This document shows positions 1-64,000 of a stretch of DNA of 64,000 nucleotides, piece by piece. A program made the position numbers and the translations under genes. A model generated the notes under the pieces. That model saw only the letters and a list, made by a program, of their open reading frames with translations, was not told the origin of the DNA and searched no databases. Every line of letters starts with the position of its first letter. The stretch's first letter is position 1. This DNA is from Bolinopsis microptera (taxonomy: Eukaryota > Ctenophora > Tentaculata > Lobata > Bolinopsidae), in contig NC_087079.1 in assembly GCF_026151205.1 (NCBI RefSeq), positions 310,001-374,000 of the forward strand, read 5' to 3'.

Positions 1-368
1 ACGCCCATATTTTATTGGTTTCTTATACAGGTAAAATATCTAGAATCGGCTTTTTTAGTATGAAGGAGTAATGTTAGCTGTTTAAAATTCGTTATTCAAA
101 TATAAATGTCATCAAGGCATTTCGTTTAATGTGGGTTTTAAGTTCTGATGATGTTGAGAACCACGCCCTTGGATGGCCACGCCCATTTAAGAAAATTAAA
201 TTTCAGAAATCCGTATTATTTTAGTTTTATTGTTTAATGATCTGAATTTTTTCACATTTCATATTTCCATATGTGATAGTAGTGCATAAATTGATGATAT
301 AAACGTTCTAAAGTGCTAAAAATATGGTAGAACTACATAATCTCTGGTCGAAAAATATCGTGTCAATT
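1..368. other. AT-rich non-coding flank
   Basis: No exon or domain is visible here. The stretch leads into the hairpin/minisatellite module that truncates the LINE to its right, so it may be the body of the same inserted element. The short motif cacgcccat occurs at both ends (start of window and near 179). Confidence 0.4.
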
Positions 369-480
369 AATGTCAGTATTCCAAAATTTTGCAAAACTGA
401 CATTGACATTAATTGACATTAATTGACATTAATTGACATTAATTGACATTAATTGACATTAATTGACGTTGCATCACCCC
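369..480. repeat. Hairpin plus 10-bp minisatellite module next to a C tract
   Basis: A 9-bp inverted repeat (aatgtcagt at 369-377, actgacatt at 396-404) is followed by about seven head-to-tail copies of a 10-bp unit (aattgacatt, 401-468), then gttgcatcaccccc. The same order (hairpin, 10-bp repeats, gttgca, C run) occurs at 51462-51572. The hairpin with 10-bp repeats, capped on its outer side by the G run and gttgca, also occurs at 49620-49740. It sits exactly where the reading frame of the LINE at 481-2547 ends, so it probably belongs to an element that inserted into or replaced the LINE 3' half. Confidence 0.6.
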
Positions 481-2547
481 CTTACTGAGAATGTCATTAG
501 CAGTGAAAAAGGTATAAAGCCGTTTGTATATTATTTTTTCAAATATTTTACCAAAGATTGGCAATATTGACACAGGTCTATAATTTTCTATATTTTCTTT
601 ATTATCTTTTTTATGGATAGGAGTTACTTTGCCTATTTTGAATATGGATGGGAACGTGCCTTTTTGAATACATGTATTATACAAATTTGCTAATATGTTG
701 GATAAGAGATGAGCCGGTTTCTTGATAACTGCTATTGGTATATCACTGGCTTTTCCGTTAACGAATTCTTGAATTATTTCAAGAATCTCCTCAGGATGAG
801 TTTCTTCTAGATGTATTGAACTGTTGACTGATTTCGACATAAACTCAACAAATGATTGCATTGGTTGGATAGACAGTTGGTTCTCGGACAAAACCTTCTC
901 ATTTAAATTACTAGCTAAAGATGTAAAGTAACTATTGAATTTGTTTGCAATTGACCGCCTACAAATTACTCTAGTTCCATCTATAATGAAGTCATCTTTT
1001 AGCTGATTCTTCTTTTTGCCACAAAGCTCGTTAATTATTTGCCAGGTTTTTTTGGAATTATGGCTACTTTTCTCAAACTTTTCAGCATAATACCTGGTTT
1101 TGGCAGTTTTTATGGCAATTTTAAGATATTTTGAGTAGTCCTTGTAAACATTATGTTTTTCCAGATCCCCATCTGGAATTAACAATGTTTTTGTTTTTTT
1201 CCATTCGAAATAAAGTCTGGCTTTTTTCTCCACTGAGTTGATAAGGCCGTTTGTGATCCATGGATTTGTTATATTATTTCGTTTGGTGGTTTTTGGTGAA
1301 GCCAATTTGCAAGATATATCTATCTTTTCTTGAAACAGATCCATGAAGGATTCAAAAGAGTCACATCTGTGGTAGAATGTATCTATGTCGTTTTCAATTT
1401 CTTCACAGAGCTTATCAAGGTTTGCATTACTATAGTTATAATAAATGGTTGTTTTTTCAGGTGATTTATTCTGTTCCGAACTAGTATCAGAATTCATTAC
1501 TTGAAGGCAGAAAATGGGCTGGTGATGTGAAGCACTATCCTGAATTACTCCAGATATAGTTGATGAGTGAATGTCATTAGTGTGTATGTTATCAATGCAC
1601 GTTTTTGAGCAGTGGGGCATTTGGTGTGTGGGAATGGATATTGTGGGCGTGAACCCGTGACTATAAATAACTTCTTCGAATATATCTTCATCTGGGCCTG
1701 ATAAATTGGTTATGTTAACATTGAAGTCCCCTAATATGTATGCTTTATGTCCTTTCAGTGCAGTAAGAACTTCTTTATACTGTGCATTGAAGTTAGCAAG
1801 TGGATTGCTTGGTGAGCGGTATACAACTCCAACTGTTACTGGTTCTGGAGCATTACTTATTGTTACGAATAGGGACTCAAATTGCTCTGTACAAACAGAT
1901 AACTTTTCAATCACACTAAAGTTAAAGGAGTTGTAAATGTAGAGAGAAACTCCACTTCCTTTACTTTTTACCTGTTGTGTCTTATTAGAAACGAAGCGTT
2001 TTTGGTAACATGAAGTATAGTCTTTAATTTGGTACAGCTGACTATTACAGGGATCAATGTTTGTTTCTGCTAAACCTATCACAGAAAATTTGTGGTCTAT
2101 GCAGGTTAATTCTAAGGCCAATTTGTCAAAGTTAGTACCATTTCCATCAATATTTCGAAAGTAGTGTGAGAAAATGCGCTTTGATGTTGTTTGAGGAATC
2201 TGCTTTATGAGGTTGTTGAAGTTTTTAGTAGAATATGATTGACAGTTCTCAAGAGTTTTTGAGATTGTACCTATTGAGTCTATATAGTCGTGAGGTTCAT
2301 TGTCAAGTAGTTCGTTGTTTGAAAAGTGAGGTGCTTGATAGAATGGATTATAACGAATTATATCATGATTTTGAATACAATTTGAGCAGTAAGTTTTTTC
2401 TCTAAAAGTGGCAATGTTTTCCTGTGTTTTACATCTCTTGTGAATGATGCAATCACACTTATTGCAATTTATAAATTGGTGTCCAGCACGAATAGGTTTG
2501 CTGCAGCAGATACAGTTCTCACATATATTTGAATGTAAATCTAAAAT
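481..2547 (-). pseudogene. CR1-like LINE ORF2, 3'-truncated in the reverse transcriptase
   Basis: This frame on the minus strand is open from 2547 down to the breakpoint near 481, after which it reads a few residues into foreign repeat DNA. It begins with a Cys/His cluster of PHD type (CENC, CNKC, H, C, then CSNC). An exonuclease-endonuclease-phosphatase domain follows, with GLAETN and the catalytic GDFNVN. The linker ends NPWITNGL and KTWQIINELCG, and only the first RT blocks remain (KVTPIHKKDN, NYRPVSILP). The RT palm with the catalytic aspartates is missing. No in-frame ATG is seen before residue 140 or so, so the 5' end is also lost. It is a dead copy of the same broad family as the complete LINE at 53391-57002. 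Confidence 0.85.
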
Positions 2548-2550
2548 CTA

Positions 2551-4489
2551 ACAGTTCTCGTGGACTTTTGCATCGTAACCTGACTTATTGAAGACTTTAT
2601 CCAACTCCCTAAATTTCATTCGAGAAGTGTTGAAGACGATAGAAGGTGTGACAAGATAACATGTAACCTCAATTAGATTCAACTCAACTGTTCGTCAATA
2701 AATCAATTTTGTTTGTATTTAATTGAAACCATTTGAAATCATTTGGTCTTACCTCGCATGTTAAGTCCGATAAGATGCATCAGAGTTTAAAACTTGCTAA
2801 GTTAAATTCAAAAGTGATCTCTGGAGACCAAGGTGGTCTCTGGAGACAAAGTTCGAAATTACAAATATGAGACCCCTCTATCAGAAGTCTCTTTCAACTT
2901 CATCCTTGCCCATATGATGATGTGGAAATCTAATTATTATAGGCTACAATGAGCATTTTAGTAACAAATAGCATGATAGATCTGAAATAGAAAAATAAAA
3001 TCCTTAAAAATATTTACACCCCAAGTTAAAAATATACATTCTTTATTTTTTTAAACACTATCAAATAAAGTGGTTGATCAGTCACTTGTGTCATTACGAC
3101 GACGTCGTTATATCAAGTCAAGATATTCCCCAAAATAATTGAAAGACGATTCCCGATCGAGAACGTTCTTGGTAGAAAAAGTTACTCAAGTTACATAAAT
3201 ATCAATGGAATTGCAATTTTTTGGATAAAACCAGTAAAGCTTACAAATTGCAAATAAAGCCCAAAACAAAGTAACACACTAAACAATGGTTGAGATGTGA
3301 TACATCCAAGCAGCCTAAGTCTGCAATAATATCATCTAAGTTAATCTAAAAGTAGCTCCAATGTTCATGCAACCAGACAGGTTCTACCAATTCAAAGAGT
3401 TAAGTAGGTTTCCATTCAGTCAGTAGTAAACAGTGTCTACTGATTAGCACTCTGCCCATGTGATGGAGAAGATTTGTACATATTTGATTGTTGAGATTTC
3501 ATATAATATTGGTAACAGTGGATAATTTCCGTCACCTGTGTATTGTGCTCTGTCAATTGCATCACTTGATATATATTATTGCCCACGTTAAGGGGCCTGT
3601 TAATAATTTATTAAATTATTAGCTATTTTAGATTTAATAATAATATAATAAAATAATTTGTGATAAATTAATAAATTAATTTACACTCAAAAATGTACAA
3701 AATTAACACAATTTTTACCTAGTGCAACACTGGTTTGGCGCGCGGCTGATCTAAAAAGTTTGGTTTGCATTTACTATCTACAGTGTACACCGTACATGAA
3801 AAGATAACTTACTGAATCTTTTAATACTAAATAAATATTAATTCAGATGTTGTTCAATGAGTTAGCCACAAAAATGTTCAAATTATGTAGGAGGGTAAAG
3901 GACACAATTGCTAGTAATGCTTCTTTGTGCCCGTTATGGTGTTGATAAATTTAGAGTATATGTAGTTAAATTTGCAATGTTGAGAACAACAACTCTTATT
4001 GCTCTACGAGGGTACTGAGGAAAGAAGGTGGACACCAAACGTGAGATTCAGCTATCAGAAGTCTCATACAACCTAATCCCTGCCCCTATTATGGAGTAGA
4101 TCATGTGTTTTGTTAAAATGTTTAAAAAAATATTATTGGTAGCAATGAATTGTGCTCTGCCAATTGCAACACAAAAAAATTGATTGTGCTCTACCAATTG
4201 CATCACTTGATTTAATTGAATGTATATATACTGTTAAATCTTAAAAGATACACAGGCCATAGAAGGGGCATTGTTAAAAGATCAAGCATCTTGTAAGGGC
4301 ATCCTTTAGTACAAATTTAGAGATACTGTAAGTCAAATATTTATGTTACAAGTGTACTGAAAATCTATTGAATTGTGAAAAATGAACTTCAATTCATAGT
4401 TTCCGGGTTCATGGATGCAACAGTGGTCAGTGTTAGGAGGAGAATCTCTTAACTTACTCAATTGATAGCTGATGCAAACGGTTATTAAG
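2551..4489. other. Non-coding, contains a diverged internal duplication
   Basis: No exon could be supported. Two stretches resemble each other: about 2820-3580 and about 4010-4225 share ctatcagaagtctc, a following ccctgccc-like segment and tgtgctctgycaattgca with cacttgat. This points to two copies of an old repeat in direct orientation. Confidence 0.4.
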
Positions 4490-5290
4490 TAACTACATTG
4501 TAAAAGTGGACAAATGAGTTGTTTGAGACATAATTTGGGTCAGCTCTATTGTAAATTGAGTCGACATGGTAACTGTGGTAACATCAGAGCATTGGCAAAT
4601 ATGTATAAGATATTTAATAGGCAGTAATCCCTTACTCCTATACATATAATAATATATAAAATTTCCCATATCCAAAAACCCGCATTCTCGCATTCTAAGA
4701 ATGTAGGAAATTTTTAAAAGTAGGAAATTTTTTACAAAAAGTAGGAAATTCGAGAGCCAACTCTGAGAATTTTCGATAATATTTCAATAGGAATTTAAGT
4801 GAAAGAGCAGACAATTTATCCCAATAAAAATTGAAATCAGAAAATAGTATGCTAAAATCGTTCTCTATTGTCAGATTCGTTCCAGGAGGCCAAATCTAGT
4901 TTAAATTTCCAAAATTTTCAAAATTTTCGGGGGCTTCGCCCCCAAAAGTAACCTAGGATTATCTATTAAAAAGCATTCCGGGCCCTAAAAAAGTAAAATT
5001 GAGAATCTGGAATCCGCCATGAAAAATCTTTGAACCGCCGCGAATACAAAGACTTTTTATGCGAGCGAAGCGAGTGGGCCACAGAAAACGAAAAAATTGA
5101 GAATGTAGGAAATTAAAAATTTTTTGGATATGGGTAAAATTTATTTCAATCATAGCCCCAACTCGTTTCATAACCTTCTTTTTAATGTCATCAATATGAA
5201 ATTTGTAATTTAAATTTTTGTCTGCCATTATTCTTTGGTATTTGGTCACTTTACATTCCTTGATAGAGAAGCTGGTGTTGTAGCCTTTAT
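4490..5290 (-). pseudogene. LINE reverse-transcriptase scrap split by a small DNA element
   Basis: Minus-strand reading from 5290 gives a piece resembling the post-RT region of CR1/Jockey-type LINEs (KVTKYQRIMADKNLNYKFHI, then DDIKKKVMKRVGAMIEI). A similar piece resumes on the other side of the DNA element at 4665-5134 (YRSKGLLPIKYLIHI). The two halves meet at the duplicated octamer taaaattt, as expected if the small element inserted into an already dead LINE fragment. Family assignment rests on sequence feel only. Confidence 0.4.
4665..5134. mobile_element. 470-bp non-autonomous DNA element with 8-bp target duplication
   Basis: The ends are perfect 14-bp inverted repeats (cccatatccaaaaa at 4665, tttttggatatggg ending 5134). 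The element is flanked by identical octamers taaaattt at 4657-4664 and 5135-5142. An 8-bp duplication fits hAT or P-type transposition. The interior repeats gaatgtaggaaat and has a gggggcttcgccccc hairpin near 4930. It has no coding capacity. Confidence 0.8.
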
Positions 5291-5557
5291 AAGAAAACGT
5301 GAACGAATTAAGTCCTCAAATTTACCAATAACATTATGTTCATTAAAATACAATTATAGATCTATATTCTATTATAGTTGACTGTCACCCTATTTATGCC
5401 CCACAACAACAGTTATACTCCATTCAATACAATTACACTTTTTATATATAATATTACATTTAATTTGACATGCTCACTTTGATCCAAAAAGTATAGAGGC
5501 CCACAAATTTGGTACAGCAATTGATGCATTCCCTTCTTGTTTAAAGATGGGTCCCTC
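5291..5557. other. Short non-coding spacer
   Basis: AT-rich sequence between two small transposons. Its last 8 bases (5550-5557) are the left target duplication of the following hAT-type element. Nothing else was recognised. Confidence 0.5.
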
Positions 5558-5846
5558 CAGTGGCGTAACGTTGCCTGTTGGCGCCCCCCTGCCGAAAAAA
5601 GCGCCCCCCTGTTGGCGCCCCCTCCCCTTTTGGTGCCCCTCCCTAAAATTGAACAAATTAGGTGATTTTAGAGAATACGCCGGTAAAATCTCTAAAAAAG
5701 TGTGTATCTAGAGCAAAACGCGCAGTTTTGCTAGTACTTTAGTTAAGTTTTCGAAATTGTCCCACATTCAAACGACGATTTGGCGCCCCCCTAAGACGGC
5801 GCCCCCCTGCACAGCGGGGTCAGCAGGGCTTTTCGTTACGCCACTG
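5558..5846. mobile_element. hAT-type MITE, 289 bp, with 8-bp target duplication
   Basis: Terminal inverted repeats are cagtggcgtaacg at the left and cgttacgccactg at the right. Identical octamers ggtccctc flank the element (5550-5557 and 5847-5854). CAGTGGCGTA-like ends with an 8-bp duplication are typical of hAT non-autonomous elements. The interior holds several ggcgcccccct repeats near both ends and no ORF of interest. Confidence 0.9.
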
Positions 5847-5960
5847 GGTCCCTCCTAACTTTGATCTAAAATTTGATTAAACATTCTAATCAGCTAACTG
5901 TTCTATTATAGCCTTAATGGTATTGACCTGCACCATGACTTGATTGCAGATGGTTGACGG

Positions 5961-5997
5961 ATGTGTGATATGAACCCTAATCCCAGTACCCAGAATG
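5961..5997 (+). CDS. Candidate first coding exon of the large + strand gene
   Basis: A possible splice acceptor (tgattgcag, ending 5949) leads into a short exon. In it a TGA at 5955 is followed by the in-frame ATG at 5961. It encodes MCDMNPNPSTQN and ends at the good donor gtgagt (5998) in phase 1. The next candidate exon (8329-8353) starts with two bases and continues the frame. Support is the chain of compatible phases, not homology, so the assignment to the downstream gene is an inference. Confidence 0.4.
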
Positions 5998-8328
5998 GTG
6001 AGTCTATTCTTTTTTTATAACTTTATCAAATTGGACATGGTGTATTATATGTTATCAGAGCCTTCTGTCCAATTCTGTTATCTTATCTATTTTTAATACA
6101 TCTTTAAACAGATTTTGCAAATAATTTGTAACTTCCAGTTTACAGTACATTCATATCTTAGAGATGTCACCTACTACTAATTTCGTAAACAGCACAAAAG
6201 TAGAGTGTAGATTGTAGAGTTAAACTGAATCAGTCACTGATCAGAGTACTTACTTGAAATGAAAATGATTGATCAGGTGGGTGATGACTGATGCTGCTTT
6301 AATGCTTTATATCCCAGTTCAATTTGTAACGGAGTTTTATATTAACAGGAAACGATGTAACAGAGTTTTGTTCCATGAGTATTTTTAATAGTATTGTGAA
6401 GTGTTGTAACTGTTTAGATATTAAATTTTATAATAAACTATGTTTTAAAACTTTTTAGCAGGGTAGAATTTGCTAGGTGGGTTTCTATAATTGTCTGTTG
6501 AAAATTTAAGTTTTCGATCCATACTATTTATTGTTAATAAAATGCTCATTGTAGCCAGTTATTTTTTAAGATTTTCATCATCTTGAAACAGAGTCAATAT
6601 ATTTTAATGTTGCCATGGGGCGGGTGGCAAATCCCCATTTATCGTAGTCCGATAGTTTCACTGCATCCTAATATTACAATAGAACCTCCTTACAATACCC
6701 CTTCTATTCTCACAAACTTTAGTTAGTTAGCCTGTATTTGGCCTAGTCATGCTGGAAATGTTAATTATCAGAACTCACAACGCATTTGTTGGGGAGATCA
6801 CAACTGTTATCAAGCACAGCTATTTTGTACTTATCTTTGACTTTCACTCCAGCTGTCTTTGTTATGCTCTATAAATAGGGAAACTACAGGATGTCCCCCA
6901 AAAAAAGGCGACTCAGTGATTGCTGTTGTTATTGCTGTTGATTACAAACGTCTTGAGATCGTAATTTATCATTTACAGTGACTGTAGGGTTGACCTTTGG
7001 ACTCTGGTGACTGTGAAGGATTTTTCAGACTTAAAGTTCATGCGAGGGTGTGGCAGCTTCATGAAGGTCTGCAAACTGTTCCAGGTTCCCCTACAGATAG
7101 TATAATAGTAATAACAGATGACATCAATTAATCATTAAATTAAACTTTTAAAAAAAACAGAGTTTTTAAGAAATCTTTTTTCGTGCTCTTATTTACATAA
7201 CAGATAACCAACTTGGAAGACAGATGGAAGTTGACGAAGTATATTAGATGTTAAGGGTTTGTACAGTATACTTCTAAGCAAATACTTGTTGGATGAAAAG
7301 TAAATAGTTATAGTCAGGTGACATAGTACTTTTGACCACTTGCACTGTTCAGGATAGACAATTAATTTATTTATTACCTTAGTCAGAATATTTTTACTGA
7401 GTTTGCAGTGCAGTATACTATTATAGTAGTTTTTAACAATTCATAGAACTGATTTAATTGTGCTTCACAGCTTGAGAAGCATCTTTAAATTATTTAATAA
7501 CCAGAAACCTGCTGGTAGCAATATCAGGATTTTTTAAATCAGTGTAATGGTCCGGTTTCTTTTCTCATATAGCACCACGGCGAACCGTTTACAGCTGTTT
7601 TATTTTTATCGACGCTGATGACAACGTTTCAAGTATCCCATAATCTGTATTTTTTGTAACGCATCCAAAAATATCAGTAACAACTGAAGTTATGAACAGT
7701 GCAGTTATATATTTTGTGCGTAGACGTGAGTCTTGAGGTATTCATGACGTATCATGAAGCACCAAATTGTGCAATCCTGCATTGTATCTGATCACGTACT
7801 TACAATCTTTTGATTATGTCACGAAACTAAGCAGTAAACCTTTATTATAGTCTCACTTCCGACGTTAACAACAAAAGCGGCCTACATATCTTTTAAAATC
7901 GCGACTCTTTAACTCTATTTGCGAGCTAAAATGAGTATCAGGCATCAGCAAAAGGTCACTTTTTGATAAATTTTCCGGTTTTTAAAGCCCAAACTGTCTC
8001 GTGAATTATTAAAATCAGCTTTATAATTTTGTAAAATTGAGTTACAAGTTGAGCACAGTGTCTAATACCCCTTAGGGTTGCACTCTTGGGCCTAAGGGTA
8101 CAGTTAGGGTCTCTTTATATGTGCACATTACATGTGACAGGGGCGTTATGGCTGTACTGGGGTGCATAATCTGCATAATAATATAATGTACATATTACAT
8201 AGTATAGGGGTGCGGGCCAATTTACTTTATTGTTTATGTGACTCTTATGTAATTATAGGATCATGAGTTTCGGTTATATATTCATGTTATCGTCTTATAT
8301 ATTAACGTTAACACATGTTTTACTTCAG
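5998..8328 (+). other. Putative intron 1
   Basis: AT-rich sequence without a recognised element. A stretch at 6979-7084 is open in one frame (DCRVDLWTLV, then DLKFMRGCGSFMK) between a tttacag-like acceptor and a gtctgc donor. Its phase does not fit the neighbouring exons, so it is left out of the gene model. Confidence 0.35.
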
Positions 8329-8353
8329 AAAACCCATCAAAATGTGAAAAAAC
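8329..8353 (+). CDS. Candidate 25-bp coding exon 2
   Basis: It lies between the acceptor tttacttcag and the donor gtgagt. It accepts one base from exon 1 and leaves two, encoding ENPSKCEK plus part of a Thr codon. Both phases match the flanking candidate exons, which is why it is kept despite its small size. Confidence 0.35.
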
Positions 8354-8717
8354 GTGAGTCAATCATAATATTTTGTCTGCAGTTTCATTTACATTTAAAC
8401 AGTTCTGATTGTTACGTAATGTTCAATTAAAATTCTTATTTCTTCTCTTTGAATTTCAACAACACTGCTTAACTTCATTATATGTATTAAGTAATACTTG
8501 GTTATTATGATTAAGACTAACAAATATTCTGCGCTCATTCGTCGGCTAAACGTTTAAGTTGTCGCAGAAATAAAAATTGAAAAATTCGATTCCAGTCTGA
8601 GGCAAACTACATTGTTTTGCAAATAAGATACCATTTACTTTTTATCACTTCGAGATGGCAGGGCCTACTCTCATGCTGTCTATATGTGTCATGTGATGAT
8701 TAACTCTGAAAAACTAG

Positions 8718-8789
8718 GGGACAACTGGGGAATGATCCCTGAACCTCGACATATCGCGTGTCTTGCTCTACCTATTGAGCTACTGTCCC
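8718..8789 (-). pseudogene. tRNA-like sequence, probable SINE head or tRNA pseudogene
   Basis: On the minus strand the 72 nt fold roughly like a tRNA. The 7-bp acceptor stem is gggacag with ttgtccc. The D arm with A-box-like tagctcaataggtagagc has a 4-bp stem. An anticodon-type arm (agaca/tgtcg) and a weak T arm with a ggttc start follow. The base before the anticodon position is not T and the T loop is aberrant, so a working tRNA is unlikely. tRNA-derived SINEs look like this. Confidence 0.45.
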
Positions 8790-8939
8790 TGATTTTCAGA
8801 GCGAAATCACCACTCATATACAGCACAGTTTCATGCTTTTTTACTTTTTGTTTACTCTAAAACATAATCATGTTTTTGACTAAACAAATAGGGGCACTGA
8901 TTATGATACTATATATATTGTGATGTTATTTATTCTCAG

Positions 8940-9024
8940 AGGTGCAATATTAGAGAATGTGCTGTGTGAAAATAGCAGCAGCACAGTCTCAGAGTCAGTG
9001 TTACTGGAGGTCGTCCGTAAGGAG
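8940..9024 (+). CDS. Candidate coding exon 3, Ser/acidic-rich
   Basis: Acceptor tttattctcag and donor gttagt bracket 85 bases open in only one frame, with one leading base that completes the split Thr codon from exon 2. It encodes GAILENVLCENSSSTVSESV and then LLEVVRKE, ending in phase 0. This is the best supported of the 5' exons. Confidence 0.5.
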
Positions 9025-9186
9025 GTTAGTTTTATTAATTATTATCTTACTTTTATTAATTATTATCCTGTTTATTTTATTTAGTGCGATCTGCGTTAAT
9101 ACAATATAGTTTACAGACTTGACTACAGACGGCGGATCTTCCCAATTTTCTCAATAAATCTTAAACATGGATGATCCTTAGATATA

Positions 9187-9345
9187 CAGGGTGGCCCAGA
9201 AGTAACTGCCCATAGCAAGCCTTAAAAGTATAGCTCAAATGATTCGTGTCAGAATTGCACCACAATTTTATGGATTACAGATATGGGTCAAACTTAATTC
9301 CTTGAAATTTTCGTAACATCTTACAAGGGATGTGGCATGCCACTC
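9187..9345. repeat. Terminus of a TA-target inverted-repeat transposon
   Basis: Directly after a TA dinucleotide the sequence cagggtggcccagaagtaac starts. It continues with matches to the left end of the complete element at 49261 (cagaattgc, gatgtggca, ccactccctct). No matching opposite end was found within several kb, so this is a solo or truncated end. Confidence 0.65.
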
Positions 9346-10082
9346 CCTCTCTTGTTTTTTATGTTTGTTTGTTTGGGGCTGGCTTTTACACCAGTCAATG
9401 TTTACTCAAAATATATAATAATTGTAATAATCAATATTAATCCCCGAAGGGCACGCAAATTACATGTCAACGAACTCATATTTATTTCGTCTAGATTTTA
9501 TCAGTTGATTCTGATGACCCTGATCTGCAAACACATTTGAAAGCTTAAACGTTTATATCAAATTCTTTACTTGATAATACTGTCGTAGGTGTTTTATCAG
9601 TATAGGTTTGCGCTAGTTGGCAGTGAAATATGGAATGTGCTGTCAGGATGGCACGATAAGTGATTTAGATTCTTAGGTTATTCTCGGTAGTTGATTTGTT
9701 GAGTGCCTGATCTTGCTGATTTACGTAGCCCGGGTAAATTATGTAACAGAAAAGTTGGCCATTCTTCATCGTTTCCTGAGCTTTGTAGTTCTATCATTAC
9801 ACGCTTTGCTGATTTCTTATAAATGCTTATTGAGAAAATGCTAGATGGGCAAGTTATGCGACTAATGTTGTGCTCGGTAATAGCTAATATAGGACCTTTA
9901 TACAGAACACTAGCGCGTAGATCTGGTTGAGAGTACGTTGTTAGCCAGTCGATATTGTCGTCATAAGACGTGCCATACTTTGGTAAATCGGGAGGAAATA
10001 AGTCTTTTATCGACGACGGCAGAAGGCCAGGCATGTAATTGCCCATTTATTCCTAAACTTTTGGTCAAATAGGTTGTCCCCC
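9346..10082. other. Intronic DNA with an unassigned minus-strand ORF
   Basis: A minus-strand frame of 122 codons at 9678-10046 (start MGNYMPGLLPSS, end INYRE) is open but matches no family I recognise. No splice sites tie it to the gene around it. It may be transposon debris. The phrase gcccatttattcct at its 5' side recurs at about 10629, 11300 and 11540. Confidence 0.3.
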
Positions 10083-11390
10083 TCTCACTCCAATTCCTAG
10101 CTGTCATCCATTTTTAATTCCTAGCCACTCGTATTCCACGATCCCTGAACTTAGGATATATTAAGAGTGGTGACGTGGCTTTTAATGAGTTTTAATTTCT
10201 TGAGCTGGTTAATAAAGCGCCTCCCTCACCGTAGCTTCTCCACCACTTCCCTAAGTTAGAGAGTTAGCAGTGGTTTTATTACTACTATATAGTTATATTC
10301 ATTATTCTAGAGAATCTTATCAATCTGAGCTCCCTGGTTCGTATGACGGTAAATATAGTTAGTAACTATATGGCGTTTTTACCATTTCTGTCTAACCTGG
10401 TTATGATGGAAATGATAGTTGCTGTGACAAGTAACCATTTATCGTGTGAAGCCCGCCGCTTTCGAGTCGTTAATGAAGCTAAGGTTTTGTCGGCTGAGAA
10501 TTTAGTTACAGACAAAGATTTTATTGGCCAATCAAAGGATCGGCTAAATTGTATTATCTGCAAGGGATCGATCTGTGAAAAATGTTTCGAATATTGAAGT
10601 TAATGGAGGGGGCCGGGGGCAACCCCATGCCCATTTATTCCTCCAATATTGATCAAATGTGCATTGTGCATCGCCTTTAAGACAGCTAAAACTTGATTAA
10701 TGATGAAAATCAATTATATCTCACTCCAATTCCTAGCTGTCATCCATTTTTAATTCCTAGCCACTCGTATTCCACGATCCCTGAACTTAGGATATATTAA
10801 GAGTGGTGACGTGGCTTTTAATGAGTTTTAATTTCTTGAGCTGGTTAATAAAGCGCCTCCCTCACCGTAGCTTCTCCACCACTTCCCTAAGTTAGAGAGT
10901 TAGCAGTGGTTTTATCACTACTATATAGTTATATTCATTATTCTAGAGAATCTTATCAATCTGAGCTCCCTGGTTCGTATGACGGTAAATATAGTTAGTA
11001 ACTCTCTCAATTTCAATATCTGACAGTACTGAGCTGGTAGAGGCATTTTTACCATTTCTGTCTAACCTGGTTATGATGGAAATGATAGTTGCTGTGACAA
11101 GTAACCATTTATCGTGTGAAGCCCGCCGCATTCGAGTCGTTAATGAAGCTAAGGTTTTGTCGGCTGAGAATTTAGTTACAGACAAAGATTTTATTGGCCA
11201 ATCAAAGGATCGGCTAAATTGTATTATCTGCAAGGGATCGATCTGTGAAAAATATTTCGAATATTGAAGTTAATGGAGGGGGCCGGGGGCAACCCGATGC
11301 CCATTTATTCCTCCAATATTGATCAAATGTGCATTGTGCATCGCCTTTAAGACAGCTAAAACTTGATTAATGATGAAAATCAATTATATC
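10083..11390. repeat. Near-identical tandem duplication, two copies of about 640-670 bp
   Basis: Copy 1 (10083-10720) and copy 2 (10719-11390) both run from tctcactccaattcctagct to gatgaaaatcaattatatc. They differ by a few substitutions and by about 34 bp near 11003-11045 that is absent from copy 1. Open frames exist on both strands of each copy. The longest is 96 codons on the minus strand of copy 2 and is cut short in copy 1, so coding function is doubtful. Confidence 0.9.
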
Positions 11391-14300
11391 ACCATGATCA
11401 TCGTGCCTACTGTCCTCTAATAAGTAAATGTTGAAATATAATAGCTTTATTTCAGCTTATTACTTTTATATAAGAAATATTTATTTTTAGATTAGTATTA
11501 GAAATCTATTTTTTAGACTTTGAATGATGCCCAATTTGCCCATTTATTCCTCAACTTTTGGGCATGAACATCGATGGGGTTGCCCCCCCCCCCCCCCTTC
11601 TCTCAGTGGACCATGTAAATGAATAATGTCTCGACTGAAATGACAGCATAATCATAATTGTTAAAGAATTGCTTTTAAATCCATGAACATATTATCCTCA
11701 GATCACTTGTGAAACCCTTCAGTTTATTGTTCCAAGTTTCGAATTGCTAAATCATCCTCTATCAGCTGCAAAATCAGCTTAAGGACACTCCATTTTAAAA
11801 GAGTAAGGAATCAATGTGTGTTGATTTGCCTCATTATTAGATAATAACGTGATCACTACCTAAACAGTTCTCTTCGTTTTTTCCGCACCTTCGAGCGCGC
11901 CGACTTTTTGCCTGGACCTTGTTAGAAACCGGAGAGAGCGAGAGAAATAACCCTAGTGGAGGGAAAGGGGGGAAATACGGAGAGAGGAATTTAGCTAGAT
12001 ATAGGAGGGGAGTTGTTAGGAGCCGGGGACCATCAGGACTTCTTACCTTATAACCAGCTTTTACACCTCTCCCTCCCTCCCTCCCTCCGAGACTATAATC
12101 GGTTAACTTGCACCTTTCCACAATTATCTTGAGTGTAATACTGGCCCTCGCCTTACCATAACCAAAACTTCTCTTCCTGATTTTAACTCACAAAGTAAGA
12201 CTTATTTTGTTGAGGTGTAGCGCAGCTTGAGGAAAATATTCAGCTTCTTATTTACTGGTTTCTTAAAACACTGACCAGTCTTCTATAATATGTGATTCAG
12301 ATGGCGTGATTCTACAAGAGCTAATACTCCTCGATTCTGTAGATTTCTTTACGATTTGAGAAATCAGTGCTTATTCGATTAAAAGTTCACAGATCATTTT
12401 TAGAGAAATTATCCAAACAAACATCAGTAAAGCTCTGTTTAATCGATGAAGATTGTGACTGCAGTTTGCAAAGGAGATCGCAATATTACGCAAAATACAA
12501 AGGAGAATTGACGATTTCCATTTTACCTTTGTTTTCAAAAACTCCTCTCACCGATGTCGCTTCAATAAGCTCATAATTTTCGATTGAAATGTTGGTCCTC
12601 GATGTTGTTTGGAACAAATTAACGGTGTGTTTGTAATATAGTGTCTTGTTTTGGTCCCAGAACTTTGTTGAAACTGTGTCACATTACCGTCCTAACTGCA
12701 TATTGATCTTCAAAAAAGCACATGCGAACATCTTTAATTCAAGGAAAGCTAATACGTAGCGAGCATTTTCGAGGTGAAAACGCGCGGTTCGCGCGCGCAC
12801 TGCAGTTACTCGCGCGTTTTCCAACGATGATCTAAGTTGCATGCCAAATCGGAAAAAAACATGTTGTTAAATGATTAAATGATAATAACTCCAGAAGACA
12901 GTAGCGTCCCACGTTCTCCACCGTTCGTCCTGTCTCCGTTGCCGGTCTCCACCACTTCCCATTTGTTACCGAGTCCCCCTGCTGTACTGGTCTCCAGAGA
13001 CGCAGTCATAAAGTTATAACCTGCGTCCGGTCTGCGCTCAGACGACTTATCTTATCACAGAGATTGCTTTTATGTATCACATCTTACAAATTTCATACTT
13101 ATGTTTTGTGGGCAATGTTAAGTGTTGCTCGGCCTCAAATACAGTGTATTTTAGTGGGTTGTGGTGCTCCTTTACGCTTATTATCATGAACTAGCCTCGA
13201 TGGCAGCTCTTCTTTTTGCTGGATGCTAGCGCCGATGATTCCAGACTTAATAAATAATACTAATTAGTTTGATGACTTAGCGTGTCTGACGATGAGTTTT
13301 TTGAGGAAGCGAGACGTGGCACTGATCATCTTACGTCATCATTGGCTACCATTTTAGAGCCCGGACTCTATATATATATATATATTGGTAAACTAGACTT
13401 GGTCTAGCCCGGACTCCAGATGAGCATCAATTCTAATAGAATTTTATTGTGCAATTCGGCCACGCGAATTCTGTTATGTCTCGATCACAAGTAATGATAT
13501 AGCGATGAGATAATAACGATATCACCAACGTTAGCAGGACCTTAAAAACTTTCTACAGACTTTTTTGACAAATTAATATTCCAAGATTCAAGTCCTCTCA
13601 TGCGATACTTATATTTATTGACTTACAGTAATAAGTAATTTGAAAGGACCGGGAAAGTCCATTCCGACTTTTTAGAAAATATCGCCCAACAATCACATAC
13701 GAAAATAGTGGTTGCCACTGCCATGCTAACGAGCACCCTAAGAAAGAATAGGGCTGATCTTAAATTGCCAATCTGGTTAACCTCCTAGTCCCTCTAGATA
13801 CAGCTGTGATAATGAGCCCGTTTAACTCATAACCCACCTCGAGGTCACGCCTCCCTCCACTGAAACATGGTTCTGTTATGATAAAGTGATAAGCACTTAG
13901 CCCGCTCGAAATTAGGCCAACCTGTGGTAGTACACGATAAACAGCTTAATAGAACTGAAGTTATAAGCAGTACCCATTGTGGGGAGTGAGACCGGCAATT
14001 TGATTAGCCGCTCCGTGGATACATCATGCTTATTTCTAGATTCACTTTCTGACATGTGCCCGTGGAACGTTTCCTCGCCTGACCGTGATATGTGGTCAAG
14101 ATGCAAGGGAATTGCATTTCTGTAACTAAAACCACTTACCAAATCTCGAACCTTTTTCAACCAATCAGAATAAGTCTGGTCGGAAGATTTCTCTGCTGAA
14201 AGATGTGGATTAAACCAGATAATATCTTCGTTTTCAGTCTGAATACTTTATGTACGAACTTGACCACCTCATCATATCTTTGTTCTCTTTCAATCTCGTT

Positions 14301-15532
14301 CGCATTCGCAGACATTTTGCAGAAACCTCTTCACCTTATTACAATGAAGGGCGGCCCGCTATATTGAAAAGTCGCTTTCTTGCGTTGCTGGCCCACAATG
14401 TTGGCCTGATTGATTGGCAAGCAGTGTGCGAAAGTCCTTGATAATAAGCCTCGATTATGCCACATATGGTATACTGTAACGTTTTATGGATCGGATAATT
14501 CCCTGGCATTATCATGGGCTGTCATGCTACGCTTAGATCACGGCTACCACCATAAAATTAGTTTTTGTATCTGATAAGTGTATTTCTTAGTTTTGATCTT
14601 CTCCACAACATGGCCTGGGCAGTATATTTGTTAAGTGTTGTTTTGGAACCAGATCGTTTCTCGTGTTTTCCACAGATTATTATGCACCATTCAGCTGAAG
14701 ATTTAGTTGGTTGTTTAGCCCCACCCCCCCTGGCCCTTGTTTAGCTATCCTCAATTTCAGTGGAACCTTAAAATCTCATGGCCTTGATATCCGTTTCCAA
14801 TCTTGTTAGTGGTGTGTAACTGTAAAGCACTGAAATGTGTGGAATTTGTTTCCAATTCTCCGTCGAGAGGGGACAACACTGTCACTTTATATAGAATTCC
14901 AATTAGAAAGAGCACTGACTAGTGACTTAGTCAAATTATGAAAGGGTCACAGAGAAATGATAGGTATAATAACCGGGTGGTCCTGGCCGGGTGGGTAGGT
15001 GTGAACTGTCAATAAATAGTTTAAGTTCCGTTACTTTCTTCATTACCTATCAAAACTCAAAAGCTCGTGTGTCTGGAATTTCTTCGCAGATGATGGAACC
15101 GTTCCTACTTATGATATTAAAAACTAACTTTATAGATCTACGTCATGTAATAATACAATTTTTCTCTGGAAATAAGTTTACGATTTGCATTGTAAATAGC
15201 ACACCACAAATGCGATGATGCACTTCAGCAGTTTTATTTGCTTTTGTGTTCTTAGTTTCTTAAAAACATTTCATTGGACGACGAAATTAAGGAAGAATGT
15301 TGACAAAACAGACCCCGCCCACTTGTGACATTGACATTTAACTTAAAGATAAGATATTTTTCCATGTGTTTTGTACTTGTAGTTCTACAGTCTACATAGT
15401 AAGACAAGAAATCCACAGATTTGATAATTTAATTTTACAAAAACTTTTAAACTTTTTGATTATAGTTATTTAATTAACAAATAAGTTACTAAGTCGAGGG
15501 TATTTGTCACTAACTTGCTGGTATTTGTTCAG
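11391..15532. other. Putative intron 3 sequence
   Basis: No domain was recognised. It contains a C run near 11582, a ctccctccctccctc purine/pyrimidine tract near 12070, a cgcgcg-rich patch near 12780-12830 and a (ta)n run at about 13370-13386. The minus-strand frame at 13912-14160 (82 codons) is unassigned and could be transposon residue. Confidence 0.35.
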
Positions 15533-15614
15533 GTACCAAGGTGTAACCCTGCTATCCTCTTCTCCACCATATCAGAATCTTTTTCCTCTGTGAGGAAGCT
15601 CTCTTTCCAATCAG
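15533..15614 (+). CDS. Candidate coding exon 4
   Basis: A strong acceptor (tatttgttcag) and donor gtacaa enclose 82 bases encoding VPRCNPAILFSTISESFSSV and then RKLSFQS. It starts in phase 0, matching exon 3, and ends in phase 1. At least one more exon, not identified, must follow to reach the phase 0 start of the next candidate exon at 25058. Confidence 0.4.
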
Positions 15615-15724
15615 GTACAACTACTACTACTGATCCAATTAAAATAGTTGTAATATTTCTGGACAAATTGTTCATCTTTATATTTGATTATATTCGGGTC
15701 CTGGAAAGAGCTCAGAGTATATCA

Positions 15725-15765
15725 GGGGGGGGGGGTGGGGGGGGGGGGGGGGGGGGGGGTGGGGG
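15725..15765. repeat. G-rich tract broken by single T bases
   Basis: About 40 bases of nearly pure G with two interrupting T bases, followed by more G-rich sequence to 15785. It is one of at least eight long G or C runs in the window. Sequence with this composition can form G-quadruplexes. Confidence 0.9.
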
Positions 15766-17676
15766 TATATCAGGTCGGGGGGGGATTACTTGTAGTTGTT
15801 ATACCGAACATGTCATTGTTCAGGACGTCGTGACGCCGAACATGGTTCCCCTGAACCTCTAACCCCAGCAGGGTTAGGTATAGGATGAGGGTTGGGGTAA
15901 GGGTGTTGGTAAGGGTTAAGATAAGGGTCCTGGGGCGCCAGGTTCTGGGGGCACGACGTCGCGAACCTTTTTGTGACTGTTGGATGGTAAAATTACAAGC
16001 ATTTCTTGAATTTTGTGTTACAACGATGAAACGGTAACTGTTGTGCTTCCCCCTCATTTATGTCAAAAAGGGAACCATTGTGCAATGTGCCCCCTTGCCC
16101 TACTGATCCAGTGATTGTGTATTACGTAGGAGATTGCTTACGTGACCATGCCAGAATGGAGCTATTGTCCTCAAGAAGATAAGGAAGGGATCGCCGTATT
16201 TTTAGTTTTTGAAGTACCTTATTGCTTCTATCTTGTACTTGCGAGATTTTTACACCGACATATTAAGTTTGTTAACCGAGAATTATGGTCATGTTGTTTC
16301 ATCCTTGTTCAATGAAAGTGGATATTTGCCAGACTCTCTCTCTTGACCTCCCACCACGATGGCAGGCACCACTGTCCGGCTCTGACGTTTGTATGAGCGA
16401 GGGAGGGAGGTGAGGAGGCGCTTTGTGGCTCCACTACTTTTATACGAGTGTGGGAAGTGGCGGAGGAACCGTAACCAGTGCCAACTTGATATCGTGTTCG
16501 GTTGTTGTGTGTAGTTCAGAGAGGCTATCTCTGATGTTCAGTACGTGATCGTAACTCTAATACCGTATTATCGTAAATTGTGTAATAAATGTTCACCTGA
16601 TACCTTCGAAAAGGATATTTAACATCATGTTATTTTTGATTTTATTAAAACACCATTTTTGGCAGTAGATGCTATAAGTCACAAGTTGAACTATCATATC
16701 CGTTTGCTAAATACTAACTGAATATTCATGGGTATTGAAAGAGATAACAGGTTTAATACTCATCACGTATTGGATAATCATAAACTTTCTTGCTTAATAC
16801 CGTAATTGACCTGTCTTTGATTAATTATACTAAATTTGGCATATTAAAATCGCTGAGTATCAGTTTAATCTAGATGACTAAAACTTCGTCTCCAAGAATA
16901 CTTAGCCACAGCGTTACATATACCATTCTACCATGGTGATCTTTAATTTCGCATATTGTTATGTTGTTAATGAACCATATTTCAAAGGACGATGTAGATT
17001 TCCCGTTAAGTCCGACTTTGAAAATTGTCGCTTTGTTTGTTATTTCAGTTGCATGAGTACAGACTGTTGCTACCAATACTTTCTTGATCATAATTTTGTG
17101 AAGGAAAGGTACAAGATTGCGAGATAGGTTGAATAGAATTATTACCATATTGATTGGATATTATTACTTCCGTTCAACTATTTGTTTCGAATTTGTGTTT
17201 TGCTATTTATTCCAAAAATCCCAATCATAAATACCATATTTGCGATGATAATATCCCTCCCAGATTTCATCTGTGCCATATCTGTGTCTTCATAAACTTT
17301 CTAATAAATACAAAACACATTTAATAAAGAAACTCTTACAATAAGTCTTGTATAAGTAAAGGTCCCTAATTTCTGTTTTGTCGAATTTATGTTTTATTTA
17401 ATTTCCCGGTTATTTTAGATTGGTTTTCCTAGAGTATTTTATATTGAACAACACGTTAATTTCGTGTCTGGAGGTTGAACTCCTGGACCAGCTTTAACAA
17501 TACCTTTAAATGTATTGTCTCGCTTACATATCCGTAAAAATAACGAATAAAGTAACTATTATGCTGTAGGTCACTCTTCAACCAGTGAATACTAACAACT
17601 AACTCTCGTTCTTTCTCCTTTCTTAAATGCATTTTTTTGGATAAAGCGTTGTTTGGGATCATCTAGAGGATATCAA
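15766..17676. other. Non-coding, with telomere-like ggttag-rich patch
   Basis: The segment 15855-15935 holds irregular gggttagg-type repeats between imperfect inverted copies of cgtcgtg. Frames at 16870-17148 on both strands are open but unassigned. Otherwise the region is AT-rich and featureless. Confidence 0.35.
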
Positions 17677-18171
17677 TTAATTTAGTTTGTCCCAACCTCC
17701 TTGCTTCAGTAACATCGACAAATAGCTTTGACCCGGTCGGTCTTGCTGTGCTCTAGCATGCAAAGGTTCCCATAAGACTAAATCACTGGCCAGTATTTCA
17801 GGATGTCCAATGTCCAATGTCCCGCCATTTTTAATCTCTTGCTTCGTAAGTTGTTGGACAGCTTTGTCTTTGGTAGGATACCATACAAGGTAACATTGCT
17901 GACCTTTTTCTTTCCACGAGATATCCAGCACCATATGCAACATCTTTGTGTATACGTCCACACTTTTCTCTTGAGCCTTTGTTTTTATCAAGGTTTTTGA
18001 ATTTTGATCCGTAGAGCAGTACCGATTCGCAAGCCGCAATGAACGATCGGATCTCAAGGATCTTTGAAAGTTTGGATTTCCAGATGTTATTCAGTCGATG
18101 TAGGGCACCCCATGCTTTTCCTTTCTTACCCTGATCTCCTATCTCAGCTCTCAATCCAGGAGCCTAAGTAC
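17677..18171 (-). pseudogene. Old LINE, 3' half (after the reverse transcriptase), frameshifted
   Basis: Minus-strand frames read KYLGSWIES, then KAWGALHRLNNIWKSKLSKI, then, after frame changes, VYTKMLHMVLDISWK and LVLWEPLHARAQQDRPGQSY. This is the characteristic C-terminal stretch of a LINE of the RTE-like or related group. Stops and frameshifts make it dead. It is the downstream half of a copy split by the element at 18172-21614. Confidence 0.75.
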
Positions 18172-21100
18172 TTACTTGTACTTGAAAAGGTCTCCTCCTA
18201 TTCGTTGGAGTGGCCTGCACCACATAGTAACTCCTTTCTCCGATGTATTAGGCCTCTCCAATGTACCCTGTTTGTTGCTTGTTGTTCTACATCTTCTATC
18301 GTGATGTTATCGACACCTGTGAAGATTGCTGCATCCTCCCGGACACATGACAGCCAGTTTTTCCGAGGTCTACCTCTTGATCTTTTACCATGCTTTGGGA
18401 TCCAGTGCAGAAGATAGTTGGGTATTCTTTCTTCTGGCATCCTCACCACATGGCCAAACCATCGGAGCCTAGCTGCTCGTACGAAAGTATCAACAGGGGC
18501 GATGTTGGCCCGCTTACGTACGTCAGCATTAGATACGTGATAAAACCATTTGATTTTCAGGATTCTTCTCAGACATCTATGATGGAACACCTCAAATCTT
18601 TTCATCTGCGTCTGTGTGGTATTCCATACCTCACTTCCATAAAGCAGTATAGTGAGGACAGCCGCTTTGTAGATCCTGATTTTAGTCGGTGTCTTGATGT
18701 TGCGACTGTACCATATACTGCTAAGCTGATAGAATGCCCCAGAGGCCTTCTGAATTCGAGCTGATAGTTCTTTGTCGATTGTTCCATCCGCACTGATGAT
18801 AGCACCCAAGTAAGTGAAGCTGCTGACCTGCTGTATTGGGAGACCTTCCACATTGATGTCCATAGTGTCGTCTTTAGAATACGGCCTCTGCGATGCACTT
18901 TTACTGACAGCCATGCTCTGTGTTTTGCCAGCATTAATCTTCAGACCCGCATAGGCACTGTATTTGCAGAGAAGGTCAGTGGTTTCCTGCAGCCCCTCTT
19001 TTGAGTTATCTAACATGGCCATGTCATCAGCGTCCAAGAGATGTTTCTCTTCTACCCCGGGGGCTGGCAGCTGTAATAGAGCCCCCTTACTAATGACCTT
19101 GTTCAGTTCCATAAGGTATGCCGAAAAATTCAGACAGAAGTTGAATACTGGTGGTCCCTGTATATCACCTTGCCCAGTTCCCGAGTTGACATCAAACCAG
19201 CCTGTAACCTCTCCATTGACCCTAACAGCACTAACTGTGTGAGTAAAGAACGCCTTCATGATTCTAATGTACTTGTCAGGTAAGCCGTAGTGCTGCATAC
19301 TTCTCCAAATGAACTGCCTGTCAATTGAATCAAAAGCTGCTTTGAAATCAACAAAATTAATATACAGAGGGATATTATACTCAATACATTGGTGTATAAT
19401 ACAGCGGAGTGAATAAACCTGGTCAATGCATGAGCGATTCTGCCTAAAACCACTTTGATTCTCCCGGAGAAATTTTTCCATGCCATTGCTAAGTCTTCGC
19501 AGGAGTATCATCTGCAGGAGCTTCGAGGCTGTGGATCTTAATGTAATGCCTCTGTTGTTAGCGCAATGAGAGGTGTCACCCTTCTTTCCAACGATGATAA
19601 TAACACCTTTGGACCAATCCTCGGGAATCTTCTCATCTTCCCACACTTTCTTGAACAACACAACTAGTTGATCAACTAACCCATCCTGTCCATACTTAAG
19701 TTGCTCGTTGGTGATACCATCCACTCCTGGACTTTTGTGATTCTTGAGTTTTTTGAGGGCATCAACAATCTCGTTTCTTGTAGGAGCCTCATCCGAATCG
19801 GAAAGGTCATCAAAACTGGGTTGAGGAGAGATGTTGTCTAGGTCGGAAATATTAGCCTCTTGCGGGGGCGGGTTCAATAGCCTTGAGAAGTGCTCTTTCC
19901 ACCTTTCTTTCTGGGCATGTGGGTCGGCAATCAACTGGCCAGATACGTCTCTAACTGCAGTTGACTGCTTCTTCTTCTTTCCAGATATGACATTAATCTT
20001 CTGCCATACCTCGCGTTGCTGACCTTTTCTCGCAGCTTCTTCCAGGTTAACAGCCATTCTAAGTGCCCAGTTGTTATCGTCCACCTTACTACTTTTTTTA
20101 AAGAGCTTATTCAATCTAGAATACTCTGACTTGTTAGCGTTTGAATTAGGGTCTTTACGCTTAAATTCTTTACGGTTCTTCAATAAATCTTTTGTCTTCT
20201 GAGATTGGTGCCTGTCCTTCTTTTTTCGAGGTCTTTGCCCAAGGATTTCCATGGAGACTTGTTGGACAGTTGTCTTGAAGTTGTCCCACATTGATTCCAG
20301 GTCAACCTCAGGTTCCAAACAGTCAAATTTGTTTCTCAGAACAATATTGTATTCGGAAACAAGTGAATGATCACGCAGATGCTCAATAGCAGGAATCTCA
20401 AGCTTACGTTCCTGCTTCTTTTTCACTGACATAAGCTTCATTCTCAGTCGTGCTCTTACCAAATAGTGATCAGACCCAATGTCAGCCCCCCTACAAACTT
20501 TTACATTTAGCAAAGAGCCTCCAAACTTCTTACTGATACAGATATGGTCTATTTGGTTTACAGTACGACCATTAGGTGATCTCCACGTACCTTTATGTAT
20601 ATCCTTTTGCTGAAACATAGTGCCACCGATGGTAAGTTGGTGGGCAATGCAAAAGTCCAACAATCGGGTACCATTGTCATTTGATGAGCTGTGAAGCGAG
20701 TGTCCACCAATGACACCTGACATAGAACTGCAGTCTGATGTGACCTTAGCATTAAGATCACCGAGCAGTAATTTTAAATCATGTCGGGGTAGCTCATCGA
20801 ATGCACTTGACAACTGCTGGTAGAATTCATCCTTATCATTATCTGAAGCCCCCTCAGTTGGCGCATATGCCACAACAACAGAGATGTTCAGGTGTTGACT
20901 ATGCAGCCTTGCACTCAACAAACGGTCAGATATTGGTAGATAGGAAATTAATGAATTTTTAATCCTCTTTGAAAGGGTAAGACCGACACCTCGCCTTCTT
21001 ATACCGTCCGTCCTCCCTGAATAAATAAGTAAGGAGCCATTATCCAGTAGCTCTGATCCTGTACCAGGCATATGGGTCTCAGTTATACCCAGCAAGTCCA

Positions 21101-21614
21101 ACTTATACTCAGAGATATTCTCTGATAGCTGGAACAACTGACTTTAACTACTTGTCAGAGATAATACATTCCATGTCCCAAATGTAAGACCTGTTTTAGA
21201 ATAATTCGCTGGCTGTTTCTTATTAGAGTCGGAGTCCACATGGGTGATCTGTGGAGAAATAAATCTGCTACAATGACGTGTTCTCCCAACACTCATCTGG
21301 CCACGGGGGTCCCTTAGGCTTTGCCCCGCCACCTTCATACTGGTATCATCCGTCCTTGCAGAGGGAGCCACACACCGTTTCTTGTTGTTACTTTGTGATG
21401 TTTCTGCAGCAAAATTTTTAGAGAGGAGAAGTTGCCAGCATCTCGCACCCGGTTTTTTATCGACCTTTGCCTGTCTAGATCCATAGTGTTTAGTTGCATG
21501 TCATCTGTTTATACTGGAGTCACCCAGGACAGATTACAATGCTTAATAGTAGCACCTCGAAAAGGATGTGATTCTTCATCACGCACTATGGTCATTGGAA
21601 TAGGAGAGGTGATT
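18172..21614 (-). mobile_element. RTE-like LINE, nearly intact, 3.44 kb, with 13-bp target duplication
   Basis: The element lies between two identical 13-mers ggagcctaagtac (18159-18171 and 21615-21627). The DNA outside those 13-mers belongs to one older LINE, so the insertion boundaries are well defined. Its 3' end (minus strand) reads ...aagtacaagtaa with no long poly(A), as RTE-type elements often lack one. It holds one long ORF broken once, described separately. Confidence 0.9.
18198..21371 (-). CDS. RTE-like LINE polyprotein: endonuclease plus reverse transcriptase, one in-frame stop
   Basis: The protein would nick target DNA and copy its own RNA at the nick (target-primed reverse transcription). 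The N-terminal segment (21371-21144) reaches LTFGTWNVLSLTSS, the first endonuclease motif, and is cut by a TAA at 21144-21146. The same frame then continues without interruption for 979 residues. Counting from that second part: endonuclease ITETH (about 20), GDLNAK (126) and SDH (222-224); RT FVDFKAAFD (D597) and the catalytic ADD at 703-705, with an unusual Asp before it (LDADD) where Tyr or Phe is usual; C-terminal RWFGHVVRMP and GRPRKNW. One stop in an otherwise open frame of about 1,055 codons suggests a recent insertion that has lost activity, or a sequencing error. Confidence 0.9.
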
Positions 21615-22040
21615 GGAGCCTAAGTACACGAATTCATTTACATTTTCTATGGTTTATGTCACTTTCTCCCGATCGACTTTGTAGGTCGCTACCGATCATC
21701 CATATTTAACGTCATAACCTTGGTCTTACCTATGTTTATCTGTAGCCCTACTCTCGCTGCTGCCGATTCTACTCGGAGCAGGAACTCGTTAGCCTTGTCC
21801 ATGTCTTCAGATATTAATGCTATGTCGTCTGGACCCCACTTTTCTGCTTTTTCTTCGTTCGAAAATGAGTCCGGGTCGCTCCTCCATCCTCACCTATGGC
21901 TTGCCTCATACAGTAATTAATGACTATTGCAAAAGGGTAAGGTATCACCATGGTCCATGTAGCACACCAGCTAGTAGTAGTATCTTGAACAGTTCCGTTT
22001 CTCTGAGTTAGGACTTTGGCCATTGTCTTCTCGTACATGA
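21615..22040 (-). pseudogene. Old LINE, 5' fragment (reverse transcriptase palm)
   Basis: Minus-strand pieces include YPFAIVINYCMRQAIGE, then after frame changes GPDDIALISEDMDKANEFLL and VGLQINIGKTKVMTLN, and finally NEFVYLGSN at the breakpoint. These are the RT palm, with PDDIA in place of the usual YADDIA, and the thumb region. The sequence continues into the fragment at 17677-18171 once the inserted RTE-like element is set aside. Several frameshifts and stops. Confidence 0.8.
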
Positions 22041-23000
22041 GCTCTACGATTTTGAAGTTGGCACTTGGTAAGGTATTTCTCAGAAAAATAACGTAATGAT
22101 AGAGCCCCTAGAGCCGTCGAATCCGTAATAAATAAAGCCTTCTAGTTCTAGAACCAAGAACTTGGCAATGTCTGACAGTAATGAGGCAAAATTTTCAAAT
22201 CAAGAGACTTTCTTATCTTGAATCCCTCAACGATGGAGATTTTTCCAGAAAATAGATGTTACTAGAGGATATCTCCTAATAGATGTTACTAGAAGATTCC
22301 TCTAAATGGAACTAATGCAAAAAAGAGGACAGATACAGTACTGTACTTAATCTTACCCCCTCCTTCTACTTACAAGCTATTCGGAGCATCGTTTTGAATA
22401 TAAATTCTCTGTCTGTGTTTGAAGTCCAAAAATCATTGATTTATTATAATTATATATTGACTTTGAGCTTTCCACTCTCGTCTTGAGTTCTAGACGACAG
22501 CAGCGTCATGTGGTATTGGTTGTGAGGAATGACGCGGATATTTATATATCAAGCCATGCAAGCAAACCACTATTTCGTTTAACTTTAAGTACTGCTTATT
22601 GGACGGGTTCTCATATGTCAGGTCCTTCAGATCGGGCAGGATTCAACTTCTATTTAAAGGGTGACAGGTCGGACTCGTTCCGGTGTCTGCTATTGGTCGC
22701 TCCTGTCGATCAGTAAAAGGTTGCCCTCTCTTGATTTTAACGTCCCTGTTCAGGTATCCCCGATCGTACGTAAAATATAGATAACCTGCTTAAAGACCTG
22801 CTAGACTGACTTCAGTCGTTTATCAGTGTTTTGTGAAGTTTGGTCCACCCGCGCAGACTTTTAAAAAAACACTTTTTTTGGATAGGGTCCTTAAGTCTAA
22901 GTAGCTTTATTTTGTTAGGAGTGTAGTGAACATCGAATTTAACATTGTATCGAACATGGATGAATAAAGTTACATTTTTAAAATGTTAATATGATACGAT
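22041..23000. other. Non-coding
   Basis: No exon supported. A GC-richer patch at 22480-22720 is open in one plus-strand frame and contains attgg boxes, but nothing shows that it is a promoter or exon. Confidence 0.35.
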
Positions 23001-23232
23001 AGGAGGACTATAGTGCAAAGAAACTGCTGCTCACTGCTGCTCACTGCTGCTCACTGCTGCTGTCGCGCGTGCGCCCATAGCAGCAGTGAGCAGCAGTTAG
23101 TAGCAGTTTTATGCGTGTCTTTACTGCGCAACGCACGCCGCACGCAACTGTTGAAAACTGCTGCTATCTGCTGCTATGGGCGCGCGCGCGACAGTAGCAG
23201 TTAGCAGCAGTATTTTGCACTATAGTCCTCCT
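23001..23232. mobile_element. 232-bp hairpin element built of gcagcagt repeats
   Basis: The 19-bp ends are perfect inverted repeats (aggaggactatagtgcaaa and tttgcactatagtcctcct). Inside, ctgctgctca units on the left pair with tgagcagcagt units, and gcgcgc blocks near the centre pair too, so almost the whole element can fold back on itself. No clear target duplication is visible. It is a MITE-like, non-coding element. Confidence 0.75.
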
Positions 23233-25057
23233 GTGTCCAGGGGACCCAAATTTAAACTTTTTGCAGGGGTGCGTGTCACCTCGCCTCGCCATTACCTCAA
23301 TACCTCACTCCACTGAACCAAGAACCAGTTTATTTAAAACCCTGCGAGGAAATTTGTCAGATTTCTATATTTAGGTTGCAACCTAGGTAGCAATTTCGTT
23401 TCATATTACTGGTTTATCGTACTTACTAGTTGCTTAGGAGATATTCGTAGATTCTACTGGTCATCGAATAGTTCGACCGCCCTTGCAGCATCGCCTTGTT
23501 TACACTCCAGTCCAGCAAATAATTTCCATTAGGCGGCTGTAGTTGCTCACAGGTGGGCAAACCGCTCCATACTCCCTTTCATTGATTAAAACACGTTACC
23601 CGACTGTCAATATAAAGCAAACCCCTTTAACTAAACCAGGCACTGAACGTTAAAAGAATTAAATTTTACGAAAATGACCACTAAATAAAAGATGGTGCAT
23701 TAACCAGTAACCACCCTCAAGTGGTCCTTGAGTCCAGTATGTCATGCAATCGGGCTCTAGATTGAGCTTGTGTGGTTGTTAGCACGTGGGCACTAGATGC
23801 CAACCGTCCCACACACACAGACACATATTGTCCCTTTAATTTCATTGTTCTACCATATCGCCATTATGTGTATTGTCCGTCTGCTTTCGTGGGTGAAGTG
23901 AAGCTAAGTGTCTTATAAAGTGATTTCTGGTTGACAATGTGATCTAACAAATGTTGTGTGTTTGTCAATATACACCACCAACTCCTAGAAGTAGCTGTAT
24001 CAGTGTATTAGTCTTGTCTTTATCTCAATAACGAATAGTTCTAGAGTCTCATGTTGATTTTATCGAGTTAGTTTTCTGTCACTGAGTCTACTCCAAAAAA
24101 CCAAATCTATAAATTAGTCATAATATGTTTTAAAGCTCTCCTCACGCGACACTCTGTAAATATGTTATAATTTATAGTGCACAGTGTCCGTAATCAGGCA
24201 TCACGTGACACTAACGACTTGGTGCACTGCACAGAGCACACATGTGTGAGTCATTCTTTAACCTCTATCTCGGAAACGTTCATAAACTCGTCTCCTCGTG
24301 TTACTCGTCATAATGACAGAGTTACAGCAACTTTTGCCAGTTCATGAAACCTTTCCAAATTATTCCTATTTTGTAACTCTACAACTCGATATTAATTTAA
24401 ATTAGAAAATGTTCCGTACTCTGGTGACACCATACTCAATATAACTTACTCTAGTTGCTTAGGGTAATACATTACCCCTCTGTTAAATCGCCTTTATTCG
24501 TATTTACGGATAAACCACCAGCTTTTTAGATGAAGTAGACTTTCAGGTTTAAAGATATCCTCAACATATTCGTTATCAAATTAGCAATTAGTTAATTAAT
24601 TAATTAGTTCAAAAGTTGGTGAAAATGCAATAAAACATGTTATTAAGAGTATTTGCCTCTAGCCTGATGATTCGCGCTAATTCTGAGCTGGTTAATAATA
24701 GCAGTCATTTTCCCACGGCATGCGCTGAATATTTATCAAACCTCCCAAAATACATCAATTGGTAATTTCTGCAGGGTACAAGTTTGCCAGTCATTTCCCT
24801 ATTATGTAAGCACATTCACAACAAGAGTTATAATTTTTCAACAATTCGGACCCTCAGAAATAGCCTCCTCAATACATTTGTGCACTCGTAAGTGTGAAGC
24901 TAGCCGGATAGAACTAGGGGAGTTTTAGGAGAAAGGAGGAGGAGGAAGGTATATTATATCCACAGAGCACAATGTCAGGAAATAGCGCGTTATGACCTGG
25001 GCGGGAGACGGGCAATTTATTATTAATTAGCTGTTTTAACCGGGGTAGTAACCACAG
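23233..25057. other. Non-coding intronic or intergenic DNA
   Basis: AT-rich with no recognised domain. A 17-bp stretch after ccagctttttag (24529-24545) would convert phase 1 to phase 0, as the gene model needs between exons 15533-15614 and 25058-25245. It is too short to claim. Confidence 0.3.
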
Positions 25058-25245
25058 CGTGGGACTGTGCCCTGTAACTCCGGACTGGGCGAGAGTGTGA
25101 CCCCACCTCCTCATTCCAGCCCTGCTTGTTCCCACCTGTCCGAAACCCCTCAACCACCTCCGTCTACCCCGGTCTACCGGCCAATTTGTACGGCCTCCCG
25201 CCCTGCAGCCCACCTCCGACCCAGTTACCGGGGGGAATTTATTTG
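25058..25245 (+). CDS. Candidate Pro/Ser-rich coding exon
   Basis: A GC-rich island after the acceptor taaccacag is open in one plus frame (RGTVPCNSGLGESVTPPPHS, then SETPQPPPSTPVYRPICTAS). It ends at a weak donor gtgcac in phase 2. The next exon at 35206 starts with exactly one base, so the frame continues, although the intron would be almost 10 kb. The composition suits a disordered region of a nuclear protein. The opposite strand is also open, so the call is tentative. Confidence 0.3.
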
Positions 25246-25298
25246 GTGCACGAACAACGGCTCCATTAGCCAATTGCCAAATTCTATTGTTCTCGTTG

Positions 25299-25535
25299 TT
25301 TGTGACACGATTTTTTAATTACAAAAGCAAAAACGGTAATATGCGTTGTTCACTTAATAAGCTTTTCTATTCCTTTTTCTGACACGATTTTTTTATTGCA
25401 AAAGTAAAAACGGTAATATATGCGTTGTCCACCCAATGAGAAGATTTTCTATTCCTTTTTCTGACACGATATTGTAATTACCAAAGCAAAAACAGTGATA
25501 TATGCGTTGTTCACTTAATGAGATTTTATATTTCT
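25299..25535. repeat. Three tandem copies of an approximately 80-bp unit
   Basis: Each unit runs through tgacacgat, caaaagyaaaaacggtaatat, gcgttgt and ttctattccttttt. The copies begin near 25300, 25379 and 25460 and have diverged by substitutions and small indels. Confidence 0.8.
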
Positions 25536-25677
25536 TGCAAAAGTGTTAGCCTTACCACTGTCGAAGTTTTAATCACCTTGTCACCTTTGCTAGTTACCCT
25601 TAACCTCTTTAACTTTTCCATTAGGGTCCTCCTTAAAAGCGTGGATGTAACCCAACTAAACAAGCTTTATTTTAAAT

Positions 25678-26248
<571 letters not shown>

Positions 26249-27170
26249 TTATGTAGGGGATGGCACTGTTCCAATCAGGTGTAGCCAGTCCACACCCTGG
26301 CCCCATGATAGAAAAATGACCCCCCACAACTCCCCGCTCACTACTGGGCCTCCCCCACAACTCCCCGTCCAAATACTGGTCCCCCCCCGCCAGATTACAT
26401 TTGCTGCCCACCAAGCAGCACTCAAGTTCGTTGCGACAAAGTCCTCTTCAAATATGAATAGTTGACAGTTCATCATCACTTAACCGGAGTTCTGTAATCT
26501 CACTAATTGAAACTACATCTTTAAACTGTTTTACTAAAATTAGGATAGGCAGTAAACTGAGAATTTGCATCCTATCCATACACATCGAATCAGTTCCACA
26601 ATCTGTTTCTTTGTTTTGACTGATTTCTGGAACGTTCCAATTAATCCTTCAACTGCGTGGTCTCTGTTCAACTGAGTGCCATCCTCGCCAATTGATCACA
26701 GGTGGAAGTCTGGTTTACACATTCCAAAACCTCTCCAACATTACCATGATCTTTACCTCGATGATATAGAAACTGTTCGCGAGCAAATGATGAAACGTCA
26801 CTTTCCCCCTCTTGATTTTCCTGCATTTTTGCCTTACAATTAGAACATCCTTTTCGATATGACTTTTACCTGCACACAAACGATATTGAGGATGCGTGTA
26901 TTTGAAACTGTGAAGAACAATGAAGTTTCCATCTACCTCTTCCAAAAGCCCTTACACCTTAACTTCAGTCTCGTATTCTAATTGATGACGTCTGTCATCT
27001 GTAAAGCTGGGTACCGATCTGATCTCACTATCTGGATAACATCAATGTAGGTCTGCTCTGTTGCACTTGAAGCATTGTGGGCAAGTTTTCAGCGTTGAGC
27101 AGTAATTCTTCGTATATTTGTTTTCCCATCTACCAAATATTATCCATTGTTGATCAAATGATATATCTGA
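26249..27170 (-). pseudogene. Possible degraded transposon coding sequence, family unknown
   Basis: Several minus-strand pieces in different frames read as protein-like. The longest is at 26715-26945 (EEVDGNFIVLHSFKYTHPQY, then RLCAGKSHIEKDVLIVRQKC). A Cys cluster (CPQCFKC) lies upstream near 27080. The order suggests one ancestral ORF broken by frameshifts, but I do not recognise the family. Confidence 0.25.
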
Positions 27171-27960
27171 AATGAAATCAGCTGTAACAGGGATTTATAC
27201 AGATTAAATATCGAAGATTCCAGATTAATTTGCTACACGTTGCACACCTCTCGTGCAGGTGCACGCAAAGAAGCCGTTCGCGCGCGATCAAAAAAGGAGT
27301 TGCAGCCTTGTCATGGATTAATATAGGTTTTCTTATACTATCACATATTCATATAAGGATTCATATGAGTATTCATAATAATATCTTTCTCGAAAAAACC
27401 ATACTTCATAAATTTTAAGTTCTTATGTATATGTTAATCATGAGTCGCTTTATAATGGCTAGAACTGAATCTTTGAATTTTGAGCTCTTTTAAAGCGATT
27501 GTATAAATTACTAGTTATTATAATTATTATTATAATTATCAAATTTCAGTATAATTTCTAAAATGACTTACTTGTTCAGGTGTTCGTTTATTGCCCTTGT
27601 ATTGAAATAGAGGGTCCGAGGTTTGTTTCAAGTGGTGTGCTTCCTTATTTGGCGCTTTACAGTATTTATATTTTAAATTGTAACTGTTGCGTCAAAAGCC
27701 AGATATTTTCGAATTTATAAAATATCATGAGAAGCGTCAAATATAAAGTTTATTTACTTTGTTGAAAAGAGACGATTTTCTTGTATAAAGCAGTGGTTGA
27801 TTCCAAAAATTAATGATATATTTATATGGCTCCAAAGCAATTAAGGCATTGAGTAACCCTTTTTCCCAAAAATTGTGCGCTTCTAGTCTACATGAGAATC
27901 TAGATGCCATTTTATCTCTATATTATTACAAAAATTCATAACATTCATGAATCAAGTTAA

Positions 27961-29652
27961 GGGGGGGGGGGGGGTGGGGGTGGGGGGGGGGGGGGGGGGT
28001 TCACACCCTGATTTTTTTGGTGAAACTTGGTTTTCGAAGATAGCAGTTGACCCAACAAACTAGGACCGGTGACCAAACTTTGAGGGGGCCGGACCCCCAA
28101 CCGCCAAACGGGCCCTCGGGGCAGCCACGCCCATATTTGGTCCAAATAGGCCACAATTTAGCCAAATACCCAGAAACCATGCCCAAAACCCAGGATTTTA
28201 GGTGGCTTTACTTTTGTACTAATGTGCCCCGAACTCGGTATATGAATTTTCATCAAGATTGGGACAAAAAATGACTGAGTTATACTCAAAAACCATATGC
28301 CCATATTTGGGCATACGCACCTAATTTGGTCGATTTAGGCCATAAATTGGTCAAATATCAATATTTTTTTGAATGAAACCAACTTTATATGGAAGTAAGC
28401 CTAATACTACACATTCTCCTAGTGATTAATCAGCACAGTATCTACCTAACTGTGGATCTGTGTTCAATTAATCGGCAAAAAAAGAAAAATGCCGCGGCAA
28501 ATTCAGAATTTGGCCCGCCAAATTTTTTAAAGGGCCTAACTTCAAAATTCCATATTAAAAACTTAAGGTCGAAATGCGATTCTGGGGGTGGGTCCAAGGG
28601 GGAAACTTTGGGGAACTTTTTTGGGGAACTTCAGGAAACCTGGGAACAATCCCAAAGTCCCCAAAAAATTATCAATGAAACAAAAAATTATGGGGAATTT
28701 TGGGGGAACTTTTTTTTGGGAACTTCAGAAAGACCCCAAAAATCCCCCAAAGTATCCCCAAAAAAATTATAATGCCAAACAAATTATCATGCTGCAAGTA
28801 TCAACAATAGTAAGATTATACCTTATAAGAACATACATGTTAAACATTAAGGGTATTAATGTAATTAGAGATATTTTGAATAATTTTTGAATAATTTTTA
28901 ATAATTTTTAATAATTTTGTGGAATATTTGGTAACCTTTGGGGAGTTTTGGGGAACTTTTTTTTGGGGAACTCAGAAAATCTTGGGGACTTTCCCAAATT
29001 CCCCAATGTTCCCCTTGAACCCCCCCCCCCCCCCCCCCCCGGATTCTTAACGTTATTCTGATATCAAATAAAATAATGAAGACCCTTATTGAGTTCTATT
29101 GTTTGAACGAAATCAGTTTTGCAAAAATCGCGAACTGAGATATGGGCGATTTGGTTCATTTTTGGCGATTATTTGAACACAGAATCCACAGTTATTGATA
29201 CTGAGTTGATAATCATAGAAGAATGTGTAGTATTAGGCTTACCTTCCATATAAAGTTGGTTTCATTTCAAAAAATATTGATATTTGACCAATTTATGGGC
29301 CAAAATCGATCAAATTTTGTGCGTATGCCAAATATGGTCATATGTGTTTTTTGGCTCATAACTCGGTCTTTTTTGTCCAATCTTTCTGAAAATTCCATAT
29401 ACTAGTTCAAGGGGACCTCTAGCTTACAAGTAAAGCCACCTCAATTCAGGTTTGTTGGTCATGTTCCAAGGGTATTTAGCTAAATTGGGGCTAATTTGGT
29501 GAACAAATCTGGGCGGGCTGCCCCGCGGGCACCGTTGGGCGGTTGGGGGTCCGTGACCCCCTCAAAAGTTCGTCACCGGTCCTAGTTTTTTTGTCAACTC
29601 GTATCTCGAAACCAAGTTTCACAAAAAAATCAGGGTGAACCCCCCCCACCCC
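27961..29652. mobile_element. 1.7-kb foldback element with inverted repeats of about 450 bp
   Basis: The left arm (27961 to about 28425) and the right arm (about 29215 to 29652) are inverted copies. Both share cctgatttttttggtgaaac, the aggaccggtgacc patch, the cccaaccgcc patch, ataaattggtcaaatatcaa and aagcctaatactacacattc. The outer ends are G/C runs, and TAA flanks both sides (27958-27960, 29653-29655), which would fit a 3-bp target duplication of PIF/Harbinger type. The interior repeats tttggggaactt motifs and ends in a C run near 29018. No coding capacity was found. Confidence 0.75.
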
Positions 29653-30164
29653 TAATAGCCGGTCGGATTGAACCCTATTTCTGGTGTGAGTGTTATATTA
29701 AATGCTTCCCGGTATAGTAAATCGCCGTTCTTCAGATTCTGAAAATCCATAGTTCAACACTCCAAAATCCAATTTTGTCTCAGACTAGTATACTTTTATG
29801 ATTCATCAAAATTTAACCATTGGGGTTCAATGATATTAATTTCTACCTGACAGTCATTAAAATTGATGCAAATGAATCAGTCTAATTTGTGTTACCATGA
29901 TTTCAGAGCTATAAGATTTAAGGAGACTGTTAGATGGAATATTGATTTGGTTTGATCCGCCTATTCTTGAACTGAAACCTGAAATATACTCCATGTTACT
30001 TTCTTAATGTTTATACTTTAAAGCGGCGCATTCATGGCAGCTGTACTTTTGTTATAGTGAGTAGAGTGTTATAACATTATAAAAAAACATAGCAGTGGCC
30101 CGTAATAGGTAATTGAATTCCCCCGGCCCCCAAAAAATAAGTATCCGAATTTTAGTATCTATAA
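29653..30164. other. Non-coding
   Basis: AT-rich, nothing recognised apart from an imperfect C/G patch near 30120. Confidence 0.4.
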
Positions 30165-30970
30165 TTGCTAAAATAAGATTGAACATTGAAGGAAGTTATG
30201 CGTCTGAATCTTATGAATAAAACGTTCACAAAACCTGATAACCTAGGGTAGGATAATAGTCTTCACAAAATAATGACACTAGGAATAATTACATCGAATA
30301 AGTTGATTTGAATCCTGTACTTCTTTACACTGAAAATTGATATACTCCGCGTGAGTTTCTTTTTATCTTACAGCTTAAAAATAGCGTGCTGAGCTGTCCG
30401 TATTATCAAATAGTACCCATTTAGATTTCCTCCAAATATAATCAACAAATTGAAGAATCAATCAAAAACTTATATATAAAGAAGATTGCGTTGTCTAAAT
30501 CCTAGATTTAATAAAACATTCACTATAACCGTCAATAACCTGGGCCGGGTAGGAGAGTCTTCACACGAAGATGACAGCTAGGAAGTAGTTGCTCGAATAA
30601 GTTGTTTTGATCCCTGTACTTCTTAATCACTGAAATTGATATACTCCGCGTGAGTTTCTTATCTTACAGCTAAAATAGCGTGCTGGAGCTGTCGTATTAT
30701 CAAATAGCTACCCATTTAGATTTCCCTCAAATTAATCAACAAATTGGATCATCAAAAAACTTATAATAGAATGAAGATTGAGTTGTCTAAATCCTATAAA
30801 ACATTCACAAACCTGCAATAACCTGGGCCGGGTAGGGAGTGTCTTCACTAAGATAGATGACAGCTAGGAAAGTATGTTGCCGAATAAGTTTTTTTGATCT
30901 GTCTTCTTTATCACTTGAAATTTGATATACTCCTCGTGAGTTTCTTATCTATATTATTATATAACTTTAT
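30165..30970. repeat. Satellite-like tandem array, unit about 290 bp
   Basis: At least two full copies and a partial one carry the same landmarks in order: gattg...gttgtctaaatcc, aacctg.gccgggtag, agtcttcac, gaataagtt, ttgatatactccgcgtgag and aatagcgtgctg.agctg. Diverged pieces reappear at about 31980-32060 and 32385-32470, so the array once ran further and was interrupted. Confidence 0.85.
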
Positions 30971-31049
30971 TCAAATTCTAAAATAGAACAAAATGAACAT
31001 CTAAAAGATCTATAAGTACCAGAAAAAAAGAAAAAATGATACACAAGCT

Positions 31050-31800
31050 ATAAACAACTTCTTCCATCCCGCTCAATCAGAGGCTAAAAGTCCTTAAATT
31101 GTACAAATCGACTGTATTTACAAATGGAATGTTCCCATGCTACCTAAATCAAATTTTAATAGTCTTAAGCAAGTTCGACTGGTGTCTACCTACTCTACCC
31201 TTTTTAGTACTCTGACTCTCTACTGTCAAAGTGTAATGCAAGCTGTGCAGGTGAGTTGTTATCACTGCGAAGGACATGTCCGAGCATCCTCATCGTGCAC
31301 TGCCAACACGACTCACTGAGAGGAAACCACCTCACATCTCTTGTAAAGGGTGTCGTTTTGATTATAATAGGGTAAGTCATCCTGATGAATTTGCCTCAGA
31401 TGCTTTCTGTGGCAGATAATCCAGTTTTACTCCGTAGCTGCCTTGAATTCTGCCCCAGCAGCTACATTATTCATTAAATTAGACGGAGACCACCTGGGCC
31501 TTCGTAGATCTTAAAGTCTGGTCTTAAGAGTATGCGTTTACCTTGGTTCCCAACTTTCTTGTAGCTCACGTTTGGAAAGCAAGATTTGCCCAGAATACAT
31601 CGTCTTTTTTAAGTCCTCTTTGCTGCACAATTTGGAACAGTGAGATAGATGATCTCCAGGCTCTCTTCCTCGAAGTGGCCTCTCCGTTGGTCATCAACTT
31701 CGTTCTTCTCGGCCAGATAGATAATGTGGAACTCTGTTTTTGATTCGTTGACAAAAAGATTCCACTCTCCAATATCTCCTTGCATTTTGGTAACATGGAC
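31050..31800 (-). pseudogene. Degraded LINE 3' fragment inside the tandem array
   Basis: Minus-strand frames give LFVNESKTEFHIIYLAEKNE, then a cysteine-bearing patch (YRHTC-less, RRCILGKSCF), and finally TMRMLGHVLRSDNNSPAQLA. This order (RT thumb, then a RMLGHVLR motif) is the usual C-terminal region of a LINE. Many frameshifts. Its position between two portions of the 290-bp array indicates it inserted there. Confidence 0.65.
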
Positions 31801-32092
31801 TCCTAATTCTTTTTATCCTCGTCCTGTGAAGTCTGAGCGCCTGCGTACTCCCGACTCAAGAGGTAGCAGGTTTTTCACAACGAGAGGGTTTGGGTCTTAG
31901 ATAAGACATTAAAGCACGAAGGTGTAAAGTCGCCAGCCATACAGGGTGAAAAGGGTTTCCAGACAAACTATCACCTTTAGCTACTGCTTAAAAAGCGTGC
32001 TGGAGCTGCGAATTATAAAAGATACTAATTTTGATGTCCTTCGAATAAATCGAGGAATTAATTAACTGATATTAACTAGTAATAAGCTAATA

Positions 32093-32281
32093 TTGTCCGT
32101 CAAGAAGAACGCTCAACAGCCTGCCTTGCATATATCAAGATTAACTGCCAGGCAGCCGATCCCCGACGGATCACAGCGAGGGGACGGAGCCCGGGAAAAA
32201 GGTTTGATAAAATTGAAGTATTTTGGCCACATTATCCGGCATTCTGGGCACATACATAGCCCTGTAGAAATACATAAGTAG
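32093..32281 (+). pseudogene. Small LINE C-terminal scrap
   Basis: The plus strand reads LIKLKYFGHIIRHSGHIHSP, which matches the KYFGHI.R motif seen near the C-terminus of many LINE ORF2 proteins. It is frameshifted just upstream and too short to classify. Confidence 0.45.
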
Positions 32282-32479
32282 ATTTGTGAAAAACATTTCA
32301 TGCAGGCAAGGCTATCGCCAGGGGAGGCTTTCGCCTTCCCGCCTCATGCTAGCTACGTGGCTGATAAAGAACCAATTGAAGAGAGCGATTGAGTTGTCTG
32401 AATACGTATAACATGCCACAAACCTGAAACTTGAGTAGGATACAGCTTCACAGAGGAATTAGGGAAATATTTTCTTCTC

Positions 32480-34161
32480 ATAGTACGTCTTTTTCAAATT
32501 TTTCTTAAAAATTCAGTCACTGAAAACATTTACCGAACATAACCGAGTATTTGAAGTAAATGACGGCCTCCATGTTTAGTGTATGGATTAAATCTGTAGG
32601 TTTAAAAAAATTTCTTCATTGGTATAAGATTTTACATTATGTAGTAAGTTACACGAAACAAACCGAAACACTTTACTTTAACTACCCCGCTTCAAATAAA
32701 TATTTCATGATTTGAACTAGGCCCAGAATGTTGTTGAGTTATATTACTTGAGAAAACCCTTTACAAATACAATTTCCACGTAACCGCCTGCAAAGAAGTT
32801 ATAAATGTCTCGTCACAAAGATGCGTCGAATTAAAACAAGCTAACTATCGCTGGCCAGGTTTAGTGTAAGCTTGACAGTTACAAAGACACGAGATCGAGA
32901 ATGAAGAAATGCAGTCACACACGTGCTGCAACGGACCAACGAACCATTCTGATGTAGATTGCAGGTATGTAGAGTAACGGAACTTGATATAATGCGTCAC
33001 GTTCTCTTCACGTGACCCGTCCGAGAAAGCTGCAGAAATACCGAGTTTAATGTCAGCAGGAAAGGTAACGTGAGTGTAACGGACATTTTATTATAATCAT
33101 AGAAACACTCCGGCCGTGTTATATTACCCTACCTTACACGAAATGAGCTATTAATACACATAATATGACGGTCCAAGACGTTGAGTGCTACAAAAAGGGT
33201 TTATTCTCGACAATCTTAAAACGTATGGCTAACGCTAGTTAGCGCTAATTAGCGATTGAAATACTTAACCTAGACTTAGATTACGTACGTACATTTATGT
33301 TAAAATCGTGCATTTTTTGGGCTTTTTTGCTCTAGTAACTCTATAATAAACACATGTTTGATACTGTTACTGTCAGTTTGAGGTATACTCAGAGAAGAGA
33401 TCCTGCACTCGGTGAGTTAAATGGTGTTTTTGGCTAAAATGTGGGCTCTGCTCCGACTGTCACGAAAAAAGAGCGTAAGGAAGGTACTTTTTATACCTTA
33501 CCAGTACATAATAAAATGCATCTTTCTTATAATATAACTTTCGCACATTGATCAACCATGACACATGTGCTTTCGCGCCTCTTGTATCCGTTGCGACCCC
33601 CACGGTCCGTTTCACTTATGGTGACGATACAGTGGGAGCCGCGCCACGCGTGCGCGGCGGGTCATACAACGTAATGACAAAGTTATACAGGTTAAAGGAA
33701 AGTGCAGTGATTTTTCTAGTGTATAACTATAACTTTTCTGTTAAAAATCAGGATTAAATATTTAGATAAATTAACAATCCATTAACTGTATGGACTCATT
33801 AATGATTTCGTTTTACAGGAATCGGGAATCCCTGATATATGAGTCTTCGTTTTCACCATAATCCTGTGCTCTATCTGCATTTGCTTGGCAAACGCAAGAC
33901 CAAAAAAAGTGAACTTTGATCTCACACCAAGATCTTCATGGCAAACTTCAAATAGATTTTGAACGAAAGGTTTAATAACAATGTTATTGTCAATCCAAGA
34001 CTTGAGACTGAAGACGATAGTGCGCGAAATTGATTGAAGTGTGAATAGAGAAAACTAGTCTCCCCTCGCCAGTCAAAACATTATTAGATACCAAATTCTG
34101 CTAATTACCTAAAATGAACGAAATGATAGTCTGCTCTAATTTAATTAATACTAAGAGTTCA
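32480..34161. other. Non-coding
   Basis: No exon supported. A CpG-richer patch at 33565-33670 is open in one frame but has no convincing splice sites. Confidence 0.35.
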
Positions 34162-34614
34162 TCAACTTAAGAGACACCAGAATGTGTGTGTGTCCTGGTG
34201 TTGGTGTCTGTAATTTCCGAACGTTAAACAAAAAAAAAAAACGTACTAGTGTTATGGGACTGGTTTTTTTCGGTATAAAGGCTGACAAAACTCTGACGAA
34301 GCCCATAAGCTAATTTTAATATAATCGGCCGGTGGTAAATGGTTAAATGGATGATTTAGATCCAGATAATGTGACATAAATGGATGGAGAGAGAACGAGG
34401 AGATAACATGTACTAATTAGTTGAGCCCACGTTATACTATATAAAGCTTAGAGGCTCACGTCTTGCGCCGGCTTTGTTTCACCTGTAGGGGAGATTTCTC
34501 ATAACTTTCAATAAGAACAGCGTTATCGTGATATCAAATATATAATGCGGTTGTATACTTTACCTTGCAACTGTGACAGTAACGTCCCTGGCCGAAGGCA
34601 CGGTTTTACACTAG
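34162..34614 (+). mobile_element. Helitron-like non-autonomous element, copy 1 (453 bp)
   Basis: The copy starts with TC after an A (a|tcaacttaag) and ends with CTAG before a T (ttacactag|t), the signature of Helitron insertion between A and T. It shares the tgtgtgtgtc run, taatttccgaacg, acgaagcccataagc and aatcggccg with copy 2. The 3' hairpin has decayed in this copy (cctggccgaaggcacgg). No ORF. Confidence 0.7.
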
Positions 34615-34910
34615 TATAAATATATAAGATATACAATTGTTTGTATCACATTAAAGTCGTATGTAGAAGTTATTATTCTGCGACTTAACAATAACTTGAA
34701 TGAATTCACTAATAGAAATTTCACTCTAACTTCCAGTAATACAACTATATTTTAGTTACTGCATATTATTAAAATTTTTTGAAGGACTAATTGAAATTCT
34801 ATATTTTAATAACGTTAATTTGATACTTCTAAACTGTTTTTTACTTTTAGGTGTACAAACTTTATTACCTTATAGTTATACCAAAACATACTACATAGTT
34901 TTGTTCTGGA

Positions 34911-35135
34911 TGATGATGAATAATCACTCTAACACTCGACTGTCACGTGACTAATTTTTCGAAACAGCGTTCTCTAGCTGGTCCTAAGCGACTATTCGAA
35001 ACCCTAACCCTCCTAATCTGATCCCAACCCTAACCTAACCCAATCTCAACAAAAAGCATCAGCTCTAACCTTACCCTAACGAGGAAATTATTCTAACTTC
35101 TTTATAACCGGTCATTCACGTTGGATCGAAGACAG
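34911..35135 (+). repeat. Dispersed repeat with telomere-like ccctaaccc motifs
   Basis: About 225 bp match, in inverted orientation, the segment at 62835-63080. Shared landmarks are ggatgatgat, gcgttctctagctg, gaaaccctaaccct, taatctgatccca, ccctaacgag and aaattattctaacttc-like sequence. The ccctaa units are irregular and internal to a longer repeat, so this is not an ordinary telomere array. Confidence 0.8.
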
Positions 35136-35205
35136 AAGAAGGGATCGCAATATCTCGTCAGGGGACCATTTTAACCCTGTTGTCATTGCCAATAAAATAT
35201 TTCAG

Positions 35206-35290
35206 TTACTCGACGCCAGGCTCCCAGAAGTTGCGGTCTTCAGTTCACCCTTACTGTTCTACTGCCTCCATGGAGAACTCCCCTGATGAG
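35206..35290 (+). CDS. Coding exon of the large + strand gene
   Basis: Acceptor aaaatatttcag and donor gtgaaa enclose 85 bases encoding YSTPGSQKLRSSVHPYCSTA and then SMENSPDE, with one leading base and a phase 0 end. The Ser-rich composition agrees with the following exon. No conserved domain was recognised in it. Confidence 0.55.
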
Positions 35291-36430
35291 GTGAAATTAA
35301 CGCACTTTACCGCATTTTTATCACCACACTTTTTTATTTCCACATTTGCACAAAAGAAGTTTGAATTGTATACAGCTTAACTGCTCTATCCACCAAAACC
35401 AATCTCGGATTTGTCATTTCAAATGTCAAGAGTAAATTGCTTTTTGAAGGCGGCACTGCCTTATAACCCATGAGATGCAATCCTCTTAGTCTTACAGCTT
35501 AAAAAAAGAATTCACATAAATTCCCGTTTATCTTTTTTGAGATTTTTCTTCCCCATATACATGTATATTGCGATTTCTAAGATTGTTTATCATTTCTAAG
35601 ATTGTTAATCATGTGAAGCACGGTGGCCATTGCAATTTTAAATGTCATATTTCAAACTGGTATTCAAGTTATGTAATATGTAGTTGTGATTGTGAATTGG
35701 GTATTAAAGCGTTATTCTTGCCGTTGTGGTGTCAAGCGATATTAATCCTCCCCTTGGTTAACGAGTCAGAATGAACGATTTACAATTGAGTCTACATATT
35801 GGAAGGATCAACTTAAAGGTGTCCTAATTCTGCAGTGGGGAAAGGATAGTCTATCCCTCGACCTTGTATCCTTTGACGTTGAAGAATGCGATCTGTAGAG
35901 TGATGTTTAAGATGTGGTTTAAGGATTCGTTGGGAGCTTAATGGTGGAATAAACATCTGTAAGATGAAAAGACATAAACACCGGTTTTAAATAGTTAGAT
36001 TGTTTAGCAAGAGCTTAGAGCCGTATTATAGTTAGCTGATGCCGAGGAGTTGACTGGAACACCAGTTTAAAGTAAAACCCCGGCCTTCAAATTACTTCAT
36101 TTGGCGATCTTATACTTTATGAACCGGACTCCGGAGCTAAGATCATGATCATATTTCATACAAACTTTACAAATGCGTCATTAGACTAACGACTTCCGGA
36201 CTTCCTGTAGCAGGAGATGTGTTAACATGTGTTAACATGGTAGATAAGCCTTCGTAAAGTTCATTCGTAAAGTTCATTCCAACTCATGATAATAAACATA
36301 TCTGTCATCCACTTTTAAAAGTTAGTTTTATCAGTTTATATAAAATCTATGGTTGTATCAAATAAACACGACTATTTAATTATAAATGGTTCCAATTAGA
36401 AAGTTTGGTAGCTGACGTACGATATTTCAG

Positions 36431-36563
36431 TTGGTGAACGCTATAGCTTTAGCAATCCAGAACCGAGGAGGGGGTGGGCCTCATCAGTCCCTCCTAGACG
36501 GCAACCGTACGGAGAAGTGCCCTACTGGGATCGCTACCAAGGGAACTGAATTCGACGATATTA
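36431..36563 (+). CDS. Coding exon of the large + strand gene
   Basis: It begins in phase 0 after acceptor gatatttcag with LVNAIALAIQNRGGGG and ends TKGTEFDDI plus one base before donor gtaagt. That leftover A combines with the first two bases of the exon at 41908 to give Met, keeping the frame open across an intron that contains a whole Penelope-like element. Confidence 0.7.
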
Positions 36564-37631
36564 GTAAGTTTTATCACATTTACATCAGTCTTCAGCCCAC
36601 CTGTCTTGGCTAATAGTGTACATGTGCAAGCTCGGGCTGGGCAATAGAATCTTTGTAATGATCCGTGATCTCAAGTACCTATTGAGTGAAGGAATTGAAG
36701 GTGTGGTCGGTGATAGACGTTATATTACTCTGTAGCAAAGTGATTTCTGACGTGCTATTTGCGTTCAGCTATACCCGGGTTATCAATTTTTTTCTGGTTT
36801 ATTCAAAGATTTTACCTTGAATTACTTCATACCAAAAATCATGACGTATTCGGTCACAAAGACTTAGTTAGGTAGATGCACTGCACTTAGGAAGCTAACT
36901 TCAAAGATTTTCTATTTCCTTTAGTTCAATATGAAAAGTTTCTTAGGTTACTTATATTTAATTGAATAATATCTCACAGATACTAATACGCGCCCAACTG
37001 TTTGACACAAGACCTGCAGTTGCAGCCGCTCAATATTTTACTAGTTAGAAAACGAAACTCGAAAGCCTTAGCTTTGATTTGGGAAATCTCCGCTTTCGAC
37101 GCCACCTTATTTGCCACATCTAATGAATCGCAAATTTATAAAAGTAAACCTAGCCGTCTATGTTCATAATTTCTCTTGGAGAATTTCTCTTTAGACTCTT
37201 AACTTGCGAACAAATTGAAGCAGCAAACTTTAGGCTAGAAACTTTATTGAATTGAAATAATCATTCCACGTAACAACGTCTTCTTCAGTTCTGTAATAAA
37301 ATTGTTAAACATGTGTAAAAATTAACGACGGAAAGAAATTTAAAATAACATTAAAACAAAAACAGAGAAATAAAATTTACGAAATATGACCCAAAAAATG
37401 TAATTGCAAAAAATGTCAAAACAACAAAAAATACGACAAGAAGAAATGTAAGCTAATACAACTAAATACTGTACTACACATGATACTAAACTAATTAGTA
37501 AACGTAAAACTGGTTGTTCAGAATTCACAGTTCATGTGTAAAAACTAATGATAAAATCAGCACTTAAGCAACGATAACTCGGTTGTCATGGTTACTATCC
37601 AAGATAGTCCTATCAATACAATATTTACTAG

Positions 37632-39833
37632 TTAAACATCGACTAAATATTTATACAAATAACTCAACTCAGAACGATCATTCATTTCAGGACTTAACCT
37701 CAATATATACATCGCTTCTACAATCTTTCTACGAACAGTTTTACTCTGTAAATCAAGTAACTTAAAAGATAAAACTGGGGTTCGGTTAGGATGTAGAGAT
37801 GCGTAGTGCTGTCCAACCCCATTCTCTGGATGTGCTCTAGGATTCCTAGCAGCCTGTCTGTGCTCCATCAGACGAGCATGGAGGCTTCTCTCAGTTTCCC
37901 CACAGTATCTCTTACCACATAACTCGCAAGTAACTAAGTAAATAGCTCCTTTTGTTGAGCATGTTGTTCCTGTGAGTCTAGGGCAGATCTCACAATTGTT
38001 AGGGTTACCAAGGTCACAAGTCTTCTTATCCAGTGGACGAGAGCGGCAGAAGATGTCCTGTAACTTCTTACCAGGTGTAAAAATAACTCTGATGGGGAGT
38101 TTGTTAGATTTGTTGTAGTTGCGAATCTTATTACAAACTGTTCCAGAGATGAATGGTAAGGTGAGTGGGACAGAGTCAGGTGTGGTTTGACGTCTTCTCC
38201 TAGTCCTCCTGTTCCTTGCGTTATGACTCAGAGGTTGGTGTCTATTTTTCTTTAAGAGATCATCGATGATCTTAACTGAATGATCGAGTTCCTGGGGTCC
38301 TGAGGAAGCAATGGTGGCATTACGGTAGAAGTTCTTCTTACACTCCTCCTTCACTGAGTCCGGGTGGTGTGACTTCTGGTGTAATGTTATCCCCTTGTTC
38401 TGGGTTTTCCTGTAGAATCTGTGGTGCACTTTTCCTTCCTCATCGATCCGGATTTCCGTACTCAGGAACGGGACAAAATCCGCAGGGGTAGACGGGAACT
38501 CGATCTCCCACTTGATTCTGTTATCGGGATCCTGGTCGGCTATGCGTTGTAACATATCCAGTGCTTCTTCTCTGGATTTGGCTAAGGAACCAGCATCATC
38601 TACATACCGTTTGTATAAGAACCGAACAGGGTTACTGATGTAATAACTGTCTAAATATATACTATTACGCTCGAATTTCCACATTCTAATAATCGCTACA
38701 GGAGGGGATGGTCTACAACCCATGAATAAACCTAAAAGTTGTTTATAAAGTCTCCCATTAAATGTAAAATAAGAATTCGTCAAAACTACTGTAAAGATAC
38801 CTCTAATTTCTGATAAACTTAAACAATACGTACTTAACTTACTCCAATGTTCTTCTGCAAATTCAATAACTGTCTCAATACACTCATTGATATTCAAATT
38901 CGTATACAAAGCTGATACATCCGCTGTAAAGAACTGTAAACCTTTAAGTTCACTCTCTGGTAACCTACAGAGGATGTCCAGGTGGCTGTAGATATCGTAC
39001 ATATGAGTAGGTACTTCTCTCAACAAAGGACTGATAATGTCGGTAACTAACCAAGCCAACTTCTCTGTAGGTGAGCCACAACACGATACGATTGGTCTAA
39101 CTTTCATATCCTCCAAGTTGATACGAGAGTAGTCAGTATCAGGTGGGAACTTGTGTGTCTTCACCAGGGTGTACATAGTAGGTAATGTAGAGTACGAGCT
39201 AATAAATATTAATAAATCCTCAATACGTGAGTCTAATTCCATATGGTTACTGCAAATAGTCCGCCACAACCTATTACACTCTGATTCAATATCTGCACAT
39301 TTCTTGTTAATTTGATTCTGATACGTTATAGGAGTAGGTCGTTGAACAGGTCTGCGTACTCCGTAACTCGAACGGGTGGGCTCTACCCATTCGTAGACTC
39401 CAGAAGTGCTCTTGTTCAGGTGTTCGATCGTTAGCGTCCGGTACGTATCAACACTAGTCACGACAAACTCGCCACACTTATCAGACTTCGAGATGTGAAT
39501 GTTCGGTCTTTCCTTGAGAGTACGTAGTCCAGTTCGCTGATTAAAAGTGAGGTTTGATGGTGGCTGGATATCTGGTGCTCTCAGGATGCTCATCATAAAC
39601 CGGTTGAACAATTTCAAGTCCATCTCGAGTTGTGGATCTTCGTTCGGTGGTGCAGGGATGTAGGGTCGTTGAAACGGGCATTTCTTCTTGCGTGCTTGCC
39701 TGTACAAAGAATCTAACTGTCCTGGGTTCAGAGCTTCGTTAGGTTCGTTGGATTCGTTGTTACGTTTCCATCTGCACTTATACGCACATTCAGTCAAGTT
39801 CACTTCAACCTCTTTTATCAACGATTCATCCAC
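37632..39833 (-). CDS. Penelope-like RT with GIY-YIG endonuclease, 5'-truncated
   Basis: This is the polyprotein of the main Penelope-like copy, 733 codons from the first NTG. The frame stays open to the junction at about 39846 with no ATG, so the natural start is lost. The RT part carries TADVSALYTNL (catalytic D305), the TLVKTHKF and RPIVSCCGSPTEK blocks typical of the group, and the catalytic YVDD at 410-413. A basic linker (NRRTRRRRQ, about 541-549) and CDLGNPNNCEIC lead to a GIY-YIG nuclease from about 629 (AIYLVTCELCGKRYCGETER, then R and H in LHARLMEHR). No internal stop is present. RT and nuclease together would nick a target and prime copying there. Confidence 0.92.
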   Translation of the reverse strand: MDESLIKEVEVNLTECAYKCRWKRNNESNEPNEALNPGQLDSLYRQARKKKCPFQRPYIPAPPNEDPQLEMDLKLFNRFMMSILRAPDIQPPSNLTFNQRTGLRTLKERPNIHISKSDKCGEFVVTSVDTYRTLTIEHLNKSTSGVYEWVEPTRSSYGVRRPVQRPTPITYQNQINKKCADIESECNRLWRTICSNHMELDSRIEDLLIFISSYSTLPTMYTLVKTHKFPPDTDYSRINLEDMKVRPIVSCCGSPTEKLAWLVTDIISPLLREVPTHMYDIYSHLDILCRLPESELKGLQFFTADVSALYTNLNINECIETVIEFAEEHWSKLSTYCLSLSEIRGIFTVVLTNSYFTFNGRLYKQLLGLFMGCRPSPPVAIIRMWKFERNSIYLDSYYISNPVRFLYKRYVDDAGSLAKSREEALDMLQRIADQDPDNRIKWEIEFPSTPADFVPFLSTEIRIDEEGKVHHRFYRKTQNKGITLHQKSHHPDSVKEECKKNFYRNATIASSGPQELDHSVKIIDDLLKKNRHQPLSHNARNRRTRRRRQTTPDSVPLTLPFISGTVCNKIRNYNKSNKLPIRVIFTPGKKLQDIFCRSRPLDKKTCDLGNPNNCEICPRLTGTTCSTKGAIYLVTCELCGKRYCGETERSLHARLMEHRQAARNPRAHPENGVGQHYASLHPNRTPVLSFKLLDLQSKTVRRKIVEAMYILRLSPEMNDRSELSYLYKYLVDV

Positions 39834-39850
39834 TTTCCGAGGTAATGCGA

Positions 39851-40554
39851 ATTGCTTCCTCAGGACCCCAGGAATTGCTTCCTCAGGACCCCAGGAACTC
39901 GATCATTCAGTTAAGATCATCGATGATCTCTTAAAGAAAAATAGACACCAACCTCTGAGTCATAACGCAAGGAACAGGAGGACTAGGAGAAGACGTCAAA
40001 CCACACCTGACTCTGTCCCACTCACCTTACCATTCATCTCTGGAACAGTTTGTAATAAGATTCGCAACTACATCAAATCTAACAAACTCCCCATCAGAGT
40101 TATTTTTACACCTGGTAAGAAGTTACAGGACATCTTCTGCCGCTCTCGTCCACTGGATAAGAAGACTTGTGACCTTGGTAACCCTAACAATTGTGAGATC
40201 TGCCCTAGACTCACAGGAACAACATGCTCAACAAAAGGAGCTATTTACTTAGTTATTTGCAAGTTATGTGGTAAGAGATACTGTGGGGAAACTGAGAGAA
40301 GCCTCCATGCTCGTCTGATGGAGCACAGACAGGCTGCTAGGAATCCTAGAGCACATCCAGAGAATGGGGTTGGACAGCACTACGCATCTCTACATCCTAA
40401 CCGAACCCCAGTTTTATCTTTTAAATTACTTGATTTACAGAGTAAAACTGTTCGTAGAAAGATTGTAGAAGCGATGTATATATTGAGGTTAAGTCCTGAA
40501 ATGAATGATCGTTCTGAGTTGAGTTATTTGTATAAATATTTAGTCGATGTTTAA
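39851..40554 (+). pseudogene. Inverted partial Penelope-like copy: GIY-YIG domain only
   Basis: It starts at the junction with two head-to-tail copies of a 23-bp sequence (39851-39873, 39874-39896) and then follows the main copy from ASSGPQELDHS through the GIY-YIG nuclease to the same stop. Differences from the main copy are few (for example NYIKSN against NYNKSN, ICKLCG against TCELCG). The RT is absent. Codons upstream of 39851 in the same frame are antisense of the main copy and not real protein. Confidence 0.88.
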
Positions 40555-41907
40555 CTAGTAAATATTGTATTGATAGGACTATCTTGGATAGTAACCATGA
40601 CAACCGAGTTATCGTTGCTTAAGTGCTGATTTTATCATTAGTTTTTACACATGAACTGTGAATTCTGAACAACCAGTTTTACGTTTACTAATTAGTTTAG
40701 TATCATGTGTAGTACAGTATTTAGTTGTATTAGCTTACATTTCTTCTTGTCGTATTTTTTGTTGTTTTGACATTTTTTGCAATTACATTTTTTGGGTCAT
40801 ATTTCGTAAATTTTATTTCTCTGTTTTTGTTTTAATGTTATTTTAAATTTCTTTCCGTCGTTAATTTTTACACATGTTTAACAATTTTATTACAGAACTG
40901 AAGAAGACGTTGTTACGTGGAATGATTATTTCAATTCAATAAAGTTTCTAGCCTAAAGTTTGCTGCTTCAATTTGTTCGCAAGTTAAGAGTCTAAAGAGA
41001 AATTCTCCAAGAGAAATTAAGTTCAAATGCGACTCATAAATATAGCCCCCTTGAACTATGTCTATGTTCATGTTTCTGATTCTTATCATACCAAATTAGG
41101 AGATGAGTTTGAGGCGACATTACGACAGTATACACTTATCGTATAACCATGATTAGAGACCGCGGCGGTTTAGTTAAGTCGTAAGAATCCGCAAATCTTA
41201 TATCTTATCAGATCGACATAAAGTCACTGGTTTAAGGAATATGATTGCTGTTTTACGTGGTATTTTACTGCCCCGACGTTATATTTCGATCACAAGAGGT
41301 CCAGGGCCGGGGTAAATAGTGGTAAAAATATCGAACCCAAGAGTGGCCCAACGCACAGAAGCTCCACAGAATATAGAAACTGTGTTCAAGAGTAAACTTG
41401 CCCTTAATAACTCTTGGGATAACCATTTCCTGTCATCCCAATATTCATCTACAATTTTTATCGATACTAACTACTAAGTCCTAACTAGATTTTAACTTTT
41501 TAATTTCATATATAAATATTGGTGCAATGTGTTCATTTAGGCAGAACTTGTACGTATTACATAACTACATAACTTCTAGACCAAATATTTCATTACCAAA
41601 AGCCGTTGAGCATAAATTAAAGATGCGACACGGACATCTTTAATCTTTAATACAGAACTGAAAATAATTATCATGATTAGATTTTATGATTGAGAAGCTG
41701 TACCGTAAATTGCTCGCAGAAATAGTCCATCTTTCCGAGTCCGAACCGGCGAACCTGGCAAGTGTTCCTGCGTATTATAACTACAAGTACTTACATTTCT
41801 TATGCAATCACTTACCAGCCACCTAGGTTCCAGACTCCAGACTCTCATATCTGGTCTGTTGAAACTATATAAGACACCGATCAGTCACTAATCAGTCACT
41901 ATTTCAG

Positions 41908-42087
41908 TGCATTTCGGGGACGACATCTCAATTGCCAAGTCACAGTTGTACAGCATCATCACCAAGGCGAGGAACTGCGCTCACCCTCAAACAAAGCTCA
42001 TCACCATGCTGGTTAAGAACCTGATCCCAGATTACGAGGGGAAGAGTTACACTCGCCTGGATCCTAGTCACACCAACATCCTGCGGA
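41908..42087 (+). CDS. Coding exon of the large + strand gene, conserved-looking helical segment
   Basis: Acceptor cactatttcag and donor gtaagt bracket 180 bases encoding HFGDDISIAKSQLYSIITKA, RNCAHPQTKLITMLVKNLIP and SYTRLDPSHTNILR. This is the most conserved-looking part of the protein. The pattern (a leucine-rich helix, a short loop, then a LDP-like turn and another helix) is loosely like a BEN domain, but I cannot confirm it. Phases fit on both sides. Confidence 0.75.
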
Positions 42088-42414
42088 GTAAGTTGCTTGC
42101 GGAGTGAGCTGTTCAATCAATGAATGCACAAAGTAATCTGCTAGATCATGCTCCTTGAATAATTATTCCTTTTTCATACTGTAGCAAATTCGCCAAAATT
42201 GAAGTGATCTTTCATGTACAACGAAACGGAAAGTTTCTAATGATTGAAATCGCAATTGCGTTCTCGGCGTATTAGATTGGGACTAGATTATAAAAACGCG
42301 ATTAGCGGAAGAGAAGATAGGACTCTTTTTACAGCTCAACTGTACTTTTTTATTCACAATCCTCGATGTAAATATGTATCATGGATTATTTTACTAATTC
42401 AGATAACTGTTCAG

Positions 42415-42524
42415 GTTTATATTTCACTGTATTCCCGGTGGATGTTGATGACAATGTTGTAGATGATGATATGCGGGAGCGAATTAAGACACGTATTGAG
42501 GAGGAGATATGGCAGAAGCTCAAG
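42415..42524 (+). CDS. Coding exon of the large + strand gene, acidic then helical
   Basis: After acceptor ctgttcag the exon completes a Ser codon and encodes LYFTVFPVDVDDNVVDDDMR and then ERIKTRIEEEIWQKLK, ending in phase 0 at donor gtgcgt. The charged helix after the acidic patch would complete the globular segment started in the previous exon. Confidence 0.75.
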
Positions 42525-42740
42525 GTGCGTCAATTTGCCGCTCTTTAATATCAGTCTGATGCAAGTTTAAAGTCGCTCAATGCCATGCCAGTTTAATGTG
42601 CTTTTAACACCTTTTATGCATATACAGTTCAATATTCAGCTGATATATATATATATAGTTTAATTGCTCAGTTTCAAGCTAGATAAGTATATAATATTCT
42701 TAGTTAAATTACTCAACTTCCATCCACCATATTAACCCAG

Positions 42741-42901
42741 GTAACAATAACGGATTGTTGTCGTAAAGCAAAGCCGAAGCCAGCAGTGCCAGCAAGTACC
42801 ACCTACTACCCCACCCACGTACCTCTCCCCACCATCTCCGCCTCCGGGAGCCGGAGTCTTTCTCCCAACCTCACTCAGGCTATAAACTCTCACATCTTCA
42901 G
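42741..42901 (+). CDS. Coding exon of the large + strand gene, Ser/Pro/Thr-rich
   Basis: Acceptor ttaacccag, donor gtaatt. It encodes VTITDCCRKAKPKPAVPAST, then TYYPTHVPLPTISASGSRSL and SPNLTQAINSHIF. The start has a small basic cluster that could serve nuclear import. The rest looks disordered. Confidence 0.72.
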
Positions 42902-43160
42902 GTAATTATATCCTGGTTATAATGTCTTCATGTAGACTTTGCTCTTGTTGCGTTTTACCTGCACAAGTGCACATATTTAACACTTTAACAGAGATGTCAG
43001 GGTTAAGTTAAGAACAAAGTTAAAGTTTTAGACGTGAGTCTTCAGGACCTCTCCCAAGTCCTAACATACTAACTTACCTCGTGACCTCCCGTCCTGTCGA
43101 GACTGCTTGACATGACTCTAATAATACCAACAATTTAACTAACAGATGGTATCATTTCAG

Positions 43161-43266
43161 CACACTGTCTCACCAGTCGTTCAATGCTGCCACAACCCTC
43201 GCCATGTCCAACCCCTCTGCTCTATCCATGGTTAACACCATCAAAACAGAGGGCAACCACCATTAG
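43161..43266 (+). CDS. Last coding exon of the large + strand gene
   Basis: Acceptor atcatttcag. The exon completes a Ser codon, encodes TLSHQSFNAATTLAMSNPSA and ends VNTIKTEGNHH with TAG at 43264-43266. IKTE fits the sumoylation consensus (hydrophobic-K-x-E), which together with the Ser/Pro-rich exons suggests a nuclear regulator. A polyadenylation-type aataaa lies at 43507-43512. The function is unknown to me. Confidence 0.7.
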
Positions 43267-43398
43267 CACGTGTCTCACCTGATGTCCTTATTTGGTCATC
43301 CTCAGTGCGGTGTTGAACACAGAGTTGTACAACCCTGCTGCTGATTTTCTCAACTCACCGCTCCCCGATACAATCACGTGACCTTTGTTTCCCCCGCA

Positions 43399-43737
43399 TG
43401 ACGTCATTACAGACATGAACTTATCTTGATGACGTCATCATGACACGTGACGTCATTAATATGATGTTGTTTTGCCCGTCAAATAACCCGAAGGAATGAA
43501 CGCAGGAATAAAAAGTAAACGGACTGGTGCCGGTTAGTTGCTGGTTCATTGCTGTGTTGTAGGGGAGATCAGACTTGAAAATCACTGCTGGGACAGCTGT
43601 CCCCAGTATCCGATAGGTGGGTTGGTTTTGGGTTTATCCGTAGGTCTAGATTTGGAAAATTAAACTCGGCTGATCGGCAGATGGGAACCAATCATCGATT
43701 TTTTAATCGTGTGACGTCATTTCTCCGCGTGACGTCA
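43399..43737. promoter_or_regulatory. Cluster of five TGACGTCA palindromes in the 3' UTR or just downstream
   Basis: Perfect TGACGTCA octamers (CRE/ATF-type sites) occur at 43399, 43430, 43448, 43712 and 43730, with cacgtga E-box-like sites between them. They lie just after the stop codon of the large gene. Three more sit at the same relative place behind BTF3. Whether they bind CREB/ATF factors or are RNA-level or repeat features cannot be told from sequence. Confidence 0.55.
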
Positions 43738-43883
43738 TCAAATCTATTTTTCGTATGTATGGTTACCTACTGATTTTCAGATTATACACATCTTATTTTC
43801 GATCAGCCGGTGTGAATGAAGTCTCAGTGTGTATTATATGTGGCATAATTCTCATAAATTATGCAGATGATGGAGAGTATCAC

Positions 43884-43960
43884 AATTAGTAATTCTCAGC
43901 CAATTACTTAATTAGTAATTCTCAGCCAATTACTTAATTAGTAATTCTCAGCCAATTACT
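43884..43960. repeat. Three head-to-tail copies of a 26-bp unit
   Basis: The unit aattagtaattctcagccaattactt is repeated three times with almost no change. Confidence 0.9.
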
Positions 43961-46900
43961 CGATTACTCTTTTCTTATAATTCGGTGTCTCTCTAAATAT
44001 ACGTGTGCTCTATTGTTAATTATGTTTTTACTATTTTGATAGTGCTTAAAACTAGTTTATACTCGACACTAAACTCTGCTAAACCTTAATGTTAAGTGTT
44101 TCTGATGTAAAAGGGGGCTGCGCTAAGAATTATCCTTTACGAGGTGCAATTAATCTACTAATTACGTAACTATAGATTAGGTTAGGTTTGTTTTGGACTA
44201 AAATAATTAAAATATATTTTCTAAAATATCTTAAATAATTTTTTTTCTTGTTTCTAGGTAACTGTTAAAATGAAGACAGTGTTTTAGTTTGTAAAAATTA
44301 TACGATCCTGTTTTCAAACGCTTGCTCGAGAAGCGGGATTCTTGTTAATAAGATTAATGATTGTATTTCAATAAATTCTTGGTAATATAATATATTTTGA
44401 AAAATTGTGTTTAAGTAAAATTGTCAGAATTTGAGCGTTGTGAATTGTCAGAATTATAAATTATTTATTGTTTAATTTATGTGTATCTCGCAAAATTATT
44501 GATTGTATTATAGATTTCGATGGAGTATATATAATCCGATATTGCTATTATATTTTTGATAGACTTTAAAATAACCAATTTATTAGGTGGGAAGGCGTAT
44601 ACAGTCCCTTCAAAGCATTTCAAATTTTCCTACTCAACATTGTTTGATAGGAAAAATAAACCGAACAACGCGATATTTTCCGTGCAACAAAAATGTACTA
44701 AATTTTGTCAGGGACTGTAAAATCCTACTTCAGTTATCTCAAACTGCAAATATATTTGCAAAACAAAATCTAGCCGAATGATCTCTCTTTTTATCATATT
44801 ATAATGTATATTGTATGATTTTATAGGCATCTTTAAAATTGTTAATTCTCTCATTTTTACAGCAGTTCTTACTTAACTAAAACGCATGCTTCTTTTTAGC
44901 TACTAAAATTTGCTAAGATTTTTATGGGTTATAAATTCAGCTTATGTATAATATTGTGCGTGTCTCGAATTTTAGTTATTTTTCGTATTGAATAAAACGA
45001 TTTACTAAACATCCTTTACCTTCATGTATACTTATTACTTATTAAAACCTATCGTTACTTTATATCAATTGTGATCAAGTTTATTCTTAAGCGTAAACCT
45101 AATACGATATAGTAGAACTTAAGCACTAAAGTGATTTAGTCTATTCTGTAAAATGTGGACTCTATTGAAAGATCTCGTGTGAATTGTAGTACTATATGTT
45201 TTAAATTGGAAGTTGATATTATCATTGTAGTCTCATATTTTCGAATCAGGCTATTTGTTCTCAGTTTTTTATTGAGGAACCCCATCTTTCACATTTGCTG
45301 GTTGTTTAATAACAGAAGAAGGGATCTCCAGATGTGTGCGGATATAATTAATGTGTTAAGTGGTATAATATTATAATTATGTATGATATGCACACTTTGT
45401 TGTGGCTGTCAGCGGAATTGCAAAAATTTACGGTGTTTATTAGAATTTTTCATTTGCACAATCACGCCTGGTGAAGACACTGTCACGGCCTGATGAAGCC
45501 ACTGTCACACTCATTAACGGTGTCATACTGGTCATGTTGTCACGGTAATGCTACGCTTTAAGTAGCCTTATCTTTTACTTGTTTATTCGAGATAATGATA
45601 TAATCTGTTAAATCCGGAGGAAAAGTCATGATGAACACACTGATCTATTACTTAATAAAAGTAAGGGAACTAGGTGCGATTTAGCACCCTCAATATGGTC
45701 TTATTGCACTGATGACCGTTCTATAAGATACAAGGAAGAATGAACGCCCCATGATTACATTTACAGTTTATGAGCGGGCCCTTTGTGCGTTATGTAAATA
45801 TGGTGAGGAACAGTTTCAAGTCCGACCACTTATTTAAATCAGACAGGGGCGTGTGAAGATATTCTGCTGTGTAGAAAGTCGAAACGTGCGCTACAGAATA
45901 TAAATTGAAATATCGAACGTGAAAGTGAAACTGCAAGAAATTGTGTTATGGTTGCCAAAAGCTGGAGAATTTCGTCGCATAGATCGCTTTAAATCAAATA
46001 AGCCGTAGTTCAGGTGTTTTCCTGGAAACCAGTGTCCAGTACTATCACAGAACTAGAAATAGGTGAAAGGTGAGAGGTGACCTTCCTCCGTGAGATGTGT
46101 GTGTGAGAGAGTGGTGATGCAGTCACTGCACGTGCAGAATTCAGCAGAATATAATTGTAACCCATTTTTATGTCCTTACTCTGGGTAAGGAGTGTGTTGT
46201 ACGTGTCGGTACAGTGGAATAACAGAAACAGCACCCACAAGCCAGTACCCACTCCAGTGAACTAGTGTGATAATTTCCGGTGGTAAGTTGAGAGTTGCAG
46301 AATTTATATCACTCAAACTTGGATAACTGTGAGATAAAATTACTTAAAAAGGGCCTTCCTTCGACCTACAACATTAAAAACATCGGTACTCCTAGATCAT
46401 GAATGTTTTTCCTCCCGACGTTTACACTATTTTCCTGTTAATGATCGCAAAATAGTTATGTTCCCTTTAGCGATCCTGTGTGTTAAATATTACATGTCTT
46501 ACTAAACCACATACCTAAAATAGTTGTACAGAACAGCCGGCCGGTCATCAAAAATTGCTCAAAAAGAAGAAGTTCTAAAATTAATTTAAGATTCATTTCT
46601 TACTACGATTATTCTATTTTTTGTTACCTAAAAAACACTTAAAAAAAGAGCAATTTTTGGGGGATCGGTGCTAAATACAGTTGCTATCTTGAAGTTTTTA
46701 AAAGTTTAGTGTAAATTACTAAAATACCTTTATACATTTTGTTTCTTCCTAAAACCCGTCTTAGAGTACTACCTTTGTGATTACAGTCCAATATAAGAAG
46801 CATATATTATGTACTGGTGTGTTCTTGTAGAGCTCCCAACTCTCAACGGCTCAATTTATCATCTGAGGTTTTCCTTCCCCGTGTGCAATTTTTCACTCTT

Positions 46901-48122
46901 ATAAAGATCGATTTAGAGAAGAAAACCTAGGATGGAGATTTGGCCGTAAAACTGTGCCTCCGTTTAGAATTTCTTGATTCTATAAAATTCAAATCATTAT
47001 CATTCCTTGGTCTCTATAACCAATAAGCATACTTTTTTACTCCAAAAAAGTAAAACAAAGATAAACGAAGGCTCTGTTTAAATGTTTTGTTATCAATCAA
47101 GATGCTATTTTTCAAAATGGAAGAGTATTGTGATGAAGCAAGGATGGCGGTTGCTATTATATTTGAAAATGTAAAATCCCGTGTCTTTTGTAAAATATTT
47201 CAAATATTATGATGATCTTCCTTTTCTCAGCTGAAAAAATTCTTGGGAAACTTCACGAATTATATGTGATGATTTGGCAAAAATGTATAATCCACAAATT
47301 ATCCTAAAATTGCAGAAATTGTAATTTTAGTTGTAGCAACTCCCATTAGACACGGGCATCGTAAAATTATATTTAAATTTCTAAATCTTTTAGTTTTAAT
47401 CGTGGGTAGAATGCAAGGGTTACCAATTCTTTTATTTAATGAGAGCTTAAAAGAAGAAAGCCAGAGGCTGTTACAAATGTTGTCTCCCTCGATATCATCG
47501 TGTAATGACACTGGCCAATATTCGTCATTCTGAATGGTGATCGTGTTTTTAGGTCTAATATTTATCTGATTAAGATTTATGTTTTTGGACCTAGTAATTC
47601 AGTCTCTCGGCTTTCTGGATATATTGAAGAAAAAATGTTTAATTTCTGTTTATCAATTGTAAAAACAGCTTCGCTGTGTTAGGATGAGTTTCACTGCTTT
47701 CATACCTTTTTGATCCACCAGACAAACAAAAACTCTCACTCTCCACTAGTCAGTGTGCTTTTTGATCCTCAATTTATTCAGAAATCCCTTTTTCCCGGCA
47801 CGCTTTGTAGGTCCATCTGTATTAAATCTCTTTGAAATGAGAGTTTGATAGCTGCACACCACTCCTTGTGTCTCTGGTACCTCGCATTATCTTGCGAGGA
47901 CGGGGCTATTGTTATATTTCCATTCTCCGACCTATGATATCACACTGTTCCCCACTGACACCATTGTTGTGTCCGTGACCAGTACATCTGGACTCACTCA
48001 CTAACCCCTCGCCGTCCTGGACACACAAACACCGCTATTGTCCCTCTGTTCAGTAATTCCACGCTGGGGGAGGCGACCCTTTCATTGGACAATCAGCCGG
48101 CTACATTTCCAAATCTCATATA
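43961..48122. other. AT-rich intergenic DNA between the large gene and BTF3
   Basis: No exon, RNA gene or element was recognised in about 4 kb. Short ORFs on both strands have no splice context and no domain. Confidence 0.45.
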
Positions 48123-48745
48123 TCAACTTAATAACCCCAGAATGTGTGTGTGTCTGTCTGTGTGTCTGTCTGTGTGTAATTTCCGAACGGTTATACAAAA
48201 AAAACAGTAATAGTTACGGGACTGGTTTTTTTGGTATAGTCCCGACAAAACTCTGATGAAGCCCATAAGCAAATTTTTTTTAAATCGGCCGATGGTAAGT
48301 GGTTTAATTGATGGTTTTGTACCACAAAATATGTTCCATAAAATGGCTTGAGAAGAACGGCAAGAGTTACGGGGCTAGCTCTCTCTCTCTCTCTCTCTGC
48401 ATATGTAGCGTATATATTACATGGCGTATATATTACATGGTCATATGATACTATAAACTTATTAGGGGAGGGAGTGCTCAAACGGTCTGTTTGGACTGTA
48501 GAGAGAGTTCATACTTTCATACGACATGTAATGCATGTTCACAAATATGATAGGCTGGTGTGGTGCAGGGTTAATTTCTATTGATTATTGATTAAGAATT
48601 ACTATTTTTTAAGCATACTATTGGATACGTGAGGGCACTTCGAATACAATTGCTCGCCTAATCCGGGTTTTGACTCAGCGGGTAATTACTCCTACCCTTT
48701 TTAACTGCGGCAGTGAAATCCCGGCCGTAGGCCGGGTTACACTAG
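48123..48745 (+). mobile_element. Helitron-like non-autonomous element, copy 2 (623 bp)
   Basis: It starts a|tcaactta and ends with an intact GC hairpin, cccggccgtaggccggg (48720-48736), nine bases before the terminal ttacactag|t. A 3' hairpin shortly before CTRR, TC at the 5' end and insertion between A and T are the defining Helitron features. It shares most of its 5' half with the copy at 34162 and adds a (tc)n run near 48380. No coding capacity. Confidence 0.75.
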
Positions 48746-49156
48746 TAAAGATATAACGGTGCTTCTGCGCCCGATAGTGTACCTGCATGGTGATAATTAA
48801 ATAATGGGTGCGACTGTAATTTAAGAGGGTAGTCTTAAGTCTACACTCTACACTCTACACTATGAGCACGTACACGTGTAAACTTGATTGGTCCTTTATA
48901 CATAAGACTTTGACTCTCACAATCACTATGGAATTTAATCCTGTTTCATGTTATTTTCATGAGTAAAGTTTTTGGATTGTGGTTAGAATGATCATCCACT
49001 AAATATGGAAAACAATCAAATTCTCATTGCCTGGTATCATTTCATGATTGAGTATTTTATACGAATGGTACATTAGCCGTTCCAATATCTCCTCAAATAA
49101 TGCGCAATTCCCTTTCTTAATCATTAATATTCATTAGTGAAGGACCAGATATCAAG

Positions 49157-49214
49157 ATGGTAATGATAGATCAAGAGAAGCTCCTTAAGATGCAGCAGCA
49201 CGTACGAACTGGAG
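49157..49214 (+). CDS. BTF3: BTF3 / NAC beta subunit, exon 1
   Basis: The exon encodes MVMIDQEKLLKMQQHVRTG and part of the next Gly codon, ending at donor gtaaca. It matches the usual N-terminus of BTF3 (an MNxEKLxKLQxxVRIGG-like start). BTF3 is the beta subunit of the nascent polypeptide-associated complex. It binds ribosomes near the exit tunnel together with the alpha subunit and shields nascent chains in the cytosol. The whole coding sequence is 447 bases over four exons (148 residues plus stop), slightly shorter than typical animal BTF3. I chose the ATG at 49157. A second ATG two codons later would also serve. Confidence 0.88.
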
Positions 49215-49260
49215 GTAACAATCAGACTGTAATGTTGATATATTTAATGTAATGTTGATA

Positions 49261-51919
49261 CAGGGTGGCCCAAAAGTAACTACCCACACGCAACCCTTTA
49301 ATAACTCACGTAATTGGTATCAGAATTGCTTTAAAATTTCAGAGGATGTGGCACACCACTCCCTCTTTTTCTCTTTCGTCACCATAAAGTGAGAACGGTT
49401 TGAGTTAGGAACTCCAAAATTTCCAGACACATTTGGTTTGATAATTGAAGTGCTTTCCCAAAATTTCAAGTTGGTTGTTTACAACTAAGCCGAGTTATGA
49501 CCATTTTAAGATCTGGCCGATACATGATCCCGGCACTTAATCTGTTATTTCTTCACTCAAATTAATGGTCTGATTGGTAGGAACCTGCTCATAGGACAGC
49601 AACCGAAGCGCTATAACGTGGGGGGGGGGGTTGCAACGACCATTAATGTCAGTAGATGGAATTTTGTCAAAACTGACATTGTCATTAATGGTCATTAAAG
49701 GTCATTAATGGTCAATAATGGTCATTAATGGTCATTAAATAATTGAAATTCTGAACTATCTTGGAAGCAACATGTCCAAGAAATTTACAATTATGATCAC
49801 TTTGTACAGTATCACTTCTACAGTATCACTTCTAGATAAAGTTTCTCACAGCCCCCTACATAGATTGCCAGAGTCTCGTTTGAGAAAACGAATTAATATT
49901 CGCCTAATAGAGGCTCGGACCTCGGTTTCGGAATGAGTGCCAAGCACCATTCTGTTATACGTTGGTAACTTGTCTTGCCTGTTTGCTTGTTTGCATTTGA
50001 CTTAGTATAAATGCTTGTTTGCAGTTGACTTAGTATACATGCTTGTTTGCAGTTTGCGTGGATTTGAATTGTATTGATTTCCTTTATTTGTGTTGATTGC
50101 TTTTGATAATTTGGATTTTCAATACCTCCTCACAGTACCTTCTATGCCATCGTCGAACATTGCCATGGCAAGTATTTCTCAACTCTGGTATAGGGCTGCT
50201 TTTAATCTAATGGTTTGATGTTACGATTTACTTTAATTAAATAGTAATTAGAATATTTTAAGCGAATGCTGAATCAGTTTCTTTTACTTATTTGTATAAA
50301 AAGTCCTACTTGAATAGTGACAGTGATTTAATTCGTGCGAAGGCCAACCGTGTTGCATTGCAGTTTTCCGAACTGTACCCTGGTGATGATGAAAGAGAAG
50401 AGGAATCAGATAATGAGTCAGATTTCGTCGCACCAGATAGTGAAAGTGAAGACAAGGATCTTCATGACTTAGTTACTATAAAAAACAAGAAAATGAACAC
50501 AAACACCGCTATTACGAAGTTCTGTAATTTTGGTAAGACGATATTTGGAAATAAAAGTCGGAGATCGAAATTTTTTGGTACCGGCTGTTTCGAGGGTTCT
50601 GTGCCATACCAACCGGGCTGCAAAAATTCTTCTAAGCCCTGTCAACGTCGAACAATTCGAAAGGGCGACTCATTAAGTGCTACCTTTGTTCCAAAAAAGG
50701 CTAAACGTCCCCTTCGTTGCCTCGGTACCATCTTATCAATGAGTGTCTCTGCTTCAAAAAAGGGCAACTGCAGATCTAGACGAATTCCTGCCGCATCAAT
50801 TTGTCCCTATCGTGATGACAGTGCTCGATTTTGGGTCAAAACTGCCGAAGGCAGAGTATTGAACTGTAAACGAATTGTTCTATCTAATCCTAGGAAAAGA
50901 TCAGCTTTTTTGTTGTCCGATTCAGACTGATGACGATGTATTTCATGAAGTGCTAAAGTTGAATAAGTTCATCTACTGTGTAATTACTATATATAATCGA
51001 CTAGCATAATGATTTGGCTAAAATATAAATCTTGATATGATATAAGAACGGGAACGAAGTATTTAATTTTAATACCCGTGTTATTATTATTTTATTATTG
51101 ATTGTTATTTTACTATTGATACGATCTGATACTCCTAAATTACCCTTTGAATTATTATTATTGATAACTATAAGTCACCAACTGTTATCTGGTTTAAATC
51201 CCGTGGCCGCAAAATTTGTTCTTCATTACATTCGAACTTAATAAATGTAATCCCTAACTCACTCTGGAATCCACTCAAGTGATATTCTGGAAGGTCTGCC
51301 TAACCACGGAAGATTCTATTCTAAGTTTTCTCTTTCGAATCTCTAATTGGAAATGTAAAATAATAACATATACTTGTAGTTAGTTAACTTAAGGTAGGGT
51401 CTAAGTAATGCAGGCGTCCGTCCTTTTCGCTCTAAGAAGTGCCGGAAAAAACATTACCATTAATGTCAGTAGATGAAATTTTGACAAAACTGACATTGTC
51501 ATTAATGGTCATCAATGGTCATTAATGGTCATTAATGGTCGTTGCAACCCCCCCCCCCCCCCCCCCCCCCCCATAATGTGAATTTCTTTGATTTTAAGGA
51601 ATGTCATAATTAGTATTCACTTAATAAAGTGATCAGATCGTCATCCCCCAACATGCTCGGTATCGCCTAATGAGCCTCATTGTTGCTCGCTAGTGAATAG
51701 CTCCCAATGCAATGGGTTTACTGATTGGGTGACGAAATCACAGATTAAGTGCCGAGATCACGTATCCGAAAGATCTTAAAAGGGTCATAACTCGGCTTAG
51801 TTGTAAACAACCAACTTGAAATTTTAGGAAAACACTTCAATTATCAAACCAAATGTGTCTGAAAATGTTGGAGTTCCAACTCAGGGTTGCGTTTGGGTAG
51901 TTACTTTTGGGCCACCCTG
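49261..51919. mobile_element. 2.66-kb inverted-repeat DNA element in BTF3 intron 1, TA target, carries an ORF
   Basis: Both ends read cagggtggcccaaaagtaac directly next to TA (49259-49260, 51920-51921), which fits TA-target transposons of the Tc1/mariner type. The arms are long: matches run from the tip through tcagacacatttggtttgat and ttacaactaagccgagttat to a G/C run (49620-49630; 51548-51572) followed by gttgcaacgaccattaatg on the left and its complement on the right. The left arm has about 130 bp more. Inside each arm lies a hairpin and 10-bp minisatellite module in the same orientation. No DDE transposase is recognisable. The interior ORF is described separately. Confidence 0.8.
50292..50930 (+). 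CDS. Unrecognised acidic-to-basic ORF inside the TA-flanked element
   Basis: The frame is open from 50262 and stops at 50928-50930. It has no ATG near its start; the first in-frame ATG gives MNTNTAITKF about 68 codons in, so a spliced upstream exon is possible. The first third is very acidic and Ser-rich (DDEREEESDNESDFVAPDSE). The remainder is basic with several Cys (CNFG, CFEG, PGCKNSSKPCQRR, RPLRCLG) and ends LLSDSD. No catalytic motif or known domain was recognised. It could be an accessory protein of the element, a captured host fragment, or chance. Confidence 0.45.
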   Translation: MYKKSYLNSDSDLIRAKANRVALQFSELYPGDDEREEESDNESDFVAPDSESEDKDLHDLVTIKNKKMNTNTAITKFCNFGKTIFGNKSRRSKFFGTGCFEGSVPYQPGCKNSSKPCQRRTIRKGDSLSATFVPKKAKRPLRCLGTILSMSVSASKKGNCRSRRIPAASICPYRDDSARFWVKTAEGRVLNCKRIVLSNPRKRSAFLLSDSD

Positions 51920-52416
51920 TATTTCTTAATTTATGTTTTTAAGCTAGGTAATATTTATCTTAATATATTGTGGGCATTTATAAACGCCCGGGCTTAAGTG
52001 GAAGAGGAGTTATTCTAAAATTGGGCTGATATGAGTTTTATAGATGAATCACGATCTAAAAGATAAGAATCTCTGGTGTTAGCTAAAAACTACTCACCAC
52101 GGTCCATAATCTCCCAACTTGACGAGCATTGATCTAATGAAAAGGATTGGGCTATATTGTTTACTATGTTGTTTGCGTGTGTGACCTGCACTGGTTCGGG
52201 ACAGTTTTTAGTTAGCTAATTAAACCATGGGTCTCTTAAACTCTTTTTCAAAGGTATTATCGGTTGAGTTTGTATGGCATTTGATTGAAATCAGAAAAAT
52301 GTTCGCCAAAAACAACACAGATAGGACTCACAACATCTGATTTGGTTTACTTCCAAGACTATCTAAAATCAGGGCCTGATTCATGGCGTTTACCTCTAAA
52401 TACTATTCTCTCCCAG

Positions 52417-52535
52417 GTAAGGGTACAGTAAGAAGGAAGAAGAAAGTTATTCACAAGAGTGTGGGTACAGACGACAAGAAACTGCAGACCAGTCTTAAGA
52501 AACTTCAAGTCAGCAATATCCCCGGTATCGAAGAG
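52417..52535 (+). CDS. BTF3: BTF3 exon 2
   Basis: Acceptor ctctcccag, donor gtacgt. It encodes [20 protein letters not shown] and then [19 protein letters not shown]. The basic RRKKK stretch is the ribosome-binding motif of NAC beta, and the second half enters the NAC domain. Phase 0 end. Confidence 0.93.
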
Positions 52536-52738
52536 GTACGTGCAAAGCGAAGTATAGTCCACTGTGGGTAAAGAGCTAGTAGTGTTTTAGCGGTCTGTCA
52601 TTGAACCTTTTGTGTGATTCGGGGCTTTTGATTTGGTGGAGTTAGAATACTTTCATGTTAGGATACTTTCATGATCCATGTAGCAGTTTTAAAAAAACAA
52701 TTCCCCGGCTGCGTTGTTTAAAACATTTAACATTTCAG

Positions 52739-52868
52739 GTTAACATAATCAAAGAAGATGGAAATGTGATCCATTTTAGTAACCCTAAGGTTCAAGCAAC
52801 AGTACAAGCGAACACATTCGCAATTTCTGGAAACGCAGAAACAAAGCCAATCTCAGACCTCTTGCCAG
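52739..52868 (+). CDS. BTF3: BTF3 exon 3 (NAC domain)
   Basis: Acceptor aacatttcag, donor gtatgt. It encodes [20 protein letters not shown] and then [20 protein letters not shown] and LLP. This is the core beta-barrel of the NAC domain that pairs with the alpha subunit (the VIHFxNPKVQAxxxANTF signature). It leaves one base, G, for the next exon. Confidence 0.95.
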
Positions 52869-53390
52869 GTATGTCCCCGTCCCAACTTCACACATTATTC
52901 ACCTTTACCAGATTCCGATAATTATAAACCCCCCCCCCCCCCTCCGTGAATTATTTTACAAATAGCCAGTGTGTAGGAATTACACTAGAGCTTTCCCGAA
53001 CCCACTCTCCCATATGCTGATTGAGGAGCACTACCCGAAGGCATTACTCGGCACTAACGCCTTAAAATCTTTAATTACAATCAAATATAAATATATGCAC
53101 ACAATGTATAAAGTATTAATAATGTATAAAATATGATTATGCTATTAGCAAATTTAAATAGTACTATTAAGAATTTTAAATAACTCTTATCTCTTGACAT
53201 AAATTTAGAACAGCGACACAGGGTCTGAAGAATGCGCGGTGATATTTTTATCTTTTAAAAGTTGTAAATGACAGTGAAATTGCGCGGTTTCGATAGCATT
53301 GTAAAAAATGCTCGAAGATAGTCATATTTTGTTATGAGGTTAAAGTTTTGTTGCTCGTTATTATGATCAACGTATGTTGTACCAAATTAT
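52869..53390. other. BTF3 intron 3, left part, and probable LINE 3' UTR
   Basis: A C run (52928-52941) is followed by AT-rich sequence. The portion nearest 53390 is likely the 3' untranslated end of the minus-strand LINE. I could not define its boundary because no target duplication was found. Confidence 0.4.
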
Positions 53391-56300
53391 TTAAATTTCT
53401 AAAAGTACGAAATTTGAGTTGTCCCAGTCCTTGTCATCCGGTTTATGTGCTTGTGCAGTAAGCACATGCTTGTTGACTGTAGACTTGAATGAATTTAGGA
53501 ATTTGTCTTGTAGGCAAGTGGTGACATATTTTATGTCCTTGTTAATAATGTTGACTGTTTGGTTATATAACTTAGGCCCAATGTAAGAAATGCTCTTGTC
53601 TGAATTACATAAACGGTTAAATGGTACTGCAAAGAACTCAGGTTCTCTTCTAGGTGCGTTTAAGTTTGAAACAGTGAACATTCTTATAATATTTGGTGGT
53701 GCAGTGTTAGAATAAACTTTGTGCATTAAGCATAATATACATTTAGCTATCACGTTCGGTAAAGCTAATACTTCTAGTTTATTGAAAATTTCCTTTGTGT
53801 GTGAAGGTGTGCTATTCAGATCTTTGTCATAAAAATAGCGGTGGTATTGGTTATCTGCAGCGCGAATGCCCTTTTTCTGGGCCGAGAAGACTCTTTTAAC
53901 GGAGTTTAGCGATCTTGTTCCCCAAACTGTGCAGCAGTAGTACAAGTGAGACTGAACAAAGCTGTTGTATATCAACTTGAGTGCTTTGTTAGGTACTGAG
54001 CCTTTGAGTTTGTAGAGAATACCCGCATTTCTAGATACTTTAGTGGCTAAATGTCTAATGTGGTGGGCCCAATTTAGCTTGGTATCAATGATCACGCCAA
54101 GAAACTTTTCGTGATAACTTTGCTTTAGTCGCTCACCTCCCATGTAGATTTCTATATCCTTAGTTTTTTTATTTGTAAAGATCATATATTTAGTTTTGCT
54201 AGCATTTAATTTGAGCCCGTTATTAGTAGCCCAATCAATTATCAAAGTCAGAATCTCATTCACCAATGCATTAAGTTGTTCAAATGTATCTGTACTTATT
54301 ATTAGGTTTGCGTCGTCAGCGAAATAAATATGTTTAGCTAAATTACTAATCTGAGGAAGGTCGTTGATGTAGATTATGAACAGAATTGGTCCGAGAATGG
54401 AGCCCTGTGGTACTCCGTAGTTAAGTTTGAGGTGAGAGGACTTGCAGTTGTTGACGCTCACGTATTGCTCTCTATCGGTTAGATATGAGTGAAACCAAGA
54501 TAAAGCCAACCCCCGAACTCCATAGTGCTCAAGTTTTCTCAGAAGAATACTGCTGTCAACCATGTCAAAGGCCTTGCTGTAGTCCAATAGAAGCAGTGCT
54601 GTGACCTGCTTTTTTTCTAGTGCCCTGTGAATATGGTTTTGGGCTTCTAGTAAAGCATGTTCGCAGCTGTGCCCAGCCCGAAATCCGTATTGAGAGTCAA
54701 ATAGGATTTTCTCTGTCTTTAAGTGATCTAATAGTCGCGCTTGCATAATTTTTTCAAAGATTTTTGAGAAACATGAGAGTAGTGAGATAGGTCGATAGTT
54801 TGAAACTTCAGCACGTGACCCACCTTTGTGAAGTGGAACTACTTTCGCGATTTTCAATTTATGCGGAAACTTTCCCTGATGTAGAGACGCAGAGACTAGG
54901 CAGCTAAGCACTGGTGCAAGTATATTGCTCACTTTTTTCAGGGGAAGTATACTCATATCAGAAGTCGACTTAATCTTCAAACCCTTCACTATTTCAATTA
55001 TTTCTGATGCGGACGAATCTTCTAGATTCATGCTCCGCTGGCATTTGCTATCTTGAGTTTCTGTTACGATAGTCCTGCCCTCAGAGCATACGAGACCATT
55101 TTCTCTCTTAAGAGTCTCAGCTATATTGCAGAAATAGTCATTGAAGCTATTCGCAATTTGCTGTGAATCTGTTATCTCGCTCCCATTATAGTTAATTTTG
55201 TTTATCTTAATTTTGCCTTTTTTCTTTCTGTTTAACAAGTTATTAACCATTTGCCATTGTTTTCTGCTGTCGCTAGAATATTTTGTAAAGTACGCGTTGT
55301 AATATTTGTTTTTGGCCTTATCCACGTGTTTATTCACAAATTTCTTCATTTTCTTGTACCTAATATCATTTTCAGTGGTCGGGTTTGTGACAAAATCTTC
55401 ATAAAATTTATTTTTGCGATCACATGCGCACCGTAACCATTCTTGGATCCACGGCTTTGTGTTTTTACGGCGGCCTGGTTTACTCTTTTTTGCCTTAATT
55501 GGGAAATTTCGGTCGTATAGTTCACTATATTTTTTATCGAAAGCCTCAAATTTTTCATCTACAGAATCATAGTTATTAACCAAGTTCCAGTCTACCGCAG
55601 AAATGTCGTTCTCGAACTTTTGGATACTGTCATCGTTTATTACTCGAGAAGACATTTCTGTTGTATCTTCTTGAAGTTTACAACTGAGCCTATTCTGATC
55701 AACCATGATTGTGACAAAAGTTGCCAAGTGGTCAGAGATTGACTCAGAAATTACTCCCGATTTTGTAACAGCGTGGCAATTATTGACGAAAATATGGTCA
55801 ATGATTGTCGCACTGTGATCTGTGACTCTAGTTGGTCTAGATATCACAGGAGCGAACCCATGCTCTGCTAGAGTATCCACATACTTAGTGACAGAGTCTA
55901 TTCTCCCGTAATCTAGTAGGTCTATGTTAGTATCACCGGCCAGTATGATATTTTTGTTTCGATGTCTTGCTAAGTTACGGAGGAAAATTTTTAATTGTTC
56001 AAGGAAACCATTCAAATCCCCACTTGGAGAGCGATATATATTACAGATTAACGCGTTTTTGTGCCCTTTCAAGGTAAGTTCTGCAACCAAGAATTCTCCT
56101 ATCTTAGGATTATCGTGGCAACATAGAGCGCTCTTAACGTTTATGTCAGATAATTCACATAGTTTTTTGTTAACATATATAACTAATCCTCCACCACGAT
56201 TTGACGCTCTGGCGGGAGTCTGAACATACGGTGGATAGAAACCTTCTAGTTCGAGCTCCTCTCCCTGAAAAGGCAAACATTCCGTGTTACAATTTGTTTC

Positions 56301-57002
56301 ATTGAAGCAGAGAACGTCGTATTTTGTGTATTGATCTATATTCTCCCGAAATTCTTCAATGTTCCCATTAAGTGACCTAACGTTTAGCGAGAAAAGTTTT
56401 AATTCATACTCCTTCGTATTTTTTATTGCTTTCGCGGTATAGTATTTGCAGTTATTTAGAAGACTAGACGTTGTTTCCCACGGATTCAAATCAGCATCAG
56501 TATCATCACGATCACCTATTTGATTTGATAGGTGGTCGCGATTAAAGGGGTTAAACCTAATAGTGTTACTGAGATTTATCATGTGAAGCTGTCTAATGGA
56601 GACATCATATGCTGGGAAAATTTTTCTTAAGCATTCTTTGCAGCCTGTTGAGCCAGCAGAACATCTTGTGTGGGATAGGTTGTCACAGTAGCAACATTTG
56701 GTCATTTGTCTTACATTCCCAATTTTTGTGCAAGTGTGACATTTTTCTCGTTTATTGGAGACTGGGATTTGTATAGGCCGTGATGGTAATAGAGGCATGA
56801 CGGCGCCCACTGGAAGAATTTCTGAAATGCAGCTGTAGCAAGACCATTCTCCAGTAAGTTCAGTTATGTCGCTAGGTGTTAGGTGAGCACATTTTGGGTG
56901 ATATGTCATATAACAGATACTACAAGTGATGCTTATCTTGTGTGAGACTAGGCGCTTTGTACAGGCCTTACAGCTATTTTTACTACTTCGGATAACTACC
57001 AT
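53391..57002 (-). CDS. LINE ORF2: two PHD-like fingers, endonuclease, reverse transcriptase
   Basis: 1,203 residues from ATG without a stop. Order: PHD finger 1 (C11, C14, C27, C30, H35, C38, C55, C58); a second Cys/His cluster of the same spacing (C88, C91, C103, C106, H111, C114, C121, C124); apurinic-type endonuclease about 200-430 (SLNVRSL, FNETN, GDTNIDLL with GD at 356-357, SDH at 423-425); RT about 700-960 (NYRPISLL, D807 and D813 in LLDYSKAFD, GVPQGSILGP, catalytic FADD at 894-897); then LNASKTKYMIF and KFLGVIIDTKLNW. PHD fingers and this RT type match CR1-like LINEs. The PHD pair may direct the complex to histone tails, but that is inference. Confidence 0.95.
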   Translation of the reverse strand: MVVIRSSKNSCKACTKRLVSHKISITCSICYMTYHPKCAHLTPSDITELTGEWSCYSCISEILPVGAVMPLLPSRPIQIPVSNKREKCHTCTKIGNVRQMTKCCYCDNLSHTRCSAGSTGCKECLRKIFPAYDVSIRQLHMINLSNTIRFNPFNRDHLSNQIGDRDDTDADLNPWETTSSLLNNCKYYTAKAIKNTKEYELKLFSLNVRSLNGNIEEFRENIDQYTKYDVLCFNETNCNTECLPFQGEELELEGFYPPYVQTPARASNRGGGLVIYVNKKLCELSDINVKSALCCHDNPKIGEFLVAELTLKGHKNALICNIYRSPSGDLNGFLEQLKIFLRNLARHRNKNIILAGDTNIDLLDYGRIDSVTKYVDTLAEHGFAPVISRPTRVTDHSATIIDHIFVNNCHAVTKSGVISESISDHLATFVTIMVDQNRLSCKLQEDTTEMSSRVINDDSIQKFENDISAVDWNLVNNYDSVDEKFEAFDKKYSELYDRNFPIKAKKSKPGRRKNTKPWIQEWLRCACDRKNKFYEDFVTNPTTENDIRYKKMKKFVNKHVDKAKNKYYNAYFTKYSSDSRKQWQMVNNLLNRKKKGKIKINKINYNGSEITDSQQIANSFNDYFCNIAETLKRENGLVCSEGRTIVTETQDSKCQRSMNLEDSSASEIIEIVKGLKIKSTSDMSILPLKKVSNILAPVLSCLVSASLHQGKFPHKLKIAKVVPLHKGGSRAEVSNYRPISLLSCFSKIFEKIMQARLLDHLKTEKILFDSQYGFRAGHSCEHALLEAQNHIHRALEKKQVTALLLLDYSKAFDMVDSSILLRKLEHYGVRGLALSWFHSYLTDREQYVSVNNCKSSHLKLNYGVPQGSILGPILFIIYINDLPQISNLAKHIYFADDANLIISTDTFEQLNALVNEILTLIIDWATNNGLKLNASKTKYMIFTNKKTKDIEIYMGGERLKQSYHEKFLGVIIDTKLNWAHHIRHLATKVSRNAGILYKLKGSVPNKALKLIYNSFVQSHLYYCCTVWGTRSLNSVKRVFSAQKKGIRAADNQYHRYFYDKDLNSTPSHTKEIFNKLEVLALPNVIAKCILCLMHKVYSNTAPPNIIRMFTVSNLNAPRREPEFFAVPFNRLCNSDKSISYIGPKLYNQTVNIINKDIKYVTTCLQDKFLNSFKSTVNKHVLTAQAHKPDDKDWDNSNFVLLEI

Positions 57003-57484
57003 TTTTTGGCTGTAAATGATACTCTTGTTTAAATGTAGATATAGGTTTGCTACTGTATATTAATATATAATAAAGTACACGGAAAAACAGTTACTGAAAG
57101 TATCTACTCCAGATGAGTGAGCCAAGAAAATGGGGCCAGGGAAGAGTGAGAAAACGTGCGAGGTTTTGTGAACACTCTGTCCGGGTCCCTAACTTCAGCT
57201 CCTAACTAGAGAAATCAATTCAGTTAAGTGTTATTCTGTGGGAATAAGTTTAAAAAGTTAATTGAAGTATGTGAAATGTGAATGTGACTTGTATTCTGTA
57301 TTTGTAACTTGTAAGTGTATGTACTTAGTGGTCTGATTACGTGATTCAAATTAGTAAAGATAAGATTTCGATTAGCCGTAAGCTGGTGCAGATAAGACAT
57401 GGTTCGTATACTGTACGATTCTTAGTAGATTAATAATTATGTCCAAATTTTCGATGTAGTATGTTTGTATATTGTATTGCTGTT
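57003..57484. other. Spacer between LINE ORF2 and ORF1
   Basis: About 480 bp with no ORF, within the transcribed length of the LINE. It presumably carries whatever sequence lets ORF2 be translated downstream of ORF1. Confidence 0.45.
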
Positions 57485-58648
57485 CTAAGGTCTGCCCAAT
57501 GAAGAAACATACTCCCGTCTTAGCGGCCAGTGTTTTCGAATTAAGTAGCTGCGCCCCATAAATTCTTTGACACAGGTAGCAAGAGAGCGAGCTATCTCTC
57601 TCTTGGACAGTACTGTTAGGTGGATTCCGTTTCCATCAGGATCTACAATGACCTCTCTTCTCTGGTATAAAACAGTACAAATATGGTGCGAGTCAAAGAA
57701 CCATAGCTTGGACACTCTATTGCTTAGTTCAAAAATAAAACTGTTAAAAAGCTTAACCTCCTCATTAAGCCACGAGAAACGTGTGAGAACTAAAGAATTA
57801 AATATAAAAGTCGTGTTAGGATATTTCTCAATTAGATAATCAATATTTCTTTTAAAATCACATGAAAGGGAGTGGTGGTGGTGGTCATAGCGAGATAAAT
57901 CGTTTATACCAGAAGAAATTATGACAATTTTAGAGCCAGAAATATACTGTTCGTGATCTAAAATTTTGGATAACTGGTACATTTCGCGTTTGATGCAGTG
58001 TACGTTAGGAAGGTCGAAAGGAACATCTCTGAGAAGCGAGTCCGTCAAGAATAATAGACGCTCCTTAGGTTGAGACTGCTCAGTAACTGTAGGCTTATGA
58101 ATCGGTTCGTGGATCCTCGGGATTTTTTTGCGAGGGGGGGTATTCTGAGAGAGGCGTCTGAACGTAAGCGATATTCTGCAGTCCTGAGTTTCTGGTTGTG
58201 GCAATATACCATGCTCCCAGAAATTCTGTGATTCACGTGTCATCACATACACACATCCATGATCAAGTTTGTGGATCTGTTGTTTGACCGGACCGACTTT
58301 GCTACGAAATACCAGGTCTCTAGAAGCCCCAAGACTGAGTGTAATGATGTCACCAGTGACCTCATTTTCATCATCACTGTGGAAGGGTATATGGCACTTG
58401 CCGTTTTCATATTTGGTGATTAGACAAGTTACCTGCTCCTTATTAAACGTAGGGTCATCTAATGCATTCGAAATGTTTGTAAAAATGTGGTCAATAATGC
58501 TTGTATTTGCCATCCTTGCTCCAAGAATAGAATATGTGGCAAATGTAACCATTATATAATATTTAATGTGGCTTTCCAAACCTCCTTTGTACTGCAAAAA
58601 CAATGTTATTTGCCATTTCAATTTCTGATTCCACAAATCATAAAACAT
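57485..58648 (-). CDS. LINE ORF1: AlkB-type dioxygenase fused to an SGNH/esterase-like domain
   Basis: 387 codons from the ATG at 58648. The frame is open to 58711 and the true start may be further up or lost. Numbering from 58711, residues about 22-190 form an AlkB domain: YENGKCHIPFHSDDE with iron ligands H111 and D113, LSLGASRDLVF, DHGCVYVM, third ligand H167 in WEHGI, and the 2-oxoglutarate RX5R motif R179-R185 (RISLTFR). Residues about 215-395 look like an SGNH hydrolase: LLFLTDSLL (S225, with Thr replacing Gly of GDS), SSGIND (G268, N270) and GIHLT (H364). The basic, Pro-rich linker is at about 186-216. AlkB proteins remove alkyl groups from nucleic acids, and CR1-like ORF1 proteins are known to carry an esterase. 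The nearest sequence parallel for the AlkB part is the AlkB domain of some plant RNA viruses. Confidence 0.88.
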   Translation of the reverse strand: MFYDLWNQKLKWQITLFLQYKGGLESHIKYYIMVTFATYSILGARMANTSIIDHIFTNISNALDDPTFNKEQVTCLITKYENGKCHIPFHSDDENEVTGDIITLSLGASRDLVFRSKVGPVKQQIHKLDHGCVYVMTRESQNFWEHGILPQPETQDCRISLTFRRLSQNTPPRKKIPRIHEPIHKPTVTEQSQPKERLLFLTDSLLRDVPFDLPNVHCIKREMYQLSKILDHEQYISGSKIVIISSGINDLSRYDHHHHSLSCDFKRNIDYLIEKYPNTTFIFNSLVLTRFSWLNEEVKLFNSFIFELSNRVSKLWFFDSHHICTVLYQRREVIVDPDGNGIHLTVLSKREIARSLATCVKEFMGRSYLIRKHWPLRREYVSSLGRP

Positions 58649-58715
58649 TAGGTTTGTGGCAGCATGGTATATTTGGAGCAATTTAAGGGTTAATTTATGG
58701 TACCTACCCACTCAG

Positions 58716-58855
58716 GTATAATTCAGCACCTAGTGGGACTGTCCAGCTCACTGCCAAAGCAGATGAAACATGACTCAATACCTGAGGGTGACGAGGACGA
58801 TGTCCCTGCTCTGGTGGAAGATTTCGATGAAGCATCTAGGACCGAAGGAATGTAA
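58716..58855 (+). CDS. BTF3: BTF3 exon 4 (C-terminus)
   Basis: Acceptor tacctacccactcag. It completes a Gly codon and encodes IIQHLVGLSSSLPKQMKHDS, then IPEGDEDDVPALVEDFDEAS and RTEGM, with TAA at 58853-58855. The acidic DDVPxLVExFDEAS tail is diagnostic of BTF3. The exon lies immediately right of the minus-strand LINE, so its splice acceptor may partly derive from or be constrained by that insertion. Confidence 0.94.
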
Positions 58856-58860
58856 TGTGA

Positions 58861-58941
58861 TGACGTCACGTGATCTGATGACGTCACATTCTTGAGGTGT
58901 GACGTCTCGTTGTGACGGGTCCGTGAGGGCGAGTGACGTCA
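58861..58941. promoter_or_regulatory. Three TGACGTCA palindromes right after the BTF3 stop codon
   Basis: Perfect octamers at 58861, 58879 and 58934, plus a near match gtgacgtct at 58909. The first begins five bases after the stop. The same motif is clustered behind the upstream gene at 43399-43737. Confidence 0.55.
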
Positions 58942-59769
58942 CGTTCATGTCGTTATGGAAACGTTTTTCTGATTTACAAGTTTATGGGTTTACGTTACAT
59001 ATTGTGATAGAGAAGGATAGCTTGGATAGCAGAAGCCAAATTTAAGGCTGCATTTTGGGGCTTAATGAGTTTGTTTGTTTTTATTAAGTTTATGGTTTTT
59101 ATGATAAGAAGCATCCTACTATTTTGGGTGAAAAATAAAACATCATCTCATCTGCCCTTTTCTATCATGGAAGTGACCAGATATTTGAGATATTTGTCGT
59201 GTTTTATCCAAACAAGCAACTGTACGTTTTTATTTGATATTTGTAACTCACGGTTTTGTAGAGTTTTGTATCCATCTTTTCTACGATCTAAATTTAATAG
59301 GCACATTAAATAATTCGAATGTACTTCGAAGAAATGTCTCCCGATTTGTAATAGGATGATTTTTCCTGCCATTTTGTATTTCCCGAGGAATCTGATATTT
59401 ACTTAACATGTTCATCGTTTTTGATCATAATGTGTTGATGATCAATGATGATGTGATATTATCGTAGGAGCTTGATAGTAAACAACATGTTAAGTTTAAA
59501 GATCTATGATTATGAATGTAAGGAAAGCGCTTGGCTAAGAATTTCAATGGATTGGTTTGTTACAGTGATAAGATCTAAACGCTGAAACTATTTATTCGCT
59601 TATTAAAATATTCCTTTCTTTGTCTTCGTCAATAACATGCTCCGATCTCAAAGTTAGATCACAGATAATTCGAAATGACGTGTATTAACTAAATTGAAAA
59701 TCAATATGACAAATCACTATAACACTGGACCCGACGGACTATTTAAAACCTCTACCCTAGTCCCTAAGG
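58942..59769. other. BTF3 3' UTR and downstream non-coding DNA
   Basis: A candidate polyadenylation signal aataaa lies near 59133. The rest is AT-rich without recognised features. Confidence 0.4.
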
Positions 59770-59914
59770 GGTCGTTCACATATTATTACGTAATCAGCTG
59801 AGGGGGGGGGGTTCCGAATGATTACGCTAGTGTAATTTTGACACAATAGCTGTGTGTAAAACTGATTACGGAGGGGGTGGGGGGTAAAAATGATTACGTA
59901 ATATGTGAACGACC
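59770..59914. mobile_element. 145-bp MITE with ggtcgttcacatatt ends
   Basis: The left end ggtcgttcacatattattacg and the right end, whose complement is ggtcgttcacatattacgtaa, are inverted repeats continuing to tgattacg. The interior has a G run and a ggagggggtgggggg tract. No target duplication is evident and there is no ORF. Confidence 0.75.
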
Positions 59915-60099
59915 AATCCAACTGAAGTATCTGATACATGATAGAACCCTGACGTCACACCTTGAAAAACAGTTTCTCGCGGCATCTCGTCGAAGACAGC
60001 ATGACAGTGCGCGAAGCGACAACGTATATAATAGTCCAAGGTTAATATAAATATATATAGTTGAACGTGATATGCAGTTGATTGTTATGCTTTCCTAGG

Positions 60100-60700
60100 G
60101 AAACACTAACAGAGGAGAGGAGCCTGTTAAATATGCTACATTTTGCATTGATTCACGATTTTGGAGGGCTTCGACGCGCCGCGCAAACTAGCATTCTTGC
60201 TTCACATCGACGATCTCGATGGGTTGACATCGTCAATCAAATTCACAATGCTTGGAGGACTTCAACGCGCCGCGCAAAGTAGCATTCTTGCTTTGACGAT
60301 TTAAACTAACATTTTTACCTAATACCTGGGAACCCCAGGCTATCATATTTATGTTCATAATCAATAATCATAGCGATTCGGCAGAATGACAGGCGCGGCT
60401 GAGCGCCGCCCATTGATTGACGATGTCAACCCATCGAGATCGTTGCTCTGCGAAGCAATGATCGATGCGAAGCAAGAATGCTAGTTTGCGCGGCGAAGTC
60501 CTCCAAGTCCAACGCCGCCCAGTAATAGCATTCTTGTTTCGACGATCGTTGCTTTGATTGACGATGTCAATCCGTCGAGATCGTTGCTCTGCTTGCAGAG
60601 CAACGATTTTGATGGGTTGACATCGTCAATCAATCACGATGCCAACCCTATCAAGCTTCACCTAGTAACCATGTGCTTTCGCGCCACTTCAGGCGCGCTT
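60100..60700. repeat. GC-rich module with many direct and inverted copies
   Basis: Two phrases recur in both orientations: ggagg.cttc.acgcgccgcgcaaa.tagcattcttg (about 60163, 60251, 60478 inverted, 62662) and gatgggttgacatcgtcaatcaa (about 60218, 60400 inverted, 60550 inverted, 60610). The copies are a few hundred bases apart, so large hairpins can form. Confidence 0.75.
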
Positions 60701-61060
60701 GTTTCACAAGTCAAGTTTTTACCGCTGTGAGGCGGGCACGCGCTACTGCAAGCGCAAGGGCTCTGGATAGAGCAACTATCAAGCTAATTAAATTGTAACA
60801 TCAGCTTTGACAGATGTTTCACCTTGACCATTGTAAATGATTTGACCCGGCGCGCGCTACTTCGTAGCACTTGCCGTCAGGCCATTTCGAGAAGAAAGCG
60901 GCGCGCGCTACTTCGAAGAAATTTAGACGAGTAACATCCGTCAATGTTTCACCTAACCATGTGCTTTCGCGCCACTTCGGGCGCGCTTGTTTCACCGCCG
61001 TGAGGCGGGCGCGCGCTACTGCAAGCGAAAGGGCTCTGGATAGAGCAAACAGATGTTACT
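60669..61060. repeat. Direct repeat pair of gcgcgctactgcaagcg modules
   Basis: The stretch gtgctttcgcgccacttc through ggctctggatagagcaa occurs at about 60670-60770 and again at about 60959-61047, with the same internal order (ggcgcgcttgtttcac, tgaggcgggc). Between them lies the inner part of the inverted pair described at 60849-62400. Confidence 0.7.
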
Positions 61061-62400
61061 GTACTTTAAAGAGTGCGAGTGACACTTTTAAAATATGTGT
61101 TCCTAGACCGTCGACGCGACGAGTCCAACTCGGCGCGCTTCTTGAAAGGTTATACTTATAAACATATACATGTTCAATGTTACTGATACGCGTCTAAATT
61201 TCTACAAAGTAGCACGCGCTGGTTTCTAATTCTCGAAATAATAGCTCGAGGTCAAGGTAAAGGCAAGTGTTGTAGCGCAATGCGTTACTGTGCCGCGCCG
61301 CGCACTCAATGAGGCTTCTCACAGCAAGATCGGCGAAATACGCTACTGTGCCTCGCCGAGCTGCGATGAATTGACATCGTCAATTAAGGGCAAGTGCTAC
61401 TAGTAGAGGCTCTTACGGGCAAAAAGACGTGTATTCTGCTACGAGTTTAGAGACCTAACCGCTAATTAGACACAATAGTATGATGTCTAAGGATCGATAA
61501 TATGTTAAGAAGTATAAATTTGGCCTTATTAGTCACGTGCTATACTAATGCGCGTTTTAAACTTTGACAGTCTATTACTCTAAGGCAAATAGAGTAATTA
61601 TATTCATATTTTGTCAGCAATAAGATCACATTATTTTCTATTTGGTGTGAAAATATGAGCTAGAACAGACATAATCTCGCTGAGTTATAGCTGTTTGAAA
61701 TTTATGATGAACGCGCAGGTGCCAATTGATAACAACTAAATGCTTTTGCGCGTAGTGCGCGTCGAAAATTTGGCAAAAACGCTTGCGGAGTGACAATATT
61801 CAAACTTCGATAAAGTATATGAAGTGGGTACTTCTCGGAAAGGAAAAATTTAGGCAAACACGATGTGACTATTTGTGGGTTGATTTAATACAACTGCAAA
61901 AAATTATTCAAACTTCAAGCAAAAAAGTCAAAGTTTTTACCACTTTTTTGGATTTTTAACTGCGCTAAAATAGAGGGATTTGTTTTATTTTTATACCATC
62001 TTGTGCAGCTGTCTTTTAGCTATCTTCATGCAAGTTTTGCCGACATGCCAACAAAATTAACTTGCTCAAATTATCAAAAAAACATGGTTTTTTGGCCCAT
62101 TTTTGGCCCAAAAATCGGTTTTTTTCGATTTTAACCGCGCTAACTCAGTCCAATCATCTTGAAACCACTTTTAATCGATTCTACGGTCAAAAATACGTCT
62201 AGTAAGGTGTATCTGGGGTCCCTAGCGTATCGTGCAGACAATGCCCGTAGGAGCCTCTACTATACGGAATAGCGAGCGCCGGGTTGACGGATGTTACTCG
62301 TCTAAATTTCAAATTTCTTCGAAGTAGCGCGCGCCGCTTTCTTCTCGAAATGTTAGCCCGATGGCCCGATGGCACGTGCTACGAAGTAGCGCGCGCCAAG
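60849..62400. mobile_element. Segment bounded by inverted repeats of about 100 bp, possible transposon
   Basis: The left arm (60849-60945) and the right arm (about 62282-62396) are inverted copies sharing ggcgcgcgctacttcgtagcac, atttcgagaagaaagcggcg and atttagacgagtaacatccg. The 1.3 kb between them is non-coding, with long runs such as ttttggcccatttttggccc. No target duplication was found, so it could also be a chance pair of members of a dispersed repeat. Confidence 0.5.
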
Positions 62401-62588
62401 CCAGACCATTAACAATGGTCAAGCATTGCAATGCAGTAACTTCAAACTTATTTCAAACTTCGCATAACCATTAACCAAAGCGCATTTAAAAGATTTTCGA
62501 TTTCATTTTAAAACTTGCATTTTGACAAAGTATAGGTACAGTATGCCATCTGAAAGCAACAACTCTCAAATATAACACGGCGGAGGTA

Positions 62589-62631
62589 TAAGACCCAACG
62601 TATGGGTACTAACTTTTGGCCCACCCTGTCA
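62589..62631. repeat. Right end of a TA-type inverted-repeat transposon, diverged
   Basis: The sequence gggtactaacttttggcccaccctg is the complement of a diverged cagggtgggccaaaagttagtaccc tip, the same family of ends as at 9187 and 49261. No partner end was found nearby. Confidence 0.55.
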
Positions 62632-62834
62632 CCTGTATTTTTGGACGCTGATCCCGAATTGGAGGACTTCGACGCGCCGCGCAAATTAGCATTCTTGCTT
62701 TGCATCGACAAGATCGTTGCTCTTTGCTGGCTGCAGAGCAACGATCTGAAAGGGTTGAAATCGTCAATCAAATCCCGAATTACCTCCCATGACATAGAGT
62801 TAAAATGCGCCCCTGACGAGATATTGGCGAAAAA

Positions 62835-63080
62835 CTGTCTCGATCACGTGATATGACCGGCCGTATAAGGAAGTTAATCTAATTTCTCGTTAGGGTTAGG
62901 GTTTCAGCATATGCTTTTGTTAAGGATTGGGTTAGGGTTAGTATATAGGATTGGGATCAGATTAGAGGGTTAGGGTTTCAAATAGTCGTAATTCATGCAG
63001 CTAGAGAACGCAGAACGGGTTGAAAAAGTCACGTGGCAGTTGACAGTTGAGTGTAGAGTGATTAATCATCATCCAAAATT
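62835..63080 (-). repeat. Second copy of the telomere-like dispersed repeat
   Basis: The complement of the repeat at 34911-35135, with gttagggttagggtttcag and ggttagggtttcaaatag blocks. The copies differ by scattered substitutions and small indels, consistent with an old dispersed family. Confidence 0.8.
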
Positions 63081-63676
63081 ATCTCGAATTTTAATATATG
63101 TAATAAAATGTTTTAATGATCTCAATGAGAAGAATGGCAAGAATATTTTAGCGTTTGCTGAAATCCCAAATTAATGATCGTTAAGAAATTCTACTCTAGT
63201 TTCCACACCACTTAAACAGAATATCCAAAGACTACGTTGCACCGTGTGTACATATTCCCAGTATTAGTCCTGATAGTAATAAAAATGTACTCGAGTTTAC
63301 TCTATATCATATATATGTATTATGCGGAACGGAGATAAAAGCTTAATAAAATTAAGTGTACCAACCTAATAATAATAATTTGCTGCCTAAACCAAAACCA
63401 AAACCTATAAATAATTATATATTACGTTCTTATTTCCATCAGAGGAGAAGCATATTATCTCACCTAACATACCTCGTGTACTGATCACGAGACCCACGTT
63501 ACACACATTCTCTCACCGCACATCATCTAATATCTTGTAAGAGGAGCCGTAATGAGTAGTGACATAGCTAGTAACTAGTAGCTACACACATAACTATATT
63601 GCATAATATTGCATAATATCATTATTTCGTTGTTGTACTTGTCTTGATGTACATGATATTTTATGTTTATTTATAG
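63081..63676. other. Non-coding
   Basis: AT-rich, nothing recognised. Confidence 0.4.
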
Positions 63677-63735
63677 AGTGTTGGTGTGTTGTTTAAATTT
63701 GACGAGTTTCGCCGGGTATTTGATATCTTTTTACG
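63677..63735 (+). CDS. Candidate internal exon of a gene running off the right edge
   Basis: Acceptor gtttatttatag and a strong donor gtaagt enclose 59 bases. One frame encodes SVGVLFKFDEFRRVFDIFL, which looks like genuine protein. A second frame is also open. No homology recognised. Confidence 0.35.
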
Positions 63736-63918
63736 GTAAGTTTGGGATAACATTGGCTTAACATCAAAACTGACTTTTAAGCTTTAAGCCTATTAAGTCC
63801 CTTAACCGACAGTTTGAAAACACGTTATACACCTCAGGAGCAACAGACTATCACATGTGTATCATTTGGGAATTGTGTCAGACATTAATTTACTTTGCTA
63901 ATTAGAAATTTTTTGCAG

Positions 63919-63955
63919 GTCGGCGTCTTGTTTTGGTCTTTACAAAGAACAATAG
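63919..63955 (+). CDS. Candidate following exon, possibly terminal
   Basis: After acceptor attttttgcag the frame of the previous exon continues as RSASCFGLYKEQ and stops at TAG 63953-63955. The alternative frame stays open to the end of the window (ITEKGKIWERKGN), so the true reading is undecided. Confidence 0.3.
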
Positions 63956-64000
63956 CATCACTGAAAAAGGCAAGATATGGGAAAGAAAAGGAAACAGAAA

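Follow-up and report, generated by a model that had tools for sequence, protein, structure and literature searches.

An AlkB-like dioxygenase domain joined to an SGNH-like domain in ORF1 of LINE retrotransposons of the ctenophore Bolinopsis microptera

Introduction

Does an AlkB-type dioxygenase that shares one open frame with an SGNH esterase-like domain, upstream of a LINE ORF2, belong to the retrotransposon, and what would it do there? The question is raised by a 64-kb window of the Bolinopsis microptera genome (the whole stretch of DNA analyzed, C8:310001-374000), in which the minus strand carries an open frame at 57485-58711 and the plus strand across the same interval contains many stops. 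The frame has the iron/2OG ligand motifs HxD...H together with RX5R. The first-pass annotation had read it as an AlkB-esterase fusion in ORF1 of a LINE, and the residues named for that reading (H111-S-D113, H167, R179/R185, TDS, SGIND, and GIHLT) are all present in the frame.

Parts of this architecture are familiar. PHD domains are known in the CR1 and L2 groups, and the type IV ORF1 of CR1/L2 LINEs, such as zebrafish ZfL2-1, is likewise described from two-ORF elements and contains a coiled coil and an SGNH esterase (PMC3905857; PMC4120745). The passages of these papers on ZfL2-1 and type IV ORF1 do not mention AlkB, unlike what is found in the B. microptera LINEs (PMC3905857; PMC4120745). 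Esterase-type ORF1 is reported there from only two vertebrate groups of the Jockey superfamily, and the survey of 448 elements by Metcalfe and Casane contains no word starting with "AlkB" or "oxygenase" (PMC4120745). The ZfL2-1 ORF1p is reported to bind phospholipids and to have hydrolytic activity, and the role of esterase-bearing ORF1 proteins has been called poorly understood (PMC3905857).

The truncated LINE copy in the window

Pfam analysis of the window frame bore out the AlkB half of the proposed fusion: 2OG-FeII_Oxy_2 (PF13532) matched residues 90-185 with an E-value of 5.1e-19 and 69.7 bits against a cut-off of 31.2, whereas Lipase_GDSL_2 (PF13472) matched residues 258-366 only at 1.3e-3 and 19.7 bits, under its cut-off of 32.9. 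On the minus strand, the C-terminal catalytic part of the AlkB domain (HSD...H...RxSxTxR) occupies 58151..58497, as placed by PF13532, phmmer matches to ALKBH2/ALKBH3, and alignments, and the SGNH/GDSL-like hydrolase domain (TDS, GIND, NGIH) occupies 57542..58060, as placed by the sub-threshold PF13472 match and a PDB profile search. After a spacer of 482 bases (57003..57484), a size typical of its family (see below), a co-oriented ORF2 of 1203 aa follows at 53391..57002, also with near-identical copies on other contigs. The endonuclease and reverse transcriptase (RT) expected in this ORF2 were recognized by Pfam (Exo_endo_phos, 2.2e-14, 55728-56390; RVT_1, 4.3e-38, 54087-54806), and the expected PHD-like finger (56829-56972) was matched at 9.3e-4, under the cut-off. 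The 3' UTR, with a tail of the (AATC)n type that is reduced here to a short CAATCA, lies at 53018..53390.

The DNA identity of the window copy to copies on other contigs extends from 58497 to 53018, which delimits a 5'-truncated LINE copy of family A (53018..58497, minus strand). The open frame starts with GTG directly after a stop codon, and all its ATG codons ahead of residue 72 lie within flanking DNA. Where near-identical copies extend this far, their match to the window frame begins only at residue 66-68; because of this, and because the DNA identity starts at 58497, residues ~1-71 (58498..58711, minus strand), which are unmatched in other family A copies, are flanking DNA outside the element. 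Residues 1-75 of the frame have a 93% match at C8:226529-226753. The copy is thus cut inside the AlkB core, and the R..YFG..Y.YG segment of the N-terminal core, present in intact copies, is missing along with a complete core. The window frame is a remnant of ORF1 of an endonuclease- and RT-encoding LINE, and the 5' truncation rules it out as an active copy. The suggestion that an intact copy without stops reflects selection consequently fails for this locus: the absence of stops says nothing on the selection of the window copy, and the evidence on selection comes from other copies. The two flanks have only GCA/GCAT in common, which is uninformative as a target-site duplication. A full-length family A element, with its 5' end taken from copy L003 and its 3' end from the window, measures ~6.3 kb.

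Copies and families in the genome

The search covered 264,652,675 bases in 232 contigs and gave 103 stretches matching the window protein, the window included. Both domains, from the first AlkB ligand to the SGNH GIND motif, are spanned by 76 of the 103; 73 of these 76 are stop-free, and 53 lie within frames of at least 530 aa. Six copies (L003, L004, L005, L007, L008, and L009) have one common 5' end and differing flanks, and three (L002, L006, and the window) start later. The 3' end is common to six copies compared, with (AATC)n tails in five and the short remnant in the window copy. Variable 5' truncation, together with a common 3' end bearing a simple-repeat tail, is a LINE hallmark, and the element has the two co-oriented ORFs, the second with endonuclease and RT, of a LINE. 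It is a putative Jockey-superfamily-like non-LTR retrotransposon; the RT comparison was among the RTs of this genome. On other contigs, many copies of ORF2 show 97-100% identity, which indicates that transposition was recent.

An AlkB-SGNH frame followed by an endonuclease-RT ORF2 was found in family A and in representatives of seven further families (A-H), in line with the placement of the fusion in ORF1 by the first-pass annotation, which had reasoned that the domain would be host DNA if no other copy joined AlkB, esterase, and ORF2; 76 two-domain stretches and eight families speak otherwise. The AlkB domains are 30-50% identical between families, except for E and F (63%). Endonuclease and RT were recognized by Pfam in the ORF2 of A, B, D, E, F, G, and H, and the ORF2 of C has an endonuclease by Pfam and 57% identity to the window ORF2. 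In the copies of D and F that were examined, ORF2 is split into several frames. The PHD finger exceeded the Pfam cut-off in C and fell short of it in A, G, and H; families B, D, E, and F gave none up to E 0.1, and the starts of their ORF2 proteins are Cys-rich by eye.

Among the 13 family A matches with a scored ORF2, the window copy being one of them, 10 have a gap of 482 or 486 bases between ORF1 and ORF2. Of the 28 ORF1 matches in families A and C that end intact at the 3' side, again counting the window copy, 18 are followed by a scored ORF2 in the same orientation after 482-611 bases and a 19th after 2411 bases; the other nine are not absences, because ORF2 scoring covered only 38 of 7015 candidates, and in three of them (L003, L026, and L027) the start of ORF2 is visible in the flank of the match itself.

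The AlkB domain and its selection

PF13532 scored above its curated cut-off in seven of the eight LINE family representatives, and the representative of family G was unmatched up to E 1. HxD, the distal H, and RxSxTxR are all kept in families A-H; in an alignment of six family representatives and the window frame, H281, D283, H337, R349, S351, T353, and R355 (P0002 numbering) are invariant, and family F has HND in place of HSD. In a phmmer search of the PDB, residues 80-188 of the window frame matched ALKBH2 (2.3e-9), ALKBH3, and Escherichia coli AlkB. A profile built from eight LINE AlkB segments reached ALKBH3 at 3.7e-24, ALKBH2 at 3.3e-20, ALKBH8 at 1.3e-6, E. coli AlkB at 6e-4, and DNA N6-methyladenine demethylases at 1.4e-3 to 0.011, and it met neither ALKBH5 nor FTO up to E 10. 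The AlkB matches from an NCBIfam scan were all far below its cut-offs. A single-sequence structure model of window residues 22-408, computed with no alignment, had a mean pLDDT of 38.6, too low a confidence for reading the double-stranded beta-helix of AlkB from it.

Human ALKBH3 and ALKBH2 are accordingly the closest solved relatives, and their HSDDE/HRDDE and RX5R segments align with those of the LINE domains. They differ in being cellular genes, in having only ~25-35% identity to the LINE domains, and in carrying RxNxTxR instead of RxSxTxR. The acid after HxD (HxDxE) is common to the transposable element (TE) AlkBs and ALKBH2/3. In total, all 16 TE AlkBs examined retain HxD, the distal H, and RxSxTxR, and RxNxTxR occurs in the five cellular AlkBs compared (three B. 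microptera genes and two human ones); this is a small, hand-chosen sample, to which one Helitron family contributes two copies. The substitution suggests that substrate or kinetics may differ from those of the cellular enzymes.

Selection was assessed from dN/dS by the Nei-Gojobori method in 19 pairs and five further comparisons. Between family A subfamilies, the proposed dN/dS test on other copies came out in favor of constraint: three comparisons gave 0.15, 0.10, and 0.08 for AlkB, 0.13-0.19 for SGNH, and 0.29-0.33 for the N-terminal region, and L009/L006, also from subfamilies of A, gave 0.14, 0.47, and 0.49, respectively. AlkB ratios were 0.13 for L053/L055 and 0.16 for two Helitron copies (SGNH, 0.23), and that of E versus F was 0.09 with dS near saturation (dS infinite in a second computation). 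The AlkB domain is under purifying selection between subfamilies. Young pairs gave a different picture: AlkB ratios were 0.99 and 1.23 for L034/L037 (two computations), 1.15 and 1.24 for L013/L024 and L017/L024, in which L024 is 5'-shortened, 0.59 for L026/L028, 0.48 for L032/L038, and 0.29 for L013/L017, and the AlkB of L003/L004 was without any change. With few changes, the weak or absent constraint in these pairs is as expected for drift after insertion, but it gives no support for selection. The ratio of 0.76 for L001/L005 was discarded because the residues that the window frame takes from flanking DNA inflate it, and dS is saturated between most families, the ratios of which were left unused.

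The SGNH-like domain and the N-terminal region

The SGNH part of the same seven aligned sequences (six family representatives and the window) has D394-S395, G438-I-N-D441, and H534 (P0002 numbering) as invariants, and the block I Ser and GIND are invariant in seven families aligned. None of the LINE frames scanned reached the Pfam cut-off for SGNH, and no SGNH match was obtained for family B up to E 1. An SGNH profile of seven families matched the PDB entries 3p94 (0.0035) and 2hsj (0.024). DxxH is found in families G and H only; A-C have NGIH, and D, E, and F have other residues, so that the residue three before the SGNH His is not Asp in families A-F. Because this acid of DxxH is replaced, the esterase of families A-F may be weak, and binding may outweigh hydrolysis.

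A coiled coil is likely in the N-terminal region of ORF1 in some families, as judged from a heptad-periodicity test with 200 shuffles, in which none of the shuffles reached P0002 or P0004 and two reached P0005; P0001, P0003, and P0006 were unremarkable (20, 26, and 30 of 200). No RRM or CCHC domain was found by Pfam up to E 1 in eight ORF1 representatives.

AlkB frames beyond the eight families

A PF13532 search of the B. microptera genome yielded 151 matches from 587 candidates, and all the matches listed are above the cut-off. They include three that look like cellular genes, namely L050 (52% identical to human ALKBH2) and L051 and L052 (51% and 41% identical to human ALKBH3). Outside A-H, eight further frames were examined: L053-L058 of the ORF1 type, the giant L060, and its shortened copy L059/L072. 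PF13532 is present in all eight. SGNH was matched below the Pfam cut-off in L053, L055, L056, L057, and L065, the continuation of L054; in L058, Pfam found none, and GDSN, GIN, and DxxH motifs were seen by eye. RT frames lie downstream of the five ORF1-type frames whose flanks were examined (L053, L054, L056, L057, and L058). In L057 and L058, ORF1 itself includes a PHD-like finger, below the cut-off. SGNH or its motifs thus accompany AlkB in 16 of 16 TE frames examined, with family B and L058 supported by alignment or motif alone.

The giant frame L060/L066 (3388 aa; two loci in one reading frame) combines SGNH (8.1e-6, below the cut-off) and AlkB (4.5e-21) with DUF6570, Helitron_like_N (PF14214, 3.1e-22), and a PIF1 helicase (PF05970, 2.9e-22). 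A Rep-type N-terminal domain with a PIF1-like helicase recurs in L068 and L070. The PF13532 search also placed an AlkB on C3 and on C12, within frames of 3321 and 3366 aa, and the stretches on either side of it contain SGNH (6.4e-10, above the cut-off, and 1.2e-5), Helitron_like_N, and PIF1; in the C1 copy, a frame of 1012 aa contains SGNH (4.6e-9) together with AlkB. Helitrons end in 5'-TC ... CTRR-3' and insert at AT; L060/L066 is classed as a Helitron by the Rep and PIF1 content of its frame. The domain order is SGNH-AlkB in the Helitron and AlkB-SGNH in LINEs.

In trees built with FastTree, the TE AlkB domains stand apart from cellular ALKBH2/ALKBH3, except for L054, whose long branch groups with the cellular side (0.974). 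A second gain could explain this placement, as could long-branch attraction, and the RxSxTxR of L054 favors a common TE origin. The RTs of A, B, E, G, and L061-L064 share 28-69% pairwise identity, and the RT of L065, behind L054, is 23-25% identical to these. The ORF1 of family B is nearest those of A and C, with support for A+B of 0.984 in the SGNH tree and of 0.290 and 0.901 in two AlkB trees, and in the ORF2 tree A joins C (1.000) and the closest neighbor of B is D (57% identity, support 0.435), the pieces of B and C being short (325 and 309 aa). These positions hint at an exchange of ORF1 between LINE lineages.

Relation to known systems

Among the matches listed in literature searches on AlkB in retrotransposons and on ctenophore elements, AlkB-carrying retrotransposons comprise one lineage, a Ty3/Gypsy group of Phalaenopsis orchids, which likewise encodes an AlkB/2-ODD domain, there active in vitro (PMC9289625). 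As described in that paper, the orchid domain differs in belonging to an LTR element, in lying in a separate ORF, and in being ALKBH5-like and directed at m6A; the word esterase is absent from its main text (PMC9289625). AlkB in a LINE was not found among these matches; most subscription papers, bioRxiv, and Repbase lay outside the scope, and an earlier description of AlkB LINEs is possible. The AlkB of the Flexiviridae, which are plant RNA viruses, is likewise an accessory domain of a replicating RNA and is discussed with RNA repair, but it is embedded in a replicase polyprotein with methyltransferase, helicase, and RdRp and, in some viruses, OTU or a peptidase (PMC544882). Helitrons in general have Helitron_like_N and PIF1 helicase as L060/L066 has; in platyfish, an SGNH gene is reported as mobilized by a Helitron (PMC4021074), and in L060/L066, differing from it, SGNH and AlkB lie inside one frame with Rep and helicase. 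IMG/VR contained no relatives of the window protein by six patterns; searches with alignment A1, with a single SGNH pattern and not AlkB alone, gave 13 pattern matches in IMG/VR and 95 in GTDB prokaryotes, none of them confirmed.

Proposed function

The reading preferred here, with a probability of about 0.45, is that the putative ALKBH3/ALKBH2-like AlkB of the AlkB-SGNH ORF1 demethylates the nucleic acid of its own element so that copying can proceed. ORF1p, consisting of the N-terminal region, AlkB, and SGNH, would coat the element RNA, and AlkB would oxidatively remove Watson-Crick-face methyl groups (m1A and m3C) from single-stranded element nucleic acid, that is, from template RNA or cDNA and, in the Helitron, from the single-stranded DNA intermediate. 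Such methyl groups would come from alkylation or from host methyltransferases, and because polymerases would stop at them, their removal would favor full-length copies. SGNH would probably act as proposed for ZfL2-1 ORF1p, in membrane or lipid contact and RNP assembly. LINEs and Helitrons both pass through single-stranded intermediates. In published work, m1A blocks Watson-Crick pairing and truncates cDNA, RNA treated with AlkB to remove m1A, m3C, and m1G gives full-length cDNA (PMC9141559), and ALKBH3 is reported to demethylate 1-meA and 3-meC in RNA and ssDNA, with a preference for ssDNA to dsDNA (PMC5304225). Put more broadly, and with slightly more reserve, AlkB and SGNH may be a shared accessory module of the mobile elements in this one animal genome, found in several LINE RT lineages and in rolling-circle Helitrons and selected for demethylating the single-stranded intermediates copied by both types of element. 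They would form a transposon-borne repair system, set apart by its RxSxTxR from the cellular ALKBH2/ALKBH3-like genes there.

Other explanations have to be weighed against this. That chance placed a host ALKBH gene beside a LINE, or that a gene was captured in one copy, would be suggested only by the 5' truncation seen in the window; it is rejected by the linkage to ORF2 in many copies and families, and ALKBH2-/ALKBH3-like genes sit separately elsewhere in the genome, so that the idea retains a negligible probability. The AlkB domain might instead serve ORF1p chiefly by binding single strands, with catalysis incidental. AlkB proteins hold single strands, and ORF1p would otherwise be missing an RNA-binding part, as the search of the eight representatives for an RRM or a CCHC knuckle implies; the conservation of HxD, the distal H, and RxSxTxR in all 16 TE AlkBs is nevertheless more than binding should need, and this role seems rather improbable. 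That the enzyme makes the cell permissive by acting on molecules of the host (tRNA, chromatin, repair, or signalling) is doubtful too; ALKBH3 is reported to act on tRNA and to promote protein synthesis in cancer cells (PMC5304225), and a LINE and a Helitron would presumably gain alike from such an effect.

The erasure of m6A or another regulatory RNA mark, by which the element would evade host readers, had its model in the orchid Gypsy AlkB, which is reported to demethylate m6A in vitro (PMC9289625), and ALKBH3, too, removes N6-meA from tRNA (PMC5304225). The PDB ranking lowered an m6A-type AlkB as the first choice, since the LINE profile meets ALKBH3/ALKBH2 and not ALKBH5 or FTO, and even the TE AlkB of L053, queried alone, reached ALKBH5 only at E 0.08, behind ALKBH3 (7.6e-10), ALKBH2 (2.8e-8), and AlkB (1.2e-6). 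In mammals, moreover, METTL3 is reported to help L1 and ALKBH5 to suppress it (PMC7873242). These points count against this explanation, which is considered unlikely. Of the two functions suggested in the first-pass annotation, alkylation repair of the element RNA or cDNA would fit the ALKBH3/ALKBH2 affinity better than the erasure of marks such as m6A.

Conclusion

Esterase ORF1 in CR1/L2 and AlkB in an orchid Gypsy element were known; new, among the literature searched, is the AlkB-SGNH combination in the ORF1 of a LINE. It comes from a ctenophore, and the ctenophores have been argued to be the sister lineage to all other animals (PMC10232365). A second putative enzyme, of a kind whose chemistry on single-stranded nucleic acid is known, is joined to an esterase-type ORF1, which offers an activity that is directly testable. 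If the proposed function is true, base methylation of template RNA or cDNA would be a real limit on retrotransposition, so strong that mobile elements of two classes carry their own eraser.

AlkB domains elsewhere in the genome

A genome-wide search with the AlkB profile (PF13532) returned 151 matches, whereas only three of the matches read resemble cellular ALKBH genes. Additional AlkB frames in the match table include those at C7:5566229 (777 aa), C9:7330260 (777 aa), C9:17171507 (851 aa), and C8:12002624 (779 aa), where C7 and the like denote contigs of the same genome, and the same lengths recur among several such frames.

AlkB is also carried by a Helitron, in which a single 3388 aa frame (L060 and L066; L060 at C10:16870900-16880850) encodes SGNH, proline-rich repeats, AlkB, DUF6570, Rep, and a PIF1 helicase. 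Further copies of this type lie at C3:14441692 and C12:8338315, and giant AlkB frames other than the 3388 aa one span 2225-3366 aa in the genome-wide match list. At C1:21679770-21682298 (L054/L065), an AlkB frame that matches SGNH weakly lies upstream of an RT from another lineage, 23-25% identical to the RTs with which it was compared. The AlkB tree places this domain with cellular ALKBHs, and it possibly represents a second capture.

Other retroelement sequences in the window

When the AlkB set was compared with the window, matches were found near 58 kb and none elsewhere. Three other retroelement pieces lie on the minus strand: an RT piece (439-2547) that is a 25-28% relative of the ORF2 at 53391-57002, the C-terminal tail of an ORF2 (9696-10037) with 57% identity to family G, and an EN-RT frame of another lineage (18198-21143). 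Sequence reading also revealed two opposed frames (37632-39902, minus; 39673-40554, plus) with a common GIY-YIG-like C-terminal part, which we take to be copies of a Penelope-like element.

Insertion sites and possible ORF1 exchange

CAAAT-like bases precede four of the family A insertions that have the common 5′ end (L004, L005, L008, and L009), and these bases in the 5′ flanks may reflect a target preference. In the alignment, the N-terminal regions of ORF1 in families A, B, D, and G have STQT in common and are otherwise variable. TQT is the core of the motifs bound by dynein light chain LC8.

In comparisons of the ORF1 and ORF2 trees, in which support is weak in part, family B is closest to A and C in ORF1 and to D in ORF2. 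This discordance suggests that ORF1 may have been exchanged between LINE lineages.
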